Source: a virus. Taken from it: 51,050 nucleotides of DNA. Positions 1 through 51,050 of this stretch are shown piece by piece. The stretch spans positions 1 to 51,050 of IMG/VR virus record IMGVR_UViG_3300017763_004019. One strand, written 5' to 3'. Positions within the stretch are counted from its first letter, which is position 1; each line of letters starts with the position of its first letter. A program made the position numbers and the translations under genes. The notes below the pieces were generated by a model that worked only from the letters and a program-made list of their open reading frames with translations, had not been told where the DNA came from and did not search any database.

Positions 1-597
1 AAAATACTAAAGTATGCGTTAGACTATGGTGTAAAGCGAGTGATGTATTCATCTACATCATCTGCGTATGGTCTTATCAATCCTATACCTCATAAAGAGG
101 ACATGAAGAAGGATTGCTTGAATCCTTACTCTATCACAAAGACTGCTGGCGAAGATTTTTGTAAGATGTATACTAATTTATATGGGCTGGAAACAGTGAC
201 ATTCCGATACTTTAATGTGTACGGCGAACGACAACCAACCAAGGGTCAGTATGCGCCTGTGGTTGGGCTATTCCAGAGACAATCTGCTGCTGGCGAACCA
301 ATGACCGTAGTGGGTGACGGAGAGCAAACAAGAGACTACACGCATGTTTCAGACGTTGTAGCGGCGAACATCGCGGCTATGACTGCGCCAGAGGAAGCAT
401 GTGGCGAGTTGTTTAACATCGGAACAGGAACTAATCATTCTGTAAACGACATTGCGAGAATGGTTGGTGGAGAAGTTAAATATATTCCAGCTAGGCTAGG
501 AGAAGCTAGAGACACGTTGGCAGATATATCTAAAACAAAACGTATTTTAAATTGGGAACCTAAAGTTAAATTGGAGGATTGGTTAAATGAGTTTTAA
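1..597 (+). CDS. NAD-dependent sugar epimerase/dehydratase (UDP-glucose 4-epimerase-like), 5' truncated
   Basis: This is an extended short-chain dehydrogenase of the UDP-sugar 4-epimerase type, which interconverts nucleotide sugars with bound NAD. The reading frame is open from base 1, so the N-terminal Rossmann glycine motif lies outside the window and the ATG at 40 is internal. Visible family features are the serine-rich strand YSSTSSAYG, a conserved NPYSITK segment (the catalytic YxxxK), the RYFNVYGERQ motif and the substrate-binding VGDGEQTRDYTHVSDV segment. It ends just inside the next gene (11 bp overlap). It fits with the nucleotide-sugar and glycosyltransferase genes elsewhere in the window. 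The exact sugar substrate cannot be told from sequence. Confidence 0.88.
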   Translation, partial: KILKYALDYGVKRVMYSSTSSAYGLINPIPHKEDMKKDCLNPYSITKTAGEDFCKMYTNLYGLETVTFRYFNVYGERQPTKGQYAPVVGLFQRQSAAGEPMTVVGDGEQTRDYTHVSDVVAANIAAMTAPEEACGELFNIGTGTNHSVNDIARMVGGEVKYIPARLGEARDTLADISKTKRILNWEPKVKLEDWLNEF

Positions 598-829
598 AGC
601 ACAGGCTTTGTATTCTTTGGCGGCGAAGGCTCAGGCAGACAGGGCTGAGGCGGTTACAAGTTTAGAGATTATGCTGAATCATCCAGCAGGAATTGGAGAT
701 CACAGCACAGGCGATCTGCACAATAACTTGAATGAAGCGTTAGCTAAACTGGCAGATGCAGAGGATAGAATTGAAACATTAAAAAGAAATTTTGAACCTT
801 GGGTGGGTGGAGGTTCTGATGAAGATTAA
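587..829 (+). CDS. Small hypothetical protein, helical
   Basis: An 80-residue acidic, Ala-rich protein of unknown function, predicted to be mostly helical (long runs of A, E, L and K with no Pro). A good Shine-Dalgarno GGAGG lies at 573-577, nine bases before the ATG, and the gene overlaps the epimerase by 11 bp, so it is translated from the same message. A central NHPAGIGDHSTGDLHNNLNEAL segment looks like a conserved core. I cannot assign a role. Confidence 0.7.
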   Translation: MSFKAQALYSLAAKAQADRAEAVTSLEIMLNHPAGIGDHSTGDLHNNLNEALAKLADAEDRIETLKRNFEPWVGGGSDED

Positions 830-1259
830 ATACGCCACAGTTACCATGCTGTCAATAGCTTTACTGATAGGATGTAAGCAAAAGCAAGAGCAGCAAACGC
901 CACAGGCTTTTGCTTTACCTCCATCATCTGGAACAGAAAGAGATTGGCAAGATGTAATTCATTTAGAGCTTTCAAAGAAAGAGGGGTGGGAGTCTTTAGA
1001 AAAAGAACATAGGTTAGACGATGGAACTAGGGTAGACCTATTATTCCCGTTTAAAGCCTGTGAGATTGACTGGGCTGATAAGTGGGCAGAAGGAGTTGGA
1101 CAATCTGTTTATTATGGACTAAAGACAAAAAAACTTCCTCTGGTAATTCTACTAGCCAAAAAAGATGGTTGGGAAAAATACAGAGACAGAGTTCAATACT
1201 GCGGTGTTGAATGTTGGGTTTACGATACTAGACTTCAAGATTGGCTAGATAAAGAATAA
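819..1259 (+). CDS. Predicted lipoprotein with a PD-(D/E)XK-like domain
   Basis: A 146-residue exported protein. The start at 819 is preferred over an in-frame ATG at 792 because it gives a clean lipoprotein signal: Lys-flanked N terminus, hydrophobic stretch and lipobox LIGC with Cys19, and the purine-rich GGTGGGTGGAGG lies just upstream. After a Gln/Pro linker comes a compact domain with RVDLLFP, then ACEIDWADKW and GVGQSVYY. That arrangement (Asp in one strand, Glu-x-Asp in the next, Lys-Trp at the helix start) resembles the core of PD-(D/E)XK nuclease folds. Two Cys (CGVEC) lie near the C terminus. The nuclease assignment is inference from motif layout; export is well supported by the signal. 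Confidence 0.7.
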   Translation: MKIKYATVTMLSIALLIGCKQKQEQQTPQAFALPPSSGTERDWQDVIHLELSKKEGWESLEKEHRLDDGTRVDLLFPFKACEIDWADKWAEGVGQSVYYGLKTKKLPLVILLAKKDGWEKYRDRVQYCGVECWVYDTRLQDWLDKE

Positions 1260-1261
1260 CA

Positions 1262-1681
1262 ATGCCTAAAATGCCTATAGATAAAAAAATATATGTTATT
1301 GTTTCAGTAACATCGCAAGGTAAAACAATACCTAGCTTTTCTATTGAGCCAGAGGGTGTATATTCTACGCTTGACAAGGCTCTTAATTATGTGCAAGAAC
1401 TTGAAGATAATAAAACTGGATCATCATTTTCAGAGACAGAGTACGATGTTCTTGAGTATAAGATTGACGAAGAGCCTAGTGTATTAAATTTTCTAAAAAA
1501 AGAAAAAGAAATATTGCTTTCTAACATAGAAGACACTATTATAAAACTAATGAAGAAAGGATACATTGACCAACTCGTGGGGGAAGATGGTTACTTTTAC
1601 TATCAACTAACGGAAACTGGCAAGGCTTTTTCTAAGTCTATACCAGAACAAATAAAAAAGTTCTTCAAGAAGGAGGACTAA
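1262..1681 (+). CDS. Hypothetical protein with possible winged-helix C terminus
   Basis: A 139-residue protein of unknown function, three bases after the lipoprotein stop. The N-terminal half has alternating hydrophobic strands (KIYVIVSV, a SIEPEGVYSTLDKA segment). The C-terminal part (about residues 90-125) reads IIKLMKKGYIDQL then YYQLTETGKAF, a helix-turn-wing pattern seen in winged-helix proteins. No strong ribosome site is visible before the ATG, which suggests translational coupling. DNA binding is only a guess. Confidence 0.65.
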   Translation: MPKMPIDKKIYVIVSVTSQGKTIPSFSIEPEGVYSTLDKALNYVQELEDNKTGSSFSETEYDVLEYKIDEEPSVLNFLKKEKEILLSNIEDTIIKLMKKGYIDQLVGEDGYFYYQLTETGKAFSKSIPEQIKKFFKKED

Positions 1682-1709
1682 ACTTAACCTTAGATTTAAA
1701 GGAGTTTTA

Positions 1710-1967
1710 ATGTTTAAATTTATTACTGGGATTGCGATTGCTTTTGTTTTGACTGTATGTGTGTCGTCTGACGCATCTGCACAGGACTGCTGCCGTCAAC
1801 CCGTAAGAAGCACAGTGAAAGCCGTGGCATCCGTACCAAGTGGGATCGTTTGTTCTTGGCGAGAAGCTAAACCTGTTCGCACAGTTGCTTCACGCTGGTC
1901 AAAGGCTAGACCTGTACGGTCATTGTTCGGTCGTGTTCGCGGTCGCGTTCGCGGCTGCTGCAAATAA
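1710..1967 (+). CDS. Small secreted Arg/Cys-rich protein
   Basis: An 85-residue protein with a typical Sec signal peptide (hydrophobic residues 5-17, then SSDASAQ as a probable signal peptidase I site around residue 24). The mature part is short and very basic, with two copies of a K/R-PVR-S/T unit, RVRGRVRG near the end, and paired cysteines at both ends (DCCR and GCCK), which could form disulfides once exported. A strong AAAGGAG ribosome site lies at about 1699-1705. The 3' half is visibly richer in G+C than its neighbours because of its Arg codons. Function unknown; it sits directly before the tmRNA gene. Confidence 0.7.
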   Translation: MFKFITGIAIAFVLTVCVSSDASAQDCCRQPVRSTVKAVASVPSGIVCSWREAKPVRTVASRWSKARPVRSLFGRVRGRVRGCCK

Positions 1968-1968
1968 G

Positions 1969-2200
1969 CTGGCTTATGCCAGATAAGCATGTAGACGTTA
2001 TTAGTGAAACAGCGCAGGACGGGGGTTCAATTCCCCCCACCTCCACTTCCCAGTCAAACGCAGGGGGTGATCTGGATTAGACTGGCTATGTAGGTAATGA
2101 TTGCATGTCGTAGTTGATAGAAGGGCTACGTTAAAAATCTATCAAACTTTTAATTGCAGATGAAAGTCTTGCATTGGCAGCGTAAGCTGTCTGGGGAGTT
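1969..2200 (+). ncRNA. ssrA: Circularly permuted (two-piece) tmRNA
   Basis: tmRNA rescues stalled ribosomes and tags their products for proteolysis. Here the halves are in reversed order. The acceptor half comes first: T-stem GGGGG (2021-2025), loop TTCAATT, CCCCC (2033-2037), then the acceptor strand CACCTCC (2038-2044) and A2045. A 17-nt spacer follows. The 5' half then begins GGGGGTGATCTGGATTAGAC at 2063, the hallmark tmRNA start; its first seven bases pair with CACCTCC over all seven positions (one G-U). The tag ORF at 2156-2185 encodes ADESLALAA and stop. CCA is not encoded at 2046-2048. A terminator follows, and no T-arm exists downstream, so the permuted order is forced. The 5' end and the P2 helix were not resolved. 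Confidence 0.88.
2156..2185 (+). other. tmRNA proteolysis-tag reading frame
   Basis: The open frame GCA...TAA encodes ADESLALAA. The LALAA end matches the degradation signal recognised by ClpXP-type proteases on known tmRNA tags (E. coli ends YALAA). The GCA resume codon is inferred from the usual Ala resume codon and from the length, which is close to the ten encoded residues of E. coli. The frame remains open upstream through ATT, TTA, CTT and AAA, so an earlier resume point is possible. Confidence 0.8.
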
Positions 2201-2232
2201 GCCCGTCCTTATTATCCAAACGGGCTTTTTTA
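2201..2232 (+). terminator. Rho-independent terminator after tmRNA
   Basis: Stem GCCCGT (2201-2206) pairs with ACGGGC (2220-2225), followed by a run of six T. It closes the tmRNA transcript. The dCMP deaminase ribosome site begins immediately after it, so that gene may depend on readthrough. Confidence 0.85.
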
Positions 2233-2246
2233 CAGGAGTGTTACAC

Positions 2247-2783
2247 ATGATAGAGAAACTTATATTGTCTTACCTAACGCAAGAGCATCGGCCAAATGAT
2301 TGGGATAATATGTTCTTTTCAAGTGCCACACTGTGGTCTAGGAAAAGCCACGATTGCGAAACTCAATGTGGTTGCGTATTAGTTAAAAATAAAACAATAA
2401 TATCAACTGGATACAACGGGTTTATTAGAGATATTGACGATACATTATTGCCAAATCATAGACCTCAAAAATATCCATTTATGATACACGCAGAGGCTAA
2501 TGCTATTTACAACGCAGCTAGAGAAGGTCAGTCCACCGTAGGAGCAAGAGCTTACATCACAGCAATTCCCTGTGGCGGTTGTTTACAAATGTTGTGGCAG
2601 TGTGGGGTGCATGAAATTTACTTTTCAAATCTTTCAAGCCCCAAGAGAGGTGTGTGGCTCTCCGATTACAATGAAATACTAGATCAAATACAAGACAGAT
2701 TAGACTTTAGGTTTTTCCCCAGTAAACATCTTTCTAATTACATTCTCAAAGAAGCGTCAGAAAAGTTTGAAAAAAAATCATAA
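2247..2783 (+). CDS. Deoxycytidylate (dCMP) deaminase
   Basis: Converts dCMP to dUMP, feeding dTTP synthesis; common in large phages. The zinc-binding cytidine deaminase motif is complete: H81-A-E83 (HAEANAI) supplies one zinc ligand and the proton-shuttling Glu, and P-C109-G-G-C112 supplies the two cysteines. The N-terminal region contains KSHDCETQCGCV and TGYNGF, typical of the ComEB/dCD family. The protein is 178 residues from the chosen start. The open frame extends upstream into the tmRNA, but the ATG at 2247 has ACAGGAG nine bases ahead and gives the family's normal length. Confidence 0.9.
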   Translation: MIEKLILSYLTQEHRPNDWDNMFFSSATLWSRKSHDCETQCGCVLVKNKTIISTGYNGFIRDIDDTLLPNHRPQKYPFMIHAEANAIYNAAREGQSTVGARAYITAIPCGGCLQMLWQCGVHEIYFSNLSSPKRGVWLSDYNEILDQIQDRLDFRFFPSKHLSNYILKEASEKFEKKS

Positions 2784-2788
2784 AGCTA

Positions 2789-2817
2789 TTGACAAATAAG
2801 ACATCGTATACTATAAT
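2789..2817 (+). promoter_or_regulatory. Consensus sigma70-type promoter
   Basis: TTGACA (2789-2794), a 17-base spacer, and TATAAT (2812-2817): a perfect match in both boxes. It lies in the 58-base gap before the 2842 gene and would drive the SSB unit. Confidence 0.85.
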
Positions 2818-2841
2818 AGAACTATACAAAGGAGATAACAA

Positions 2842-3033
2842 ATGCCGTCACTAAAAGAAATGGCCGAAGCACATCTGTTAAATGTTCAAAGAGAAATTCA
2901 AACTCTAAAACAAAGACAGGTAGAAATTGGCGAGGAAATTCAAAAACTAGAAGCGTATCTAGAAGAAGGTGTTAGAGACTTGGAGCAACCAGAAGAAGTT
3001 GTAATCCCAGAAATTCCAGCACCAACAGTTTAA
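2842..3033 (+). CDS. Small coiled-coil protein
   Basis: A 63-residue protein. Residues 8-45 form a heptad-like amphipathic helix (LLNVQREIQTLKQRQVEIG and onward), followed by an acidic, Pro-rich tail ending APTV. The ribosome site AAAGGAG at 2830-2836 is strong and the gene is first after a consensus promoter, so it is likely well expressed early. Function unknown. Confidence 0.72.
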   Translation: MPSLKEMAEAHLLNVQREIQTLKQRQVEIGEEIQKLEAYLEEGVRDLEQPEEVVIPEIPAPTV

Positions 3034-3053
3034 CCCAAGTAAAAGGAATAATT

Positions 3054-3371
3054 ATGGAAAGTAATGAGTTTTATTCAACGTTGTCGTCTTTGCCTAAAAG
3101 CTATAACTTTGGCGTAGTAGATAACAAAATTACCGGAACCACCAGTCGTGGAGGCTTGCGAGGCACATCGTTCAACCCGGTTACAGCCTTAGCGTACAGA
3201 TCCACAGGAGAGATTTACGGTACAAATAAACGAGAAACTTTAAAAGCGGGAAAAGCATTAGGGTTGACTCGCGAGTTTACAAATCATGTTTACAACGCAA
3301 CCACGGGCGGTTCAAATCGTGGTAATACACAAGTAGTTCGTGGAAAAATTCGTTCAGCATTGGAGATTTAA
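3054..3371 (+). CDS. Hypothetical protein
   Basis: A 105-residue Thr/Gly/Asn-rich protein of unknown function. It has TSRGGLRGTSFNPVTALAYR followed by a KAGKALGLTREF helix and a Gly-rich NATTGGSNRGNT stretch, a spacing that suggests a compact basic domain. It sits directly before an SSB gene (one base between stop and next ATG), so a role in replication or DNA binding is possible by context only. Confidence 0.65.
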   Translation: MESNEFYSTLSSLPKSYNFGVVDNKITGTTSRGGLRGTSFNPVTALAYRSTGEIYGTNKRETLKAGKALGLTREFTNHVYNATTGGSNRGNTQVVRGKIRSALEI

Positions 3372-3372
3372 G

Positions 3373-3708
3373 ATGGATAGTAATTGTTGGAATGGTGTTG
3401 GTCGCCTAACTAAAGACGCAGAGTTCACTACAACCAAAAAGGGAACTCCCATGTCTAAATTTAGGATGGCCGTCAACGACAGGCGAAATGACAAAACTTT
3501 GTTTATCAACGTTCTTTGTTTTGGCAAGATGGCAGAAAATCTGCACACCAAACTGGTTAAAGGTCGTGAAGCGTCAATTCAAGGCAAACTCAATATTGAT
3601 GACTACGAAGATGAAAATCAGAACAAGAGAAGTTCGGTTTGCATTATGGCAGATGAAATTTCTCTTGGGCAAAACCCAGTAGTCGGTGAGACCACTTCTA
3701 CTGCTTGA
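3373..3708 (+). CDS. ssb: Single-stranded DNA-binding protein (SSB, OB fold)
   Basis: A 111-residue bacterial-type SSB that would coat ssDNA during replication and recombination. The OB-fold signature is clear: NGVGRLTKDAEFTTTKKGTP, FRMAVND, then FINVLCFGKMAENL, and KGREASIQGKLNIDDYED for the last strands. The start at 3373 is chosen over the in-frame 3340 start because SSBs begin just before the first beta strand. The acidic C-terminal tip of cellular SSB is replaced by GETTSTA, so contacts with host SSB-binding proteins may be lost. A second, divergent SSB-like gene lies at 33187. Confidence 0.85.
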   Translation: MDSNCWNGVGRLTKDAEFTTTKKGTPMSKFRMAVNDRRNDKTLFINVLCFGKMAENLHTKLVKGREASIQGKLNIDDYEDENQNKRSSVCIMADEISLGQNPVVGETTSTA

Positions 3709-3711
3709 TAT

Positions 3712-3936
3712 ATGTAGCGTGGGTAGCTCCCACGTTATAGGAAGGTGACTGAATACTCTGGATCGCAAGCCAGATAAGGTATCCGAGTCTTGAGCAATGC
3801 CAAATGGTGAGCAGAGAGATAGGAGTACGAGGACATTACCTACTTGCGGTAGAACCTCGTTGTGGGTAATAAAGTAAATCCCACCTTTCCATTTTTATAT
3901 AACCCTGCCAAGTACCATGCTTGGCGGGGTTTTTTA
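3712..3936 (+). ncRNA. Candidate structured non-coding RNA
   Basis: A 310-base gap without a gene. It folds on inspection into consecutive stems: CGTGGG/CCCACG (3718-3734); a long interrupted hairpin with GACT (3747-3750)/AGTC (3786-3789), ATAC (3753-3756)/GTAT (3779-3782) and TCTGG (3757-3761)/CCAGA (3770-3774); ACGAGG (3827-3832)/CCTCGT (3855-3860) enclosing CTAC/GTAG; GTGGG (3862-3866)/CCCAC (3880-3884); then a strong terminator. I do not recognise a known family (not tRNA, tmRNA, RNase P or group I intron). It could be an independent small RNA or a structured 3' UTR of the SSB message. Confidence 0.55.
3901..3936 (+). terminator. Rho-independent terminator
   Basis: AACCCTGCCAAG (3901-3912) pairs with CTTGGCGGGGTT (3920-3931) with one G-U, loop of seven, followed by a T run. 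This is a long GC-rich stem and ends the SSB/ncRNA transcript. Confidence 0.9.
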
Positions 3937-3956
3937 GTAAAAACACTAAAGACCTA

Positions 3957-3984
3957 TTGACAAACAGACGATAGATGTTATAAT
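3957..3984 (+). promoter_or_regulatory. Sigma70-type promoter
   Basis: TTGACA (3957-3962), 16-base spacer, TATAAT (3979-3984), just after the terminator and 34 bases before the next gene. It closely resembles the promoters at 2789 and 11388. Confidence 0.8.
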
Positions 3985-4018
3985 AGGGTATCACTAATTT
4001 AATCTAGAGAGTTAAGCT

Positions 4019-4486
4019 ATGAGTTACGACCCAGTTATTATGGACTTTATCACAATGTTTATGGCTATGGTCATTGCATTATTCATCTTCTTTTGTTTCT
4101 TATACGGCTATACCAACCCAGATAAGGTAGAGCCATTAAAATTTTCTGATAAGTTTGAACTAGGGTACATTGAAGATAAAAATCCTCAAGCACAATCATC
4201 GTTACAGTCAGTACAATATGATGAACTTGAAGACCTGCAAAGGCAAGTCAAGATTAGAAAACTTAAACAACAACTAAAAGAAATGGATAGTCCAAAACCC
4301 CAACGTACCAAAAACAGATCAGAACCTAAAAAAGAGACTAATCCAATTATCTTAGATTGCATTGACGCAATGATCGCTATGGGAGAGAAGAAGTCTGTGG
4401 CTAGAGCTACAGTACATAAGTATTTTATAAACAATCCAAACACAAAAAATGTAGAAGATTTTCTATCAGGAGTATTTAAACGATGA
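4019..4486 (+). CDS. Membrane-anchored protein with coiled coil and helical C-terminal domain
   Basis: A 155-residue protein. Residues 9-30 are a hydrophobic transmembrane helix (ITMFMAMVIALFIFFCFLYG). Residues about 65-92 are a charged coiled coil (YDELEDLQRQVKIRKLKQQL). The last 45 residues (IILDCIDAMIAMG through VEDFLSGVFKR) form a small three-helix module resembling the C-terminal domain of RuvA-like proteins. It is the first gene after a promoter and overlaps the following glycosyltransferase by four bases. Function unknown; the RuvA resemblance is by pattern only. Confidence 0.68.
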   Translation: MSYDPVIMDFITMFMAMVIALFIFFCFLYGYTNPDKVEPLKFSDKFELGYIEDKNPQAQSSLQSVQYDELEDLQRQVKIRKLKQQLKEMDSPKPQRTKNRSEPKKETNPIILDCIDAMIAMGEKKSVARATVHKYFINNPNTKNVEDFLSGVFKR

Positions 4487-5559
4487 GAATTAACTTACAA
4501 GCACCAATCAATCAACTTGGATACGGAATCGCAGGAACAAACATTCTCAAAGCATTGCAAGCACAGGATGTAGAGGTTTCATTCTTTCCCATTGGTCAAC
4601 CTCAAGTCACCAATCAGGCAGACGCAGATGCGGTCAGGAAGGGAATGGAGACTGCTCAGACGTTTGACTCACAAGCACCCTGTATTAAAATCTGGCATCA
4701 GAACCAGATGGCAGAACGTATAGGGTCAGGTAAGTTTATTGGCTTTCCTATCTTTGAGTTGGATACGTTTAGCGACTTGGAGAAGCACCATCTAAATTCC
4801 TGTGATGAGTTGATGGTTTGTTCAAAGTGGGCTAAACAAGTGTGTCTGGATCAGTTGTATATGTCTCCCAACGGTCATACATACTTAGATGCTGACGCAA
4901 AAGTTCACGTTGCACCTCTTGGTGTAGACGCAGGACTGTTCCCGCCAGCACCAGTAAGGCAGGACGATAAAACAATCTTCTTCAACTGTGGCAAGTGGGA
5001 AATCCGTAAGGGTCACGATATTCTCATTAACGCTTTCAAGAAAGTGCTTGAGCATGGAGAAGATGCTGAATTGTGGATGATGTGTGACAATCCATTTAAT
5101 ACCCCCCAAGAGGATGCAAAATGGAAGCAACTATATAACCATCCAAAAGTTAGATGTATTTCTCGCGTTGATACGCAGCAAGAAGTGTATAATATAATGT
5201 CACAAGTAGACTGTGGAGTGTTCCCTTCTCGCGGAGAAGGCTGGAATCTAGAACTATTAGAAATGATGGCTATGGGAAAGCACGTAATAGCCACAAACTA
5301 TTCTGCTCATACTGAATTCTGCAACGAAGAAAACTGCGGTCTAATAAATATTACAGATACAGAACCAGCATTTGATGACAAATGGTTCTTTGGTCAGGGT
5401 GGTTGGGCAAAGATTGAGGCTCATCAAGAAATGTTTCTTTATATAAAGATGATGAAATTTATACTTGACAAAAAGAATACAACGAATTGGGCGGGCGTAG
5501 AGACATCGTTAAAATTTAGCTGGCAAAACACAGCGAAAGAGATAATAAAGAATGTTTGA
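4483..5559 (+). CDS. Glycosyltransferase, GT-B fold (family 4-like)
   Basis: Transfers a sugar from a nucleotide-sugar donor; acceptor unknown. The N-terminal domain begins QLGYGIAGTNILKAL, and the second Rossmann domain begins FFNCGKWEIRKGHDILINAF, a typical GT4 donor-domain entry. The nucleotide-sugar site is GVFPSRGEGWNLELLEMMAMG, with the conserved E-x7-E pattern, followed by HVIATNYSAHTEF. At 358 residues it has normal length. It is isolated from the main glycan cassette at 33.5-49.8 kb, between a membrane protein and small unknown genes. Confidence 0.88.
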   Translation: MRINLQAPINQLGYGIAGTNILKALQAQDVEVSFFPIGQPQVTNQADADAVRKGMETAQTFDSQAPCIKIWHQNQMAERIGSGKFIGFPIFELDTFSDLEKHHLNSCDELMVCSKWAKQVCLDQLYMSPNGHTYLDADAKVHVAPLGVDAGLFPPAPVRQDDKTIFFNCGKWEIRKGHDILINAFKKVLEHGEDAELWMMCDNPFNTPQEDAKWKQLYNHPKVRCISRVDTQQEVYNIMSQVDCGVFPSRGEGWNLELLEMMAMGKHVIATNYSAHTEFCNEENCGLINITDTEPAFDDKWFFGQGGWAKIEAHQEMFLYIKMMKFILDKKNTTNWAGVETSLKFSWQNTAKEIIKNV

Positions 5560-5887
5560 AAAAGAAAGCGACGATATTAAAACCAGTGTAACATTTTTCA
5601 CCACTGGTGACGGATCTATTCATATAGACATCAGCTTATCAGATTACGATAAAGATACTATGAAAAGCTTTGCAAAATTAGTTTCATCATTAACCCTGCC
5701 ACAGATTCAGCTAGAGACAATAACAATGGCGAAAGAGGGGTTATTAGCAGACGGAAACGACGAGGCTTGCGAAGAATTTTTAGTAGCGATAGCTGAAAAT
5801 TCAATAAAACAAAAGTTATTTACAGATAATTCAAGTAAAAATAAGGAGGAAAACGAACCTTGCATTAAACCATCAGACATGTTATAA
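5552..5887 (+). CDS. Hypothetical protein
   Basis: A 111-residue acidic protein of unknown function overlapping the glycosyltransferase by eight bases. The N-terminal half is predicted beta strand (TSVTFFTTGDGSIHIDISL), the middle helical (DTMKSFAKLVSSLT), and the C-terminal 25 residues are charged and probably disordered. Confidence 0.6.
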   Translation: MFEKESDDIKTSVTFFTTGDGSIHIDISLSDYDKDTMKSFAKLVSSLTLPQIQLETITMAKEGLLADGNDEACEEFLVAIAENSIKQKLFTDNSSKNKEENEPCIKPSDML

Positions 5888-5908
5888 CAAACCAGAGAGG
5901 GTGATACA

Positions 5909-6358
5909 ATGAACAAGACTAAAAATATAGGTTGGCAGAAGTACGAGGATGTCCTAGAGAAACAAGTCAACTCTCCGATTATAGATCAACTTTATAAGTC
6001 TGTAATCGCTGCTACTATGAATCAGGAAGATTTAGAATCTGAAGAAAGTTCTAATTTGTATGGAGAAATACCCCAAGGGAGTGAGGAAGATTACGAAAGC
6101 GCTGTGTTTACACTAGACAAAGATTTTTCTCAAGAAATATTACTGGCTACAAACTATGACTGCTGGATTGGTCACACAGATTTTAATCTTACTCACAGCA
6201 TAAAGAACACTTTAAATAAAATTGAAGGAATAGAAGTATTAAAAATATTCAGTAGATATAGATTTTTTATTGGGGTTGGACGAATGTTTGATTTCTCAGA
6301 CGTTAGGAAAGCCGTAGAAACAGAACTTAATCAAAGCAAAGGAAAAGAAATTGAATAA
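5909..6358 (+). CDS. Hypothetical protein
   Basis: A 149-residue acidic protein. A GAGAGGGTG ribosome site lies at about 5893-5901. The C-terminal half contains an ATNYDCWIGHTDFNLT segment followed by IEGIEVLKIFSRYRFFIGVGRMFDF, which alternates strands and a helix like a small alpha/beta domain. It overlaps the sigma factor gene by eight bases, so the two are likely co-translated. Function not recognised. Confidence 0.62.
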   Translation: MNKTKNIGWQKYEDVLEKQVNSPIIDQLYKSVIAATMNQEDLESEESSNLYGEIPQGSEEDYESAVFTLDKDFSQEILLATNYDCWIGHTDFNLTHSIKNTLNKIEGIEVLKIFSRYRFFIGVGRMFDFSDVRKAVETELNQSKGKEIE

Positions 6359-6887
6359 TAATGTTGACAACTACGAGATAGATTGTATCTCTCAGATCAT
6401 GCAAGATCTAAACGTTGAGAAGTTAGGACTAGACGTGACAGAGAAAGATGTAATTTGTATAATTAAAAAAGCATGTGGCTCTTTCATAAAGTCTCTGAGC
6501 AAAGAAGAGATATGCACATGCTGCTTGAATGGACTGTGGAAAGCAATAACAAAGTACAAGGTGGGTAGTAAGTGTAAATTTACAACATATTTGTACAAAG
6601 GTGTAGTCATGGAGTGTTTGACGCAAAAAAAGTTTAACGCCAATAAGCACAGTAGTAAACAGATTCACAGTAATATTCCTATGCAATTTAATGAATTTAT
6701 GTCTATTGACATGGTAGATGAAATAAATCATAAGTGTCAAGATCCCGACATTATTCTTGATAGATACTACAAAAACATGACGATTAGAGAGATTGCACAA
6801 AATAAGGGTGTTTGCGGAGAAACAATTAGAATTAAAATCAAAAAAAATCTAAAAAAACTCCGTAAATCTATCAAAGAAGGTGTATAA
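6351..6887 (+). CDS. Small RNA polymerase sigma factor (sigma70 family)
   Basis: A 178-residue protein that probably redirects host RNA polymerase to phage promoters. A central segment (about residues 60-90), GLWKAITKYKVGSKCKFTTYLYKGVV, matches the region 2 pattern of sigma factors (A-x4-Y...F-x-TY-x8). The C terminus, YKNMTIREIAQNKGVCGETIRIKIKKNLKKLRK, is a region 4-type helix-turn-helix that binds the -35 element. Regions 1 and 3 are absent or minimal, as in phage late sigma factors. It starts at TTG with GGAAAAGAAA upstream. Its position just before a probable virion protein gene fits a late-expression role. Confidence 0.78.
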   Translation: MNNNVDNYEIDCISQIMQDLNVEKLGLDVTEKDVICIIKKACGSFIKSLSKEEICTCCLNGLWKAITKYKVGSKCKFTTYLYKGVVMECLTQKKFNANKHSSKQIHSNIPMQFNEFMSIDMVDEINHKCQDPDIILDRYYKNMTIREIAQNKGVCGETIRIKIKKNLKKLRKSIKEGV

Positions 6888-6959
6888 TAGTAAGGACAAA
6901 AAGGACTATATATTATGGACAAGTCAGGATAATAAAACCTAACTTTAAAGGGTTATAAA

Positions 6960-7610
6960 ATGGCTTTACGAAATGCAGTTGGTGGTGCTTACAGTGCCGC
7001 AACAGTTAAAAACAACAACGGAACTATCGTCAAGGGTGGAAATGCTGCTTCTGACGGTCCCGTTACTAAGGTTCTGGGCGTTAACGACTTGGCGGATGAC
7101 AGAGGTGAATCCTTTGGCTCCAAGGTTGTAGCAAATGATGGTACTGGAGGAGCTACTACTGACAGAGTAGGAGTAGCTAAAGCACTATCTGGTGGAACAC
7201 TTGCGTTTAACGCTAGTGCAACACAGTGGGTTATGCAGGGTGGAAATGTTACAAGTACGCTTTCCGGCGCTGCAAATGACGTGCTTAAAGGTGGTGCTAG
7301 AGACTTCAACGGCGACATCAATGATGAAGCAGCAGAAGTAGCAAGAACTAAGATTAGCGATAGATTAATCGGATCTAAATCTGATGAAGCATTTGACATT
7401 ACAGCTAGACCTAGCACCCAGATTGTTCCGGGTAGAACTAAAGGTACTGGCGCGGGTAATGCAACAACTCTTGTCAACCCAGCAGACGGAACTGCGGCTG
7501 TTGCTACAGAGATTGCGGCATCCAGATCTGTTCCGGGCGAGCTTATCTACCAATTCGGTGGAGCAACTCCGAAACTTGACGACTATAAAGCCAAAAACGC
7601 AAATGAGTAA
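6960..7610 (+). CDS. Ala/Gly/Thr-rich protein, possible abundant virion protein
   Basis: A 216-residue protein of low complexity, rich in Ala, Gly, Thr, Asn and Asp, with no Cys, one Trp and few Lys/Arg clusters. Repeating beta-type segments (GGTLAFNASATQWVMQGGNV and similar) suggest a beta-rich, secreted or structural protein rather than an enzyme. It is monocistronic-looking: AAAGGG ribosome site at about 6946-6951, a 72-base leader, and a strong terminator directly after it. I infer high expression and a structural role; no family is recognised. Confidence 0.6.
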   Translation: MALRNAVGGAYSAATVKNNNGTIVKGGNAASDGPVTKVLGVNDLADDRGESFGSKVVANDGTGGATTDRVGVAKALSGGTLAFNASATQWVMQGGNVTSTLSGAANDVLKGGARDFNGDINDEAAEVARTKISDRLIGSKSDEAFDITARPSTQIVPGRTKGTGAGNATTLVNPADGTAAVATEIAASRSVPGELIYQFGGATPKLDDYKAKNANE

Positions 7611-7627
7611 ACCCTCATTGGTTTTAT

Positions 7628-7659
7628 GCCTAGCCTCCTAGTGGGGCTAGGCTTCTTTT
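7628..7659 (+). terminator. Rho-independent terminator
   Basis: GCCTAGCC (7628-7635) pairs perfectly with GGCTAGGC (7645-7652), followed by TTCTTTT. An outer pair ACCCTC (7611-7616)/GAGGGT (7666-7671) would enclose it and cover the next gene's ribosome site. Confidence 0.88.
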
Positions 7660-7674
7660 AAGCACGAGGGTAAA

Positions 7675-8250
7675 ATGATAACTTCAGAAGAGGCGACAGC
7701 AATTGCCACGCTGTCTGGGGCGGCGTTGTCAATAGCAATTTTTTTATATAAAGTATTTAAATCAAGTAAAATTTTTTTAAAAGATCAAGAAGAAATAAGA
7801 TCAGCTATAGAAACTATTAGGTCAGAAGTTACTCATAACGGTGGTAAATCCTTAAAAGACACTGTTGGGCAACTTAAAAAAACCTGCGATAGAATAGAAG
7901 TACGACAAAAAGTATTAGATCAAAGATCAAAAGCTGCTCTGCATTATACTAACCAGCCGTTGTTTGAAACAGATAAAACTGGAAAACTAATATGGTCTAA
8001 TGAATCTTTTAGAGAGATCATTAAAGATTACTCCAGTAGTATTGAAGGACACGACTGGGTTGCTCTGGTTGACGAAGGAAAGAGGGAAGGGTTTTTAACG
8101 GAGTTTAAGTCCTGTTTAAAGATGTCTAGGAAGGTGGATGTAGAAACAAATTGTGTAAATGGCACTACGATACATTTTGTTGGATATCCATACAAAACAA
8201 GTAGCACTTCTCACGAAGGCTTTTTAATTCATTTTTACAAGGAGAAATAA
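7675..8250 (+). CDS. Membrane-anchored PAS-domain protein
   Basis: A 191-residue protein. Residues 8-28 are a transmembrane helix (AIATLSGAALSIAIFLYKVF). Residues 40-90 are a charged helical linker. Residues about 93-190 resemble a PAS sensory domain: ALHYTNQPLFETDKTGKLIWSNESFREI is the typical first strand-helix pair, followed by GHDWVALV and a final GYPY...GFLIHFYKE strand. PAS domains sense ligands or redox state, but no output domain (kinase, cyclase) is present. It precedes a holin-like gene by one base, so it may tune membrane or lysis events. That role is inferred from context. Confidence 0.72.
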   Translation: MITSEEATAIATLSGAALSIAIFLYKVFKSSKIFLKDQEEIRSAIETIRSEVTHNGGKSLKDTVGQLKKTCDRIEVRQKVLDQRSKAALHYTNQPLFETDKTGKLIWSNESFREIIKDYSSSIEGHDWVALVDEGKREGFLTEFKSCLKMSRKVDVETNCVNGTTIHFVGYPYKTSSTSHEGFLIHFYKEK

Positions 8251-8251
8251 T

Positions 8252-8461
8252 ATGGACGAAGGTTCAAAAAGATTTAAGTTAAATTGGAGCGATCTAACAG
8301 TCGTAGTAAAGAACGCGATATTGGTTGGCGGTGCAGCAGCATTGACTGTTGTAGCTGAAAACCTACAAGTTGTAGACATTGGATTGTATACACCGCTTGT
8401 AGTTCCAATCATCGCCGTGGCTTTAGACACTGCAATTAAATGGCTTAAAAATGCTGAATAA
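8252..8461 (+). CDS. Small membrane protein, holin-like
   Basis: A 69-residue protein with two hydrophobic segments (residues 16-36, VVVKNAILVGGAAALTVVAE, and 44-62, YTPLVVPIIAVALDTAIKW) and charged ends (MDEGSKRFK and KNAE). Size, two-helix topology and position between a PAS membrane protein and an exported-type protease suggest a class II holin. No sequence family is recognised, so holin remains a hypothesis. Confidence 0.6.
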   Translation: MDEGSKRFKLNWSDLTVVVKNAILVGGAAALTVVAENLQVVDIGLYTPLVVPIIAVALDTAIKWLKNAE

Positions 8462-8478
8462 ACATTAAAGGAAATCAA

Positions 8479-9405
8479 ATGGAATTTAATTCACCACGCT
8501 CAATCTTAAATGCGTATCGCGAAGGTTTTGAAGGTAGCGTATGCGATCCAGAAGAAACCGCAGAGTTGCTAGGTAAATTAAAAACTCCATTGTTTGGCGC
8601 TGCGGCATACAGACTTTCTGGGGCGGGGGAAGGCAAACTTTCCCTCCCCTTTAAGTCTCTTCTTAAATTTGATCCAGATTTTGGACCAGCGGAACGCCAG
8701 ACAACAGGAGACTGCGTATCTCACGCCACAAGAAATGCTGTTGACTTGACTAGATCTGTTGAGATTGATATTAAAAAAGAATCGGAAGACTTCGTATGTA
8801 GAAGTGCAACCGAGGCTATATATCAAAGCAGGGGTCACAGGAAGCAGGGCATGACATGTTCTGGTGCAGCCAGATACATAAATGGAAAAGGAGGTATTCT
8901 ACTCAGAAAAGACTATGGCAAAGTAGATTTATCTAAATATAATTCTAGCCTTGGTGCTAATCTAAGAATACCAAGTAGTATTTATATTGATGAGGCTCAC
9001 AAGCATCCCGTAGAAACAATCTCAATGATAACCACTATTCAGGAAGCAAGAGATGCTTTAGCAAACGGCTATGGTATTTCAGTCTGCTCTGGGTATGGGT
9101 TTTCTAGTCGTAGAGATTCAAAGGGTATAGCCAAGCGGTCTAAAGGTTGGGCGCACGCGATGGCTTGGATAGCATGTGACGATACCCGCAAGAGACACAA
9201 CGAGACATTATTTCTAGTTCAGAATAGTTGGGGCAAATGGAACAGTGGCCCTAAAATTCACGATCAGCCAGAAGGAAGTTTTTGGATAAGAGAAAAAGAC
9301 GCTAGAGGGATGTTGGCTGAAAACTGGGGTTCATGGGTATTTAGTAACGTTGATGGATTTCCTGCTCGGAACTTACCAAGTTACAACTTTACAAAATTCC
9401 TATAA
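8479..9405 (+). CDS. Papain-like cysteine peptidase
   Basis: A 308-residue protein with the layout of C1 (papain) peptidases. The catalytic triad can be placed: C79 in TTGDCVSHATRNAV (the CxxxA helix), H226 in GWAHAMAWIACDD, and N249 in FLVQNSWGKWN followed by GSFWIREKDA. No signal peptide or pro-region is obvious; the N-terminal 75 residues may play that part. It could cleave a virion or host protein, or serve in lysis given the neighbouring holin-like gene. It follows that gene by 17 bases and precedes a thioredoxin lipoprotein by 11. Confidence 0.82.
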   Translation: MEFNSPRSILNAYREGFEGSVCDPEETAELLGKLKTPLFGAAAYRLSGAGEGKLSLPFKSLLKFDPDFGPAERQTTGDCVSHATRNAVDLTRSVEIDIKKESEDFVCRSATEAIYQSRGHRKQGMTCSGAARYINGKGGILLRKDYGKVDLSKYNSSLGANLRIPSSIYIDEAHKHPVETISMITTIQEARDALANGYGISVCSGYGFSSRRDSKGIAKRSKGWAHAMAWIACDDTRKRHNETLFLVQNSWGKWNSGPKIHDQPEGSFWIREKDARGMLAENWGSWVFSNVDGFPARNLPSYNFTKFL

Positions 9406-9416
9406 GGTAAATAAAT

Positions 9417-10034
9417 ATGAACATGCTAAAATTACTCTGGGTGGCAATCTTATGCTTGTCCACTGCGGGTTGTATTCAACCAAGTAAACCACAGTATAAA
9501 GACACTAAAAAACTTAGAGCTTACATCTCAACGGGTTTAGCTTTAAGTGTCATGACAAAACCGTTTGTTCCAGACGATGAAGATGAAGCTGAAATATGTG
9601 ATGGATCTGGTTGGATTACTCACGGGGATGGTCACAGAACAGAATGTCCGGGATGTGCAGCCTGTAAAAATAAAGACACAGAGTCTCAAGAGGCTGTAGC
9701 TTTAGAGTCAGAATACTATGTTTATCACTTCGGAGCTAAATGGTGTGGCCCCTGCGAAAGATTAAAAAGTCTAACTTGGAAGAACCAAGAAGTAAAAGAC
9801 TTCTTAAAAGATAGGAAAGCCAAGCTTTTTATATTTGATGCAGACAATAAAGAGCATGATAAATTTTTTGATTACTACAAAATTAAGTCATATCCAACTA
9901 TTCTGTTGGTAAACAAGCAGAAACTATCTAGTATTCTATATAGAGGTGTGGGATACAAACCTTCAAGCGTAATGATAGAATCACTTGGAGAAAAAATTCC
10001 ACTATCTGTTTTAGAAAAGGGTAAAGATGAGTGA
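9417..10034 (+). CDS. Lipoprotein with thioredoxin domain
   Basis: A 205-residue exported protein. The N terminus is a lipoprotein signal (LLWVAILCLSTAGC, Cys19). Residues 62-81 hold CDGSGW...CPGCAAC, a knuckle resembling DnaJ-type CxxCxGxG zinc sites. Residues about 98-190 are a thioredoxin fold with the redox motif W109-C-G-P-C113 and the cis-Pro segment YPTILLV. It would reduce or form disulfides at the cell surface or periplasm. It sits after the papain-like protease, whose catalytic Cys could be a client, and overlaps the next gene by eight bases. Confidence 0.85.
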   Translation: MNMLKLLWVAILCLSTAGCIQPSKPQYKDTKKLRAYISTGLALSVMTKPFVPDDEDEAEICDGSGWITHGDGHRTECPGCAACKNKDTESQEAVALESEYYVYHFGAKWCGPCERLKSLTWKNQEVKDFLKDRKAKLFIFDADNKEHDKFFDYYKIKSYPTILLVNKQKLSSILYRGVGYKPSSVMIESLGEKIPLSVLEKGKDE

Positions 10035-10371
10035 TAAAGATTATTCACAAGTATCTTTAGTAGCCACCAGAATACAAGCACACCTGACAGGTAAAAAGTT
10101 TGCTTTTGATCCAGCTACTCTAACTTTAATTGTAAGCCTTATTATTAACCTCGTAAGACTTTGGTGGACATGTAGAAGTACACAGAACACTAAGTCAGAG
10201 CTTAGAAATCCATCTTTGCTTTTTAAGCTTTTCCTAAAAAGAGAAATTAGAAAACAAGTTAAAGATAAGAAACAACGTAAGAATATGTATAACGCTTTTA
10301 TTAGCGTTGCACCAACGCTGTCGGAATATGAACTTAACAATATTTTAAAAGAAATTGGAGGAAAGAGATGA
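10027..10371 (+). CDS. Small membrane protein, hypothetical
   Basis: A 114-residue basic protein with one membrane segment (about residues 35-52, LTLIVSLIINLVRLWW), then a Lys/Arg-rich helix (FLKREIRKQVKDKKQRKNMY) and a C-terminal helix. Overlaps both neighbours (eight and four bases), so it belongs to the same message as the thioredoxin lipoprotein. Function unknown. Confidence 0.62.
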   Translation: MSDKDYSQVSLVATRIQAHLTGKKFAFDPATLTLIVSLIINLVRLWWTCRSTQNTKSELRNPSLLFKLFLKREIRKQVKDKKQRKNMYNAFISVAPTLSEYELNNILKEIGGKR

Positions 10372-10685
10372 CTACTTTTCAGTGGATCATGATAGGTCTT
10401 GCTACCGCCGTATCGCTTCCATTGGTTTGGAGGTTGGCTAAAGATTTGTTAGAAGCAGTGATTCCTATATCACCACAAATTAATATTAAGCCAATTATAT
10501 CGCCAGATAAAAAAGATAAGGAAACGGACATAGAAAATTGTGACGGATTAGTAGATATCGTAGAGTGCTGGGAGCATCTCACAAACTCCTGCGAGGCACA
10601 TGGAATGGTACAAGCCACAGCAGCACTTAAAAGAATCTTCCCACTCTTTGTTGTGGTGGAAGGTTTAGATGAGGAGATTGAATAA
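10368..10685 (+). CDS. Small membrane protein, hypothetical
   Basis: A 105-residue protein with an N-terminal hydrophobic helix (residues 5-22, QWIMIGLATAVSLPLVW), a short variable loop and a helical C-terminal half (LVDIVECWEHLTNSCEAHGM). ATGA-coupled to the upstream gene and overlapping the next by one base. No family recognised. Confidence 0.62.
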   Translation: MTTFQWIMIGLATAVSLPLVWRLAKDLLEAVIPISPQINIKPIISPDKKDKETDIENCDGLVDIVECWEHLTNSCEAHGMVQATAALKRIFPLFVVVEGLDEEIE

Positions 10686-11149
10686 TGAGTGATAAAATTA
10701 GAGTGGCGCTTATTTGTTTAATACTAGCCGTTGGTCTATTTGGAGAAAAAGCATTTGATTCATTGTCAGAAAAAATTGACAATTCAAATACTGCTGTTAA
10801 TGTAGACGAGCCTTCACTAGAGAATAAAGATTTGGTAAAAGATATTGTTGCTGTTGACTTCTTGTCAGATGACGCAGAGCTAGTATCAGAATACTTTATT
10901 CAATTAGCTGATGTAGTAGAAAGAGACGACAATATTATAGAAAGTACGGGTCAGTTTGCAAACTTCAACCTTTTGTCGGGTGTCTTATATTTTGACTCAA
11001 CGTTTGCAGACAGGTATGATAACCTTGGAGAAATGGTGGAAGAGGCAGTAGAAAATTCAGTAGGCTTAGAAGATGTAAGTTTAACGCCAGACAAGAGAGA
11101 GTCTTTAGTAGAAACATTAAGAGCAATAGCATGGGGCGTTAATCAATGA
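10685..11149 (+). CDS. Hypothetical protein with N-terminal membrane helix
   Basis: A 154-residue acidic protein. Residues 5-20 are hydrophobic (IRVALICLILAVGLFG), either a membrane anchor or a signal without a clear cleavage site. The rest is predicted helical and acidic (DLVKDIVAVDFLSDDAELV; NLGEMVEEAVENS). It is translationally coupled to its neighbours. Function unknown. Confidence 0.6.
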   Translation: MSDKIRVALICLILAVGLFGEKAFDSLSEKIDNSNTAVNVDEPSLENKDLVKDIVAVDFLSDDAELVSEYFIQLADVVERDDNIIESTGQFANFNLLSGVLYFDSTFADRYDNLGEMVEEAVENSVGLEDVSLTPDKRESLVETLRAIAWGVNQ

Positions 11150-11325
11150 TACTTGATCGGCTTATAGAATCCGTAATGGATAAGTACGGTATTGAGACAG
11201 AAGACATTGAAAAAGTTAAAAAGATAATACGAAAAGTAAGATTTACAAAAAGAAACGGAGATGACTACATGATTATTGATATTGGGGAAGGTGTAGAACT
11301 CAGTATTAAACAAAAAAGTCAGTAA
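11146..11325 (+). CDS. Small hypothetical protein (59 aa)
   Basis: A short gene starting in an ATGA overlap with the upstream stop. It encodes 59 residues beginning MILDRLIESVMDKYG, with a basic helix (EKVKKIIRKVRFTK) and a beta hairpin (DDYMIIDIGEGVEL). The coupled start, codon-like composition and a terminator just after its stop support it as the last gene of the 7675-11325 run. Function unknown. Confidence 0.6.
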   Translation: MILDRLIESVMDKYGIETEDIEKVKKIIRKVRFTKRNGDDYMIIDIGEGVELSIKQKSQ

Positions 11326-11341
11326 TCCACAATACAAAGAA

Positions 11342-11376
11342 CCCTTCTATCGCTTGCGAATAGAGGGGATTTTTTT
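11342..11376 (+). terminator. Rho-independent terminator
   Basis: CCCTTCTAT (11342-11350) pairs with ATAGAGGGG (11360-11368) with one G-U, loop CGCTTGCGA, followed by A and seven T. It ends the envelope block. Confidence 0.87.
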
Positions 11377-11387
11377 ATACTTTGGGG

Positions 11388-11416
11388 TTGACAATTACAA
11401 ATGTATAGACTATAAT
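11388..11416 (+). promoter_or_regulatory. Consensus sigma70-type promoter for the RNR unit
   Basis: TTGACA (11388-11393), 17-base spacer, TATAAT (11411-11416), a perfect match in both boxes. A second AT-rich element TATATATTAT follows at 11421-11430, 31 bases before the nrdA ATG. Confidence 0.85.
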
Positions 11417-11461
11417 GGTTTATATATTATTCATATCAAATCAATAATCGTGAGACCATAA

Positions 11462-13690
11462 ATGCAAGTTACGAAAAGAGATGGTGTTAAAGAAGATTTT
11501 TCTGTTGAAAAGATCCACAAGGTAGTGCAGTGGGCAGTTAAAGGAATAAATGGTGTTTCATTATCTGACGTTGAGATGAACGCAAACCTTTCTCTGTATG
11601 ATGGAATAACTAGCTCTGAAATACACCAAGTTCTAATTAAATCAGCTAACGATTTAATTTCTACATCTGCTCCCAACTATCAGTACGTTGCAGCTAGACT
11701 GCTAAACATGCAGCTTAGAAAAGAAGTATGGGGCTACGGAGATCAGCCTACAGATTTTCTACTGTTCTTACAAAGAAATGTAGACAATGGAGTATACGAT
11801 CCAACAATACTAGAAAAGTGGGACACTAAAAAAATAGACTCACTTGGAAAATACATTAACCATAGTCGCGATGACTTATTTACATACGCTGGCTTACAGC
11901 AAATGATTGATAAGTATCTAGTAAAAAATCGCAGCACTGGACATATATACGAAACCCCTCAGTTTGCTTACATGTGCATTGCCATGTGTTTGTTTGATGA
12001 TATTAACGAAGTGAAAAAAGCTTATGACTGTTATTCTACATTCAAAATTAATCTTCCTACTCCTATTATGGCTGGTGTTAGGACTAATATACGTCAGTTC
12101 TCCAGTTGCGTTCTGGTTGACGTTGATGATAATCTTGACGGTATATTTTCGTCTATTCATGCGGTTGGCAAGTACACGGCAAGACGAGCAGGGATCGGAC
12201 TCAACATCGGAAGAATGAGACCGATCAATTCACCCATTAGGGGTGGCGAGGTTATCCACACAGGACTCATTCCTTATCTAAAGAACTTTGAGTCGGCTGT
12301 TAAATCAACGTCCCAGAACGGCTTACGTGGAGGCTCTGCTACGGTGCATGTTCCTTTCTGGCATTATGAAGTTGAGGACATTCTTGTATTAAAGAACAAC
12401 GCTGGAACTGACGACAATAGGGTTAGAAAACTAGACTACAGCCTTCAGTTCTGTAAGCTGTTTTACGACCGACTAATTGCGAATGAAGACATCACGCTAT
12501 TTAGTCCTCATGAAGCAAAAGGTTTGTATGAAGCATTTGGAGACAATAAAAAGTTTGAAGAACTTTACTTAAAGTATGAAAACGCAAGGTCTCTGAAATT
12601 CAAGAAGAAAATTCCTGCCAGACAGTTAGCTCAAATCTTTGCTAGGGAAAGACTAGAGACAGGTCGTATCTACAGCATGAACATTGACTCAGCTAATGCA
12701 CACGGGTCGTGGGACATCCCTTGTTATATGTCTAACCTGTGTCAAGAAATTATACATCCAACAAAACCTATTCAGTCTATTGACGATCAAGATGGTGAAA
12801 TTGGAATATGTATTTTATCAGCGTTAAATCTTTTAGAGCTATCTAACGAGAAGGACATAGAAGATGCTTGCAGAATGGCGGTTAGAACTCTTGAGGCTGT
12901 TATTGATTATCAAGACTACCCTGTAGCCGCCGGAGAAAACTTTACCAAAAACCGAAGATCTTTAGGGATAGGCGTGACAAATCTGGCAGGCTTCTTGGCA
13001 AAAAATAAATTAAACTATAGCGATGACCAAGCGTTAGAACTTGTACATGAAACAATGGAGCAAATTCAATGGAACCTCATCAATGCTAGCTGTGAGCTTG
13101 CAGAAGAAAAAGGTGCATGTGAAAAATTTGCAGACACAAAATACGCCAAGGGACTTTTGCCTATAGACTGGTATAAAAAATCTGTTGACGAATTAGTAAA
13201 ACCTGAGTACAATATGGATTGGGAGGATTTACGTGAAAGAGTTAAGAAGTATGGCTTACGACACTCTACTCTATCTGCTATCATGCCTTGTGAGTCTAGC
13301 TCCGTTATTCAAAACAGTACAAACGGAATTGAGCCGGTCAGATCCCTGCTGATTCACAAAAAAGCAAAGAACGGAATTCTCAAGCAACTTGTTCCAAATT
13401 ACCATCTACGTAAAAATTATTACACTATGGCTTGGGAAATGACTGACAACAAGGGAATGATGAACGTTGCTGCTGTTATACAAAAGTTCGTAGACATGAG
13501 TATGAGTACTAACTTATACTATAACTACTCTCATTATGATGACGGCAACATCCCACTAAGTGTTTTAATTAAAGACCAAGTGTACGGATATAAATACGGA
13601 CTGAAAAACTTTTATTATGCCAATACGCCAGACGGCGATGGTGACACAGAGAAAGAAATGAACTGCGAATCTGGAGCATGTGCAATATGA
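11462..13690 (+). CDS. nrdA: Ribonucleoside-diphosphate reductase, alpha subunit (class Ia)
   Basis: Reduces ribonucleotides to deoxyribonucleotides with the NrdB radical subunit. The 742-residue protein has an N-terminal ATP-cone (TKRDGVKEDFSVEKIHKVV), implying allosteric activity control. Active-site residues can be placed by comparison with E. coli: redox Cys216 (RQFSSCVLV), radical Cys427 (NLCQEI) with nearby Glu429, and redox partner Cys450 (GICILSALNL). PCESSSVIQNSTNGIEP matches the phosphate-binding loop. The C terminus ends ESGACAI with two Cys nearby (NCESGAC), the swinging dithiol. It heads an RNR-MazG unit and overlaps nrdB by four bases. Confidence 0.97.
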   Translation: MQVTKRDGVKEDFSVEKIHKVVQWAVKGINGVSLSDVEMNANLSLYDGITSSEIHQVLIKSANDLISTSAPNYQYVAARLLNMQLRKEVWGYGDQPTDFLLFLQRNVDNGVYDPTILEKWDTKKIDSLGKYINHSRDDLFTYAGLQQMIDKYLVKNRSTGHIYETPQFAYMCIAMCLFDDINEVKKAYDCYSTFKINLPTPIMAGVRTNIRQFSSCVLVDVDDNLDGIFSSIHAVGKYTARRAGIGLNIGRMRPINSPIRGGEVIHTGLIPYLKNFESAVKSTSQNGLRGGSATVHVPFWHYEVEDILVLKNNAGTDDNRVRKLDYSLQFCKLFYDRLIANEDITLFSPHEAKGLYEAFGDNKKFEELYLKYENARSLKFKKKIPARQLAQIFARERLETGRIYSMNIDSANAHGSWDIPCYMSNLCQEIIHPTKPIQSIDDQDGEIGICILSALNLLELSNEKDIEDACRMAVRTLEAVIDYQDYPVAAGENFTKNRRSLGIGVTNLAGFLAKNKLNYSDDQALELVHETMEQIQWNLINASCELAEEKGACEKFADTKYAKGLLPIDWYKKSVDELVKPEYNMDWEDLRERVKKYGLRHSTLSAIMPCESSSVIQNSTNGIEPVRSLLIHKKAKNGILKQLVPNYHLRKNYYTMAWEMTDNKGMMNVAAVIQKFVDMSMSTNLYYNYSHYDDGNIPLSVLIKDQVYGYKYGLKNFYYANTPDGDGDTEKEMNCESGACAI

Positions 13691-14760
13691 AAACTATCTT
13701 TAATACAAAAAATGTAGACCCTATGAGTCAACCTCTATTTCTTGGTAAAGACCTTGGGGTTCAGCGATATGATGTAGTGAAATATCCTATTTTCAAAAGT
13801 CTTGATAGCAAGCAGATGATGAACTTCTGGAGACCAGAAGAGATTGAACTAAAGAAAGATCGCGGCGATTTTAAAGAGATGTCGCCTAACGAAAAGTTTA
13901 TCTTTACATCTAACCTCAAGTATCAAACGATGCTAGATAGCGTTATCTGTAGAGGTGTACCAACTCTACTTGAGTTTGTTACTAATACAGAGCTTGAAGC
14001 ATGTATGATGACTTGGCAATTCTTTGAGAAGATTCACTCACAGAGCTACAGCTATGTCATTCAAAACGTTTTTGCCGACAGTTCAGAAGTTTTTGGTGGA
14101 ATTTATGAAGATAAAGAGATTATGAAGCGGGCAAACAGCGCCATTGCAGACTATAATAACTTGATGGGAATGTCTTGCGGTACTAACAAGACTTCTGATA
14201 TTAAAAAACAAATCTACATGACGGTTGTAAGCATCAACATCTTAGAAGCTATACGCTTTTATGTAAGTTTTGTTTGTAGTTTTGCATTTGCAGAAAATAA
14301 AAAGATGGTGGGTAACGCAGACATTATTAAATTAATTAAACGCGATGAAGCTTTACACTTAGCTAGCACTCAAAACATTCTTAAAATTCTACACACAGAA
14401 GAATCAGAAGGTTTTATAAACACGGCAAAGCAGTGTCAAGGAGCAGCAATTGAGATGTTTGAAAGAGCCGCACAAGAAGAAAAAGAATGGGCTTCATACC
14501 TGTTTAAAGATGGCTCAATTATTGGATTAAATGAACCTGTGCTTCATCAATACATTGATTGGCTGTGTATGAGCAGAAGAAAAGCAATTGGTCTACCTTA
14601 CGACAACGCTGGTAAAAACCCAATTGCAGGCTGGACTCAAGCTTGGATGCAAAGCGAAAGCGTACAGGTTGCCCCACAAGAACATGAAATTACTAGCTAC
14701 AAAATAGGTGCTAGTAAAAATGATTTAGACGATATGGACTTAGGAGATTTTTCACTATGA
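13687..14760 (+). CDS. nrdB: Ribonucleoside-diphosphate reductase, beta subunit
   Basis: Holds the di-iron/tyrosyl radical that starts nucleotide reduction. The 357-residue protein aligns by eye with E. coli NrdB: LKYQTMLDS carries the first Asp ligand, FEKIHSQSYS carries Glu and His ligands and the radical Tyr121, ILEAIRFYVSF the fourth ligand, and RDEALHLAS the last Glu and His. The ATG at 13687 is in an ATGA overlap with nrdA and is preferred over an upstream in-frame start at 13678. The C-terminal acidic tail (DLDDMDLGDFSL) should dock onto NrdA. Confidence 0.97.
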   Translation: MKTIFNTKNVDPMSQPLFLGKDLGVQRYDVVKYPIFKSLDSKQMMNFWRPEEIELKKDRGDFKEMSPNEKFIFTSNLKYQTMLDSVICRGVPTLLEFVTNTELEACMMTWQFFEKIHSQSYSYVIQNVFADSSEVFGGIYEDKEIMKRANSAIADYNNLMGMSCGTNKTSDIKKQIYMTVVSINILEAIRFYVSFVCSFAFAENKKMVGNADIIKLIKRDEALHLASTQNILKILHTEESEGFINTAKQCQGAAIEMFERAAQEEKEWASYLFKDGSIIGLNEPVLHQYIDWLCMSRRKAIGLPYDNAGKNPIAGWTQAWMQSESVQVAPQEHEITSYKIGASKNDLDDMDLGDFSL

Positions 14761-15254
14761 CTAATAATTCAGAGAACTGTATTCACGACCAAATAGCCAG
14801 AACAGAACAGCTTGCTTTACAAGTAAAGAAAAATAATAATTGCTGTAAATCTAAAGTAATTAAAGCTGTGGTTGAAACAGTTCATGGTATAAAAGAAAAA
14901 TTTGAAATAGAACAAAGCTGCTGTGACAGGCAAGGCTTTACAAGAAAAGACAAAGATTTATACACACTTGTAGAGAAGGTTATTAGATGGCACTATGACA
15001 GAAATTTAATAAATGGCAGTACAGATAAAGACCAAGTATTAAAATTGTCACAAGAGCTTGGAGAGCTTTCCGACAGCGTGTGTAAAGGTAAAGACATAAA
15101 AGACGACATAGGAGATATGTTAGTCGTTATGATAAACATCGCAGAGAGAAATGGAGTAATACTCTCTGAGTGTTTAAACAAGGCTTGGGAAGATATCAAA
15201 GACAGAAAAGGAAAGATGGTTGACGGCGTTTTTGTAAAGGAGTCCGACCTTTAA
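14757..15254 (+). CDS. MazG-like nucleotide pyrophosphohydrolase
   Basis: All-alpha NTP pyrophosphohydrolases hydrolyse (d)NTPs or alarmones to the monophosphate. The C-terminal half has the metal-binding signature: QELGELSDSV (ExxE-like) followed by IKDDIGDMLVVMINIAE (the second D/E-rich helix). The N-terminal 60 residues are unusual, with CC pairs at residues 29-30 and 55-56 that could bind metal. ATGA-coupled to nrdB, which places it in nucleotide metabolism. Length 165 residues. Confidence 0.85.
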   Translation: MTNNSENCIHDQIARTEQLALQVKKNNNCCKSKVIKAVVETVHGIKEKFEIEQSCCDRQGFTRKDKDLYTLVEKVIRWHYDRNLINGSTDKDQVLKLSQELGELSDSVCKGKDIKDDIGDMLVVMINIAERNGVILSECLNKAWEDIKDRKGKMVDGVFVKESDL

Positions 15255-15278
15255 ATTTTATTACTACAAGGGTAATAC

Positions 15279-15956
15279 ATGAAAACTACTAAAAGACAAC
15301 GTAGAGATGAGCTTAAAAAAACTAATAATCAAAAACTTAAACCCTTACAAGCTAAGACGGAGAATCAAAAAGATTATATAATATCTATCGTGGAAAATGA
15401 TATAGTATTTTGTTCTGGACCGGCGGGATCAGGTAAGTCCTATATTGCGGCTGGAATTGCAGCACACCATTTACACAAAGGAGAGATAGAGAATATTATA
15501 ATCAGTAGACCACTTGTTTGTACGGGTAAAGATATCGGATCTCTCCCCGGAGAAATGGGCGAAAAGATTGCACCGTATCTATTACCAATGAAAGAAAACT
15601 TTAAACACTTTCTAGGACAAAGTTACTACGGTCATTATTCTAATCGCGGGCAAATTCAGTATAAACCATTAGAGGTTATGAGGGGATCAACCTTTCACGA
15701 CTCTTATATGATTTTGGATGAAGCCCAAAACTGCACTGAAGATCAAATTAAGATGTTTGTGTCTCGTATGGGTCAGAACTCTAAAGTTTTAATAAATGGA
15801 GACATTGAGCAGAACGATCTTAGGGGTAGAAGTGGACTGTCATACTGTATGAACAAGCTAGAGAGAGTTGAGGGAATAGGTATTTCTCACTTAACATACG
15901 AAGACATTCAGAGAAACGGAATTATAGGAAGATTTTTAAGGGCATTGGAGAACTAA
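15279..15956 (+). CDS. phoH: PhoH-like ATPase
   Basis: A 225-residue P-loop ATPase of the PhoH family, common in marine phages; its job there is not settled (RNA or phosphate-stress related). Walker A is CSGPAGSGKS with Lys53, Walker B is MILDEAQNC, and the family motifs ISRPLVCTGKDIGSLPGE and INGDIEQNDLRG are present. A basic N-terminal 25-residue extension (KTTKRQRRDELKKTN) may bind nucleic acid. An AGGGTAAT ribosome site precedes it and the FmdB-like gene follows directly. Confidence 0.95.
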   Translation: MKTTKRQRRDELKKTNNQKLKPLQAKTENQKDYIISIVENDIVFCSGPAGSGKSYIAAGIAAHHLHKGEIENIIISRPLVCTGKDIGSLPGEMGEKIAPYLLPMKENFKHFLGQSYYGHYSNRGQIQYKPLEVMRGSTFHDSYMILDEAQNCTEDQIKMFVSRMGQNSKVLINGDIEQNDLRGRSGLSYCMNKLERVEGIGISHLTYEDIQRNGIIGRFLRALEN

Positions 15957-16310
15957 ATGTTATACGACTACGAATGTGCAGATTGCGAGCATTTACTAGA
16001 AGATGTTTATCAAAAAGTATCAGATGAGCCACTAAGTAAATGCCCTTGTTGCGGGAAGGACTCTCTTAGGAGGGTTATCAGCGGAGGAGCTTATGCGTTT
16101 GTTACCGGTGGAAACACCATCGGTAGTCTGATAGATAAAAACACTAAAAATAATAAGAGTCAAATTCAAGAACAACAGCAAAAAAAATCTGAACAAGCAC
16201 CAAAATCAGAAACTCCTTGGTATAATAATTCTGGTTCTGCTTCCGCAAAAGAAATAAGTAAGATGAATAAGAAACAAAAAGCAGACTATATCATGAGGGG
16301 TAAAAAATGA
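15957..16310 (+). CDS. FmdB-type zinc ribbon protein
   Basis: A 117-residue protein whose N terminus is a classic FmdB ribbon: YDYECADCEHLLE, then CPCCGKDSLRRVISGG, giving two CxxC knuckles. The C-terminal half is a low-complexity Lys/Gln/Ser linker ending in a short basic helix (KKQKADYIMRGKK). Such ribbons act as small regulators or adaptors; its target is unknown. It starts directly after phoH. Confidence 0.8.
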   Translation: MLYDYECADCEHLLEDVYQKVSDEPLSKCPCCGKDSLRRVISGGAYAFVTGGNTIGSLIDKNTKNNKSQIQEQQQKKSEQAPKSETPWYNNSGSASAKEISKMNKKQKADYIMRGKK

Positions 16311-16642
16311 AATACATACAAAAACATACAGAATTCTCAGAGACAAGTAGACAAACAATATCTTTTAACAAAGAAGGCGAAGCTACAAAAGTAAAAAATA
16401 AAGAAAAAGTATATGCATCCCAAGTTTCGGTTGTAAAAAACAAGAATGAGTTATACTATATTAGGGTGCATCAAAACAGCCCCTTTGACCCAATGGGTAC
16501 TTACAGCAAAAGGAACAGCGCTTGGGTTGAAACCAAGATGGAGCAAGTCTCTAAGACAACGTTTGATTTTTATATGATGTATTTAAGAACTAAAAATTCA
16601 CTTTATATGACAAGGGCTAGGAGAGGATTAACAAATGACTAA
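16307..16642 (+). CDS. Hypothetical protein
   Basis: A 111-residue basic protein overlapping its upstream neighbour by four bases. It has predicted strands around YASQVSVVKNKNELYYIRVH and a helical C terminus (TTFDFYMMYLRTKNSLYM). Function not recognised; context is the replication region. Confidence 0.62.
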   Translation: MKYIQKHTEFSETSRQTISFNKEGEATKVKNKEKVYASQVSVVKNKNELYYIRVHQNSPFDPMGTYSKRNSAWVETKMEQVSKTTFDFYMMYLRTKNSLYMTRARRGLTND

Positions 16643-16922
16643 AAAAGGACCATTAAGCAAAGCAGAAAAACACTACATTGAAAGTTTCTGCGGAAGTACA
16701 GATGTGCAATCACTATGTAAGGATTTGGATAGAGCTAAATCTATTGTAAACAAATATGTAGACGAATGTAAAGACAAAAATAAAACTCCACTAGCTGAAC
16801 AATTTGCTTCAAGTAGGGGGGCAACAGTGATGACAGAGAACGCATCAAGCATGGGTGACGAATTTAGAAAGAAAGTAAATCATACTTCAAGATCCAAAGG
16901 TTGCACCACGAGTATAAAATGA
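16635..16922 (+). CDS. Hypothetical protein
   Basis: A 95-residue helical protein with three Cys in its first half. Residues 1-50 are alpha-helical (AEKHYIESFCGSTDVQSLC), and the C-terminal part has MTENASSMGDEFRKK followed by a basic tail. Overlaps both neighbours by eight and four bases. Function unknown. Confidence 0.6.
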   Translation: MTKKGPLSKAEKHYIESFCGSTDVQSLCKDLDRAKSIVNKYVDECKDKNKTPLAEQFASSRGATVMTENASSMGDEFRKKVNHTSRSKGCTTSIK

Positions 16923-17350
16923 AACATCACAAATTTTTAAAAGCGTACAAGACAGACAAAAACGCCACTTGGATAAAAGTAAAACTTAGTGACGAAACCG
17001 AGTATTACTTTTCAAATCATAGGCATTGGCTTGACATCAAGAAAACCTGCGATAAAGAGGATTTAAATGTAGTAGAACTACAGATGTCCTTTAAGTCACA
17101 TAATATTGAAATAGATCTAGCAGATATTGATGCTATATATTTAGTAAAATCTGTACTAGGAATGATGGGTGGAATTACAAACCACTACATAACTATAGGT
17201 AGATTGATAGATGGTGAAATGCACAAACAAATGTATCGTGTGCCAGAATTAACTGATGAAAAAAGCGAGGTAGTGGGTATTGATGAATGTTTTACAGAAG
17301 CGATCATTTATTATGACAAAACGAAAGAGAACAGACAAGAGCAAGTATAA
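16919..17350 (+). CDS. Hypothetical protein
   Basis: A 143-residue protein. The start at 16919 sits in an ATGA overlap and is preferred to an in-frame ATG at 16901. A beta-rich N-terminal part (TWIKVKLSDETEYYFSNH) is followed by IEIDLADIDAIYLVKSVLGMMGG. It could be a small replication accessory factor by position, but no family is recognised. Confidence 0.62.
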   Translation: MKHHKFLKAYKTDKNATWIKVKLSDETEYYFSNHRHWLDIKKTCDKEDLNVVELQMSFKSHNIEIDLADIDAIYLVKSVLGMMGGITNHYITIGRLIDGEMHKQMYRVPELTDEKSEVVGIDECFTEAIIYYDKTKENRQEQV

Positions 17351-17783
17351 GCATCAAAGCACAGGAGAATACTGCACATGCGCGGCTTACGTAGCAGAGA
17401 TAATGTGCATGAGAAATGCTGAGTATAAAAATAAAGGATCTCTACCTTACAAATTCTGGAGTAAAAAACCTTGGGATTGGACGTTTAAAAAACAACTAAT
17501 CGCAGCTAACAAAATCTTAAAAAACATCAGTGAGAAAGCGTTGGTAAAGGCTATCCATTCGCCAGAATTTAAATCTATATTTTCTTTGAATAACAAGAGA
17601 GCAAAGACTATTATAAATAAGTACGCACTCTTGGCAGATAAACAAGAAGATACAAGTCAAAAGATAGAGTTTAAGAAAAATCCCAAAAGTAGAAGTAAGA
17701 CCTTTGGAAAGAAATCAAAATTGGACAAACTTAGGAGCATAGAGCTAGATGCCGAGAAAAAAGACGACAAAGACAATAGTTGA
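17313..17783 (+). CDS. Hypothetical protein, basic, replication-region
   Basis: A 156-residue Lys-rich protein overlapping the upstream gene by 38 bases in another frame; the internal start at 17313 is chosen over 17280 because it reduces the overlap. It has a CTCAAYVAEIMCMRNAEYKN helix with three Cys and a WSKKPWDWTFKKQL segment, then a basic C-terminal tail. Its position before recA suggests a DNA-binding accessory, for example helicase loading, but this is speculation. Confidence 0.6.
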   Translation: MTKRKRTDKSKYKHQSTGEYCTCAAYVAEIMCMRNAEYKNKGSLPYKFWSKKPWDWTFKKQLIAANKILKNISEKALVKAIHSPEFKSIFSLNNKRAKTIINKYALLADKQEDTSQKIEFKKNPKSRSKTFGKKSKLDKLRSIELDAEKKDDKDNS

Positions 17784-18852
17784 AGATGGCGACTTGATTG
17801 TTGGACAGCTTACTAAAAAGTATGGAAAAGTCATTCAGTCTGGAACCAAAGTTTTAGAATCTCTTGAGTCATACGAAACTATTAGTGTGAGTCCAGCGCT
17901 AGACATTGCTCTAGGTGGAGGCTTGAGAGAAGGTCAAGTTGTTGTTATGACCGGCGATCCGAAGACAGGGAAAACGACAACAGCACTTTACGCTGCCGCA
18001 AAAGCACAGGCCAAAGGCAAGAAGGTATACTATCTAAATACAGAGGGTCGTCTAACCAAGCAGAACTTTAATGGTATCAAAGGTCTTGATGTTGATGCAA
18101 TTCAAATTGTGCAAGCTACAGATGATACGCCCATTGTCTCTGCGGAAACATACCTCAATATCATGGAGCGTCTTATCAAAGAAGAAGAAAACTTGTTCTT
18201 GATTTGTGACTCTACATCCAACATGGTTCCACAGGATGAGATTGACGGTGAGATTCGCACGGGTGTTCGTAACGCTCTACCGCGACTGTTGTCTATGTTC
18301 TTTAAACGTATTAGCGGCGATGTCTCTAGGATGAAAGTCATTGCTGTATTCATTACTCACAATATCGCTAACACTGGTGGATCACGCTTTTCTCCTAGCA
18401 AGATGGCAGATTGTGGTAACATGCTACAGTTTCAAGCTGGAACTAATATGATTATTACTCATCGTGGAAAGTGGGAAGTCCCCAAAGAGTCTGGAAATCA
18501 CGTTGGTCAAGTTGCTAACTGGGTAATTAAGACATCTGCTGCTGGCGGTACTCCTATGAGTACAGCCTCAAGTTGGATTCGTTACGGCATAGGTATTGAC
18601 GAAGCTCAAGAAATTGCACAAACAGCCACAGAGTTTGCTATGATCTCAGCAAAAGGCGCTTGGTATACAATCACTTGCTTTGTAGACAATCAAGATGACC
18701 CAGTAGTTAAAAGCTGGATAGTTGAAAACGAAGTAGAGGATGTTGAAAAGGCTTTTAAATTTCAAGGCATGGAAAAGATGGTTAAGTTTTTAAACAATAA
18801 CCCAGCCCTTCAAGACTATTTAATCTCTCAGGTCAGAGAGATGTTGCTATGA
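17749..18852 (+). CDS. RecA/UvsX-type recombinase
   Basis: Forms filaments on ssDNA and catalyses strand exchange. The 367-residue protein shows SVSPALDIALGGGLREGQVV, Walker A GDPKTGKTTT with Lys75, KVYYLNTEGRL, a Walker B-type strand LFLICDSTSN, and an AVFITHNIAN segment in place of the usual QLR-type motif. The C-terminal domain is short, closer to phage UvsX than to cellular RecA. It overlaps its upstream neighbour by 35 bases and the next gene by four. Confidence 0.93.
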   Translation: MPRKKTTKTIVEDGDLIVGQLTKKYGKVIQSGTKVLESLESYETISVSPALDIALGGGLREGQVVVMTGDPKTGKTTTALYAAAKAQAKGKKVYYLNTEGRLTKQNFNGIKGLDVDAIQIVQATDDTPIVSAETYLNIMERLIKEEENLFLICDSTSNMVPQDEIDGEIRTGVRNALPRLLSMFFKRISGDVSRMKVIAVFITHNIANTGGSRFSPSKMADCGNMLQFQAGTNMIITHRGKWEVPKESGNHVGQVANWVIKTSAAGGTPMSTASSWIRYGIGIDEAQEIAQTATEFAMISAKGAWYTITCFVDNQDDPVVKSWIVENEVEDVEKAFKFQGMEKMVKFLNNNPALQDYLISQVREMLL

Positions 18853-19262
18853 AAGTCTTAGGACTAAACGGTAGAGAATATAATCTTGACACTAAGAAAT
18901 ATCTTACCAGCAACCGGAGCAAGCGTAGCTTCTATCACTTACAAGCTAGGGAGCTTATAATTCCTTTATTCCATCCCTATCAGATACTTGAAGAAGTTAC
19001 GCTTCCCGGTTCTTCTATGAAAAAATCTAAGTTAGCTCTTGACTTTTTGATTCCATCGTGTACAATAGCTATAGAGGTACATGGAGAACAACACTTTAAA
19101 TATACCCCATTCTTTCATAAGAGTAAAATAGGATTCGCACAAGCTAAAAAGCGAGATCTAGATAAGAAAGAGTGGTGTAGAATAAATGATATTGAATTAG
19201 TAGAGTTACGCTGGGACGAAGATCCAGAATATTGGAGAGAAAAAATTGAACGCAGCAGATAG
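18849..19262 (+). CDS. Vsr/PD-(D/E)XK-like endonuclease
   Basis: A 137-residue protein with a compact nuclease core: LALDFLIPSC (Asp) followed by TIAIEVHGEQHF (Glu-x-His-Gly), then KKRDLDKKEWCRIN and IELVELRWDE. This resembles Vsr-like and DUF559-like restriction-fold nucleases, in which the Asp and Glu bind metal. Placed between recA and other replication genes with an ATGA overlap, it could resolve recombination intermediates. The same core recurs in the larger protein at 49760. Confidence 0.75.
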   Translation: MKVLGLNGREYNLDTKKYLTSNRSKRSFYHLQARELIIPLFHPYQILEEVTLPGSSMKKSKLALDFLIPSCTIAIEVHGEQHFKYTPFFHKSKIGFAQAKKRDLDKKEWCRINDIELVELRWDEDPEYWREKIERSR

Positions 19263-19707
19263 ACTACAAAAGTTTTTAGAAGGTATACAAACATACATAG
19301 CTGGTGCTAATATAGCTCCCACTAGTTTTAACCCACAGTTTGCGATTGCAGAAACTTTAAGTATTGAAAACATGGAGAAGCTTACTCAAGATGATTGTTT
19401 TAACTATGCCTATCAACTTTATCAATATGCAGATCACATAGCTTGGTCTAGATCGCAGAGCGAAAATGTTGTTAGGTGGTGTAAACAAAATCTTGGAAGT
19501 ATTGTTGCTCACGAGGTGACACAAATTGATATACAGTTCATGAAATACGAAACAAAAGTTGACCTTATAAAAAGAGATAATGACATAGCTAAAAACATTA
19601 ATGAGTGGCTTATAACAGCGGAAAGTAGGCTAGAGCTACTAAAAAGTAGAGAATATAATGTTCGCCGCAAGGCAGATATTCTAATTGAAAAAGGAAGAAG
19701 AAAATGA
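19246..19707 (+). CDS. Hypothetical helical protein
   Basis: A 153-residue, almost wholly helical protein starting at TTG (19246) with GGAGAG upstream, overlapping the nuclease gene by 17 bases. Central features are QDDCFNYAYQLYQYADHIAW and a long basic helix RLELLKSREYNVRRKADIL. It may be a replication accessory protein; no family recognised. Confidence 0.6.
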   Translation: MNAADRLQKFLEGIQTYIAGANIAPTSFNPQFAIAETLSIENMEKLTQDDCFNYAYQLYQYADHIAWSRSQSENVVRWCKQNLGSIVAHEVTQIDIQFMKYETKVDLIKRDNDIAKNINEWLITAESRLELLKSREYNVRRKADILIEKGRRK

Positions 19708-20084
19708 ATTTTGATGACTTTGTTGCCTCTTTGTCGGACGAGCAGAAACAGAAACTTATGCAAGGTCTGATGGGGGCGTCAGAAAAAAAACCAATAGAGG
19801 AAGCGGTTTCCTCAAAACCTCAGTCCAGTGTGACGGAGGACTTTAGAGTAAAAAGAGAACAGGTAGTAACCGGGAAATCTCCAGTGAAATTTAAAAAGAA
19901 CAAATGGGAAGATCAAGGAGAGTTTCAAGAGGTTGAAACTCCAGATTTTAAAAGAACACCTAGAAAAAGAAGCGCACCAAATAAAAAGACAGTAGAGTGT
20001 CATGTTTGTGGTAAAGAGTTTACCATGAATGCAAACTTAGTTTATGGCGAATACATGAGATGCAACCGTTGCACAGGAAGATAA
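19704..20084 (+). CDS. Zinc-finger protein, hypothetical
   Basis: A 126-residue protein. The N terminus is helical (FDDFVASLSDEQKQKLMQGL), the middle is Lys/Arg-rich and disordered, and the C terminus is a zinc ribbon with CHVCGKEF and MRCNRCTGR, giving two CxxC pairs. It likely binds DNA, RNA or a protein of the replisome, as it lies directly before the DnaB gene. Exact role unknown. Confidence 0.68.
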   Translation: MNFDDFVASLSDEQKQKLMQGLMGASEKKPIEEAVSSKPQSSVTEDFRVKREQVVTGKSPVKFKKNKWEDQGEFQEVETPDFKRTPRKRSAPNKKTVECHVCGKEFTMNANLVYGEYMRCNRCTGR

Positions 20085-20085
20085 A

Positions 20086-21531
20086 ATGACAACTACCCTA
20101 TCTGATATAGGCGCTGAAAGAGCAGTTCTTGCAGGATTGTTTTCTTACGGTTTTGAATCCTATGTTGAAATATCAGATCTAATTGATCACTCTAGCTTTA
20201 GCCATAAGAACAATCAAGTTCTATATAAATGTGTAGAAAAGATTTTAGAGAACGAAGCAGACGTTGATATTCCTGCAATACTATCTGCTGCGGAGCAATT
20301 GGACTTAATAGAGTCTATAAACACACCGCAAGAATTAGAGTATATTAAATCTTTAATTGACTATCCGGTTAAGAAACAGAATGTAATCTACTTTGCTGCT
20401 CAAGTAAAAAAGTTTGAGTTTGCACGTAAAGCAAAAAGAATCGCCAAGAAGATAGGATCAGATATTGACTCTATCAATGGCGACGAAGGAATTGACGATA
20501 TTATCGGTTTAATTGAGAATCCACTTATGGATTTTCTCAGAGATGATGACACTGGTGAAAAACCTGAAAAGTTAGGAGACGACATAGATGAATATTTTGA
20601 ATTTCTTATGGAAAACAAATGCGATCAAATCGGATTGTCTAGCGGATTTCCTAGATTTGATGCTGTTGTTGGCGGTGGCTTGCGGCGCAAGTGTGTTGAT
20701 CTGGTTTCTGCAAGGCCCGGAGTTGGTAAGTCAGTATTTGCAGATAATGTAGCACTACACAATGCTCGTAAAGGCATACCCGTTCTCATGCTTGATACCG
20801 AGATGAGCAAGGAAGATCACCTAAACAGAATCGTATCAAACATTAGTGGCGTACCAATTCAGGAAGTTGCAACAGGTAAATTCTCTGAGGATGATGAGAA
20901 GTTTATAAAAGTCAAAGAAGCCATAGAAGAAATCAGAGATATCCCATACACTTATGTAAGTGTTGCTGGCGCGCCGTTTGAAACTATCCTAAATGCAATT
21001 AAAAGATGGGTGATGCACACGGTAGGACAAGACGACAACGGCAAAACAAACGATTGCTTGGTTGTATATGATTACCTAAAACTTATGTCTTCGTCGGGCA
21101 TATCAAATAATATCCAAGAGTACCAAGCTCTTGGTTTTCAGATCACCAACTTGCACAACTTGGCAGTAAAGTTTGACTTTCCATGCCTTTCATTTGTGCA
21201 GTTAAACAGAGATGGGATCACCAAAGAGTCCACAGACGCTGTAAGCGGATCTGACAGACTTATTTGGCTATGTACGTCATTCTCTATATTTAAATTAAAA
21301 TCAGCAGAGGAGCTTGCTGAAGATGGTCCCGGAGCAGGTAATCGCAAGTTAGTAACTTTAAAAGCTAGACATGGATCTGGGCTTATGGATGGTAACTATA
21401 TCAACATGAATATGATAGGTTCTCATTCGCAATTGATAGAGTTAAGAAGTAGAGATGAAATTAGAGAGTCTCCAGATGCAGATGGTGTAATTGAAGGTTC
21501 TGAGTTACCGTTTGATTTAGATGAGGAATAA
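20086..21531 (+). CDS. dnaB: Replicative DNA helicase, DnaB family
   Basis: Hexameric helicase that unwinds the fork 5'-3' on the lagging strand. The N-terminal collar domain (SDIGAERAVLAGLF) is present. The RecA-type motor has SARPGVGKSVFADN (Walker A, Lys215), LMLDTEMSKEDH, a Walker B-type VVYDYLKLM and SFVQLNRD. The 481-residue length is normal for DnaB. The linker after the collar is shortened and acidic. It works with the primase at 23020; here they are separate genes rather than a T7-like fusion. Confidence 0.95.
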   Translation: MTTTLSDIGAERAVLAGLFSYGFESYVEISDLIDHSSFSHKNNQVLYKCVEKILENEADVDIPAILSAAEQLDLIESINTPQELEYIKSLIDYPVKKQNVIYFAAQVKKFEFARKAKRIAKKIGSDIDSINGDEGIDDIIGLIENPLMDFLRDDDTGEKPEKLGDDIDEYFEFLMENKCDQIGLSSGFPRFDAVVGGGLRRKCVDLVSARPGVGKSVFADNVALHNARKGIPVLMLDTEMSKEDHLNRIVSNISGVPIQEVATGKFSEDDEKFIKVKEAIEEIRDIPYTYVSVAGAPFETILNAIKRWVMHTVGQDDNGKTNDCLVVYDYLKLMSSSGISNNIQEYQALGFQITNLHNLAVKFDFPCLSFVQLNRDGITKESTDAVSGSDRLIWLCTSFSIFKLKSAEELAEDGPGAGNRKLVTLKARHGSGLMDGNYINMNMIGSHSQLIELRSRDEIRESPDADGVIEGSELPFDLDEE

Positions 21532-21533
21532 CA

Positions 21534-22592
21534 ATGAAAATTGATACAGATATAAAGCTAGACTTTGATGATGTCTTACTCGTACCACAAAGGTCGGCAG
21601 CGGCAAGTAGAAAGGAAGTAGACCTAACGCGAAGGTTTAACTTCTATCATTCCTCTAAGGAGTGGCATGGCGTTCCTATCATGGCGGCAAATATGGATAC
21701 TACGGGAACATTTAAGATGGGTACTGCCCTCAGTGTGTATGAAATGATTACATGTCTACACAAGCACTACAATGGAGAAGTTATAGAAGATTATTTTAAA
21801 TACTATAACGTTGAAAATAATGTTTGGGTTAGCGTTGGGATGGATTTAGATCATGAGCTAGAAAAACTGTTTCATATAGAAGATAGAATAAAGTCTTCAC
21901 CAAATATTTGTATTGACATTGCAAACGGATATACAGAAAGATTTGTTGACTACTGTGCTAAGATTAGATTAGAATTTCCTGATTCAATTATCATGGCGGG
22001 TAATGTGGCGACTCCAGAAATGGTATCAGAGTTAATTTTACATGGCGAAGTTGACATCGTTAAGGTTGGCATTGGTCCCGGTTCTGCATGTACCACTAGA
22101 TTAAAAACAGGAGTTGGATACCCACAGTTATCAGCAATTGCAGAGTGCGCTCATGTTGCTCACGGTTTAAGATCAGACGCTGGTCGTCTTGGCTTAATCT
22201 GTGCAGATGGAGGATGCCGAACCGCTGGAGATGTAGCTAAAGCCTACGCTGCCGGGGCAGATTTTGTAATGCTGGGAGGTATGCTTGCGGGCGCAGAAGA
22301 GTGTGAAGGAGAATGGGAATATGAGAACGAGAAAAAGAAAAGCCTAACATTTTATGGTATGTCCTCAGAGAAAGCTCAAGACAAGCATAACGGTGGAATG
22401 AATGAATACGCTACTAGTGAAGGTAGAGTCAAGAAAGTTCCGTACAAAGGAGAAGTAAAACATGCCATCAATGATATTCTTGGGGGTGTGCGTAGTGCTT
22501 GCGCTTATACTGGCGCTACATCACTAAAAGATTTTAGTAAAACCGCAAGGTTTGTTCGTGTAAACAGGACTCATAACGACCAGAGTACTTGA
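21534..22592 (+). CDS. guaC: GMP reductase (IMPDH/GMPR family)
   Basis: NADPH-dependent deamination of GMP to IMP. The TIM-barrel protein (352 residues) matches E. coli GuaC along its length: LDFDDVLLVPQRS, PIMAANMDTTGTFKMG, then IVKVGIGPGSACTTR with the catalytic Cys186 at the same number as in E. coli, DGGCRTAGDVAKA, FVMLGGMLAG and FYGMSSEKAQ. The CBS domains of true IMP dehydrogenases are absent, and GPGSACTTR plus GMSSE favour GMPR over IMPDH. It lies two bases after dnaB and overlaps the next gene. Confidence 0.9.
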   Translation: MKIDTDIKLDFDDVLLVPQRSAAASRKEVDLTRRFNFYHSSKEWHGVPIMAANMDTTGTFKMGTALSVYEMITCLHKHYNGEVIEDYFKYYNVENNVWVSVGMDLDHELEKLFHIEDRIKSSPNICIDIANGYTERFVDYCAKIRLEFPDSIIMAGNVATPEMVSELILHGEVDIVKVGIGPGSACTTRLKTGVGYPQLSAIAECAHVAHGLRSDAGRLGLICADGGCRTAGDVAKAYAAGADFVMLGGMLAGAEECEGEWEYENEKKKSLTFYGMSSEKAQDKHNGGMNEYATSEGRVKKVPYKGEVKHAINDILGGVRSACAYTGATSLKDFSKTARFVRVNRTHNDQST

Positions 22593-23059
22593 TGATAGAT
22601 TATTATTCATTACCAAGTCAAAAATTTAGTTATCGCCATCTCTTTGAAGCAAATAGGCTGGTAGACGACTCTTTTGCTAGCGGATACTTTAGTGATCATT
22701 TAAATGAAATACAATGTGCATGGATAGCCCTAAGCGAAGATAGGGTTGTGGGGTGGGCAGCGGTTGCAGAGTGTATGCTTAGATGCGTAGTGGTTCACCC
22801 AGACTATCGTAAGCAAGGCATAGGACAAGAACTAACAAGGTTAAGATTAGAATATTTAGGCTACTGCGATAAAGTTTATTCTTATGCTTGGGTTAGGCCA
22901 GACGGGGCGTGTATGTCATGTAAAAATTTAGAAAATTTCGGATTTACATTGAACAAAGAGCTAGATGACTACTATAATAATGTTAGACAAACTTGCAAAT
23001 ACTGCGGAGGTGGCTGTAGATGTACGGCAAAGCAATACATAAAAATAAATCAACACTAG
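22592..23059 (+). CDS. GNAT acetyltransferase with C-terminal Cys cluster
   Basis: A 155-residue N-acetyltransferase-like protein. The acetyl-CoA site is seen in LRCVVVHPDYRKQGIGQELTRL (the Q/RxxGxG/A loop). The C-terminal 30 residues carry an extra CKYCGGGCRC cluster that could bind zinc and is not part of the usual GNAT fold. The ATG at 22592 is in a TGATG overlap with guaC and is preferred to the TTG at 22589. The substrate is unknown. It overlaps the primase gene by 40 bases. Confidence 0.82.
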   Translation: MIDYYSLPSQKFSYRHLFEANRLVDDSFASGYFSDHLNEIQCAWIALSEDRVVGWAAVAECMLRCVVVHPDYRKQGIGQELTRLRLEYLGYCDKVYSYAWVRPDGACMSCKNLENFGFTLNKELDDYYNNVRQTCKYCGGGCRCTAKQYIKINQH

Positions 23060-24081
23060 ACTTAGCTAAAGTACGTGAGATTATTTTTGCAGATATTTAC
23101 AAATTGCTAGACAGTTTTAATCTAGAATATACGCAGGATGGCGATAATATATTTATGAAGTGTCCCATCCATGAGGGTAGCGACAACCCAAACGCACTTT
23201 CTATATCATTAGATAAGCAGATGTGGAGATGTTGGACTCGCGGATGTCAAGACGATTACAAGTCTGACATATTTGGCTTTGTAAAAGGGGTTCTACAAAC
23301 AGACTCTTTTTCTGAAGCGCTGAAGTATGTATGTAAACTTTACGATGTAAACGGAGCTAAAAAAGATGGTAACAGCAGCAATAATTCTGCTAGTGTTGAC
23401 AATAGTGACTTTGGGCTACTTGTTCGCGCAATTAGCAGAACAGAAAGAAAGGATCAATGTGATGTCAGAGTGGAACACGTCACAAGACCAAAAACTGACG
23501 GATCTCCGTCACACTATTTTACATCTAGAGGCTATAGAAAAGAAACGTTGCAATTTTTTGGAGTTTGCGACTCTTCCGAAACCACCGGCTCCTTCAGACA
23601 TAGATCAATTATTCCAATCCCAGATTCAGAAGGAAGAGAAATTGGATTCATCGCTAGAGCAACAAGAGATTTTATTCAGCCAAAGTATCTATGGTCTAGA
23701 GGATTTAAAAAGTCGCAATACTTATACAACTACCACAACGCAATACAATCCTTAGCTCATCTAAACACCCTGTTCTTAGTAGAGGGTCAGGGTGATGTAT
23801 GGAGACTGTGGGAGTGCGGAGTAAGAAATGTTGTCGGTTTATTTGGTAGAGATATATCAAGTACGCAAAAAAAACTATTATTAGAAAGCGGTGCTACAAA
23901 ATTAATAGTACTAACAGACAACGACCAAGCAGGTAGAGAATCTAAAATTAAAATAAAAAGAGAAATGAGCAGATTGTTCACCTTAGTCTTTCCTAAGATG
24001 TCAAGCAAAGACTTGGGAGATATGAAGCAAGAAAAAATACAAACAGAAATATTACACAATCTAGAAGGATATTATAAATGA
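23020..24081 (+). CDS. DNA primase (CHC2 zinc finger and TOPRIM)
   Basis: Makes RNA primers for lagging-strand synthesis. The zinc finger uses C48, H51, C71 and C76 (KCPIHEG; RCWTRGC). A Ser/Asn-rich linker follows from about residue 115. The TOPRIM domain has E255 (LVEGQGD) and D300/D302 (LTDNDQAG). The protein is 353 residues with no helicase domain, since DnaB is separate. Residues 116-245 are encoded by the same DNA as a long +1-frame ORF at 23366-23755. Confidence 0.93.
   Translation: MYGKAIHKNKSTLDLAKVREIIFADIYKLLDSFNLEYTQDGDNIFMKCPIHEGSDNPNALSISLDKQMWRCWTRGCQDDYKSDIFGFVKGVLQTDSFSEALKYVCKLYDVNGAKKDGNSSNNSASVDNSDFGLLVRAISRTERKDQCDVRVEHVTRPKTDGSPSHYFTSRGYRKETLQFFGVCDSSETTGSFRHRSIIPIPDSEGREIGFIARATRDFIQPKYLWSRGFKKSQYLYNYHNAIQSLAHLNTLFLVEGQGDVWRLWECGVRNVVGLFGRDISSTQKKLLLESGATKLIVLTDNDQAGRESKIKIKREMSRLFTLVFPKMSSKDLGDMKQEKIQTEILHNLEGYYK
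23366..23755 (+). CDS. Possible overprinted gene inside primase: membrane-anchored coiled coil
   Basis: A 129-residue open frame in the +1 phase of the primase. It begins at ATG 23366 with GGAG at 23353-23356, nine bases ahead. Its N terminus is a clear transmembrane helix (AAIILLVLTIVTLGYLFAQL), followed by a charged coiled-coil region and a Pro-rich segment. It ends at 23755, just before the primase TOPRIM coding begins at about 23770, so it occupies the less constrained linker. The layout (inner-membrane helix plus coiled coil, nested in another gene) resembles phage spanin-type proteins. It may instead be a chance frame; I judge it plausible, not proven. Confidence 0.45.
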   Translation: MVTAAIILLVLTIVTLGYLFAQLAEQKERINVMSEWNTSQDQKLTDLRHTILHLEAIEKKRCNFLEFATLPKPPAPSDIDQLFQSQIQKEEKLDSSLEQQEILFSQSIYGLEDLKSRNTYTTTTTQYNP

Positions 24082-24860
24082 TCTTGGGAATAGCTGGGAA
24101 GAAACAGTCTGGGAAAAGCACAATAGCTAATATACTTCATGGGATTGTACTTAGTGAAACAGAAGCAATACAAGATTGGAATATTAGTAATGGTGGGAAG
24201 CTAAACATCTTGACAGACGATAAATGGGGAGAATTTGACATCTCAAGAAAAGATGATGATTTTGTATCATATGCGGAACATCACATGTGGCCCTTTATAA
24301 AGTTATACAGCTTTGCGGATACAGTAAAGTGGATGTGTACAGATTTGTTTGACGTGCCAAACGAGTGTGTCTGGGGAACTGACGAGCAAAAAAATCAGCT
24401 TCAGGAGCATTTACGTTGGGAGAACATGCCAAGATTTCAAAACATGAATCTGATGGTTAAGATGCCAATTGACGCTAGAAAGTCTTGGGGTTGGAGAGAA
24501 GGACCAATGACTTCGCGTGAGTTTATGCAATTCATTGGTACAGATATTATGCGTAAAATTTACGCACCAGTCTGGACAAACAATACAATTAGAAGAATAA
24601 CTTCAGAGCAATCAGCGTTAGCAGTCGTTGCGGATGTTCGCTTTCCAAACGAAGCTAAAGCTATAGAAGAAGCTAGTGGATTAGTGGTGAGAATGAAGCG
24701 ACAAGTATTTGATGACAACCACTCAAGTGAAGTGGCTCTGGACGATTACTCCTTTTCAGATTATATTGACAACCAGAATGGAAACATTCAAGACCTTGTG
24801 CGAAAGGGTAAACAACTATACAATCTTTTAAAGGAAAAAAATGCTAGTAACATACGTTAG
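24078..24860 (+). CDS. Deoxynucleoside monophosphate kinase-like protein
   Basis: Phosphorylates dNMPs to dNDPs. A 260-residue P-loop kinase with Walker A AGKKQSGKSTIAN at the N terminus. TSREFMQFIGTDIMRK and VVADVRFPNEAKAI match the lid and nucleotide-binding parts of phage dNMP kinases such as T4 gp1. It overlaps the primase by four bases and the RecB-like nuclease by 20. Together with RNR and dCMP deaminase it completes a dNTP supply line. Confidence 0.85.
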   Translation: MILGIAGKKQSGKSTIANILHGIVLSETEAIQDWNISNGGKLNILTDDKWGEFDISRKDDDFVSYAEHHMWPFIKLYSFADTVKWMCTDLFDVPNECVWGTDEQKNQLQEHLRWENMPRFQNMNLMVKMPIDARKSWGWREGPMTSREFMQFIGTDIMRKIYAPVWTNNTIRRITSEQSALAVVADVRFPNEAKAIEEASGLVVRMKRQVFDDNHSSEVALDDYSFSDYIDNQNGNIQDLVRKGKQLYNLLKEKNASNIR

Positions 24861-25878
24861 AAGTTCATCCTACAACAATTACGATTATTGCCAAATGCAA
24901 TATTTTCTAACCTACGTCTTAGGTTGGCGGTCTGATAGTGGTAAAAAAGCAGATATGGGGACTATGGCTCACAAGGTCATGGAAATTTTAGCAAGTCTTA
25001 AAAAATTTCAACAAGATAATTCCCGTAAAAAATATCTTGCGATTGAAGACGATAAGTGTGGTAAAATAAGAATAAAAAAAGAAGAGCTATACACTGATGA
25101 GTTTGTTGACGACATGACAGAGTTAGCGATCAAGAAGTACGCAGAAGGCTCTAAGCATAAATTTTATCGTGGAGATAGGAAAATAGTAAGGGAAACTGTT
25201 CAGACCTTCTTGACTCATAGTGACGGATTATTTGACCCAAGAAAAAGAAACATTTACCATCCAGAAGCTCAATTTGACATACCCATTGAGGAAGATTGGG
25301 CAAAATTTGAGTACCAAATTAACGGCGAAACAGTAAAAGGACAACTTGCGATCAAGGGTACGATTGACTTGACAACGCTTGTAGACGAAGACACTATTGA
25401 GGTTGTTGACTGGAAGACTGGACGTAGGATGGATTGGGCTACAGGGGAAGTCAAAGACTACGAAAAGCTGGAAGATGACGCTCAATTATTGCTATACTTC
25501 TACGCTATATCTAAAGTATATCCACAGTTTAAATATAGAATAATGAGCATTTTCTTTTATAAGGATAAGGAGGGAAAGGTTGACCCCACACCTTTTAGCA
25601 TTTGTTTAGATAAGTCAGATGAAGCTAGATTCTTAGAAAAACTAAAGAAACGCTTTCAAGAAATACAACAGAATATAAGCCCAAAACCAATTGATCACAC
25701 TAGAACTAACTTCAAATGTAAATATTTATGTCATTTTTGCAAGAATAACTTTGAAGGTAAGGATGAAAATATGTGTATAACTATAGAGAAGGCACTTAAA
25801 AAAGACGGGATGGATAAGGTAATAGAAGACTATACCGCGCCCGGATTTAACATTGGATTTTATGAGGCTCCGGGATAA
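24841..25878 (+). CDS. RecB/Cas4-like PD-(D/E)XK exonuclease, probable Fe-S
   Basis: A 345-residue nuclease of the RecB family. The catalytic core is GTIDLTTL (Asp176) followed by IEVVDWKTG (Asp190, Lys192), and DAQLLLYFYAI matches the QxxxY helix. A Cys at residue 17 (DYCQMQYF) and a C-terminal set (C293, C297, C300 and a fourth about 12 later) match the split cysteine pattern of AddB/Cas4 iron-sulfur nucleases. MGTMAHKVMEIL supplies an N-terminal His. Probable role in DNA end processing during recombination or packaging. Confidence 0.88.
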   Translation: MLVTYVRSSSYNNYDYCQMQYFLTYVLGWRSDSGKKADMGTMAHKVMEILASLKKFQQDNSRKKYLAIEDDKCGKIRIKKEELYTDEFVDDMTELAIKKYAEGSKHKFYRGDRKIVRETVQTFLTHSDGLFDPRKRNIYHPEAQFDIPIEEDWAKFEYQINGETVKGQLAIKGTIDLTTLVDEDTIEVVDWKTGRRMDWATGEVKDYEKLEDDAQLLLYFYAISKVYPQFKYRIMSIFFYKDKEGKVDPTPFSICLDKSDEARFLEKLKKRFQEIQQNISPKPIDHTRTNFKCKYLCHFCKNNFEGKDENMCITIEKALKKDGMDKVIEDYTAPGFNIGFYEAPG

Positions 25879-26099
25879 TGAAAATTTCTAGGATTTTTTC
25901 TTGGTTTACCATATTCACACTTTCCAGCATCTTAGCTGTTGACGCATATGTAAAAGTTGGTCGCGTTTGTGATGTCTGTAATAAAGAATGTTTTAAAGAA
26001 TCTGTCTTTACAGACTTTGTTGGAGCTAAAAAGTTAAATTATCAACATGCAGACTGCGTGTCAGAATGGGAACCACTACGTAAACCAGCAGGGAAATAA
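25878..26099 (+). CDS. Small secreted Cys-rich protein
   Basis: A 73-residue protein with an N-terminal signal or anchor (FSWFTIFTLSSILAVDA) and four Cys in the mature part (CDVCNKEC and a later HADC), which could bind metal or form disulfides. It starts in the stop of the RecB-like gene and precedes the DUF1501 gene by one base, suggesting the two are made together. Function unknown. Confidence 0.65.
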   Translation: MKISRIFSWFTIFTLSSILAVDAYVKVGRVCDVCNKECFKESVFTDFVGAKKLNYQHADCVSEWEPLRKPAGK

Positions 26100-26100
26100 A

Positions 26101-27330
26101 ATGAAAAGAAGAGATTTTATTAAGCTAGGAGCAACTACCTTTGTTTGCGGAAATGTAACAGCGAGCTATGCAGATGATAAGCAAAAAGAAGATACCGCAG
26201 TATTATTCCTATTCCTTGGAGGCGGTGCTTCTCATATTGAGACTTTTAATCCTATACCATTTGCTCCTGCTGACCGGCGATCTGTAACAGGTGCGACTAA
26301 GACAAACGTGGCTGGTGTAGAGTTAGGCGGTTTATTTAAAGAATTATCTAAACGTACAGACAAAATTGTAATCCCTAGAGCGTTTGGGCATAGAGATCAA
26401 AATCACGCCTCTGCTGTTCACTGGGTTGTTACGGGCGAAGCTAATTTTGGGACTGGAACAAGCTCTAAATGGCCTAGCTACGGCTCTATGATGAGCAAGC
26501 ATCACGGTGTAAACACAGACGATGGATTGCCTACATACGTTAAGCTAGGCTCTTACGATCACAATGGGGCGGCTTGGCTTGGCGGTAAATATACAGGCTT
26601 TGACGCGACCAGAGAGGGTCGTAAAGACTTACAGCTACTTGGTAAAAGTGATGATTTCAAGCGTAGACTCCATGCCCTTAATGTAATTGATGGTAATTTT
26701 ATCGCTAAAAAACAACAGATGGCAAAGGACTGGAGTGACCTTCGTAATCAATCTGTTGACATCATCCTTGGTAATGGCTCTAAAGCGTTCCGCTACGAGA
26801 ACGACAAAGATTACAACAAGTTCAAGGAAGCAACTCTTGGGCAGGATGCCCTTACTGCAATTAGATTGCTGGAGGCTGGCTCTAAGTTTGTGTCATTAAG
26901 TTATGGCGGTTGGGATATGCACCAAAATATTGGTCAAGCACTATCTACAAAACAGGTAGAGTTAGATCATTACCTTGGTAAAATTATGGATACCCTAGAA
27001 GCTAGAGGCATGTATGAGCGTGTTATGCTTGTGGTTACTTCCGAGTTTGGCAGAACCCCAAAAGTAAATCAAAATCAAGGTAGAGATCACTTTGGTAAAC
27101 TAGCACCGCTTATGATTAGTTGTGGTAGCTATGAAATGGGGCGCACCATTGGAGCGTCTAGCCCCAACGCAGACGACTTTGATCAAGGGAGATGTGGGCC
27201 AGAGGATTTGGCTTGGACTATTTACGATCATCTGGACATGATGAAACCAACGCGATACACCGCTACGGACGGCAGACCCCACAGTATCGTGAAAGAAGAT
27301 TCTAAAAATATTTTAAAGGACATAGCGTGA
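26101..27330 (+). CDS. DUF1501-family exported protein with Tat signal
   Basis: A 409-residue protein with an alkaline phosphatase/sulfatase-like fold. The start at 26101 gives a Tat signal, MKRRDFIKLGATTF, exporting it folded. Family features are LFLFLGGGASHIETFNP, PRAFGHRDQNHASAVHW, SLSYGGWDMHQNI and VVTSEFGRTPKVNQNQGRDHF, with Asp/His residues in metal-ligand positions. DUF1501 genes are abundant in Planctomycetes and some other bacteria, and their reaction is not established. Finding one in a phage-like gene run is unusual. It is GTGA-coupled to a PAP2 phosphatase. Confidence 0.85.
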   Translation: MKRRDFIKLGATTFVCGNVTASYADDKQKEDTAVLFLFLGGGASHIETFNPIPFAPADRRSVTGATKTNVAGVELGGLFKELSKRTDKIVIPRAFGHRDQNHASAVHWVVTGEANFGTGTSSKWPSYGSMMSKHHGVNTDDGLPTYVKLGSYDHNGAAWLGGKYTGFDATREGRKDLQLLGKSDDFKRRLHALNVIDGNFIAKKQQMAKDWSDLRNQSVDIILGNGSKAFRYENDKDYNKFKEATLGQDALTAIRLLEAGSKFVSLSYGGWDMHQNIGQALSTKQVELDHYLGKIMDTLEARGMYERVMLVVTSEFGRTPKVNQNQGRDHFGKLAPLMISCGSYEMGRTIGASSPNADDFDQGRCGPEDLAWTIYDHLDMMKPTRYTATDGRPHSIVKEDSKNILKDIA

Positions 27331-27986
27331 GCAAATTAATACCGGAAGCTAATAAGAATGTAACTTCATCAATAAGAAGTATGAAATATGATGAAGGGTT
27401 CAAGAAGTGGAACGTTTCTGATAAAGTCACAATAGGGTGGAATGGTGTATTGCCCATACCCCCAGAAAATACCAGTCACTTCACCATACAAGAACTAATG
27501 GATATGAGTGAGTTAACTAGAAATCTTTCATCATCTGAAAAAGATTTAGTTATCATGGTGGATGTTGATCCCAATAGCGTGTTTGAAAAAATGATAAAGA
27601 AACATAATTTAAAGAATCATAAAGATCAGCTTAAAAAAGCGTGGGGAATAATAAAGCCTATTATTTTAAACTTAAAGTGGAAATTCAATAGGCCGCGACC
27701 TTATCAGCTAGCAGAAGCGTATGGGATAGATTTAAAAGTATTAGTAACTGACACTCATCATACACCAGCTTATCCGTCTGGTCACACTGCGGAAGCTGCA
27801 ATGATGGGTTATATATTAGCAGAACATTATCCACATCTTTCATCGGAAATTTTTGACAAAATAGACTTAGCTGGTAAAGCCAGAGTTTTACAGGGTGTTC
27901 ATTATCCATCAGATAATGATGCATCTATGGTTATCACAGGGGCTTTGTGGCAAGACATAAAACATCACATCTTAGGAGAAAAATAA
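27327..27986 (+). CDS. PAP2-type phosphatase (phosphatidic acid phosphatase/vanadium haloperoxidase family)
   Basis: A 219-residue protein starting at GTG (27327) within the DUF1501 stop. The three PAP2 motifs are visible: KWKFNRPRP (Kx6RP), YPSGHT, and ARVLQGVHYPSDND (the Rx5HxxxD type). These residues hold and cleave a phosphate ester. Unlike lipid phosphatases there are no clear transmembrane helices, so it is probably a soluble acid phosphatase-like enzyme. No signal peptide is evident. Substrate unknown. Confidence 0.85.
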   Translation: MSKLIPEANKNVTSSIRSMKYDEGFKKWNVSDKVTIGWNGVLPIPPENTSHFTIQELMDMSELTRNLSSSEKDLVIMVDVDPNSVFEKMIKKHNLKNHKDQLKKAWGIIKPIILNLKWKFNRPRPYQLAEAYGIDLKVLVTDTHHTPAYPSGHTAEAAMMGYILAEHYPHLSSEIFDKIDLAGKARVLQGVHYPSDNDASMVITGALWQDIKHHILGEK

Positions 27987-29173
27987 TGCCAATTCCAAAA
28001 AGAAAAGACGGTGAAGACAGAAGCGAATTTATGTCTCGCTGTATGTCAGACCCCAACATGAATAAAGAATATAAAAAAGGAGATCAAAGAACAGGGGTCT
28101 GCCTATCTAAAGCCTGCGAAGGTATGGACTATGTTCAAGCAGCAGACTTCAAGTATAACTACGAAGAGTATGGATACACAGAAGAAATTACAGAAGCTAA
28201 CTTTGTAGTTCCAGAAGAAGAAGATTACATTGACTATGGGGAAGATGAGCTTGTCTGGGATTTTGCAGCAGATCGTCCGGGACTATGGGAAAATATTCGC
28301 AGAAAGAAACAAAAAGAAGGCAAAAATTATAAGCCTGCTAAAACTGAAAAAGAAGGAAGACCAACTCAAGATCAGCTAAAACGCGCTCAGTCTGACGACG
28401 AGTATCTTAGTTATGCAGATCATGCAGAAGCAGACAAGCCGGGACCAAAAGATCCACGTAGAACTCCCGCCCCCAAGAAAGACCAAAAGAAAGGCTCCAA
28501 AAAGAACAAGCCTGACAGCGCAAAGGATGGTTCAGGAAAGGTCACGTTCAGCAAAGAGGTGACTGCTCAACTGTCAGCAAAGGTCAAAGAACACAACGCT
28601 AAAGGCAAAGGTTCTAAGGCTACACTGGGTATGCTCAAGGCAGTCTATCGTCGTGGATCTGGAGCTTTTTCTACTAGTCACGCCCCAAAAATGAGTCGTC
28701 ATGGCTGGGCTATCGCTAGAGTAAACGCTTTCCTCAAGCTACTCAGAAGTGGTAGACCATCTAATCCCAAGTATACCACAGATAATGACCTTCTACCTAA
28801 AGGACATCCAAGAGCAGGAAAAGCCAAAGCAGACTATAAATATAAAGACCCTAAGACTGGAGAGATTTATCAGTATGAACGTCAAGGTATTTATAAAAAA
28901 GATGGACGCACTCTCATTCCTGCCAGTGCATCAAAATACCAAGGGAAAACAGTAAAATTAAATAAGCCTTTCAGAACGCCAGACGGACCAAAGAAAAGAT
29001 CCGTGTACGTTAAGAATGAAAAAGGGAACGTAGTTAAGGTCAACTTTGGAGACCCTAACATGAAAATTAAGAAGAGTGATCCGGGACGAAGAAAGAATTT
29101 TCGGGCTAGACATAACTGCGATAATCCGGGGCCAAAATGGAAGGCTAGATACTGGTCTTGCAGAGCTTGGTAA
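27986..29173 (+). CDS. Multi-motif phage protein with DUF5872-like domain
   Basis: A 395-residue protein that joins several phage-associated modules. Residues 1-43 (PKRKDGEDRSEFMSRCM... GVCLSKAC) look like the short motif often found at the ends of phage portal or scaffold-type proteins. Residues about 185-275 (KVKEHNAKGKGSKATLGMLKAVYRRG... HGWAIARVNAFLKLLRSG) resemble DUF5872. The C terminus (GRRKNFRARHNCDNPGPKWK... YWSCRAW) is another Cys-bearing motif. The middle is Lys/Pro-rich and disordered. A virion or packaging role is likely but unproven. The start at 27986 follows AGGAG; the in-frame 27947 start lies inside the PAP2 gene. Confidence 0.72.
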   Translation: MPIPKRKDGEDRSEFMSRCMSDPNMNKEYKKGDQRTGVCLSKACEGMDYVQAADFKYNYEEYGYTEEITEANFVVPEEEDYIDYGEDELVWDFAADRPGLWENIRRKKQKEGKNYKPAKTEKEGRPTQDQLKRAQSDDEYLSYADHAEADKPGPKDPRRTPAPKKDQKKGSKKNKPDSAKDGSGKVTFSKEVTAQLSAKVKEHNAKGKGSKATLGMLKAVYRRGSGAFSTSHAPKMSRHGWAIARVNAFLKLLRSGRPSNPKYTTDNDLLPKGHPRAGKAKADYKYKDPKTGEIYQYERQGIYKKDGRTLIPASASKYQGKTVKLNKPFRTPDGPKKRSVYVKNEKGNVVKVNFGDPNMKIKKSDPGRRKNFRARHNCDNPGPKWKARYWSCRAW

Positions 29174-29190
29174 ATATTTTCATATTTAGA

Positions 29191-29219
29191 TTGCATATTC
29201 AATAGGGCGGTGCTATAAT
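29191..29219 (+). promoter_or_regulatory. Promoter for the polymerase unit
   Basis: TTGCAT (29191-29196), 17-base spacer, TATAAT (29214-29219). The -10 box is perfect and the -35 matches 4 of 6. It lies in the 90-base gap before dnaE. Confidence 0.7.
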
Positions 29220-29235
29220 ATAGTACCGCTCTATT
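29201..29235 (+). promoter_or_regulatory. 35-bp palindrome over the -10 box, candidate operator
   Basis: AATAGGGCGGT (29201-29211) is mirrored by ACCGCTCTATT (29225-29235) with one mismatch, and the centre CTATAATATAG (29213-29223) is itself a perfect palindrome around A29218. The only other asymmetry is at positions 29212/29224. It covers the -10 box and the spacer, a typical place for a dimeric repressor. The expected transcription start would exclude most of it from RNA, so it is more likely a DNA site than an RNA hairpin. Confidence 0.6.
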
Positions 29236-29263
29236 TGATTACAAACATTGAAGGAAAAAGAAT

Positions 29264-30892
29264 ATGGACTGGTTCCCCCTGTGTAATTACACACACTACT
29301 CACTACAAAAGGGCTTTTCTAAGCCACATGAGTTAGCTAAAAAATGCTCTCAAAATTCATACCCTGCATGTGGTATAGCAGACTATAAATCTATATCTGG
29401 AGTGATATCTTTTTATAAATCTTGCATCTCTAATAACATTAAACCAATCATTGGCTGTTCTTTTGATGGATTTCATCTATTCTGTAAGAACAAAAAAGGT
29501 TGGCTAGAACTTATTGAAATAGTCTCATCAATAAGTGCTGACGGAGTTGTTGACAATGGCTTGGTGGTAAGCCTGTGTAAAAATGGAAACTTTATATGTG
29601 TCGCTGAAGATGTGTCAAAGTCTCCCATAAAAGGTGAAGATTTCTATCAGAAGACTGAGTGCTTCTTAGAAACTTATTATGTGAACAGATCTGACGCACC
29701 CCTTCATAGAATTAGCCTATGCTCTGCGATGAAGACTACACTGCCAAAGGTAATGAAGAGTATAAACAATAATGAAAATATTGAAAACTCAGAGTTCTTT
29801 GAGCAAAACAACTTCTTCTTAAAAGACGATGTAGAAGTAGCAGAACTAATATTATCAGACACAAAGATTGAAAGATTTAAAGAAATATACAACAAGTGTG
29901 ACAACTATGAGATATTGAACAAGCCTATGCTGCCCAACTTTCCAGCACCAAACGGAAAGTCTGAAGAAGATTACCTGAGAGACCTAGCGAGAAAAGGTTG
30001 GGTAGAGCTACTTGTTAAACATGGCAAGGTGGAAGACAAGAAAAAGAAGCAAGAATATCTTGATAGATTTTTGATGGAATTTGATGTTATAGAAAATGCC
30101 AATCTATTCGGTTATTTTCTAATCGTACAAGATATCGTTAATCATGTAAACAGCCAAGGTTGGCTATCTGGTCCGGGGCGAGGTTCCGCTGCTGGATGTC
30201 TGATATCTTACTTGGTGGGTATCACAAAGATTGACCCCATTGAATTTGATCTTCTGTTTGAGAGATTCTACAATAGCGGTAGAAACACAGAAACCCACGT
30301 ATCCCTGCCAGATATTGATATGGACGTACCGGGAAACAAGAGAGACGAGATTATTACATACTTGAAAGATAAGTATGGAAATAGTAATGTTAGTCAGATG
30401 TTGACATTCGGAAGACTACAAGGCAGGAGCGCACTGAAAGAAGTGCTACGAGTTAACGCTGCTTGCGGTTTTAGCGAAATGAACGAGATAACAAAAGCCA
30501 TACCTGACGAAGCTGCAATTTCAGATCAACTCGCAGAGATGGATGAGGAAGACAGATCTATTATTAGATGGTCACTAATCAATAATCCAGAAGACCTTAG
30601 AGATTATTGCTTTATTAATGATCGTGGAGAGCTTGACGGAGATTACGCAGAGTTTTTTGACCAAGCAATCAGAATAGAAGGAACATTTAAAACACAGGGT
30701 AAACACGCTGCTGGTGTCGTAATATCAGCAGAACCGTTGCACAAAGTTTGCCCTATGGTAAACCAGAAAAGCGGTGGAGAAAAAATTGCTGGTCTTGAGA
30801 TGGCAGACTTAGAATCTTTAGGTCACGTAAAATTTGACGTACTCGGTATTAACTTATTAGACAAGATTATGAAAATTAAGGAACTAGTATGA
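29264..30892 (+). CDS. dnaE: DNA polymerase III alpha subunit (DnaE-type), N-terminal part of split gene
   Basis: The first 542 residues of a C-family DNA polymerase. The PHP domain at the N terminus is degenerate: the usual HLHxHS start is NYTHYSL and the TDH motif is ADY, so metal-dependent proofreading there is probably lost. The palm is complete, with SGPGRGSAAGCLISYL, catalytic Asp350 and Asp352 (LPDIDMDVPG) and Asp525 (HVKFDVLG). It stops 17 residues after Asp525, where other DnaE proteins continue into the fingers. The stop overlaps the exonuclease ATG (ATGA), and the rest of the polymerase resumes at 31574. Confidence 0.93.
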   Translation: MDWFPLCNYTHYSLQKGFSKPHELAKKCSQNSYPACGIADYKSISGVISFYKSCISNNIKPIIGCSFDGFHLFCKNKKGWLELIEIVSSISADGVVDNGLVVSLCKNGNFICVAEDVSKSPIKGEDFYQKTECFLETYYVNRSDAPLHRISLCSAMKTTLPKVMKSINNNENIENSEFFEQNNFFLKDDVEVAELILSDTKIERFKEIYNKCDNYEILNKPMLPNFPAPNGKSEEDYLRDLARKGWVELLVKHGKVEDKKKKQEYLDRFLMEFDVIENANLFGYFLIVQDIVNHVNSQGWLSGPGRGSAAGCLISYLVGITKIDPIEFDLLFERFYNSGRNTETHVSLPDIDMDVPGNKRDEIITYLKDKYGNSNVSQMLTFGRLQGRSALKEVLRVNAACGFSEMNEITKAIPDEAAISDQLAEMDEEDRSIIRWSLINNPEDLRDYCFINDRGELDGDYAEFFDQAIRIEGTFKTQGKHAAGVVISAEPLHKVCPMVNQKSGGEKIAGLEMADLESLGHVKFDVLGINLLDKIMKIKELV

Positions 30893-31563
30893 ACAGAGAT
30901 ATTATAGTATTTGACTTTGAAACAGGTGGTCGGAACCCAATGAAGTGTCAACCAACGCAAATTGCAGCGTTGGCTTTAGACGGTAGAAACTTTAGAGTCA
31001 AGGGAGAGTTCAATAGCATGATGCGTCCAATCTTGGATGACAAAAAAGCAGTCGCAGCGGGCGTTGATCCAATTGAAGAGGGTGCTTTGAAAGTTACCGG
31101 TCAGACCAGAGAACAGCTAGCTAAAGCTCCACTACCCAAAGGTGTCTGGAAAAAATTCTGTACCTTTGTAAATAAGTACAACTGGAAAAGCACACCTTAT
31201 TTTGCTCCAATACCAGCGGGATTTAACATCATCGGTTATGACATGAAGATTGTAGACCGACTATGTAAGGAGTACGGACCTTACGACGACAAGAGAGAGT
31301 GTCAAAAATTATTTCATCAGATATATAAGATTGATGTAATGGACGATGTGTGGCTCTGGACAGAAGGCGACCCCAATGTTAAGTCTATTAGTATGGATAG
31401 CCTAAGAGAAAGAATGGGATTATCTAGTGAAAATGCTCACGATGCATTGCAAGATGTCAGAGATACAGCTAATATATTTATAAAGCTGCAAAAATCAAGA
31501 AGAGCAGTTTATAAGAATATGAAATTTGAAAAAGCTTTTGCAGACGGACAACTATACGTTTAG
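30889..31563 (+). CDS. DnaQ-like 3'-5' exonuclease (DEDDh)
   Basis: A 224-residue DEDD exonuclease, probably the proofreader of the split polymerase. Exo I is VFDFETGG (Asp9, Glu11), Exo II is GFNIIGYDMKIVD (Asp), and Exo III is AHDALQDVRDT (His and Asp), which makes it DEDDh like DnaQ. It lies between the two halves of dnaE and overlaps the first by four bases. It has no polymerase or beta-clamp-like segment of its own. Physical pairing with the polymerase is inferred from position. Confidence 0.92.
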   Translation: MNRDIIVFDFETGGRNPMKCQPTQIAALALDGRNFRVKGEFNSMMRPILDDKKAVAAGVDPIEEGALKVTGQTREQLAKAPLPKGVWKKFCTFVNKYNWKSTPYFAPIPAGFNIIGYDMKIVDRLCKEYGPYDDKRECQKLFHQIYKIDVMDDVWLWTEGDPNVKSISMDSLRERMGLSSENAHDALQDVRDTANIFIKLQKSRRAVYKNMKFEKAFADGQLYV

Positions 31564-31573
31564 GTTGAAAAAT

Positions 31574-33133
31574 ATGATTGATTACGAAGATAGTAAAACT
31601 TGGGATTTGTTTAAAGATGGTAGAACTAAGGGTGTGTTTCAGTTAGAGAGTAATCTTGGTAGGTCTTGGTCTAAGAAATTAGCTCCCAAGAATCTAGAAG
31701 AATTAGCTGCTCTTATTGCTTTGATTCGTCCGGGATGTCTAAAAGCTATCACAGATGGCAAATCTATGACTCAGCATTATGTTGATAGGAAGCACAAGAA
31801 GGAGGATGTTTCATACTTGCATGAATCCTTGGAAGAGATTTTAAAACCTACATACGGGGTTTTGGTTTACCAAGAGCAATCTATGCGTATCGCCCAAAAG
31901 CTTGCTGGATTTGACCTGCAAGAAGCAGACGTGCTACGTAAAGCGATTGGTAAGAAGAAAGCCGATCTGATGGAGAAAGTAAAAAAGTCCTTTATAAAAG
32001 GTGCTAAGAAGGTAGGAATGGTTAACAGTGATGTTGCAGAGGAAATCTTCTCGTGGATTGAAAAGTCTTCTAGATACTCCTTTAACAAGTCACACGCCGT
32101 TGCTTATGCAATGAATTCTTTTTGGTCTGCTTGGTACAAAGCAAATCACACTAAAGAATTTTTTCTATCGTATTTCTTCTACGCATCAGAAAAGCAAGAC
32201 CCTCATCAAGAAGTTTATGAGCTTCTATCAGACGCTAAACTGTTTGACTTAGAAGTTAAAACGCCAAACCTTTCAAGGTTCAGCACTAAGTTTGAAGCAT
32301 ACGGAAACGTAATTCAGTTTGGTGTTAAAGATGTGAAGTCTTTAACGGGTGTCAACGGCGACAAAACCATGAAAGCTATTAAAGAAGCAGAAGAGTCAAC
32401 GGGTAAAGACGCTTCTAAATTTACTTGGATGGACATTCTGATCCACCTCTCAACAAGTATTAACGCAACAGCCTTTAAAGCCCTATGCTCTATAGGATTC
32501 TTCTCAACCAAGAAAACTTTAGTAACTAGGAATAAAGCATTATATGAATATCTTATATTTAGAGAGTTAACAAAAGCAGAAGTAACTTGGGTCCAAAAGC
32601 ACTACAAGGATAAGAAGTGGAAAAATCTACACGATTGCTTTGTAGACTTAGCACCTACTAAAAAGCTTGGTGGAGGAACCAGCAAAGCAGAGAGGATGCA
32701 GATTATTAACAACGAAATAGAAATGCTAAAGTCGCCACCCTACGACCTTTCTGACGACCCAGCTTGGATTATAGAGCAAGAAGCAAAGTTCTTGGGCTGC
32801 CCTGTGTCTTTGTCAAGGATTGAAGCGGCAGATACCTCTATCGCAAATACAACTTGCAAGGATATCTTAAATGGTAAAACCGGAAAGAATCTTTGTGTCG
32901 CAGGAAACGTGAACAGGATGGCAACACACAAAGTAAAGAAGGGTAAAACCCAAGGCAAGCTAATGGCATTTCTAACCATAGAAGACGACTCTTGCTCTTT
33001 AGACAGTGTTGTTATTTTCCCAGAAGCTAGAGAAAAATATAAATATGTATTATATGAAGGTAACAATCTATTATTGTGCGGGAATGTAGAGAAAGATAAC
33101 TCATTTATTGTAGACAAAATTCATGAAATCTAG
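31574..33133 (+). CDS. dnaE: DNA polymerase III alpha subunit (DnaE-type), C-terminal part of split gene
   Basis: About 519 residues that continue the polymerase where the first part stops. SKTWDLFKDGRTKGVFQLES and ALIALIRPGC match the start of the DnaE fingers, EPTYGV-type text appears as KPTYGVLVYQEQSMRIAQ, and NKSHAVAYAMNSFWSAWYK is the conserved fingers helix. A C-terminal OB-fold is seen in LMAFLTIEDDSCSLDSVVIF. Together with the N-terminal part this gives about 1,061 residues, near full DnaE length. An in-frame TTG at 31526 would add 16 residues; I prefer the ATG at 31574. Confidence 0.9.
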   Translation: MIDYEDSKTWDLFKDGRTKGVFQLESNLGRSWSKKLAPKNLEELAALIALIRPGCLKAITDGKSMTQHYVDRKHKKEDVSYLHESLEEILKPTYGVLVYQEQSMRIAQKLAGFDLQEADVLRKAIGKKKADLMEKVKKSFIKGAKKVGMVNSDVAEEIFSWIEKSSRYSFNKSHAVAYAMNSFWSAWYKANHTKEFFLSYFFYASEKQDPHQEVYELLSDAKLFDLEVKTPNLSRFSTKFEAYGNVIQFGVKDVKSLTGVNGDKTMKAIKEAEESTGKDASKFTWMDILIHLSTSINATAFKALCSIGFFSTKKTLVTRNKALYEYLIFRELTKAEVTWVQKHYKDKKWKNLHDCFVDLAPTKKLGGGTSKAERMQIINNEIEMLKSPPYDLSDDPAWIIEQEAKFLGCPVSLSRIEAADTSIANTTCKDILNGKTGKNLCVAGNVNRMATHKVKKGKTQGKLMAFLTIEDDSCSLDSVVIFPEAREKYKYVLYEGNNLLLCGNVEKDNSFIVDKIHEI

Positions 33134-33162
33134 TTGGATATTCATGGTTTGGGTACTACTAT
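33134..33162 (+). promoter_or_regulatory. Possible sigma70-type promoter
   Basis: TTGGAT (33134-33139), 17-base spacer, TACTAT (33157-33162). Weaker than the others, but it occupies the only gap between the polymerase and the second SSB-like gene. Confidence 0.45.
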
Positions 33163-33186
33163 TATACTAAAACAACGGAGACATTG

Positions 33187-33507
33187 ATGAACAATTGCAC
33201 TTTTACTGGGTATTTATTACACGACCCACAGATAGAAGGTGATGCAGATGGGCCATCTTGCTGTACTGTAAAAATGGTAACTTACGAATACCGTAAGAAC
33301 AAACGTGGTGAAAAGAAGAAAGTTCCTACGACCATAACGCTTCAGGCGTGGGCTAGTGGTGCAGACACAATTGCTAAACTAGGCAAGAAAGGAACCAAGA
33401 TGACTGTTTACACCTCCGCTAGAAACGGGTTCGTGAAAACAGAATCTTCTGATGACATTGTATTTAGAATTAACGAATTTGACTTTGGATGTTTAGACAA
33501 GGAATAA
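33187..33507 (+). CDS. SSB-like OB-fold protein (second SSB)
   Basis: A 106-residue protein whose pattern follows SSB: NCTFTGYLLHDPQIEG for the first strands, TVKMVTYEYRK, TTITLQAWASGADTIAKLGKKGTKMTV and FVKTESSDDIVFRINEFDFG. It is more divergent than the SSB at 3373 and shorter at the C terminus, which ends DKE. The ATG at 33187 is preferred to a TTG three bases earlier. Adjacent to the split polymerase, it may act at the fork or bind a different substrate. Confidence 0.72.
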   Translation: MNNCTFTGYLLHDPQIEGDADGPSCCTVKMVTYEYRKNKRGEKKKVPTTITLQAWASGADTIAKLGKKGTKMTVYTSARNGFVKTESSDDIVFRINEFDFGCLDKE

Positions 33508-33508
33508 G

Positions 33509-35212
33509 ATGAGAAAAAAAAGAATACTATTTTGCAGCGAAGCTACCTTTCTAAACACAGGGTACGCTACTTATACTAGGGAGATTTTAAATTATCTTCA
33601 CAGTACAGGTAAGTATGAAATTGCTGAAATGTCTTCCTACGGACAAAGAAACGACCCAAGGGCAGCAAACATTCCTTGGCAATACTACGGAGTGTCTCCA
33701 AATACAGAATGTGAACCAAAAGCCTCAGAAGAAGAGCTAAAAGCATTTCACTCATCTGGAACTAATCAGTTTGGCGAATGGATCTTTGACCATGTTTGCC
33801 TAGACTTCTTACCAGATATCGTTTGTGACATTCGTGACTTTTGGATGCTTGAGTTTGCTGAGAGATCTCCATTTAGAAGATTCTTCAAGTGGGCAATCAT
33901 GCCAACGGTTGACGCTAGACCACAAGCTCGTCAATGGGTGTCAACCTACGCTGGGGCAGACGCTTGCTTTACTTACTCAGACTGGGCGGGAGGTATCTTA
34001 AAAGATCAGTCTGGAGACAAAATTAATTACTTAGGTTCTGCTCCACCATCTGCTCATCCTGCTTATAAACCCGTGCTAGATAAAAAAGCTCATAAATTAT
34101 CTATGGGCATAGATCCAGAATATAAAATCATTGGCACTGTTATGCGTAATCAAAGACGGAAGCTGTATCCAGACCTTTTCAAAGCATTTAAAAAGTTTTT
34201 GGACAATCAGCCAGCAGACGACAAAAAGTATTACCTATACTGTCATACATCTTATCCAGATTTGGGTTGGGACATACCAGAACTAATCATTGAAAATGAT
34301 TTAGCTTCACACGTACTATTCACCTATATCTGTCCAGAAACAAAGAAACCGTTCACATCATTGTTTAAAGGCGCGGTAGTACAGTCTCCTTACACTGGAA
34401 AGTGGGGATGTACATTATCAAACGTTAAAAACGGTGTGGAGTATAAAGATCTTTCTAGAATTATCAACTGTTTTGATCTATATACTCAATATGCAAACTG
34501 CGAGGGGTTTGGATTACCCCAAGTAGAAGCTGCGGCTTGCGGGATTCCCGTGTGCGGAACTGATTACTCTGCTATGGAAAGTGTTCTAAGGAAGTTAGGC
34601 GGACATCCCATCAAGCCTGCGGCTTTGTATAAAGAGCTAGAAACTGGGTGCTTACGAGCAGTCCCAGACAATGATGCGGCGGCTGAATACTTCAAAGAAT
34701 TCTTTTCTAAATCAGACGAATGGAGATATATCAAGGGTGAACATACAAGAGAACAGTTTGAAGAATATTACCAGTGGCATCTGAGCGGTAGCCAGTGGGA
34801 AAATTACTTTGATAGTGTTGACATATTACCTATAGAACAAACTTGGATGTCAGCGCCAAGTATCCAACAACCAGAACCAAAACCTGAGAATATCCCCCCA
34901 AATGCTAATCACTCAGAGTTGGCAAGATGGATTATTTTGAATGTGCTAAAAGATCCATCAAAGGTAAATACATTCGTAGAAGCTAGATTGACTAGAGATC
35001 TTATGTATAGATCTACAACATCTTCTACAGGAGGTATGTATTTTAACGAGTCATCCGCAGCTTTTGACGGATTGAATACCAGAAGTGAGTTCACATTTGA
35101 CACAGCTTATGAAAACTTTAAGAACCAAAGAGAGCGAATAAATAACTGGGAACAAGTTAGAATACAAAGAATGAAAGAGCGACAACAGCAGACGGGGAAT
35201 TTAGGACTATAG
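33509..35212 (+). CDS. Glycosyltransferase, GT-B fold (large GT4-like)
   Basis: A 567-residue enzyme that opens the glycan cassette. RILFCSEATFLNTGYATYTREIL is the acceptor-domain entry. IIGTVMRNQRRKLYPDLFKAF begins the donor domain and NCEGFGLPQVEAAACGIPVCGTD is the nucleotide-sugar E-x7-E type site. An additional C-terminal 120 residues rich in Gln, Pro and Ser may be a separate interaction tail. The acceptor is not known. It starts two bases after the SSB-like gene. Confidence 0.87.
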   Translation: MRKKRILFCSEATFLNTGYATYTREILNYLHSTGKYEIAEMSSYGQRNDPRAANIPWQYYGVSPNTECEPKASEEELKAFHSSGTNQFGEWIFDHVCLDFLPDIVCDIRDFWMLEFAERSPFRRFFKWAIMPTVDARPQARQWVSTYAGADACFTYSDWAGGILKDQSGDKINYLGSAPPSAHPAYKPVLDKKAHKLSMGIDPEYKIIGTVMRNQRRKLYPDLFKAFKKFLDNQPADDKKYYLYCHTSYPDLGWDIPELIIENDLASHVLFTYICPETKKPFTSLFKGAVVQSPYTGKWGCTLSNVKNGVEYKDLSRIINCFDLYTQYANCEGFGLPQVEAAACGIPVCGTDYSAMESVLRKLGGHPIKPAALYKELETGCLRAVPDNDAAAEYFKEFFSKSDEWRYIKGEHTREQFEEYYQWHLSGSQWENYFDSVDILPIEQTWMSAPSIQQPEPKPENIPPNANHSELARWIILNVLKDPSKVNTFVEARLTRDLMYRSTTSSTGGMYFNESSAAFDGLNTRSEFTFDTAYENFKNQRERINNWEQVRIQRMKERQQQTGNLGL

Positions 35213-35237
35213 TGGTCAGATGTTATACTAGATCCAT

Positions 35238-35894
35238 ATGGCCCACTGGAAGACTGGTGGGTTTCAGAAGATATTTTTCAAGAAAAAAAACACATTCAGA
35301 AAGATTCACCAAATTGTAGGGAGCTATACATTGATAGAGCATGACTTTGCTAACGCAGTAATAAACAACAAACAACCAAATTCACTACCGTCACATATTC
35401 CAACAAGAGATTCTACATTTGATCTAGCATTGGGATACTTTGATAAAGGTCCGATAAAGATATTTCAAATAGGCGGCATAGAAACTTTTGATCTAAACTG
35501 GCGAGTTGGATCTGGGTGGGCAGATATGCTATTCGGAAATTATATCAAGGAACATGGCGGTGAACTAACAGTGGTAGATATAAGCCTAAACAATTTAGCT
35601 CACTCTTTTTACGCTGCTAAAAATCTAGAGTATGATTTAAACGCCGTGTATGGCGATGCTATTGATCACATAGGTCCGGGTTACGATGTGTACTACTTAG
35701 ACGGAAGTAACGACCCACAAGAAACTCTTGACCAGTACTTAAAAATAGAGAATGAAAGCGCGGTTGTTTTGGTAGATGATTTTAATATAAAAGGAACACT
35801 ATTAAAATCCTACTTGTTAGAAACAGAAACTTATTACAGCCACTATAATGTTGCAAACGAAGTTATAGTAATTAACAACTTAGAGAGGAATTGA
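35238..35894 (+). CDS. Class I methyltransferase-like protein
   Basis: A 218-residue protein with a Rossmann methyltransferase layout: KIFQIGGIETF as a degenerate SAM-binding glycine loop, GGELTVVDIS for the acidic residue after strand 2, LNAVYGDAIDHI, DVYYLDGS and a final strand AVVLVDDFN. The start is uncertain: no clear ribosome site precedes the ATG at 35238, and a TTG near 35332 with GGGAG upstream is an alternative. A role in modifying glycans fits the surroundings. Confidence 0.65.
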   Translation: MAHWKTGGFQKIFFKKKNTFRKIHQIVGSYTLIEHDFANAVINNKQPNSLPSHIPTRDSTFDLALGYFDKGPIKIFQIGGIETFDLNWRVGSGWADMLFGNYIKEHGGELTVVDISLNNLAHSFYAAKNLEYDLNAVYGDAIDHIGPGYDVYYLDGSNDPQETLDQYLKIENESAVVLVDDFNIKGTLLKSYLLETETYYSHYNVANEVIVINNLERN

Positions 35895-37027
35895 TGAAGG
35901 TTTTATACATAGGTCATTATAAAGAATTTGGTGGTTGGGCAAATGCAGCAAAAGATCAAATACTAGCTCTTGACAAAGCTGGAGTTGATGTTGTTTGTAG
36001 GAACATAACACTTACTACCGACAAGGTTATTAACGGAAGATTAAAAGAACTAGAACTTAAAAGCACAGAGGGGTGCGATGTATGTATTCAACATGTGCTT
36101 CCCCACCATCTGGTAGGAACTAAACAGTTTAAAAAGAATATAGCGTTCTTAGATACAGAGTCTACAAGTATCAAGCACCTAGCTTGGTTTGATCACTTAC
36201 AATTGATGGATGAAATTTGGGTTTCAAACTCTCACTCTAAAGAGCTTCTGGAAGCAGATGAGATTGGCATCCCAGTGACAGCCATGCCGCATCCGTGTGA
36301 CGTTTCAAAATATACTAAACCGACAGAACAACTAAATATACCCCAAGCGCAAGGTAAGTTTGTTGTATACTACATCGGAGACTTGAACGCAAGAAAGAAT
36401 TTAGAATCTGTAATAACTTGTTTTCATAGCGAATTTGATCAATCTGAAGATGCAATACTTTTACTAAAAGTAAATAAGTTTGGGGTAGATCCTCAAAAGT
36501 TAAATGAAATGATTGAGCAACAATTATTAAGTACAAAGACTTCTCTTAGGCTATATCCAGATATACGTCAATACAAGAAAGATATTGTAATAGCACAAAA
36601 GATTGATGACAATCAAATAAACTCTATTCATAGTGCTGGAGACTGCTTCCTATCCCCTAGTCACGGAGAGGGCTGGTCTATTCCATCATTTGATGCTATG
36701 GCCTTTGGCAACACTCCTATCTGTAGCAACTTTGGAGGACCAAGAGAATTCATTACAGAAGACGAAAAAACAGGTAAGCTGATTGACGGTATTTATGAGG
36801 CATGTAAATGTCCAGATGCCGCTTTCCCAGACCTGTTTACAGCTAAGGATCACTGGATAACACCCTGCGAAATGACAATAAAGAAACAAATGAGGAAATA
36901 TTATAATGAATACAAAAATAACCCCATCCAGTATAAGTTGAACAATAGAAAAGCGGGGCTAGAAAGAGCAAGAGAGTTCTCATACGAAAAGATAGGAAAC
37001 AAAATGAAGGAAGCTTTAAATGTCTAA
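35894..37027 (+). CDS. Glycosyltransferase, GT-B fold (GT4-like)
   Basis: A 377-residue enzyme. KVLYIGHYKEFGGWANAAKDQIL starts the acceptor domain. VVYYIGDLNARKNLESVI begins the donor domain and LSPSHGEGWSIPSFDAMAFG holds the GEGW...DAMA donor-binding motif, followed by TPICSNFGGPREFI. The ATG at 35894 in a TGATG overlap is preferred to the TTG at 35891. It overlaps the next glycosyltransferase by eight bases. Confidence 0.88.
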   Translation: MKVLYIGHYKEFGGWANAAKDQILALDKAGVDVVCRNITLTTDKVINGRLKELELKSTEGCDVCIQHVLPHHLVGTKQFKKNIAFLDTESTSIKHLAWFDHLQLMDEIWVSNSHSKELLEADEIGIPVTAMPHPCDVSKYTKPTEQLNIPQAQGKFVVYYIGDLNARKNLESVITCFHSEFDQSEDAILLLKVNKFGVDPQKLNEMIEQQLLSTKTSLRLYPDIRQYKKDIVIAQKIDDNQINSIHSAGDCFLSPSHGEGWSIPSFDAMAFGNTPICSNFGGPREFITEDEKTGKLIDGIYEACKCPDAAFPDLFTAKDHWITPCEMTIKKQMRKYYNEYKNNPIQYKLNNRKAGLERAREFSYEKIGNKMKEALNV

Positions 37028-38021
37028 TCAAACAAAAACCATCTTATCAAAGACTAGGAAGAAAGAAAAGTATAACATACTGACATTTGATACTCACGAA
37101 AGGTATCAAACCCAGCTATGTAAAACTGGTCATAACTTTTATTCGTTTAGAGCAGATGGGGGCAAGAAGTGGGATACCGACTACGCCCCACTACCTAGTA
37201 ATTATTATATATTACCGCCCAACTCTATTATCAGTGGTTTAAATATAGATTTTATTTTAAGCCAGAGTAAGTTCGGTCAATTCCAAGCTGCATCTCAAAT
37301 AGCGCCTACGTTTGGTGTACCAATTTTGTCACTAGAGCATACACTGCCAATCCCAAACTGGCCTGAGCAACAATTGCAAAACTTTAGAAGCATGATAGGG
37401 AATGTAAATGTATTTATATCAGAGTACTCTGTCAAGAAGTGGAGTATGAATTGTCACACAGATGTAATTCACCACTCTGTAGATTCAGAATTATTTAAGC
37501 CAGTTGAAGTTGAAAAACAAAACAAGGTACTCAGCGTTGTAAATGATTTTACAGAAAGGGACTATTGCTGTAACTATGAAGGCTGGAAAAGAATTACTAA
37601 CGGGTTGCGAAACGAAAACACTGAAATTAAAGTTGTTGGCACATGCTCAAAAGGATTAGCCAAACCAGCGCAGTCGTTGGATGCTTTAGTCAAAGAGTAC
37701 TGCTCTGCTTCCGTATTTTTAAATACATCAACTGTTAGCCCAGTGCCAACATCGCTCTTAGAAGCCATGTCGTGCGGTTCTGCGGTCGTTTCTACGGCTA
37801 CGTGTATGATTCCAGAAATCATTGAGAACGGCGTTAACGGCTTTATATCAAACGATGAAGAAGAGTTAAAGACATACGTTAAGAAATTGCTTGACGACAA
37901 TTCCTTAGCTAAGAAAATGGGGGAAGCTGCAAGACAAACAATCTTAGAACAGTTCTCAGAAGATAAATTTATAAACAATTGGAATAATATTTTTGACAAA
38001 ACATATGGAGTTGGTAGATGA
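37020..38021 (+). CDS. Glycosyltransferase, GT-B fold (GT4-like)
   Basis: A 333-residue enzyme. The donor domain shows VIHHSVDSELFKPV, a KVVGTCSKGLAKPA strand, and FLNTSTVSPVPTSLLEAMSCGSAVVSTAT, a typical GT4 donor site with LLEAMSCG. The N-terminal acceptor domain lacks an obvious glycine motif. ATGA-coupled to the next gene. The sugar is unknown. Confidence 0.85.
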   Translation: MSNQTKTILSKTRKKEKYNILTFDTHERYQTQLCKTGHNFYSFRADGGKKWDTDYAPLPSNYYILPPNSIISGLNIDFILSQSKFGQFQAASQIAPTFGVPILSLEHTLPIPNWPEQQLQNFRSMIGNVNVFISEYSVKKWSMNCHTDVIHHSVDSELFKPVEVEKQNKVLSVVNDFTERDYCCNYEGWKRITNGLRNENTEIKVVGTCSKGLAKPAQSLDALVKEYCSASVFLNTSTVSPVPTSLLEAMSCGSAVVSTATCMIPEIIENGVNGFISNDEEELKTYVKKLLDDNSLAKKMGEAARQTILEQFSEDKFINNWNNIFDKTYGVGR

Positions 38022-38437
38022 AAATTCATGTCATTAGAGCAGATCAGCAGGCTATAGAAAATTATAAAAGAGTAACAGTATCTAACAATCTAGTAGACTT
38101 GTCAGAGATTTCTGACAATCAGTGTGAACTTATTTTAGCTAACGATGCTATGGACAGCTTCTCCGTTTCAAAGGGTGGAGAGCTAATCACTTCGCTGCTA
38201 TCTAAACTAAGGATGGGTGGAGAGATTGTCTTGGGGGGAACAAGTCTTAGAATATTTTGTAAATACGTTTTAAATGGTCAGCTAGATGAAGCTCAGGCAT
38301 CTGAATTAGTAGGGACTTATTCTTCTCTTACTAATATAGAGCCTTTAGTTGAAGCGTTTAACGGGTTGGGCTTAGAGGTGTTGGAAACATCAATCTCTGG
38401 ATTACACTACGAAGTTAGAGGGAAAAGAAAACAATGA
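38018..38437 (+). CDS. Methyltransferase-like fragment, SAM site absent
   Basis: A 139-residue protein with the second half of a class I methyltransferase fold: CELILANDAMDSFSVSKGGELI and LRMGGEIVLGGTSLRIF (strand 5 with a GG turn), then a long C-terminal helix and FNGLGLEVLETS. The N-terminal part with the SAM-binding glycine loop is missing, so it may be a non-catalytic partner or a decayed enzyme. It keeps a coupled start, which argues for expression. Confidence 0.55.
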   Translation: MKIHVIRADQQAIENYKRVTVSNNLVDLSEISDNQCELILANDAMDSFSVSKGGELITSLLSKLRMGGEIVLGGTSLRIFCKYVLNGQLDEAQASELVGTYSSLTNIEPLVEAFNGLGLEVLETSISGLHYEVRGKRKQ

Positions 38438-38979
38438 AAGATGCAGGACCAGAAATTAAATGCTCCTTTGGTATAGTTATATGGCATACGGATGAAGATT
38501 TTGAAGACTTAAAAACAACTATTGAGTCAGTAAAAAACATAGACTATCACAAGAAAAACTTTGGGTTTGCAGTATGCATTAAAGATAAATTAGCTAAGGA
38601 TATAGGAATACAAACATTCGTAAGCATGATACAAGAATTAAAAAAAGAAGAATATTATGCTTTTCTTAACGTTAGCTCTGGCGATCAAAGTGTCAAGGAT
38701 CGGGAAGATGATTGCTTCTCTTTAATATCTCAAGGTAGATATCTTCTAAAGATGACCAGCGGGCAAGAAATAGAACCAACTTTTTTCAGTAGTGTAAATG
38801 AAATGTCTGAAGAAGAACTAGATAAGTATCCTATTTTTAGAAAAGATGATATTGTTTTGGTAAGTAAAGCATTGGCATCTTCAAGGTACTACGAGTTTTC
38901 TAATTACGACGAGATGGTACAGTGCATAACAGAAAATGATGATATATCACAAGAAACTTATATGTTAAATGAGAAATAA
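38434..38979 (+). CDS. Glycosyltransferase-like protein, GT-A fold (divergent)
   Basis: A 181-residue protein with GT2-like opening FGIVIWHTDEDFEDLKTTIESVKN and a following strand FGFAVCIKDKL. A DxD motif is not clear (DREDDC at about residue 90 is a candidate), so catalysis is doubtful. It lies between a methyltransferase-like gene and a nucleotidyltransferase-like gene and overlaps both. Confidence 0.5.
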   Translation: MKDAGPEIKCSFGIVIWHTDEDFEDLKTTIESVKNIDYHKKNFGFAVCIKDKLAKDIGIQTFVSMIQELKKEEYYAFLNVSSGDQSVKDREDDCFSLISQGRYLLKMTSGQEIEPTFFSSVNEMSEEELDKYPIFRKDDIVLVSKALASSRYYEFSNYDEMVQCITENDDISQETYMLNEK

Positions 38980-39715
38980 AAATAAATTTATAACTACACC
39001 CAAATCAGGAAGGTCAAATAAAGATGATCCTAGAAATGAGTTTTTATCCATAATTATATTTGCAGAAAATCATGGATATAGAATGAAATCACAGGGTCCG
39101 ATACCTTTATTAAAACTAAAAGATAAGACACTACTAGAAAAGCAAATAGAAGCAATACAGTCGGCATTTTTAAACTTTGAAATAATTCTATGCTCAGGGT
39201 TTGAAACAGAGAAAACAGTCTCTTACATCAAACAAAAATTTAGCAATATTAATATACGAGTAGTTGAGAATCAGGTACACTTTAATTCAAATTGCTGTGA
39301 GAGTGCGAGGCTATGCTTGAACAATACATCTAATAGCCGAATTTTGTTTTTTGGTGGGAGCGTATTGCCACACTGGTCTCATTTACAAAGTATAGACTTT
39401 AACAAAAACTGCGTAATGGTTCAAGATCAGGAAGAAAGTTTTGAAATAACCGCTATACATAATGAAAGTTCTTTAGAGTCTTTGACGATGGGTCTTAAAG
39501 ATTCCTACTGGGTAGAAACTTGCTATTTAGCAAATCAAGATTCAATCAGTGATTTTTATGGTATTATATCTAACCCAGAATTTAAGAATAGATTTATGTT
39601 TGAGGCAATCAATAAACTAGCAAGTAAACAAAAAATTCATGTGTTGAAGAACACAGAAAAACCAGTTTATAAAATAAACAATATAAAAACATTCAGGAGA
39701 ATGCAAAAGAAATGA
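38969..39715 (+). CDS. Sugar nucleotidyltransferase-like protein
   Basis: A 248-residue protein resembling NTP-transferase enzymes that make nucleotide sugars. LSIIIFAENHGYRMKSQGPIPLLKLKDKTLLEKQIEAI mirrors the family start (G-x-G-x-R...P-K...K), although the usual AGGxGxR loop is altered to AENHGYR. ILFFGGSVLPHW lies at the metal-site strand. The changed loop suggests a divergent or inactive enzyme. It is followed by ATGA coupling. Confidence 0.65.
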   Translation: MRNKNKFITTPKSGRSNKDDPRNEFLSIIIFAENHGYRMKSQGPIPLLKLKDKTLLEKQIEAIQSAFLNFEIILCSGFETEKTVSYIKQKFSNINIRVVENQVHFNSNCCESARLCLNNTSNSRILFFGGSVLPHWSHLQSIDFNKNCVMVQDQEESFEITAIHNESSLESLTMGLKDSYWVETCYLANQDSISDFYGIISNPEFKNRFMFEAINKLASKQKIHVLKNTEKPVYKINNIKTFRRMQKK

Positions 39716-40587
39716 AAACTCTAATACACAATTATTCGTCCACATTTACTACAGAACCCATGTACTTCAGCAAGTGCCTTGAGATGGTGGGTGTAGACGC
39801 TGCGTTTTGGGCGAACCCAAGCGTTAGTGCGTATGATATGTTTGATGCTACACTGCCAGATGTTTTCATCTCTCACTTTGCTTACTTAACTCAAGACATT
39901 GTAAAGTATTTAGACCAGTCTAGCAAAAATATTGAAGTAATCTTGAATGTTACAGGTTGTAGTGAAGAACAATTAGCGATGGTTGATTCACTAACAAGTA
40001 ACAATAAGCTGAAAATTCCTTTTGTATTTTCAAACACACCAGATAACATAATTCAACCAAAAACTAAAACAGTGAAATCTGTAAATATTCTTCCAGCCGT
40101 GGATATTTTTGTACCCGCAGGAGGACTACCAGACTATAATATAGATGTGGGTATTGTATATACGCAACCCAGCGATCTGCTTGAACAATACGTCAAAGAT
40201 AAAGATAATTATCACTTGTTGTGCTTAGGCGACTCCAAGGAAGCTGACTTAAATGTAACCATACAGTCGTTGAGATCCTTATATTCAAAGTATAAAGAGG
40301 TGACTCTATTGGGGAACATCGGAGATGTCTACAGTCAAATAATGCTTGAGACTATGATGTTCTCAGACAAAGCAACCATCAAAGTTCCTCAAGAACAAGA
40401 AGAAGTGCTGGGTAGAATATTTCAATCACTATTTTCAGACGACAACTCTAGTGAAGATATGTCTCAGATTGTAAAGTCGCAAGTAAAAAGAAAACACACT
40501 TGTATAAGTAGAGCAGCTAGGCTATGTAGATTTTTAAAGAATGAAGAAGCCGCAACCAAACTAGAAAAAATGAGAGATCAACTATGA
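39712..40587 (+). CDS. Hypothetical protein, possible GT-B glycosyltransferase
   Basis: A 291-residue protein. TLIHNYSSTFTTEPMYFSKCLEMVGVDAAFWA and LPDVFISHFAYL look like GT-B acceptor-domain strands, and VTLLGNIGDVYSQIMLETMMFSDKATIK resembles a donor domain with a degenerate motif. It is translationally coupled to neighbours on both sides. The glycosyltransferase call is inference from context and rough pattern. Confidence 0.5.
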   Translation: MKTLIHNYSSTFTTEPMYFSKCLEMVGVDAAFWANPSVSAYDMFDATLPDVFISHFAYLTQDIVKYLDQSSKNIEVILNVTGCSEEQLAMVDSLTSNNKLKIPFVFSNTPDNIIQPKTKTVKSVNILPAVDIFVPAGGLPDYNIDVGIVYTQPSDLLEQYVKDKDNYHLLCLGDSKEADLNVTIQSLRSLYSKYKEVTLLGNIGDVYSQIMLETMMFSDKATIKVPQEQEEVLGRIFQSLFSDDNSSEDMSQIVKSQVKRKHTCISRAARLCRFLKNEEAATKLEKMRDQL

Positions 40588-41294
40588 AGCTATTAGTGCA
40601 GTTTCCAACTTTTAACAGACCTCGCAAATTTGTTGACTGTCTAGGACAATACGTTGAAACTTGCAGTGAAAAGAATCAAATATTTTTTAATATAAATTGT
40701 GACCTGCAAGATTTAACAATGACAGATCCCACTGTGATTAAAGAGATTGAATATATTTTAAATAAGAAAGATAATGTAGACGGCAAGATATGGTTTGATA
40801 AGAACACAGAAAAAATTAGTGCGATAAACGATCATATTGAACATGCTGATTTTGATATTGTAATATGCGCCTCGGATGACATGATTCCAAAGGCTTGGTA
40901 TTGGGACGTGGAGATTGTTAATGCAATGAATCAACACTTTCCTGATCTAGATGGTTGCGTACATTTTAATGATGGGAACACAAATGGGGAGCTTATTACT
41001 TTTTCTATACTTGGTAGAAAGTTGTATGAACACTTTGGGTATATTTATCACCCAGACTACAAAAGTTTGTACTGCGACGATGAATTTACTCAAGAGGTCA
41101 AAAGAATGGGTAAAGAAAAGTACATAGACAAAGTAATTATCTCTCATGAACATTACAGTGTAAGAGGTAGTCAAAATGATGGGGATTTAGATCTAGCTAC
41201 TAAAAAGACATTAGTTTACTCTGGTCGCGACCAACAGATCTTTAATACACGTAAAAAACTAGGTTTTCCAAAAGCAAGGATAACCAAAGACTAA
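40584..41294 (+). CDS. Glycosyltransferase, GT-A fold (GT2-like)
   Basis: A 236-residue enzyme. LLVQFPTFNRPRKFVDCLGQYV is the GT2 opening, IVICASDDMIPKAW carries the SDD metal-binding motif, and YCDDEFTQEVKR lies in the place of the catalytic base. It is ATGA-coupled to the upstream gene and overlaps the next by one base. Confidence 0.82.
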   Translation: MKLLVQFPTFNRPRKFVDCLGQYVETCSEKNQIFFNINCDLQDLTMTDPTVIKEIEYILNKKDNVDGKIWFDKNTEKISAINDHIEHADFDIVICASDDMIPKAWYWDVEIVNAMNQHFPDLDGCVHFNDGNTNGELITFSILGRKLYEHFGYIYHPDYKSLYCDDEFTQEVKRMGKEKYIDKVIISHEHYSVRGSQNDGDLDLATKKTLVYSGRDQQIFNTRKKLGFPKARITKD

Positions 41295-42097
41295 TGGATA
41301 TAAATAAAGAAATTAAACATTCAATCACAACTGGCCTTCCGTTATCATTTGGTAAAATGGGCCTAGTGGAAGCTACTCATGTTTTAAGATATCTATCTAA
41401 TCAAAATTCTATCGGCACAGACTTATTTATTAACGCAGGTGTTCATGTGACTAGCTTAGAAAGTTATCAGGCATGGTGCGAAGCATACATAAAATCAGCT
41501 AGAGAATTAGCTTGCATGTTAGCTTGGTGTCCGGGCGGTGAAGATTTAGATATAATGAAAAGCACACGCCTTCCCTCGCCTTATATATTTGACTCTTTTA
41601 AAGAATTAGAACCTTTCACTAGCGGTGAAGAAGGTTGGCATTACGGACTTGAAGGTAAAACAGTTTTGTGTGTATCACCATTCCCAGATACAGTGCAGGT
41701 ACAAGCTCGTAGATACGACAAAATTTGGCCGGGAGCAAGCGTAGGGGAGGTAGTAACTGTTAGATCTCCATACCCAGCGGCACTAACTGGCGATACACCT
41801 CTAGCTTGGGACTCAAAGCTAAAACACATAACAGACCAAATAGACGAATTAGATTTTGACTTTGCAACCGTTGGTTGTGGAGGATTATCTTTAATGGTTT
41901 GCTCGCATATTACGAAAATGGGCAAGCCATGCGTACATCTCGGCGGGGGCAATCAAATACTCTATGGAATTAGAGGTAAAAGATGGGATGAGGGGTTCAG
42001 CAAATACGATTGGTATGGTACGGAAAATTGGACTAGACCGCTAGAACATGAAGTGCCTCCGGGTAAAAACATGGTAGAAGGCGGTTGTTACTGGTAA
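41294..42097 (+). CDS. GT-D fold glycosyltransferase-like protein
   Basis: A 267-residue protein. LPLSFGKMGLVEATHV near the N terminus resembles the small GT-D motif (usual form F-G-D-G-E) in altered form. The C-terminal half has FATVGCGGLSLMVCSHITKMGKPCVHLGGG followed by QILYGIRGKRW, a feature of GT-D (DUF1792-like) enzymes. The loss of the Asp-Gly-Glu raises doubt about activity. Starts in the stop of the previous gene. Confidence 0.65.
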   Translation: MDINKEIKHSITTGLPLSFGKMGLVEATHVLRYLSNQNSIGTDLFINAGVHVTSLESYQAWCEAYIKSARELACMLAWCPGGEDLDIMKSTRLPSPYIFDSFKELEPFTSGEEGWHYGLEGKTVLCVSPFPDTVQVQARRYDKIWPGASVGEVVTVRSPYPAALTGDTPLAWDSKLKHITDQIDELDFDFATVGCGGLSLMVCSHITKMGKPCVHLGGGNQILYGIRGKRWDEGFSKYDWYGTENWTRPLEHEVPPGKNMVEGGCYW

Positions 42098-42106
42098 AGG
42101 GAAAAA

Positions 42107-42754
42107 ATGGAAATCTTAGGAGCGTTACCTAATATATTTAAAGAGCTACACAATAAAACGGGTGTACTACTTCCAATACGGGGATGCATACATGTAGGCG
42201 CACATGAGGGTCAGGAGTATCCTTTGTATAAGCATTATGGAATTAAAAACCTTTTGTTTTATGAAGCTCTACCTGATAACTTTGAATTATTAAAGCGAAC
42301 AATAAAAGATGATATTTTTGTAGATGCAAGAAATATAGCATTAGGAAACACGAGCGGCACAGTAGAAATGCACCTAGAGGATAGGGGTTTATCATCATCG
42401 GTTCTTAAACCTAAGCATCACTTAGAACAATATCCGCAAATTAAATTTGAAAAGACAGAAACCGTAAACATAGCTAGGCTAGACGATGAAGACTTCATCA
42501 GAGATAACTACAACTTTATGAACATTGACGTTCAAGGTTATGAACTAGAAGTTTTAAAAGGTGCAGCCAACACGTTAAATCACATAGATGTAATCATATC
42601 AGAGATCAACAAAGAAGAAATGTACGAAGGATGCGCATTAGTAGAAGATATTGATGAGTTCTTGTCGGACTATGGCTTTCAAAGATATGCAACCTATTGG
42701 CAACAAGACGGTGGCACTTGGGGAGACGGACTTTATTTAAAGGTTAAAAAATGA
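42107..42754 (+). CDS. FkbM-family methyltransferase
   Basis: A 215-residue SAM-dependent enzyme that O-methylates sugars or similar groups. IHVGAHEGQEYPLY is the SAM-binding loop, LLFYEALPDNFELLKRTI holds the acidic adenosine-binding Glu, ARNIALGNTSGTVEMHL and NFMNIDVQGYELEVLKGA are the strong FkbM signatures, ending with a DVIISEI strand. Gap of nine bases after the previous gene, with GGGAAAAA ribosome site. Confidence 0.92.
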   Translation: MEILGALPNIFKELHNKTGVLLPIRGCIHVGAHEGQEYPLYKHYGIKNLLFYEALPDNFELLKRTIKDDIFVDARNIALGNTSGTVEMHLEDRGLSSSVLKPKHHLEQYPQIKFEKTETVNIARLDDEDFIRDNYNFMNIDVQGYELEVLKGAANTLNHIDVIISEINKEEMYEGCALVEDIDEFLSDYGFQRYATYWQQDGGTWGDGLYLKVKK

Positions 42755-43359
42755 GACTATATACAACATTCACACCCTCACATAAAATACTTTACGACAA
42801 TTATTTTATAAAGACATTACCCGATGAGTTTGATCTACACATCGTAGAAGACCAAGAGCAGTCTTGTCCCACTGGATCTTTTTACCAAGAAGGTTGGGAT
42901 AAAACTTGCTATAAGAAAGTAGAGCTATTTATCAAGGCTTGCGAAGAAAGTATGGGAGACTACTTCTTCTATTGCGATGTTGATGTTCAATTTTTTGGTA
43001 ACATTGTAGAGCAATTGTTATTAGAGATTAGGGACTGCGATATTGCTTGCCAAGATGACATTACAACGTTTAGCTCTGGCGTTTACATCTGTAAAGCAAA
43101 TGATACTACGCTCAAGATGTTCCAAACCATGAAAGAGAACTACGATAGAGAAGATCAGACTACGCTTAACAATCACATACATATGTGTAAGCATAAAAAA
43201 CTGTCTCACAAATTCTTTACATTTGGACACGTTGCTCCTAGACCTTGGAGACGCGAGGCGTTTGAAGTGCCAAAAGATATCTTGGTGCATCATGCAAACT
43301 GGGTAGTTGGAATTGAAGATAAAATTAGGATTATGGACTATGTTAGAAAAGTTGTTTGA
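42751..43359 (+). CDS. Glycosyltransferase, nucleotide-diphospho-sugar transferase-like (GT-A)
   Basis: A 202-residue protein. YFFYCDVDVQFFGN carries the DxD metal motif preceded by a hydrophobic strand. CQDDITTFSSGVYICKANDTTLKMF and QTTLNNHIHM followed by HHANWVVGIEDK give the pattern of GT77/PF03407-like enzymes. ATGA-coupled to FkbM and overlapping the next gene by 20 bases. Confidence 0.8.
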   Translation: MRLYTTFTPSHKILYDNYFIKTLPDEFDLHIVEDQEQSCPTGSFYQEGWDKTCYKKVELFIKACEESMGDYFFYCDVDVQFFGNIVEQLLLEIRDCDIACQDDITTFSSGVYICKANDTTLKMFQTMKENYDREDQTTLNNHIHMCKHKKLSHKFFTFGHVAPRPWRREAFEVPKDILVHHANWVVGIEDKIRIMDYVRKVV

Positions 43360-44185
43360 AGCGTATAGACCTACGCCCACATATCCTACATACCCACCAT
43401 ATCATACTGGTCCGTACTTAGAAGATTTCTTTTGCGACTACTACTATAATAATAACGCTAAAACGGATAGGATTTTTATACCTGTAAGCTGGACTACTTG
43501 TTACATTGACAAAAAAGTAGAGGGCTTACAGGATGCATTAGACAATCTAGATCAGGACAAGAAATATTTTACCGTATCACAATATGATGATGGAATATCT
43601 CAAGCACTACCACCAGATACCATACAGTTTAATGCTGGTGGCAACAGTGGCGGCACACCAATACCTTTAGTTTGCTCTAGATTAATTAAACTACCAGAAT
43701 GTATAGACAAAAAAATATTTGCTTCGTTTGTTGGCTCTATGACACACCCAGTAAGACATGAAATGTACAATCATCTTCGTGAAAAACCTGACTGTGTACT
43801 GGAAATAAAAACTTGGTCGCCAACAGTGACAGATGATAATTTTTATAACTTTATCAGCACAGCGATGCGAAGTAAGTTTTTACTATGCCCCAGAGGGTAC
43901 GGACTCAATTCTTTTAGATTATATGAAGCATTTCAATTAAGATGTGTGCCAGTCATTATTACCGATAAATTCTTTCTTCCTTGGTCGGATGAATTAGATT
44001 GGAATGAATTTGCCGTACTGATACATGAAGATATGATTCCAGAAATCTACAATATATTATCAAGCATAGATGATGAACACTATAAGCGTATGTTAGACAA
44101 AGGAATGGAACTATATAAAAATTATTTTACCTTGTTCGGAGTTTACAATCAAATTATTAGGAGGCTTTTAAATGAAATTGAATAA
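43340..44185 (+). CDS. Exostosin-like glycosyltransferase (GT47-like)
   Basis: A 281-residue protein. FLLCPRGYGLNSFRLYEAF and RCVPVIITDKFFLPWSDELDWNEFAVLIHEDMI match the donor-binding region of exostosin-type glycosyltransferases. KKIFASFVGSMTHPVRHEMYNHL lies at the domain start. The ATG at 43340 is preferred to the in-frame 43307 ATG, which would lengthen the overlap. The family usually builds glycan chains in eukaryotes but occurs in bacteria and viruses. Confidence 0.82.
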   Translation: MLEKLFEAYRPTPTYPTYPPYHTGPYLEDFFCDYYYNNNAKTDRIFIPVSWTTCYIDKKVEGLQDALDNLDQDKKYFTVSQYDDGISQALPPDTIQFNAGGNSGGTPIPLVCSRLIKLPECIDKKIFASFVGSMTHPVRHEMYNHLREKPDCVLEIKTWSPTVTDDNFYNFISTAMRSKFLLCPRGYGLNSFRLYEAFQLRCVPVIITDKFFLPWSDELDWNEFAVLIHEDMIPEIYNILSSIDDEHYKRMLDKGMELYKNYFTLFGVYNQIIRRLLNEIE

Positions 44186-44786
44186 AATTTCAACAGAATT
44201 TACAGTTGTAGAGGAAAACCATCTTGGTGGCTATATTATTGAAGGAGATCCAGCAACATACACACCACAGTTATGGGAACATTTAGTCAAAAAATACAAT
44301 GCTAATTCAGTTATAGATATTGGTTGTGGTATGGGCTATGCATTACAAGAATTTTCACATCTCTGTGACGATGTTTTAGGATTAGAAGGTTCTACATATG
44401 CTGTGCAAAATTCTTTCATAAAAGATAAAATTATGCATGTTGATTTTTCTAAAGAAAAACCACATATTGAAAAAGAATATGATCTTTGTTGGGCATGTGA
44501 ATTTGTTGAACATGTAGAAGAGAAATATATGGAAAATTATTTGCACATTATGCAAAATAGCAAAGTTGTTGCAATGACTTTTGCGGGAGTTGGTCAAGGG
44601 GGATATCACCATGTTAATGAGCAGCCATTAGAGTATTGGATAAATAAGTTATCAGACTTAGGTTTAGAATTTGATTTAGATGCTACAAATGAAGCAAAAA
44701 ACATAGCTTATTTAGATGGCATAAAACATAATCCACAATACAGAGATAATCATTTTATGAATAGGGGTTTGATCTGTGTCAAGTAA
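44172..44786 (+). CDS. SAM-dependent methyltransferase (class I)
   Basis: A 204-residue enzyme. SVIDIGCGMGYALQEF is a textbook SAM-binding loop, followed by DDVLGLEGS (acidic residue), YDLCWACEFVEHVEEKY (post-loop strand and helix) and KVVAMTFAGVGQGG. HHVNEQPLEYW may hold the acceptor. Substrate probably a sugar by context. Confidence 0.9.
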   Translation: MKLNKISTEFTVVEENHLGGYIIEGDPATYTPQLWEHLVKKYNANSVIDIGCGMGYALQEFSHLCDDVLGLEGSTYAVQNSFIKDKIMHVDFSKEKPHIEKEYDLCWACEFVEHVEEKYMENYLHIMQNSKVVAMTFAGVGQGGYHHVNEQPLEYWINKLSDLGLEFDLDATNEAKNIAYLDGIKHNPQYRDNHFMNRGLICVK

Positions 44787-45519
44787 TAAATATTTAATTG
44801 TTATAGCAAATTATCCCGACCAAAGACAGCAATTTTTTGAAGAGCATTATTCTACAAGAAATCAAAAGTTTGCGGATATACACGGATACAAATATATAGT
44901 TAGCAAGGGTGGCGAACTTTTTAGAAATCATCCTACTTGGTGGAAATTTACACTAGTTAGAGATTTAATTGAAAGCGGGGAGGCAAAAGACGGAGATAAA
45001 ATATTGCATCTAGATGCTGACATGAGAATTGATAACTTTGAAGAAGACTATCCCTGCGATAAGTCTTTCTCTTATTGCATAGATACTGGCAATACGCACT
45101 GTATGGGCAATTACGCCATCAATGTAAACAGTTGGTCAAAAAACATGATTAACTTAATACTTAGTGACGAAAGATACGCCAAGCTAAATGATAAACCGAG
45201 TAGGCACGATAGATTCGGATACATCAACGCATTTTGGCACGAGTTCAGGGAGCAAGCATCTTGGTATTCTTTAGCGGGAATCAAAAGACATTCTGACACA
45301 CCTTTCTGGAATTTGCCAAACTTTGGTTTTCATTCAAACTTAGACGAAGATACAGTCTATTCTTTAGATCAACTGAGTGAGCATGTACAGACTTTACCCA
45401 CAGAATGGAATGTAACTCAAGTTCCCGGAGAGTCTAACTTAGATTTTTATATAAACAAGGTAGACGAAGATAAAATAAAGATCAGACACTTTGCAGGAGG
45501 TCAAGAGTGGAGAAAGTAA
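44776..45519 (+). CDS. Glycosyltransferase, GT-A fold (GT34-like)
   Basis: A 247-residue enzyme starting at GTG inside the methyltransferase. LIVIANYPDQRQQFFEEHYSTRN, then HGYKYIVSKGG, WWKFTLVRDLI, and ILHLDADMRI with the DxD motif, match the galactosyl/mannosyl-transferase GT34-like layout. The C-terminal half ends in IRHFAGGQEWRK, a conserved-looking tail. Confidence 0.8.
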   Translation: MSSNKYLIVIANYPDQRQQFFEEHYSTRNQKFADIHGYKYIVSKGGELFRNHPTWWKFTLVRDLIESGEAKDGDKILHLDADMRIDNFEEDYPCDKSFSYCIDTGNTHCMGNYAINVNSWSKNMINLILSDERYAKLNDKPSRHDRFGYINAFWHEFREQASWYSLAGIKRHSDTPFWNLPNFGFHSNLDEDTVYSLDQLSEHVQTLPTEWNVTQVPGESNLDFYINKVDEDKIKIRHFAGGQEWRK

Positions 45520-46151
45520 AGACATTTTGTTTGCACCACACCGGCGCTCCAGAAAGAAAAGAAAAGTTACTACCTGTTTTTGACGCACTGAAGATTGATG
45601 TGGAGTGGGTAGAAAGTTTTCACCCATCAGAAATAGATAGGTCTACACTAAATATTCAAAACGACAAAATGAATATGGGTGTTATATCACTATATTTAAA
45701 ACACCAATATTGCTACGAGCAGCAGAAATTACATAGCTATGATAACATACTTGTTTTTGAGGATGATATTTTACTACCAGAATGGTCAGATCAACAATTC
45801 TGGGATTTTATAAATGAAGTTACTCAAGAGTTAGACTCAATAAATGGCGACATAGTTTTTATTGGAGAGTGCTGTCATATAAAACCTTATAACTCATCTT
45901 GGAGTGGTAAGTACGTTTATCATCACCCATCCTACAGATCAAGATGTACACACTGCTATCTTTCAAGTCATAGATGTGTAGACATAATGCTAAAAGAATT
46001 ACCATCTATGAAGAACGCGATGGACTGGAGATTTAACGAAATGATCGCAGACAATAATTTAAAATCGTGTTATTCAGATCCTAGCTTTTTACAATCAACT
46101 GAGCATGAACAAGAACCATCACTACTGAAAGACGAACTGTGGAAAAAATAA
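45507..46151 (+). CDS. Glycosyltransferase family 25-like
   Basis: A 214-residue enzyme of the LPS-type GT25 family. KTFCLHHTGAPERKEKLLPVF opens the fold, GVISLYLKHQYCYEQ is the family helix, and ILVFEDDILLPEW supplies the EDD metal site. DIVFIGECCHI and a Cys-rich CTHCYLSSHRC follow. Start GTG, overlapping the upstream gene by 13 bases. Confidence 0.87.
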   Translation: MEKVKTFCLHHTGAPERKEKLLPVFDALKIDVEWVESFHPSEIDRSTLNIQNDKMNMGVISLYLKHQYCYEQQKLHSYDNILVFEDDILLPEWSDQQFWDFINEVTQELDSINGDIVFIGECCHIKPYNSSWSGKYVYHHPSYRSRCTHCYLSSHRCVDIMLKELPSMKNAMDWRFNEMIADNNLKSCYSDPSFLQSTEHEQEPSLLKDELWKK

Positions 46152-47035
46152 AATTAGGATTTACCGACATGTGGGGTTATGCTCAATATAACTTCAATCC
46201 TGCGGATAATTATTTTACAGATCTTTTTTGTCTAGATTATGATGTACAAATAGATAATAAAAACCCAGACCTACTATTGTACTCTGTGTTTGGGAAAAAT
46301 CATAAAAAATATAGTTGTAAAAAGATATTCATTTGTGGCGAAAACTTAAAGCATCAAAAACAGGATCTGGAGCATTATGAAAATAGCGATATTAACCTAT
46401 CTCAATACAACGATGAAGAAAAAGATTTGTTTTTTCCCCTATGGGTTCTTAGTATAAACTGGTTTAACAAATCGCAACCAAGACCATTTCCTAGTAATCC
46501 AACTTACACGTTATCAGTAGATCAAATACAAAACAATAGAGAAAGATTCTTACATGAAAGAAAATTTTGCTCTTTTATTAGTAATAGAGAATACAGAAAC
46601 AGAGTAGAAATATTTAATGCACTATCTAAAGTAGATAGGATAGATAGTTTTGGGTCATTATTAAATAATGTAGAGGGCAGTCTAGGTGGCTCTCAACAAG
46701 AAAAAATAGAAAAACTCAAAGAATACAAATTCAACATTGCATTTGAGAACAGCTATCATGACGGTTATATAACAGAAAAAATATTAGAACCCTTTGGTGC
46801 GGGTTGTATACCGCTTTATTCAGGGGGAAGTAAAGTAAAAAGATATTTTAATAAGAATAGTTTTGTTTGTAGAGAAGATTATAACAGTATAGAGGAATAC
46901 GTAAATAAGATTGTATCAATACACAGTGACTCGCAACTTTATCAAAAAATGATCTTAGAAAAACCCATGTTAGATCAGTGTTTCATAGATTTTGACCCCA
47001 AAATAATACTCAAAAAAATAATAAAAAAACTTTAA
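46139..47035 (+). CDS. Alpha-1,3-fucosyltransferase-like (GT10)
   Basis: A 298-residue enzyme that would transfer fucose from GDP-fucose. The GT10 signature is complete: FNIAFENSYHDGYITEKILEPF (the FxxxxExSxxxxYxTEK pattern) followed by AGCIPLYSGGSKVKRYF. FCSFISNREYRNRVEIFNAL is the start of the donor domain, and KIFICGENL resembles the N-terminal partner strand. Start GTG in an overlap. It matches the fucose-synthase-like gene at 48403. Confidence 0.9.
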   Translation: MEKIKLGFTDMWGYAQYNFNPADNYFTDLFCLDYDVQIDNKNPDLLLYSVFGKNHKKYSCKKIFICGENLKHQKQDLEHYENSDINLSQYNDEEKDLFFPLWVLSINWFNKSQPRPFPSNPTYTLSVDQIQNNRERFLHERKFCSFISNREYRNRVEIFNALSKVDRIDSFGSLLNNVEGSLGGSQQEKIEKLKEYKFNIAFENSYHDGYITEKILEPFGAGCIPLYSGGSKVKRYFNKNSFVCREDYNSIEEYVNKIVSIHSDSQLYQKMILEKPMLDQCFIDFDPKIILKKIIKKL

Positions 47036-47050
47036 AACACAGAGGTGACA

Positions 47051-47923
47051 ATGTTTACAGAAGAGTTTAAACGTCAGGCAGCTATGGAGATAACAACTAG
47101 GATTGGCTGTCCTGTTATGTGTTCATTTTGCCCACAGGTAACTTTAATAGGTAGATTTAAAGAAGAAAATCCTAAAGACCAAAAGATACTAACACTAGAA
47201 CACTTTAAAACAATTATTGATAAAATACCTAGCTGGGTAGATATACATTTTTCTGGCATGTCTGAGCCTTTTGCTGTACCCAAATGTGGAGAGATGTTAA
47301 AATACGCTCGCGATAAAGGTCATGAAATTTGTGTGTACACGACTCTGGTTGGAGCCAAAAAAGAAGATATAGATACACTGTGGGACGTTAATTGGACATC
47401 TGCAAATAGACTATGCGTACATTTACCAGACGATCAAGAACACTTTAAAGCTAAAGTTACAGATAAATACATAGAAGTTTTAAAGTACTTGATGGCAAAG
47501 CCAGATATGGCACAAAGACTGCGTGACAGGACTGTTGTGCTGATGACCATGAGTGGTAAAGGTTTGACTGACCCAAAGTTGATAGGTATAGTGCCGCAAG
47601 GTTTAGGGGCTTTTCAACCAGTAACTAGGGCTGGCAATCTGTCAAACGAAAACGAAATTTTTGAAGGACAGAAAGTTCCTAAAAAAACCGGAGCTATATA
47701 TTGTAATGCCGCACCAGATATAAATCACAATGTTCTGTTACCAAATGGTGACGTTGTTTTGTGTTGTATGGACTATGGGATGGAAAGAAAAATAGGTAAT
47801 TTATTTGACCAAAGTTATGAGTCTTTATTTGTGTCAGATGCCTACAATGAAATCCTACAGTTGCAATCCGAAGAAGACAATGAGCTTATGTGCAGATATT
47901 GTGATTGCTCAAGAAATAAATAA
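47051..47923 (+). CDS. Radical SAM protein with SPASM-like C terminus
   Basis: A 290-residue enzyme. The [4Fe-4S] radical SAM motif is C20-x3-C24-x2-C27 (GCPVMCSFCPQV), and IHFSGMSEPFAVPKCGEML follows as the second family motif. The C-terminal CNAAPDINHNVLLPNGDVVLCCMDYG with CRYCDC resembles a SPASM auxiliary-cluster domain. These enzymes modify peptides or sugars. The ATG at 47051 after GAGGTG is preferred to the GTG at 47045. Confidence 0.88.
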   Translation: MFTEEFKRQAAMEITTRIGCPVMCSFCPQVTLIGRFKEENPKDQKILTLEHFKTIIDKIPSWVDIHFSGMSEPFAVPKCGEMLKYARDKGHEICVYTTLVGAKKEDIDTLWDVNWTSANRLCVHLPDDQEHFKAKVTDKYIEVLKYLMAKPDMAQRLRDRTVVLMTMSGKGLTDPKLIGIVPQGLGAFQPVTRAGNLSNENEIFEGQKVPKKTGAIYCNAAPDINHNVLLPNGDVVLCCMDYGMERKIGNLFDQSYESLFVSDAYNEILQLQSEEDNELMCRYCDCSRNK

Positions 47924-47931
47924 GAATTGTA

Positions 47932-47960
47932 TTGTCAAAACCAGTCACATAGACTATTAT
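47932..47960 (+). promoter_or_regulatory. Possible sigma70-type promoter
   Basis: TTGTCA (47932-47937), 17-base spacer, TATTAT (47955-47960), in the 75-base gap before the 47999 gene. It would start a second unit in the glycan cassette. Confidence 0.6.
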
Positions 47961-47998
47961 ATAATATCAACTAATATACACATTTTAAGGAGACGAAG

Positions 47999-48406
47999 AT
48001 GAAGAGTTTAGATGCCCTTTATGCAGCATATGAAGGTAAAGAAAGTTTAGTTAAAACAACAGCGTCAGTAGAGGAAGCTCACTCTGCTATGGGCGGCGCA
48101 GATGTTATAGTTTACACAGGATCAGATAAGGAAGCGGCTAGGGCGTGGTCATATAAAGCTGCTCCGGTTGTAGGTTCTAGAAAATATAAAGAATATGATC
48201 TGGGCGATGGCGCAGTTGTGTTTTTGTCTCAATATGGAGCAAAAGAGTTTAGCGCTCCAGAAAAAACTATAGAAGTAGTAGAAGAAGTCGTGGAACAGCC
48301 AGTGGGGACAACCGTAGAGCCTTGGGTGGATCTAGAACCTGAAACTACTACTCCCGAACCCCCAGCAGTAAGTCAAAGATTTAACAGTTGGAACCCAAAC
48401 AAATGA
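47999..48406 (+). CDS. Hypothetical protein with acidic tail
   Basis: A 135-residue protein. An N-terminal alpha/beta part (MKSLDALYAAYEGKESLVKT; GGADVIVYTG) is followed by an acidic, Pro/Glu/Thr-rich tail (EVVEEVVEQPVGTTVEPWVD). Strong AAGGAG ribosome site. It opens a new unit after a likely promoter and overlaps the GDP-fucose synthase-like gene by four bases. Function unknown. Confidence 0.65.
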   Translation: MKSLDALYAAYEGKESLVKTTASVEEAHSAMGGADVIVYTGSDKEAARAWSYKAAPVVGSRKYKEYDLGDGAVVFLSQYGAKEFSAPEKTIEVVEEVVEQPVGTTVEPWVDLEPETTTPEPPAVSQRFNSWNPNK

Positions 48407-49332
48407 GAATCTTGCTAACTGGCGGCTCAGGCTTTTTAGGTCACAATATACGTAAGCATTTTAGTGCTGACAACGTTTCTTCAATAGGTAGTACTCCATA
48501 CGACCTACGTGATAGTTATGCCTGCAAGAAAGCAATTGAGCATTATAAACCAGATGTTATTATTCATGCGGCTGGTAGCGTGGGCGGTATCCTAGCTAAT
48601 AGCGAAAACCCCGGCAAGTTTATGTATGACAATCTTGCTATGGGTATGAATATGATTGAACGAACGCGACAGTATGTTGATAAGCATCAAAAGCGCGTTA
48701 AGTTCATTATGCTGGGAACTGTTTGTGCATATCCCAAGTTTACACCCGTTCCCTTTAAAGAAGATGACATATGGAATGGTTATCCAGAAGAAACAAATGC
48801 TCCTTATGGTATCGCCAAAAAGACATTGATGAAACTGGGCGAGACTTATCATGAGCAGTATGGTATGGATATTGTAAATCTTATTCCTGTAAACATGTAT
48901 GGCCCACATGATCATTTTAATTTAACTAGCAGTCATGTTATACCAGCGCTTATATTGAAGTTTTATAACGCTATGAAAAATGGTGAGGAAAGTGTAGAGG
49001 TTTGGGGTACAGGTAGGGCTTCAAGAGAGTTTTTATATGCGGAAGATTGCGCCAAAGCTATTCGTTGTGCTATAGAAACTAAAGTGGGTCCAGAGCCAAT
49101 TAATATTGGAACTGGTCAGGAAATTACTATCATGGACTTGGCTTTTGAGATAGCGGAGCAAATGGGGTATGAAGGTAAGATCGTGTGGCAATCTGAAAAA
49201 CCGGACGGTCAACCTCGTAGATGTCTTGACACCACCAAGGCAAAAAAACTTATCGGATTTAAGGCTGAAACAGATTTAAAAACAGGATTAAAAAACACCA
49301 TAGAGTGGTTTCTAAAGGAGAATTTAAAATGA
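48403..49332 (+). CDS. GDP-L-fucose synthase-like epimerase/reductase
   Basis: A 309-residue short-chain dehydrogenase. ILLTGGSGFLGHNI is the NAD(P) loop. The SxnYxxxK catalytic set is MLGTVCAYPK and NAPYGIAKKTL, and VNMYGPHDHFNLTSSHVIPALI plus VWGTGRASREFLYAEDCAKAI match GDP-fucose synthase (Fcl/WcaG) closely. It would make GDP-L-fucose from the 4-keto-6-deoxymannose intermediate. The partner GDP-mannose 4,6-dehydratase is not in the window. The ATG at 48403 is in an ATGA overlap. Confidence 0.88.
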   Translation: MRILLTGGSGFLGHNIRKHFSADNVSSIGSTPYDLRDSYACKKAIEHYKPDVIIHAAGSVGGILANSENPGKFMYDNLAMGMNMIERTRQYVDKHQKRVKFIMLGTVCAYPKFTPVPFKEDDIWNGYPEETNAPYGIAKKTLMKLGETYHEQYGMDIVNLIPVNMYGPHDHFNLTSSHVIPALILKFYNAMKNGEESVEVWGTGRASREFLYAEDCAKAIRCAIETKVGPEPINIGTGQEITIMDLAFEIAEQMGYEGKIVWQSEKPDGQPRRCLDTTKAKKLIGFKAETDLKTGLKNTIEWFLKENLK

Positions 49333-49763
49333 ACTTAGGGTTCTATGTAAATAAGAGTAATCTAGAGGGGAAGAACTCTATGATTTTTGGGCTGCTTAAT
49401 GATGCAGTTGAAAGTAAAAAAGTTATGGATGCTACTGTATTCTATAATGATATAGACTTTAATCCTATGCAAACAAACTTTGGCATGTTTAATGCTACAG
49501 AGTTGTGGGCATTTACTGGTACGTTGGTCTCAGATAATATCAGAAACACAGTACATGCAATGAACGTAATAAACAAATTTAAACTATTGCATTTGTTTGA
49601 CAGAACAGACAAAGATCTGATGTCCTTGCTGTCTATAGCGGATAGAGTTGAGTTTTTGGTAGACAGCGAGGAAGATCAGAAAGAGTTTTACAGAGTTACT
49701 AAGAGGAAAGCAAAACTTATTAACTTACAGAATATTGATCAATTTTTAGAGACTATAAAATGA
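49329..49763 (+). CDS. Hypothetical protein in glycan cassette
   Basis: A 144-residue protein with alternating helices and strands: NLGFYVNKSNLEGKNSMIFG, VMDATVFYNDIDFNPMQ, a HAMNVINKFKLLHLFD helix and a YRVTKRKAKLINL strand. The layout resembles half of a GT-B fold. No clear donor motif. Coupled to both neighbours. Confidence 0.6.
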   Translation: MNLGFYVNKSNLEGKNSMIFGLLNDAVESKKVMDATVFYNDIDFNPMQTNFGMFNATELWAFTGTLVSDNIRNTVHAMNVINKFKLLHLFDRTDKDLMSLLSIADRVEFLVDSEEDQKEFYRVTKRKAKLINLQNIDQFLETIK

Positions 49764-50524
49764 GTGACTTTGATAAAAAAATAATTAAACTATACACCAA
49801 GTCTAATCGTAGTACATATGAAATAGCTAAGGAAATGGACACATATCCTAACAAGATTAGAAGAACTCTGATTAAACACGGGTATGAGCTAAAAAACAAA
49901 AGTGATGCTCAAAAGGCCGCTTTGAAGTCTGGTCGTAGTTCCCACCCAACAGAGGGTAAAGAGCGATCTAATGAAGAAAAGATTGCAATTAGCAAGAGCT
50001 TGGTGAACTACTGGGAAGAAATGAGCGACACAGAAAAAGCTAGGAGAGTACAACAAGCAAAAGAAAACTGGAAGAACATGTCTGCGGAGCAAAAAGAAGT
50101 TATGAGAACAAAAGGCATTGCAGCAATTAGGGCTGCTGCCAAGGAAGGATCTAAAATGGAAAAGTTTTTCCAAGAAAAGATTACAAGTTCTGGATTCTCC
50201 GTAAAGATACATGAGCTAATAATACCAGCAGAAAACTTAGAAATTGACTTGCATATACCAGATTTAAATACTATTATAGAAGTAGATGGACCTAGCCATT
50301 TCTTGCCAATATGGGGCGAAGAAAAGCTTCAGAAGCAAGTAAATGCAGACCTAAGAAAGTCTGGTGCATTGTTGAGCAGAGGATATGCAGTGATTCGCGT
50401 GAAGTCACTAGGACAGGAATCTTTAAGTAAGCGTGAAGAGCTTGCAGAGCAAGTAATTACTCATCTAAATAAGATTAAGAAAAAGTTTCCAACAAGATCA
50501 AAACGTTTTATAGAGGTTGAATAA
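49760..50524 (+). CDS. HTH plus Vsr-like endonuclease, homing-type candidate
   Basis: A 254-residue protein. Residues 1-45 are a helix-turn-helix (TKSNRSTYEIAKEMDTYPNKI). Residues 65-125 hold Trp-spaced helical repeats (LVNYWEEMSDTEKARR; ENWKNMSAEQKEVM) like NUMOD-type DNA-binding modules. Residues 140-235 are a nuclease core: LEIDLHIPDL (Asp), TIIEVDGPSHF (Glu-x-Asp-Gly) and a KSGALLSRGYAVIRVKS strand. This order, DNA-binding repeats plus Vsr-like core, suits a free-standing homing endonuclease. Confidence 0.75.
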   Translation: MSDFDKKIIKLYTKSNRSTYEIAKEMDTYPNKIRRTLIKHGYELKNKSDAQKAALKSGRSSHPTEGKERSNEEKIAISKSLVNYWEEMSDTEKARRVQQAKENWKNMSAEQKEVMRTKGIAAIRAAAKEGSKMEKFFQEKITSSGFSVKIHELIIPAENLEIDLHIPDLNTIIEVDGPSHFLPIWGEEKLQKQVNADLRKSGALLSRGYAVIRVKSLGQESLSKREELAEQVITHLNKIKKKFPTRSKRFIEVE

Positions 50525-50526
50525 GA

Positions 50527-51050
50527 ATGATTGAAGTAAATAAGGAAGATGATTTGTTTGAGGATATTGAATTGCAAACACCGGAGAATACAGACACTAG
50601 AGCTAAGGACGTAGTGGTATCTGATGGGCCGTCAGTAACATCTCCAGAATGGAATGATTATGTGCTTGGATTGTTTGAAGACAATGAAATGTATGATGGG
50701 CGACCATTGTGCGCTGGTCTAAGAAGAGTTGCAGAACTATTATTGGGTCAAATTGTTTCTAGTAAGCCTACTCAAGTCTTCCCCCCTATGGGTGGTAATG
50801 AAATTGGTAGAGCTACTGTTATTTGGGAGCTTGTATTTAGTAACGGAATGACATTTTCTGATGTTGCAGATAGTTGGGAAGGCAATACAGACGACACATT
50901 TTGCGTGTTTAACACTGCTACAGCAGCAACCAGAGCGGAGGGCAGGGCTTTGAGAAAGGCTCTTAGACTCAAGACTGTAGCTGCTGAAGAGATGACAAAG
51001 AAGAATACCGCAAGTATTGTTCGTAGTATCAGTCAAACTAAAGAGATGGA
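50527..51050 (+). CDS. Possible recombination/annealing protein, 3' truncated
   Basis: An open frame of 174 codons running off the end of the window, starting at ATG 50527 two bases after the previous stop. It contains GNEIGRATVIWELVFSNGMTFSDVADSWEG followed by an FNTATAATRAEGRALRKALRL helix. The latter resembles the Ala-Arg-rich helix of Rad52-type single-strand annealing proteins. That link is weak, and the missing C terminus could change it. Confidence 0.55.
   Translation, partial: MIEVNKEDDLFEDIELQTPENTDTRAKDVVVSDGPSVTSPEWNDYVLGLFEDNEMYDGRPLCAGLRRVAELLLGQIVSSKPTQVFPPMGGNEIGRATVIWELVFSNGMTFSDVADSWEGNTDDTFCVFNTATAATRAEGRALRKALRLKTVAAEEMTKKNTASIVRSISQTKEM

Follow-up and report, generated by a model that had tools for sequence, protein, structure and literature searches.

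To our knowledge, the replicases of DNA polymerase family C are nearly always single chains. The alpha subunit of E. coli is one chain, with epsilon encoded separately by dnaQ, and in bacterial PolC the DEDDh exonuclease is a domain within the one polypeptide. Divided forms are found in phages. The group 2.2 jumbo phages carry a split minimal DNA polymerase III alpha (Iyer et al. 2021, PMC7824862), in which a C-family polymerase is predicted to reform from two proteins. This version comprises a minimal core that lacks the other Pol III domains, its parts are encoded by distant genes and a family B polymerase is also present. In Rossellomorea phage phiT1 (PV767480) the polymerase is divided in the linker (E. 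coli 578/579) into gp20 and gp18, whose genes flank another gene. In Lactobacillus phage Satyr DnaE is likewise encoded by two genes with another gene between; here the break falls at E. coli residue 401, within a catalytic motif, and surrounds what by eye is a GIY-YIG-like nuclease.

The locus described here shares features with all of these systems and, as with PolC and the E. coli alpha-epsilon pair, couples a C-family polymerase with a DEDDh exonuclease. It lies within the window, a virus record of 51,050 bases, and consists of two polymerase genes, dnaE-N and dnaE-C, with an exonuclease gene between them (Table 1). Unlike the jumbo-phage version, the polymerase of the window and its relatives is full-length with a PHP domain, its genes are adjacent with the exonuclease between, and no match to a family A or B polymerase was detected in the window and 13 relatives of 99-174 kb (14 contigs in all, which may be fragments). 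The phiT1 polymerase is broken in the same linker as that of the window, but its intervening gene encodes only 49 aa with no DnaQ likeness seen, and it falls outside the split clade on the tree; the phiT1 split is probably independent of that of the split clade. Independence of the phiT1 and Satyr splits is suggested because the genes of Gemini, PS1, GBK1 and P1 are intact, P1 being the relative of Satyr, and the surroundings in phiT1 resemble those in Bacillus-group phages whose dnaE is intact. No paper on a DnaE split around an exonuclease was found in a literature that excluded preprints and most subscription papers, and the exonuclease-centred, full-length and clade-wide split appears to be a new form of the known splitting of phage C-family polymerases.

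Table 1. Features of the split polymerase locus, in positions of the window
Feature	Position	Strand	Remarks
dnaE-N	29264..30892	+	PHP (degenerate), palm and thumb of C-family DNA polymerase; 542 aa
D350 and D352 codons (PDID; E. coli D401/D403)	30311..30319	+	Alignment to E. coli DnaE
D525 codon (KFDVLG; E. coli D555)	30836..30838	+	Shortly before the break
DnaQ-type DEDDh exonuclease	30889..31563	+	224 aa
dnaE-C: fingers, helix-hairpin-helix, OB-like C-terminal region	31574..33133	+	519 aa
SSRYSFNKSHA motif in dnaE-C	32066..32098	+	Uninterrupted in the window
Single-stranded-DNA-binding protein gene, 3' of dnaE-C	33184..33507	+	Pfam SSB 5.9e-7

Upstream of the locus in the window are found a ribonucleotide reductase, a UvsX-like recombinase and a DnaB-like helicase, which therefore mark a phage replication region. 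A small open reading frame similar to the single-stranded-DNA-binding protein of the window is also observed 3' of dnaE-C in L069, L086, L167, L168 and L169. The ATG of the exonuclease overlaps the stop codon of dnaE-N (ATGA) and is preceded by AAGGA six bases upstream. The exact start of dnaE-C is not certain, because its longest frame overlaps the exonuclease gene and in-frame TTG codons are present at 31565 and 31526. The ATG at 31574 is the most likely start, however, since several relatives have no open frame 5' of that residue.

Together the two polymerase proteins (1,061 residues in total) contain the PHP, palm/thumb and fingers regions of the enzyme, as judged from Pfam and structure matches. 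The dnaE-N protein matches PHP (1.9e-13) and DNA_pol3_alpha (6.2e-68), dnaE-C matches DNA_pol3_finger (2.4e-51), and HHH_6 and OB-fold matches are found on the part of L168 that corresponds to dnaE-C. Within the PHROGs both halves belong to phrog_405, a DNA-polymerase family, of which they represent consecutive parts (246-614 and 623-1055). The three catalytic aspartates, Asp350, Asp352 and Asp525 (E. coli D401, D403 and D555), all reside in dnaE-N and are invariant in 71 sequences of the split family. In an alignment with E. coli DnaE the last residue of N falls at position 572 and the first of C at 588, and in a profile search of solved structures E. coli alpha is matched by dnaE-C from residue 591 and by N before that. 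Since the palm/fingers boundary of E. coli alpha lies at about residue 560, the break parts two structural units and costs only a variable linker. Its position is also conserved, with the dnaE-N stop falling 0-15 residues from a common point in all loci tabulated. AlphaFold2 single-chain models gave a pLDDT of 92.9 and pTM of 0.89 for dnaE-N, for which the top Foldseek matches are bacterial Pol III alpha, and 91.7 and 0.81 for dnaE-C; in the PDB each model aligns with bacterial Pol III alpha, over the part that the other lacks. The single polypeptide that is usual for a C-family polymerase, although not strictly defining of it, is seen in none of 201 distinct loci of the split clade.

Much of this had been proposed in a first-pass annotation of the same DNA. 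It described a DnaE in two parts totalling about 1,061 residues, with the catalytic aspartates in the first and the fingers in the second, a break in a variable linker with nothing essential lost, an exonuclease between the halves that is ATGA-coupled to the first, and neither an intein nor a frameshift at the break. The alignment, the Pfam matches, the open reading frames, the conservation of the halves and the lack of Hint sequence at the break bear out each of these points.

The locus can be read with good confidence, from its sequence, as encoding a bipartite Pol III alpha that would be formed from the products of two adjacent genes, with its own proofreading exonuclease encoded between them, and would act as the replicative polymerase. 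The N protein (PHP, palm and thumb, with all the catalytic metal ligands) would associate non-covalently with C to generate one active site, and C, from the fingers onward, would bring template and duplex binding to the rebuilt polymerase. The exonuclease may serve as an epsilon-like proofreader of the N-C complex, a contact suggested by gene order and family alone. Expression from one operon with the ATGA overlap would keep the three products in step. As each half is predicted to fold alone, the two might instead have separate roles and form no joint enzyme, but this is highly improbable given that the fingers and the catalytic motifs are both conserved and that N and C distances are correlated (r = 0.91). 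Moreover, in C-family polymerases the catalytic residues of the palm, here found in N, require the fingers for function.

Exactly one Pol III finger match is present per contig in the window and the 13 relatives of 99-174 kb, and the split DnaE is probably the replicase of this virus group. No bacterial-type beta clamp was found in these 14 contigs, which may be fragments, and a search for a T4-type capsid, as a guide to taxonomy, gave no match, as was also the case for its control. The old and stable gene order suggests a replicase that is assembled from separate parts.

The distribution of the arrangement was followed by scanning IMG/VR with N, exonuclease and C queries, with viral loci counted from the matches listed, sorted by likeness. 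Among these, the order N-exonuclease-C is found in all 201 distinct loci that contain both halves, and hence the split that the first-pass annotation had suggested looking for in related phages is indeed present there; in none of the 201 are N and C fused in one frame. Nor was a fused in-group dnaE observed among the matches listed from the N-, C- and exonuclease-based viral scans and one genome-contig scan, although rare fused relatives could lie outside these matches. When counted by the exonuclease, in 202 of 213 distinct loci among the matches listed the gene is flanked within 1.5 kb by N on its upstream side and C on its downstream side. A further 10 are truncated by the end of the contig, and in the last, L270, a larger insert places N further upstream. 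The deep relatives L368 and L369, from the genome-contig scan, keep the same order at identities of about 38-41% for N, 31-35% for the exonuclease and 40-43% for C. L368 is assigned to a Flavobacteriales bin and L369, probably a virus contig, to a Lokiarchaeota bin. In trees with the DnaE of other phages and bacteria the split loci form one clade with 100/100 support, which indicates that the split arose once. The distances of N, exonuclease and C are correlated over 96 loci (r = 0.86-0.91, against a permutation maximum of 0.16), and median omega values of 0.05 for N, 0.026 for the exonuclease and 0.036 for C reveal strong purifying selection on all three genes, with the exonuclease the most strongly conserved.

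Split genes are commonly artefacts of assembly or frameshifting, and the locus might thus be thought to represent a decaying or mis-assembled dnaE in a phage that uses the host polymerase. With 201 distinct loci, conserved catalytic residues and purifying selection on both halves, this explanation is barely conceivable. Chance or an assembly error, the latter named in the first-pass annotation as something that would overturn its reading, is excluded because 201 distinct loci from many metagenomes share the order, and the same loci together with the omega values rule out a pseudogene.

Both gaps beside the exonuclease are insertion hotspots, including for homing-endonuclease genes. Among the matches listed, more than 300 bases separate N from the exonuclease in 46 of 201 loci, and more than 200 bases separate the exonuclease from C in 66 of 201. 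The inserts encode Endonuclease VII (1.6e-15) and HNH endonucleases as well as methyltransferase-like and glycosyltransferase-like proteins, the last two read from the sequence, and in a sister lineage N and the exonuclease are separated by a conserved gene for about 75 aa that has no family match. The polymerase genes themselves are also interrupted in some relatives. A split intein at FNK^SHA, a site four residues downstream of the cyanobacterial DnaE intein site, breaks the C gene in L031, L069, L166, L167, L168 and L169, the two intein halves being separated by a free-standing nuclease ORF. In L031 N too is broken in this way by a second split intein, L169 and L086 have a contiguous intein at RPG^C, and in L027 and L028 N is broken again just 5' of the catalytic PDID motif without intein signatures. 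Genes fractured by split inteins that are accompanied by a nuclease ORF of its own have reportedly been described before (Dassa et al. 2009, cited in PMC6892783). Fractures of this type are seen in the split family at FNK^SHA and GRG^C, whereas the break between N and C is without an intein.

The split inteins of the six relatives, the second one in L031 and the contiguous inteins of L169 and L086 lend some weight to the idea that N and C are joined after translation or transcription, by a cryptic intein or a trans-splicing intron, to give a mature single chain. Such joining is nonetheless very unlikely. No Hint domain or intein half is found at the N/C break, where ordinary DnaE sequence lies on both sides, though inteins are readily recognised at other sites in the family; no group I or group II intron is matched at the Rfam gathering score in the window region and six relatives; and the exonuclease gene nearly fills the gap, leaving no room for an intron.

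The product of the middle gene matches Pfam RNase_T (4.2e-12) and PHROG 192, 'DNA polymerase exonuclease subunit' (4.2e-28), and its DEDDh site (D9, E11, D118, H184, D189) is invariant in 25 sequences. One copy is present per contig in the window and its 13 relatives. In Bacteroides phages of the SJC03/DAC16 group distant homologues occur at sites unlinked to dnaE, with DAC16 containing an intact 1,277-aa dnaE 15 kb from its homologue, and Chryseobacterium phage MA9V-3 perhaps likewise has a distant homologue and an unlinked intact dnaE. The first-pass annotation had held that the same exonuclease at an unrelated site, together with an intact dnaE, would speak against its interpretation. This combination was seen only at 25-31% exonuclease identity, in the Bacteroides phages and perhaps in MA9V-3, and is more readily taken for the unlinked, ancestral condition than for a refutation. 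It fits a later capture of the exonuclease into the gap.

These unlinked homologues, the variety of genes that the gap accepts and the possibility that members with a canonical PHP proofread through it are also compatible with a mere passenger role for the exonuclease, which could for instance be a nuclease of recombination or DNA processing that became established in the gap, while N and C alone form the polymerase. This is unlikely, as the exonuclease differs from passengers in being universal, single-copy, highly constrained and co-evolving with N and C. Furthermore, its PHROG family is named for a DNA polymerase exonuclease subunit and, because PHP is destroyed in most members, it is the only proofreader candidate at the locus in these. 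The exonuclease is hence the likely present-day proofreader. Gene order could still reflect the history of insertion without a physical exonuclease complex. A more elaborate possibility, to be entertained only tentatively, is a three-part Pol III core, stable since before the decay of PHP, in which the exonuclease would bridge the palm and fingers halves and polymerisation itself would need the proofreader.

The nine metal positions of PHP are occupied in the window by C, Y, K, Y, S, G, E, Y and a gap, compared with H, H, D, H, E, H, D, H and C, and are lost in most relatives as well. The motif of an active PHP proofreading site, HHDHEH[C/H]DH (PMC12926913), is matched by members of the L079 type and is absent from the window. 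All nine metal residues are retained in L079, L088 and L092, and eight of them in L081 and L267; in each of these five the same two halves enclose the same exonuclease. On the tree the PHP-retaining members are sister to all of the degenerate-PHP members, and the deep relative L369, further out, retains eight of nine by eye; the rooting lies near long outgroup branches, although the order is unchanged in a tree without the longest of these. The tree thereby indicates that the ancestor had the split, the exonuclease and an intact PHP, and that PHP decayed later. Decay of PHP is not the cause of the arrangement, because early-branching members with an intact PHP already have both split and exonuclease. 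The first-pass annotation was correct that the PHP of the window is degenerate, with its metal positions lost, but its deduction that proofreading had for this reason moved to the inserted gene has the order reversed, PHP being intact in L079, L088 and L092.

An intact phage DnaE was likely broken once in the palm-fingers linker, probably at the insertion point of a homing endonuclease. The exonuclease gene would then have become fixed in the gap, and the PHP site would afterwards have decayed in most lineages. A homing-nuclease origin for the old break, which we infer, is plausible because the gaps are insertion hotspots and relatives have been refractured by inteins and nucleases.

Retention of the split through deep divergence means that a permanent break between palm and fingers can be tolerated, and the split clade is a natural source of material for the design of split polymerases. 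The sequence of events, with split and exonuclease first and PHP decay later, bears on the change from PHP to DnaQ proofreading in C-family polymerases, and members in which both proofreading sites are apparently intact can be compared directly with members that have one. The locus also illustrates how one essential gene has been fractured repeatedly, by homing nucleases as well as by split inteins. Both halves may be labelled as truncated dnaE by annotation pipelines, and the arrangement belongs to a large and mostly uncharacterised group of viruses that infect microbes.

In six loci of the split-dnaE clade, the fingers-onward half of the polymerase gene, dnaE-C, is fractured a second time: a split intein interrupts it at FNK^SHA, and between the intein halves lies a free-standing ORF, nuclease-like and about 300 aa long; in L168 this ORF has a DUF559/restriction-endonuclease-like match. 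The contiguous RPG^C inteins contain no obvious nuclease domain. Within dnaE-N, the PHP, palm and thumb half, no intein signs were found at the pre-PDID break of L027 and L028, where the second piece begins with some 80 additional residues that are related between the two loci.

DnaE breaks and inteins, and the gene downstream of SSB (L-numbers, related loci or comparison phages; coordinates per locus)
Locus	Coordinates	Feature
L168	7986-10842	dnaE-C, FNK^SHA split intein
L069	8635-11524	same
L167	3530-6443	same
L166	6265-9146	same
L169	5680-9116	same
L031	4985-7826	same
L031	748-3638	dnaE-N, GPGRG^C split intein (second in L031)
L169	5680-7086	fingers half, contiguous RPG^C intein
L086	5093-7249	same
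L027	4274-6264	dnaE-N split again just upstream of catalytic PDID motif
L028	7950-9963	same
L174 (Lactobacillus phage Satyr)	4251-9157	DnaE split at first catalytic aspartate; GIY-YIG-like ORF between pieces
L356 (Rossellomorea phage phiT1)	4266-7548	DnaE split in palm-fingers linker; 49-aa ORF between pieces
Window	33509-35212	glycosyltransferase-like gene, directly 3' of SSB gene

Homologues of the glycosyltransferase-like gene come after dnaE-C in L166 and one gene further along in the deep relative L369. The gap between dnaE-N and the exonuclease gene holds, in many loci of the L079-L092 and L114-L170 types, a conserved gene whose product, about 75 aa long (..SVIFSGCSIES..VSICNL..YQVWSDRHR..NIDDAVNKFLEL..), is without match in Pfam and PHROG.

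Whilst the DnaE of Satyr is split, that of its relative P1 is intact. The phiT1 break falls in the same linker as the N/C break of the split-dnaE clade, and apparently arose independently. In L031 the GPGRG^C intein halves enclose a nuclease-like ORF different from that at FNK^SHA and, with split inteins in both dnaE-N and dnaE-C, the polymerase is therefore encoded in at least four pieces.
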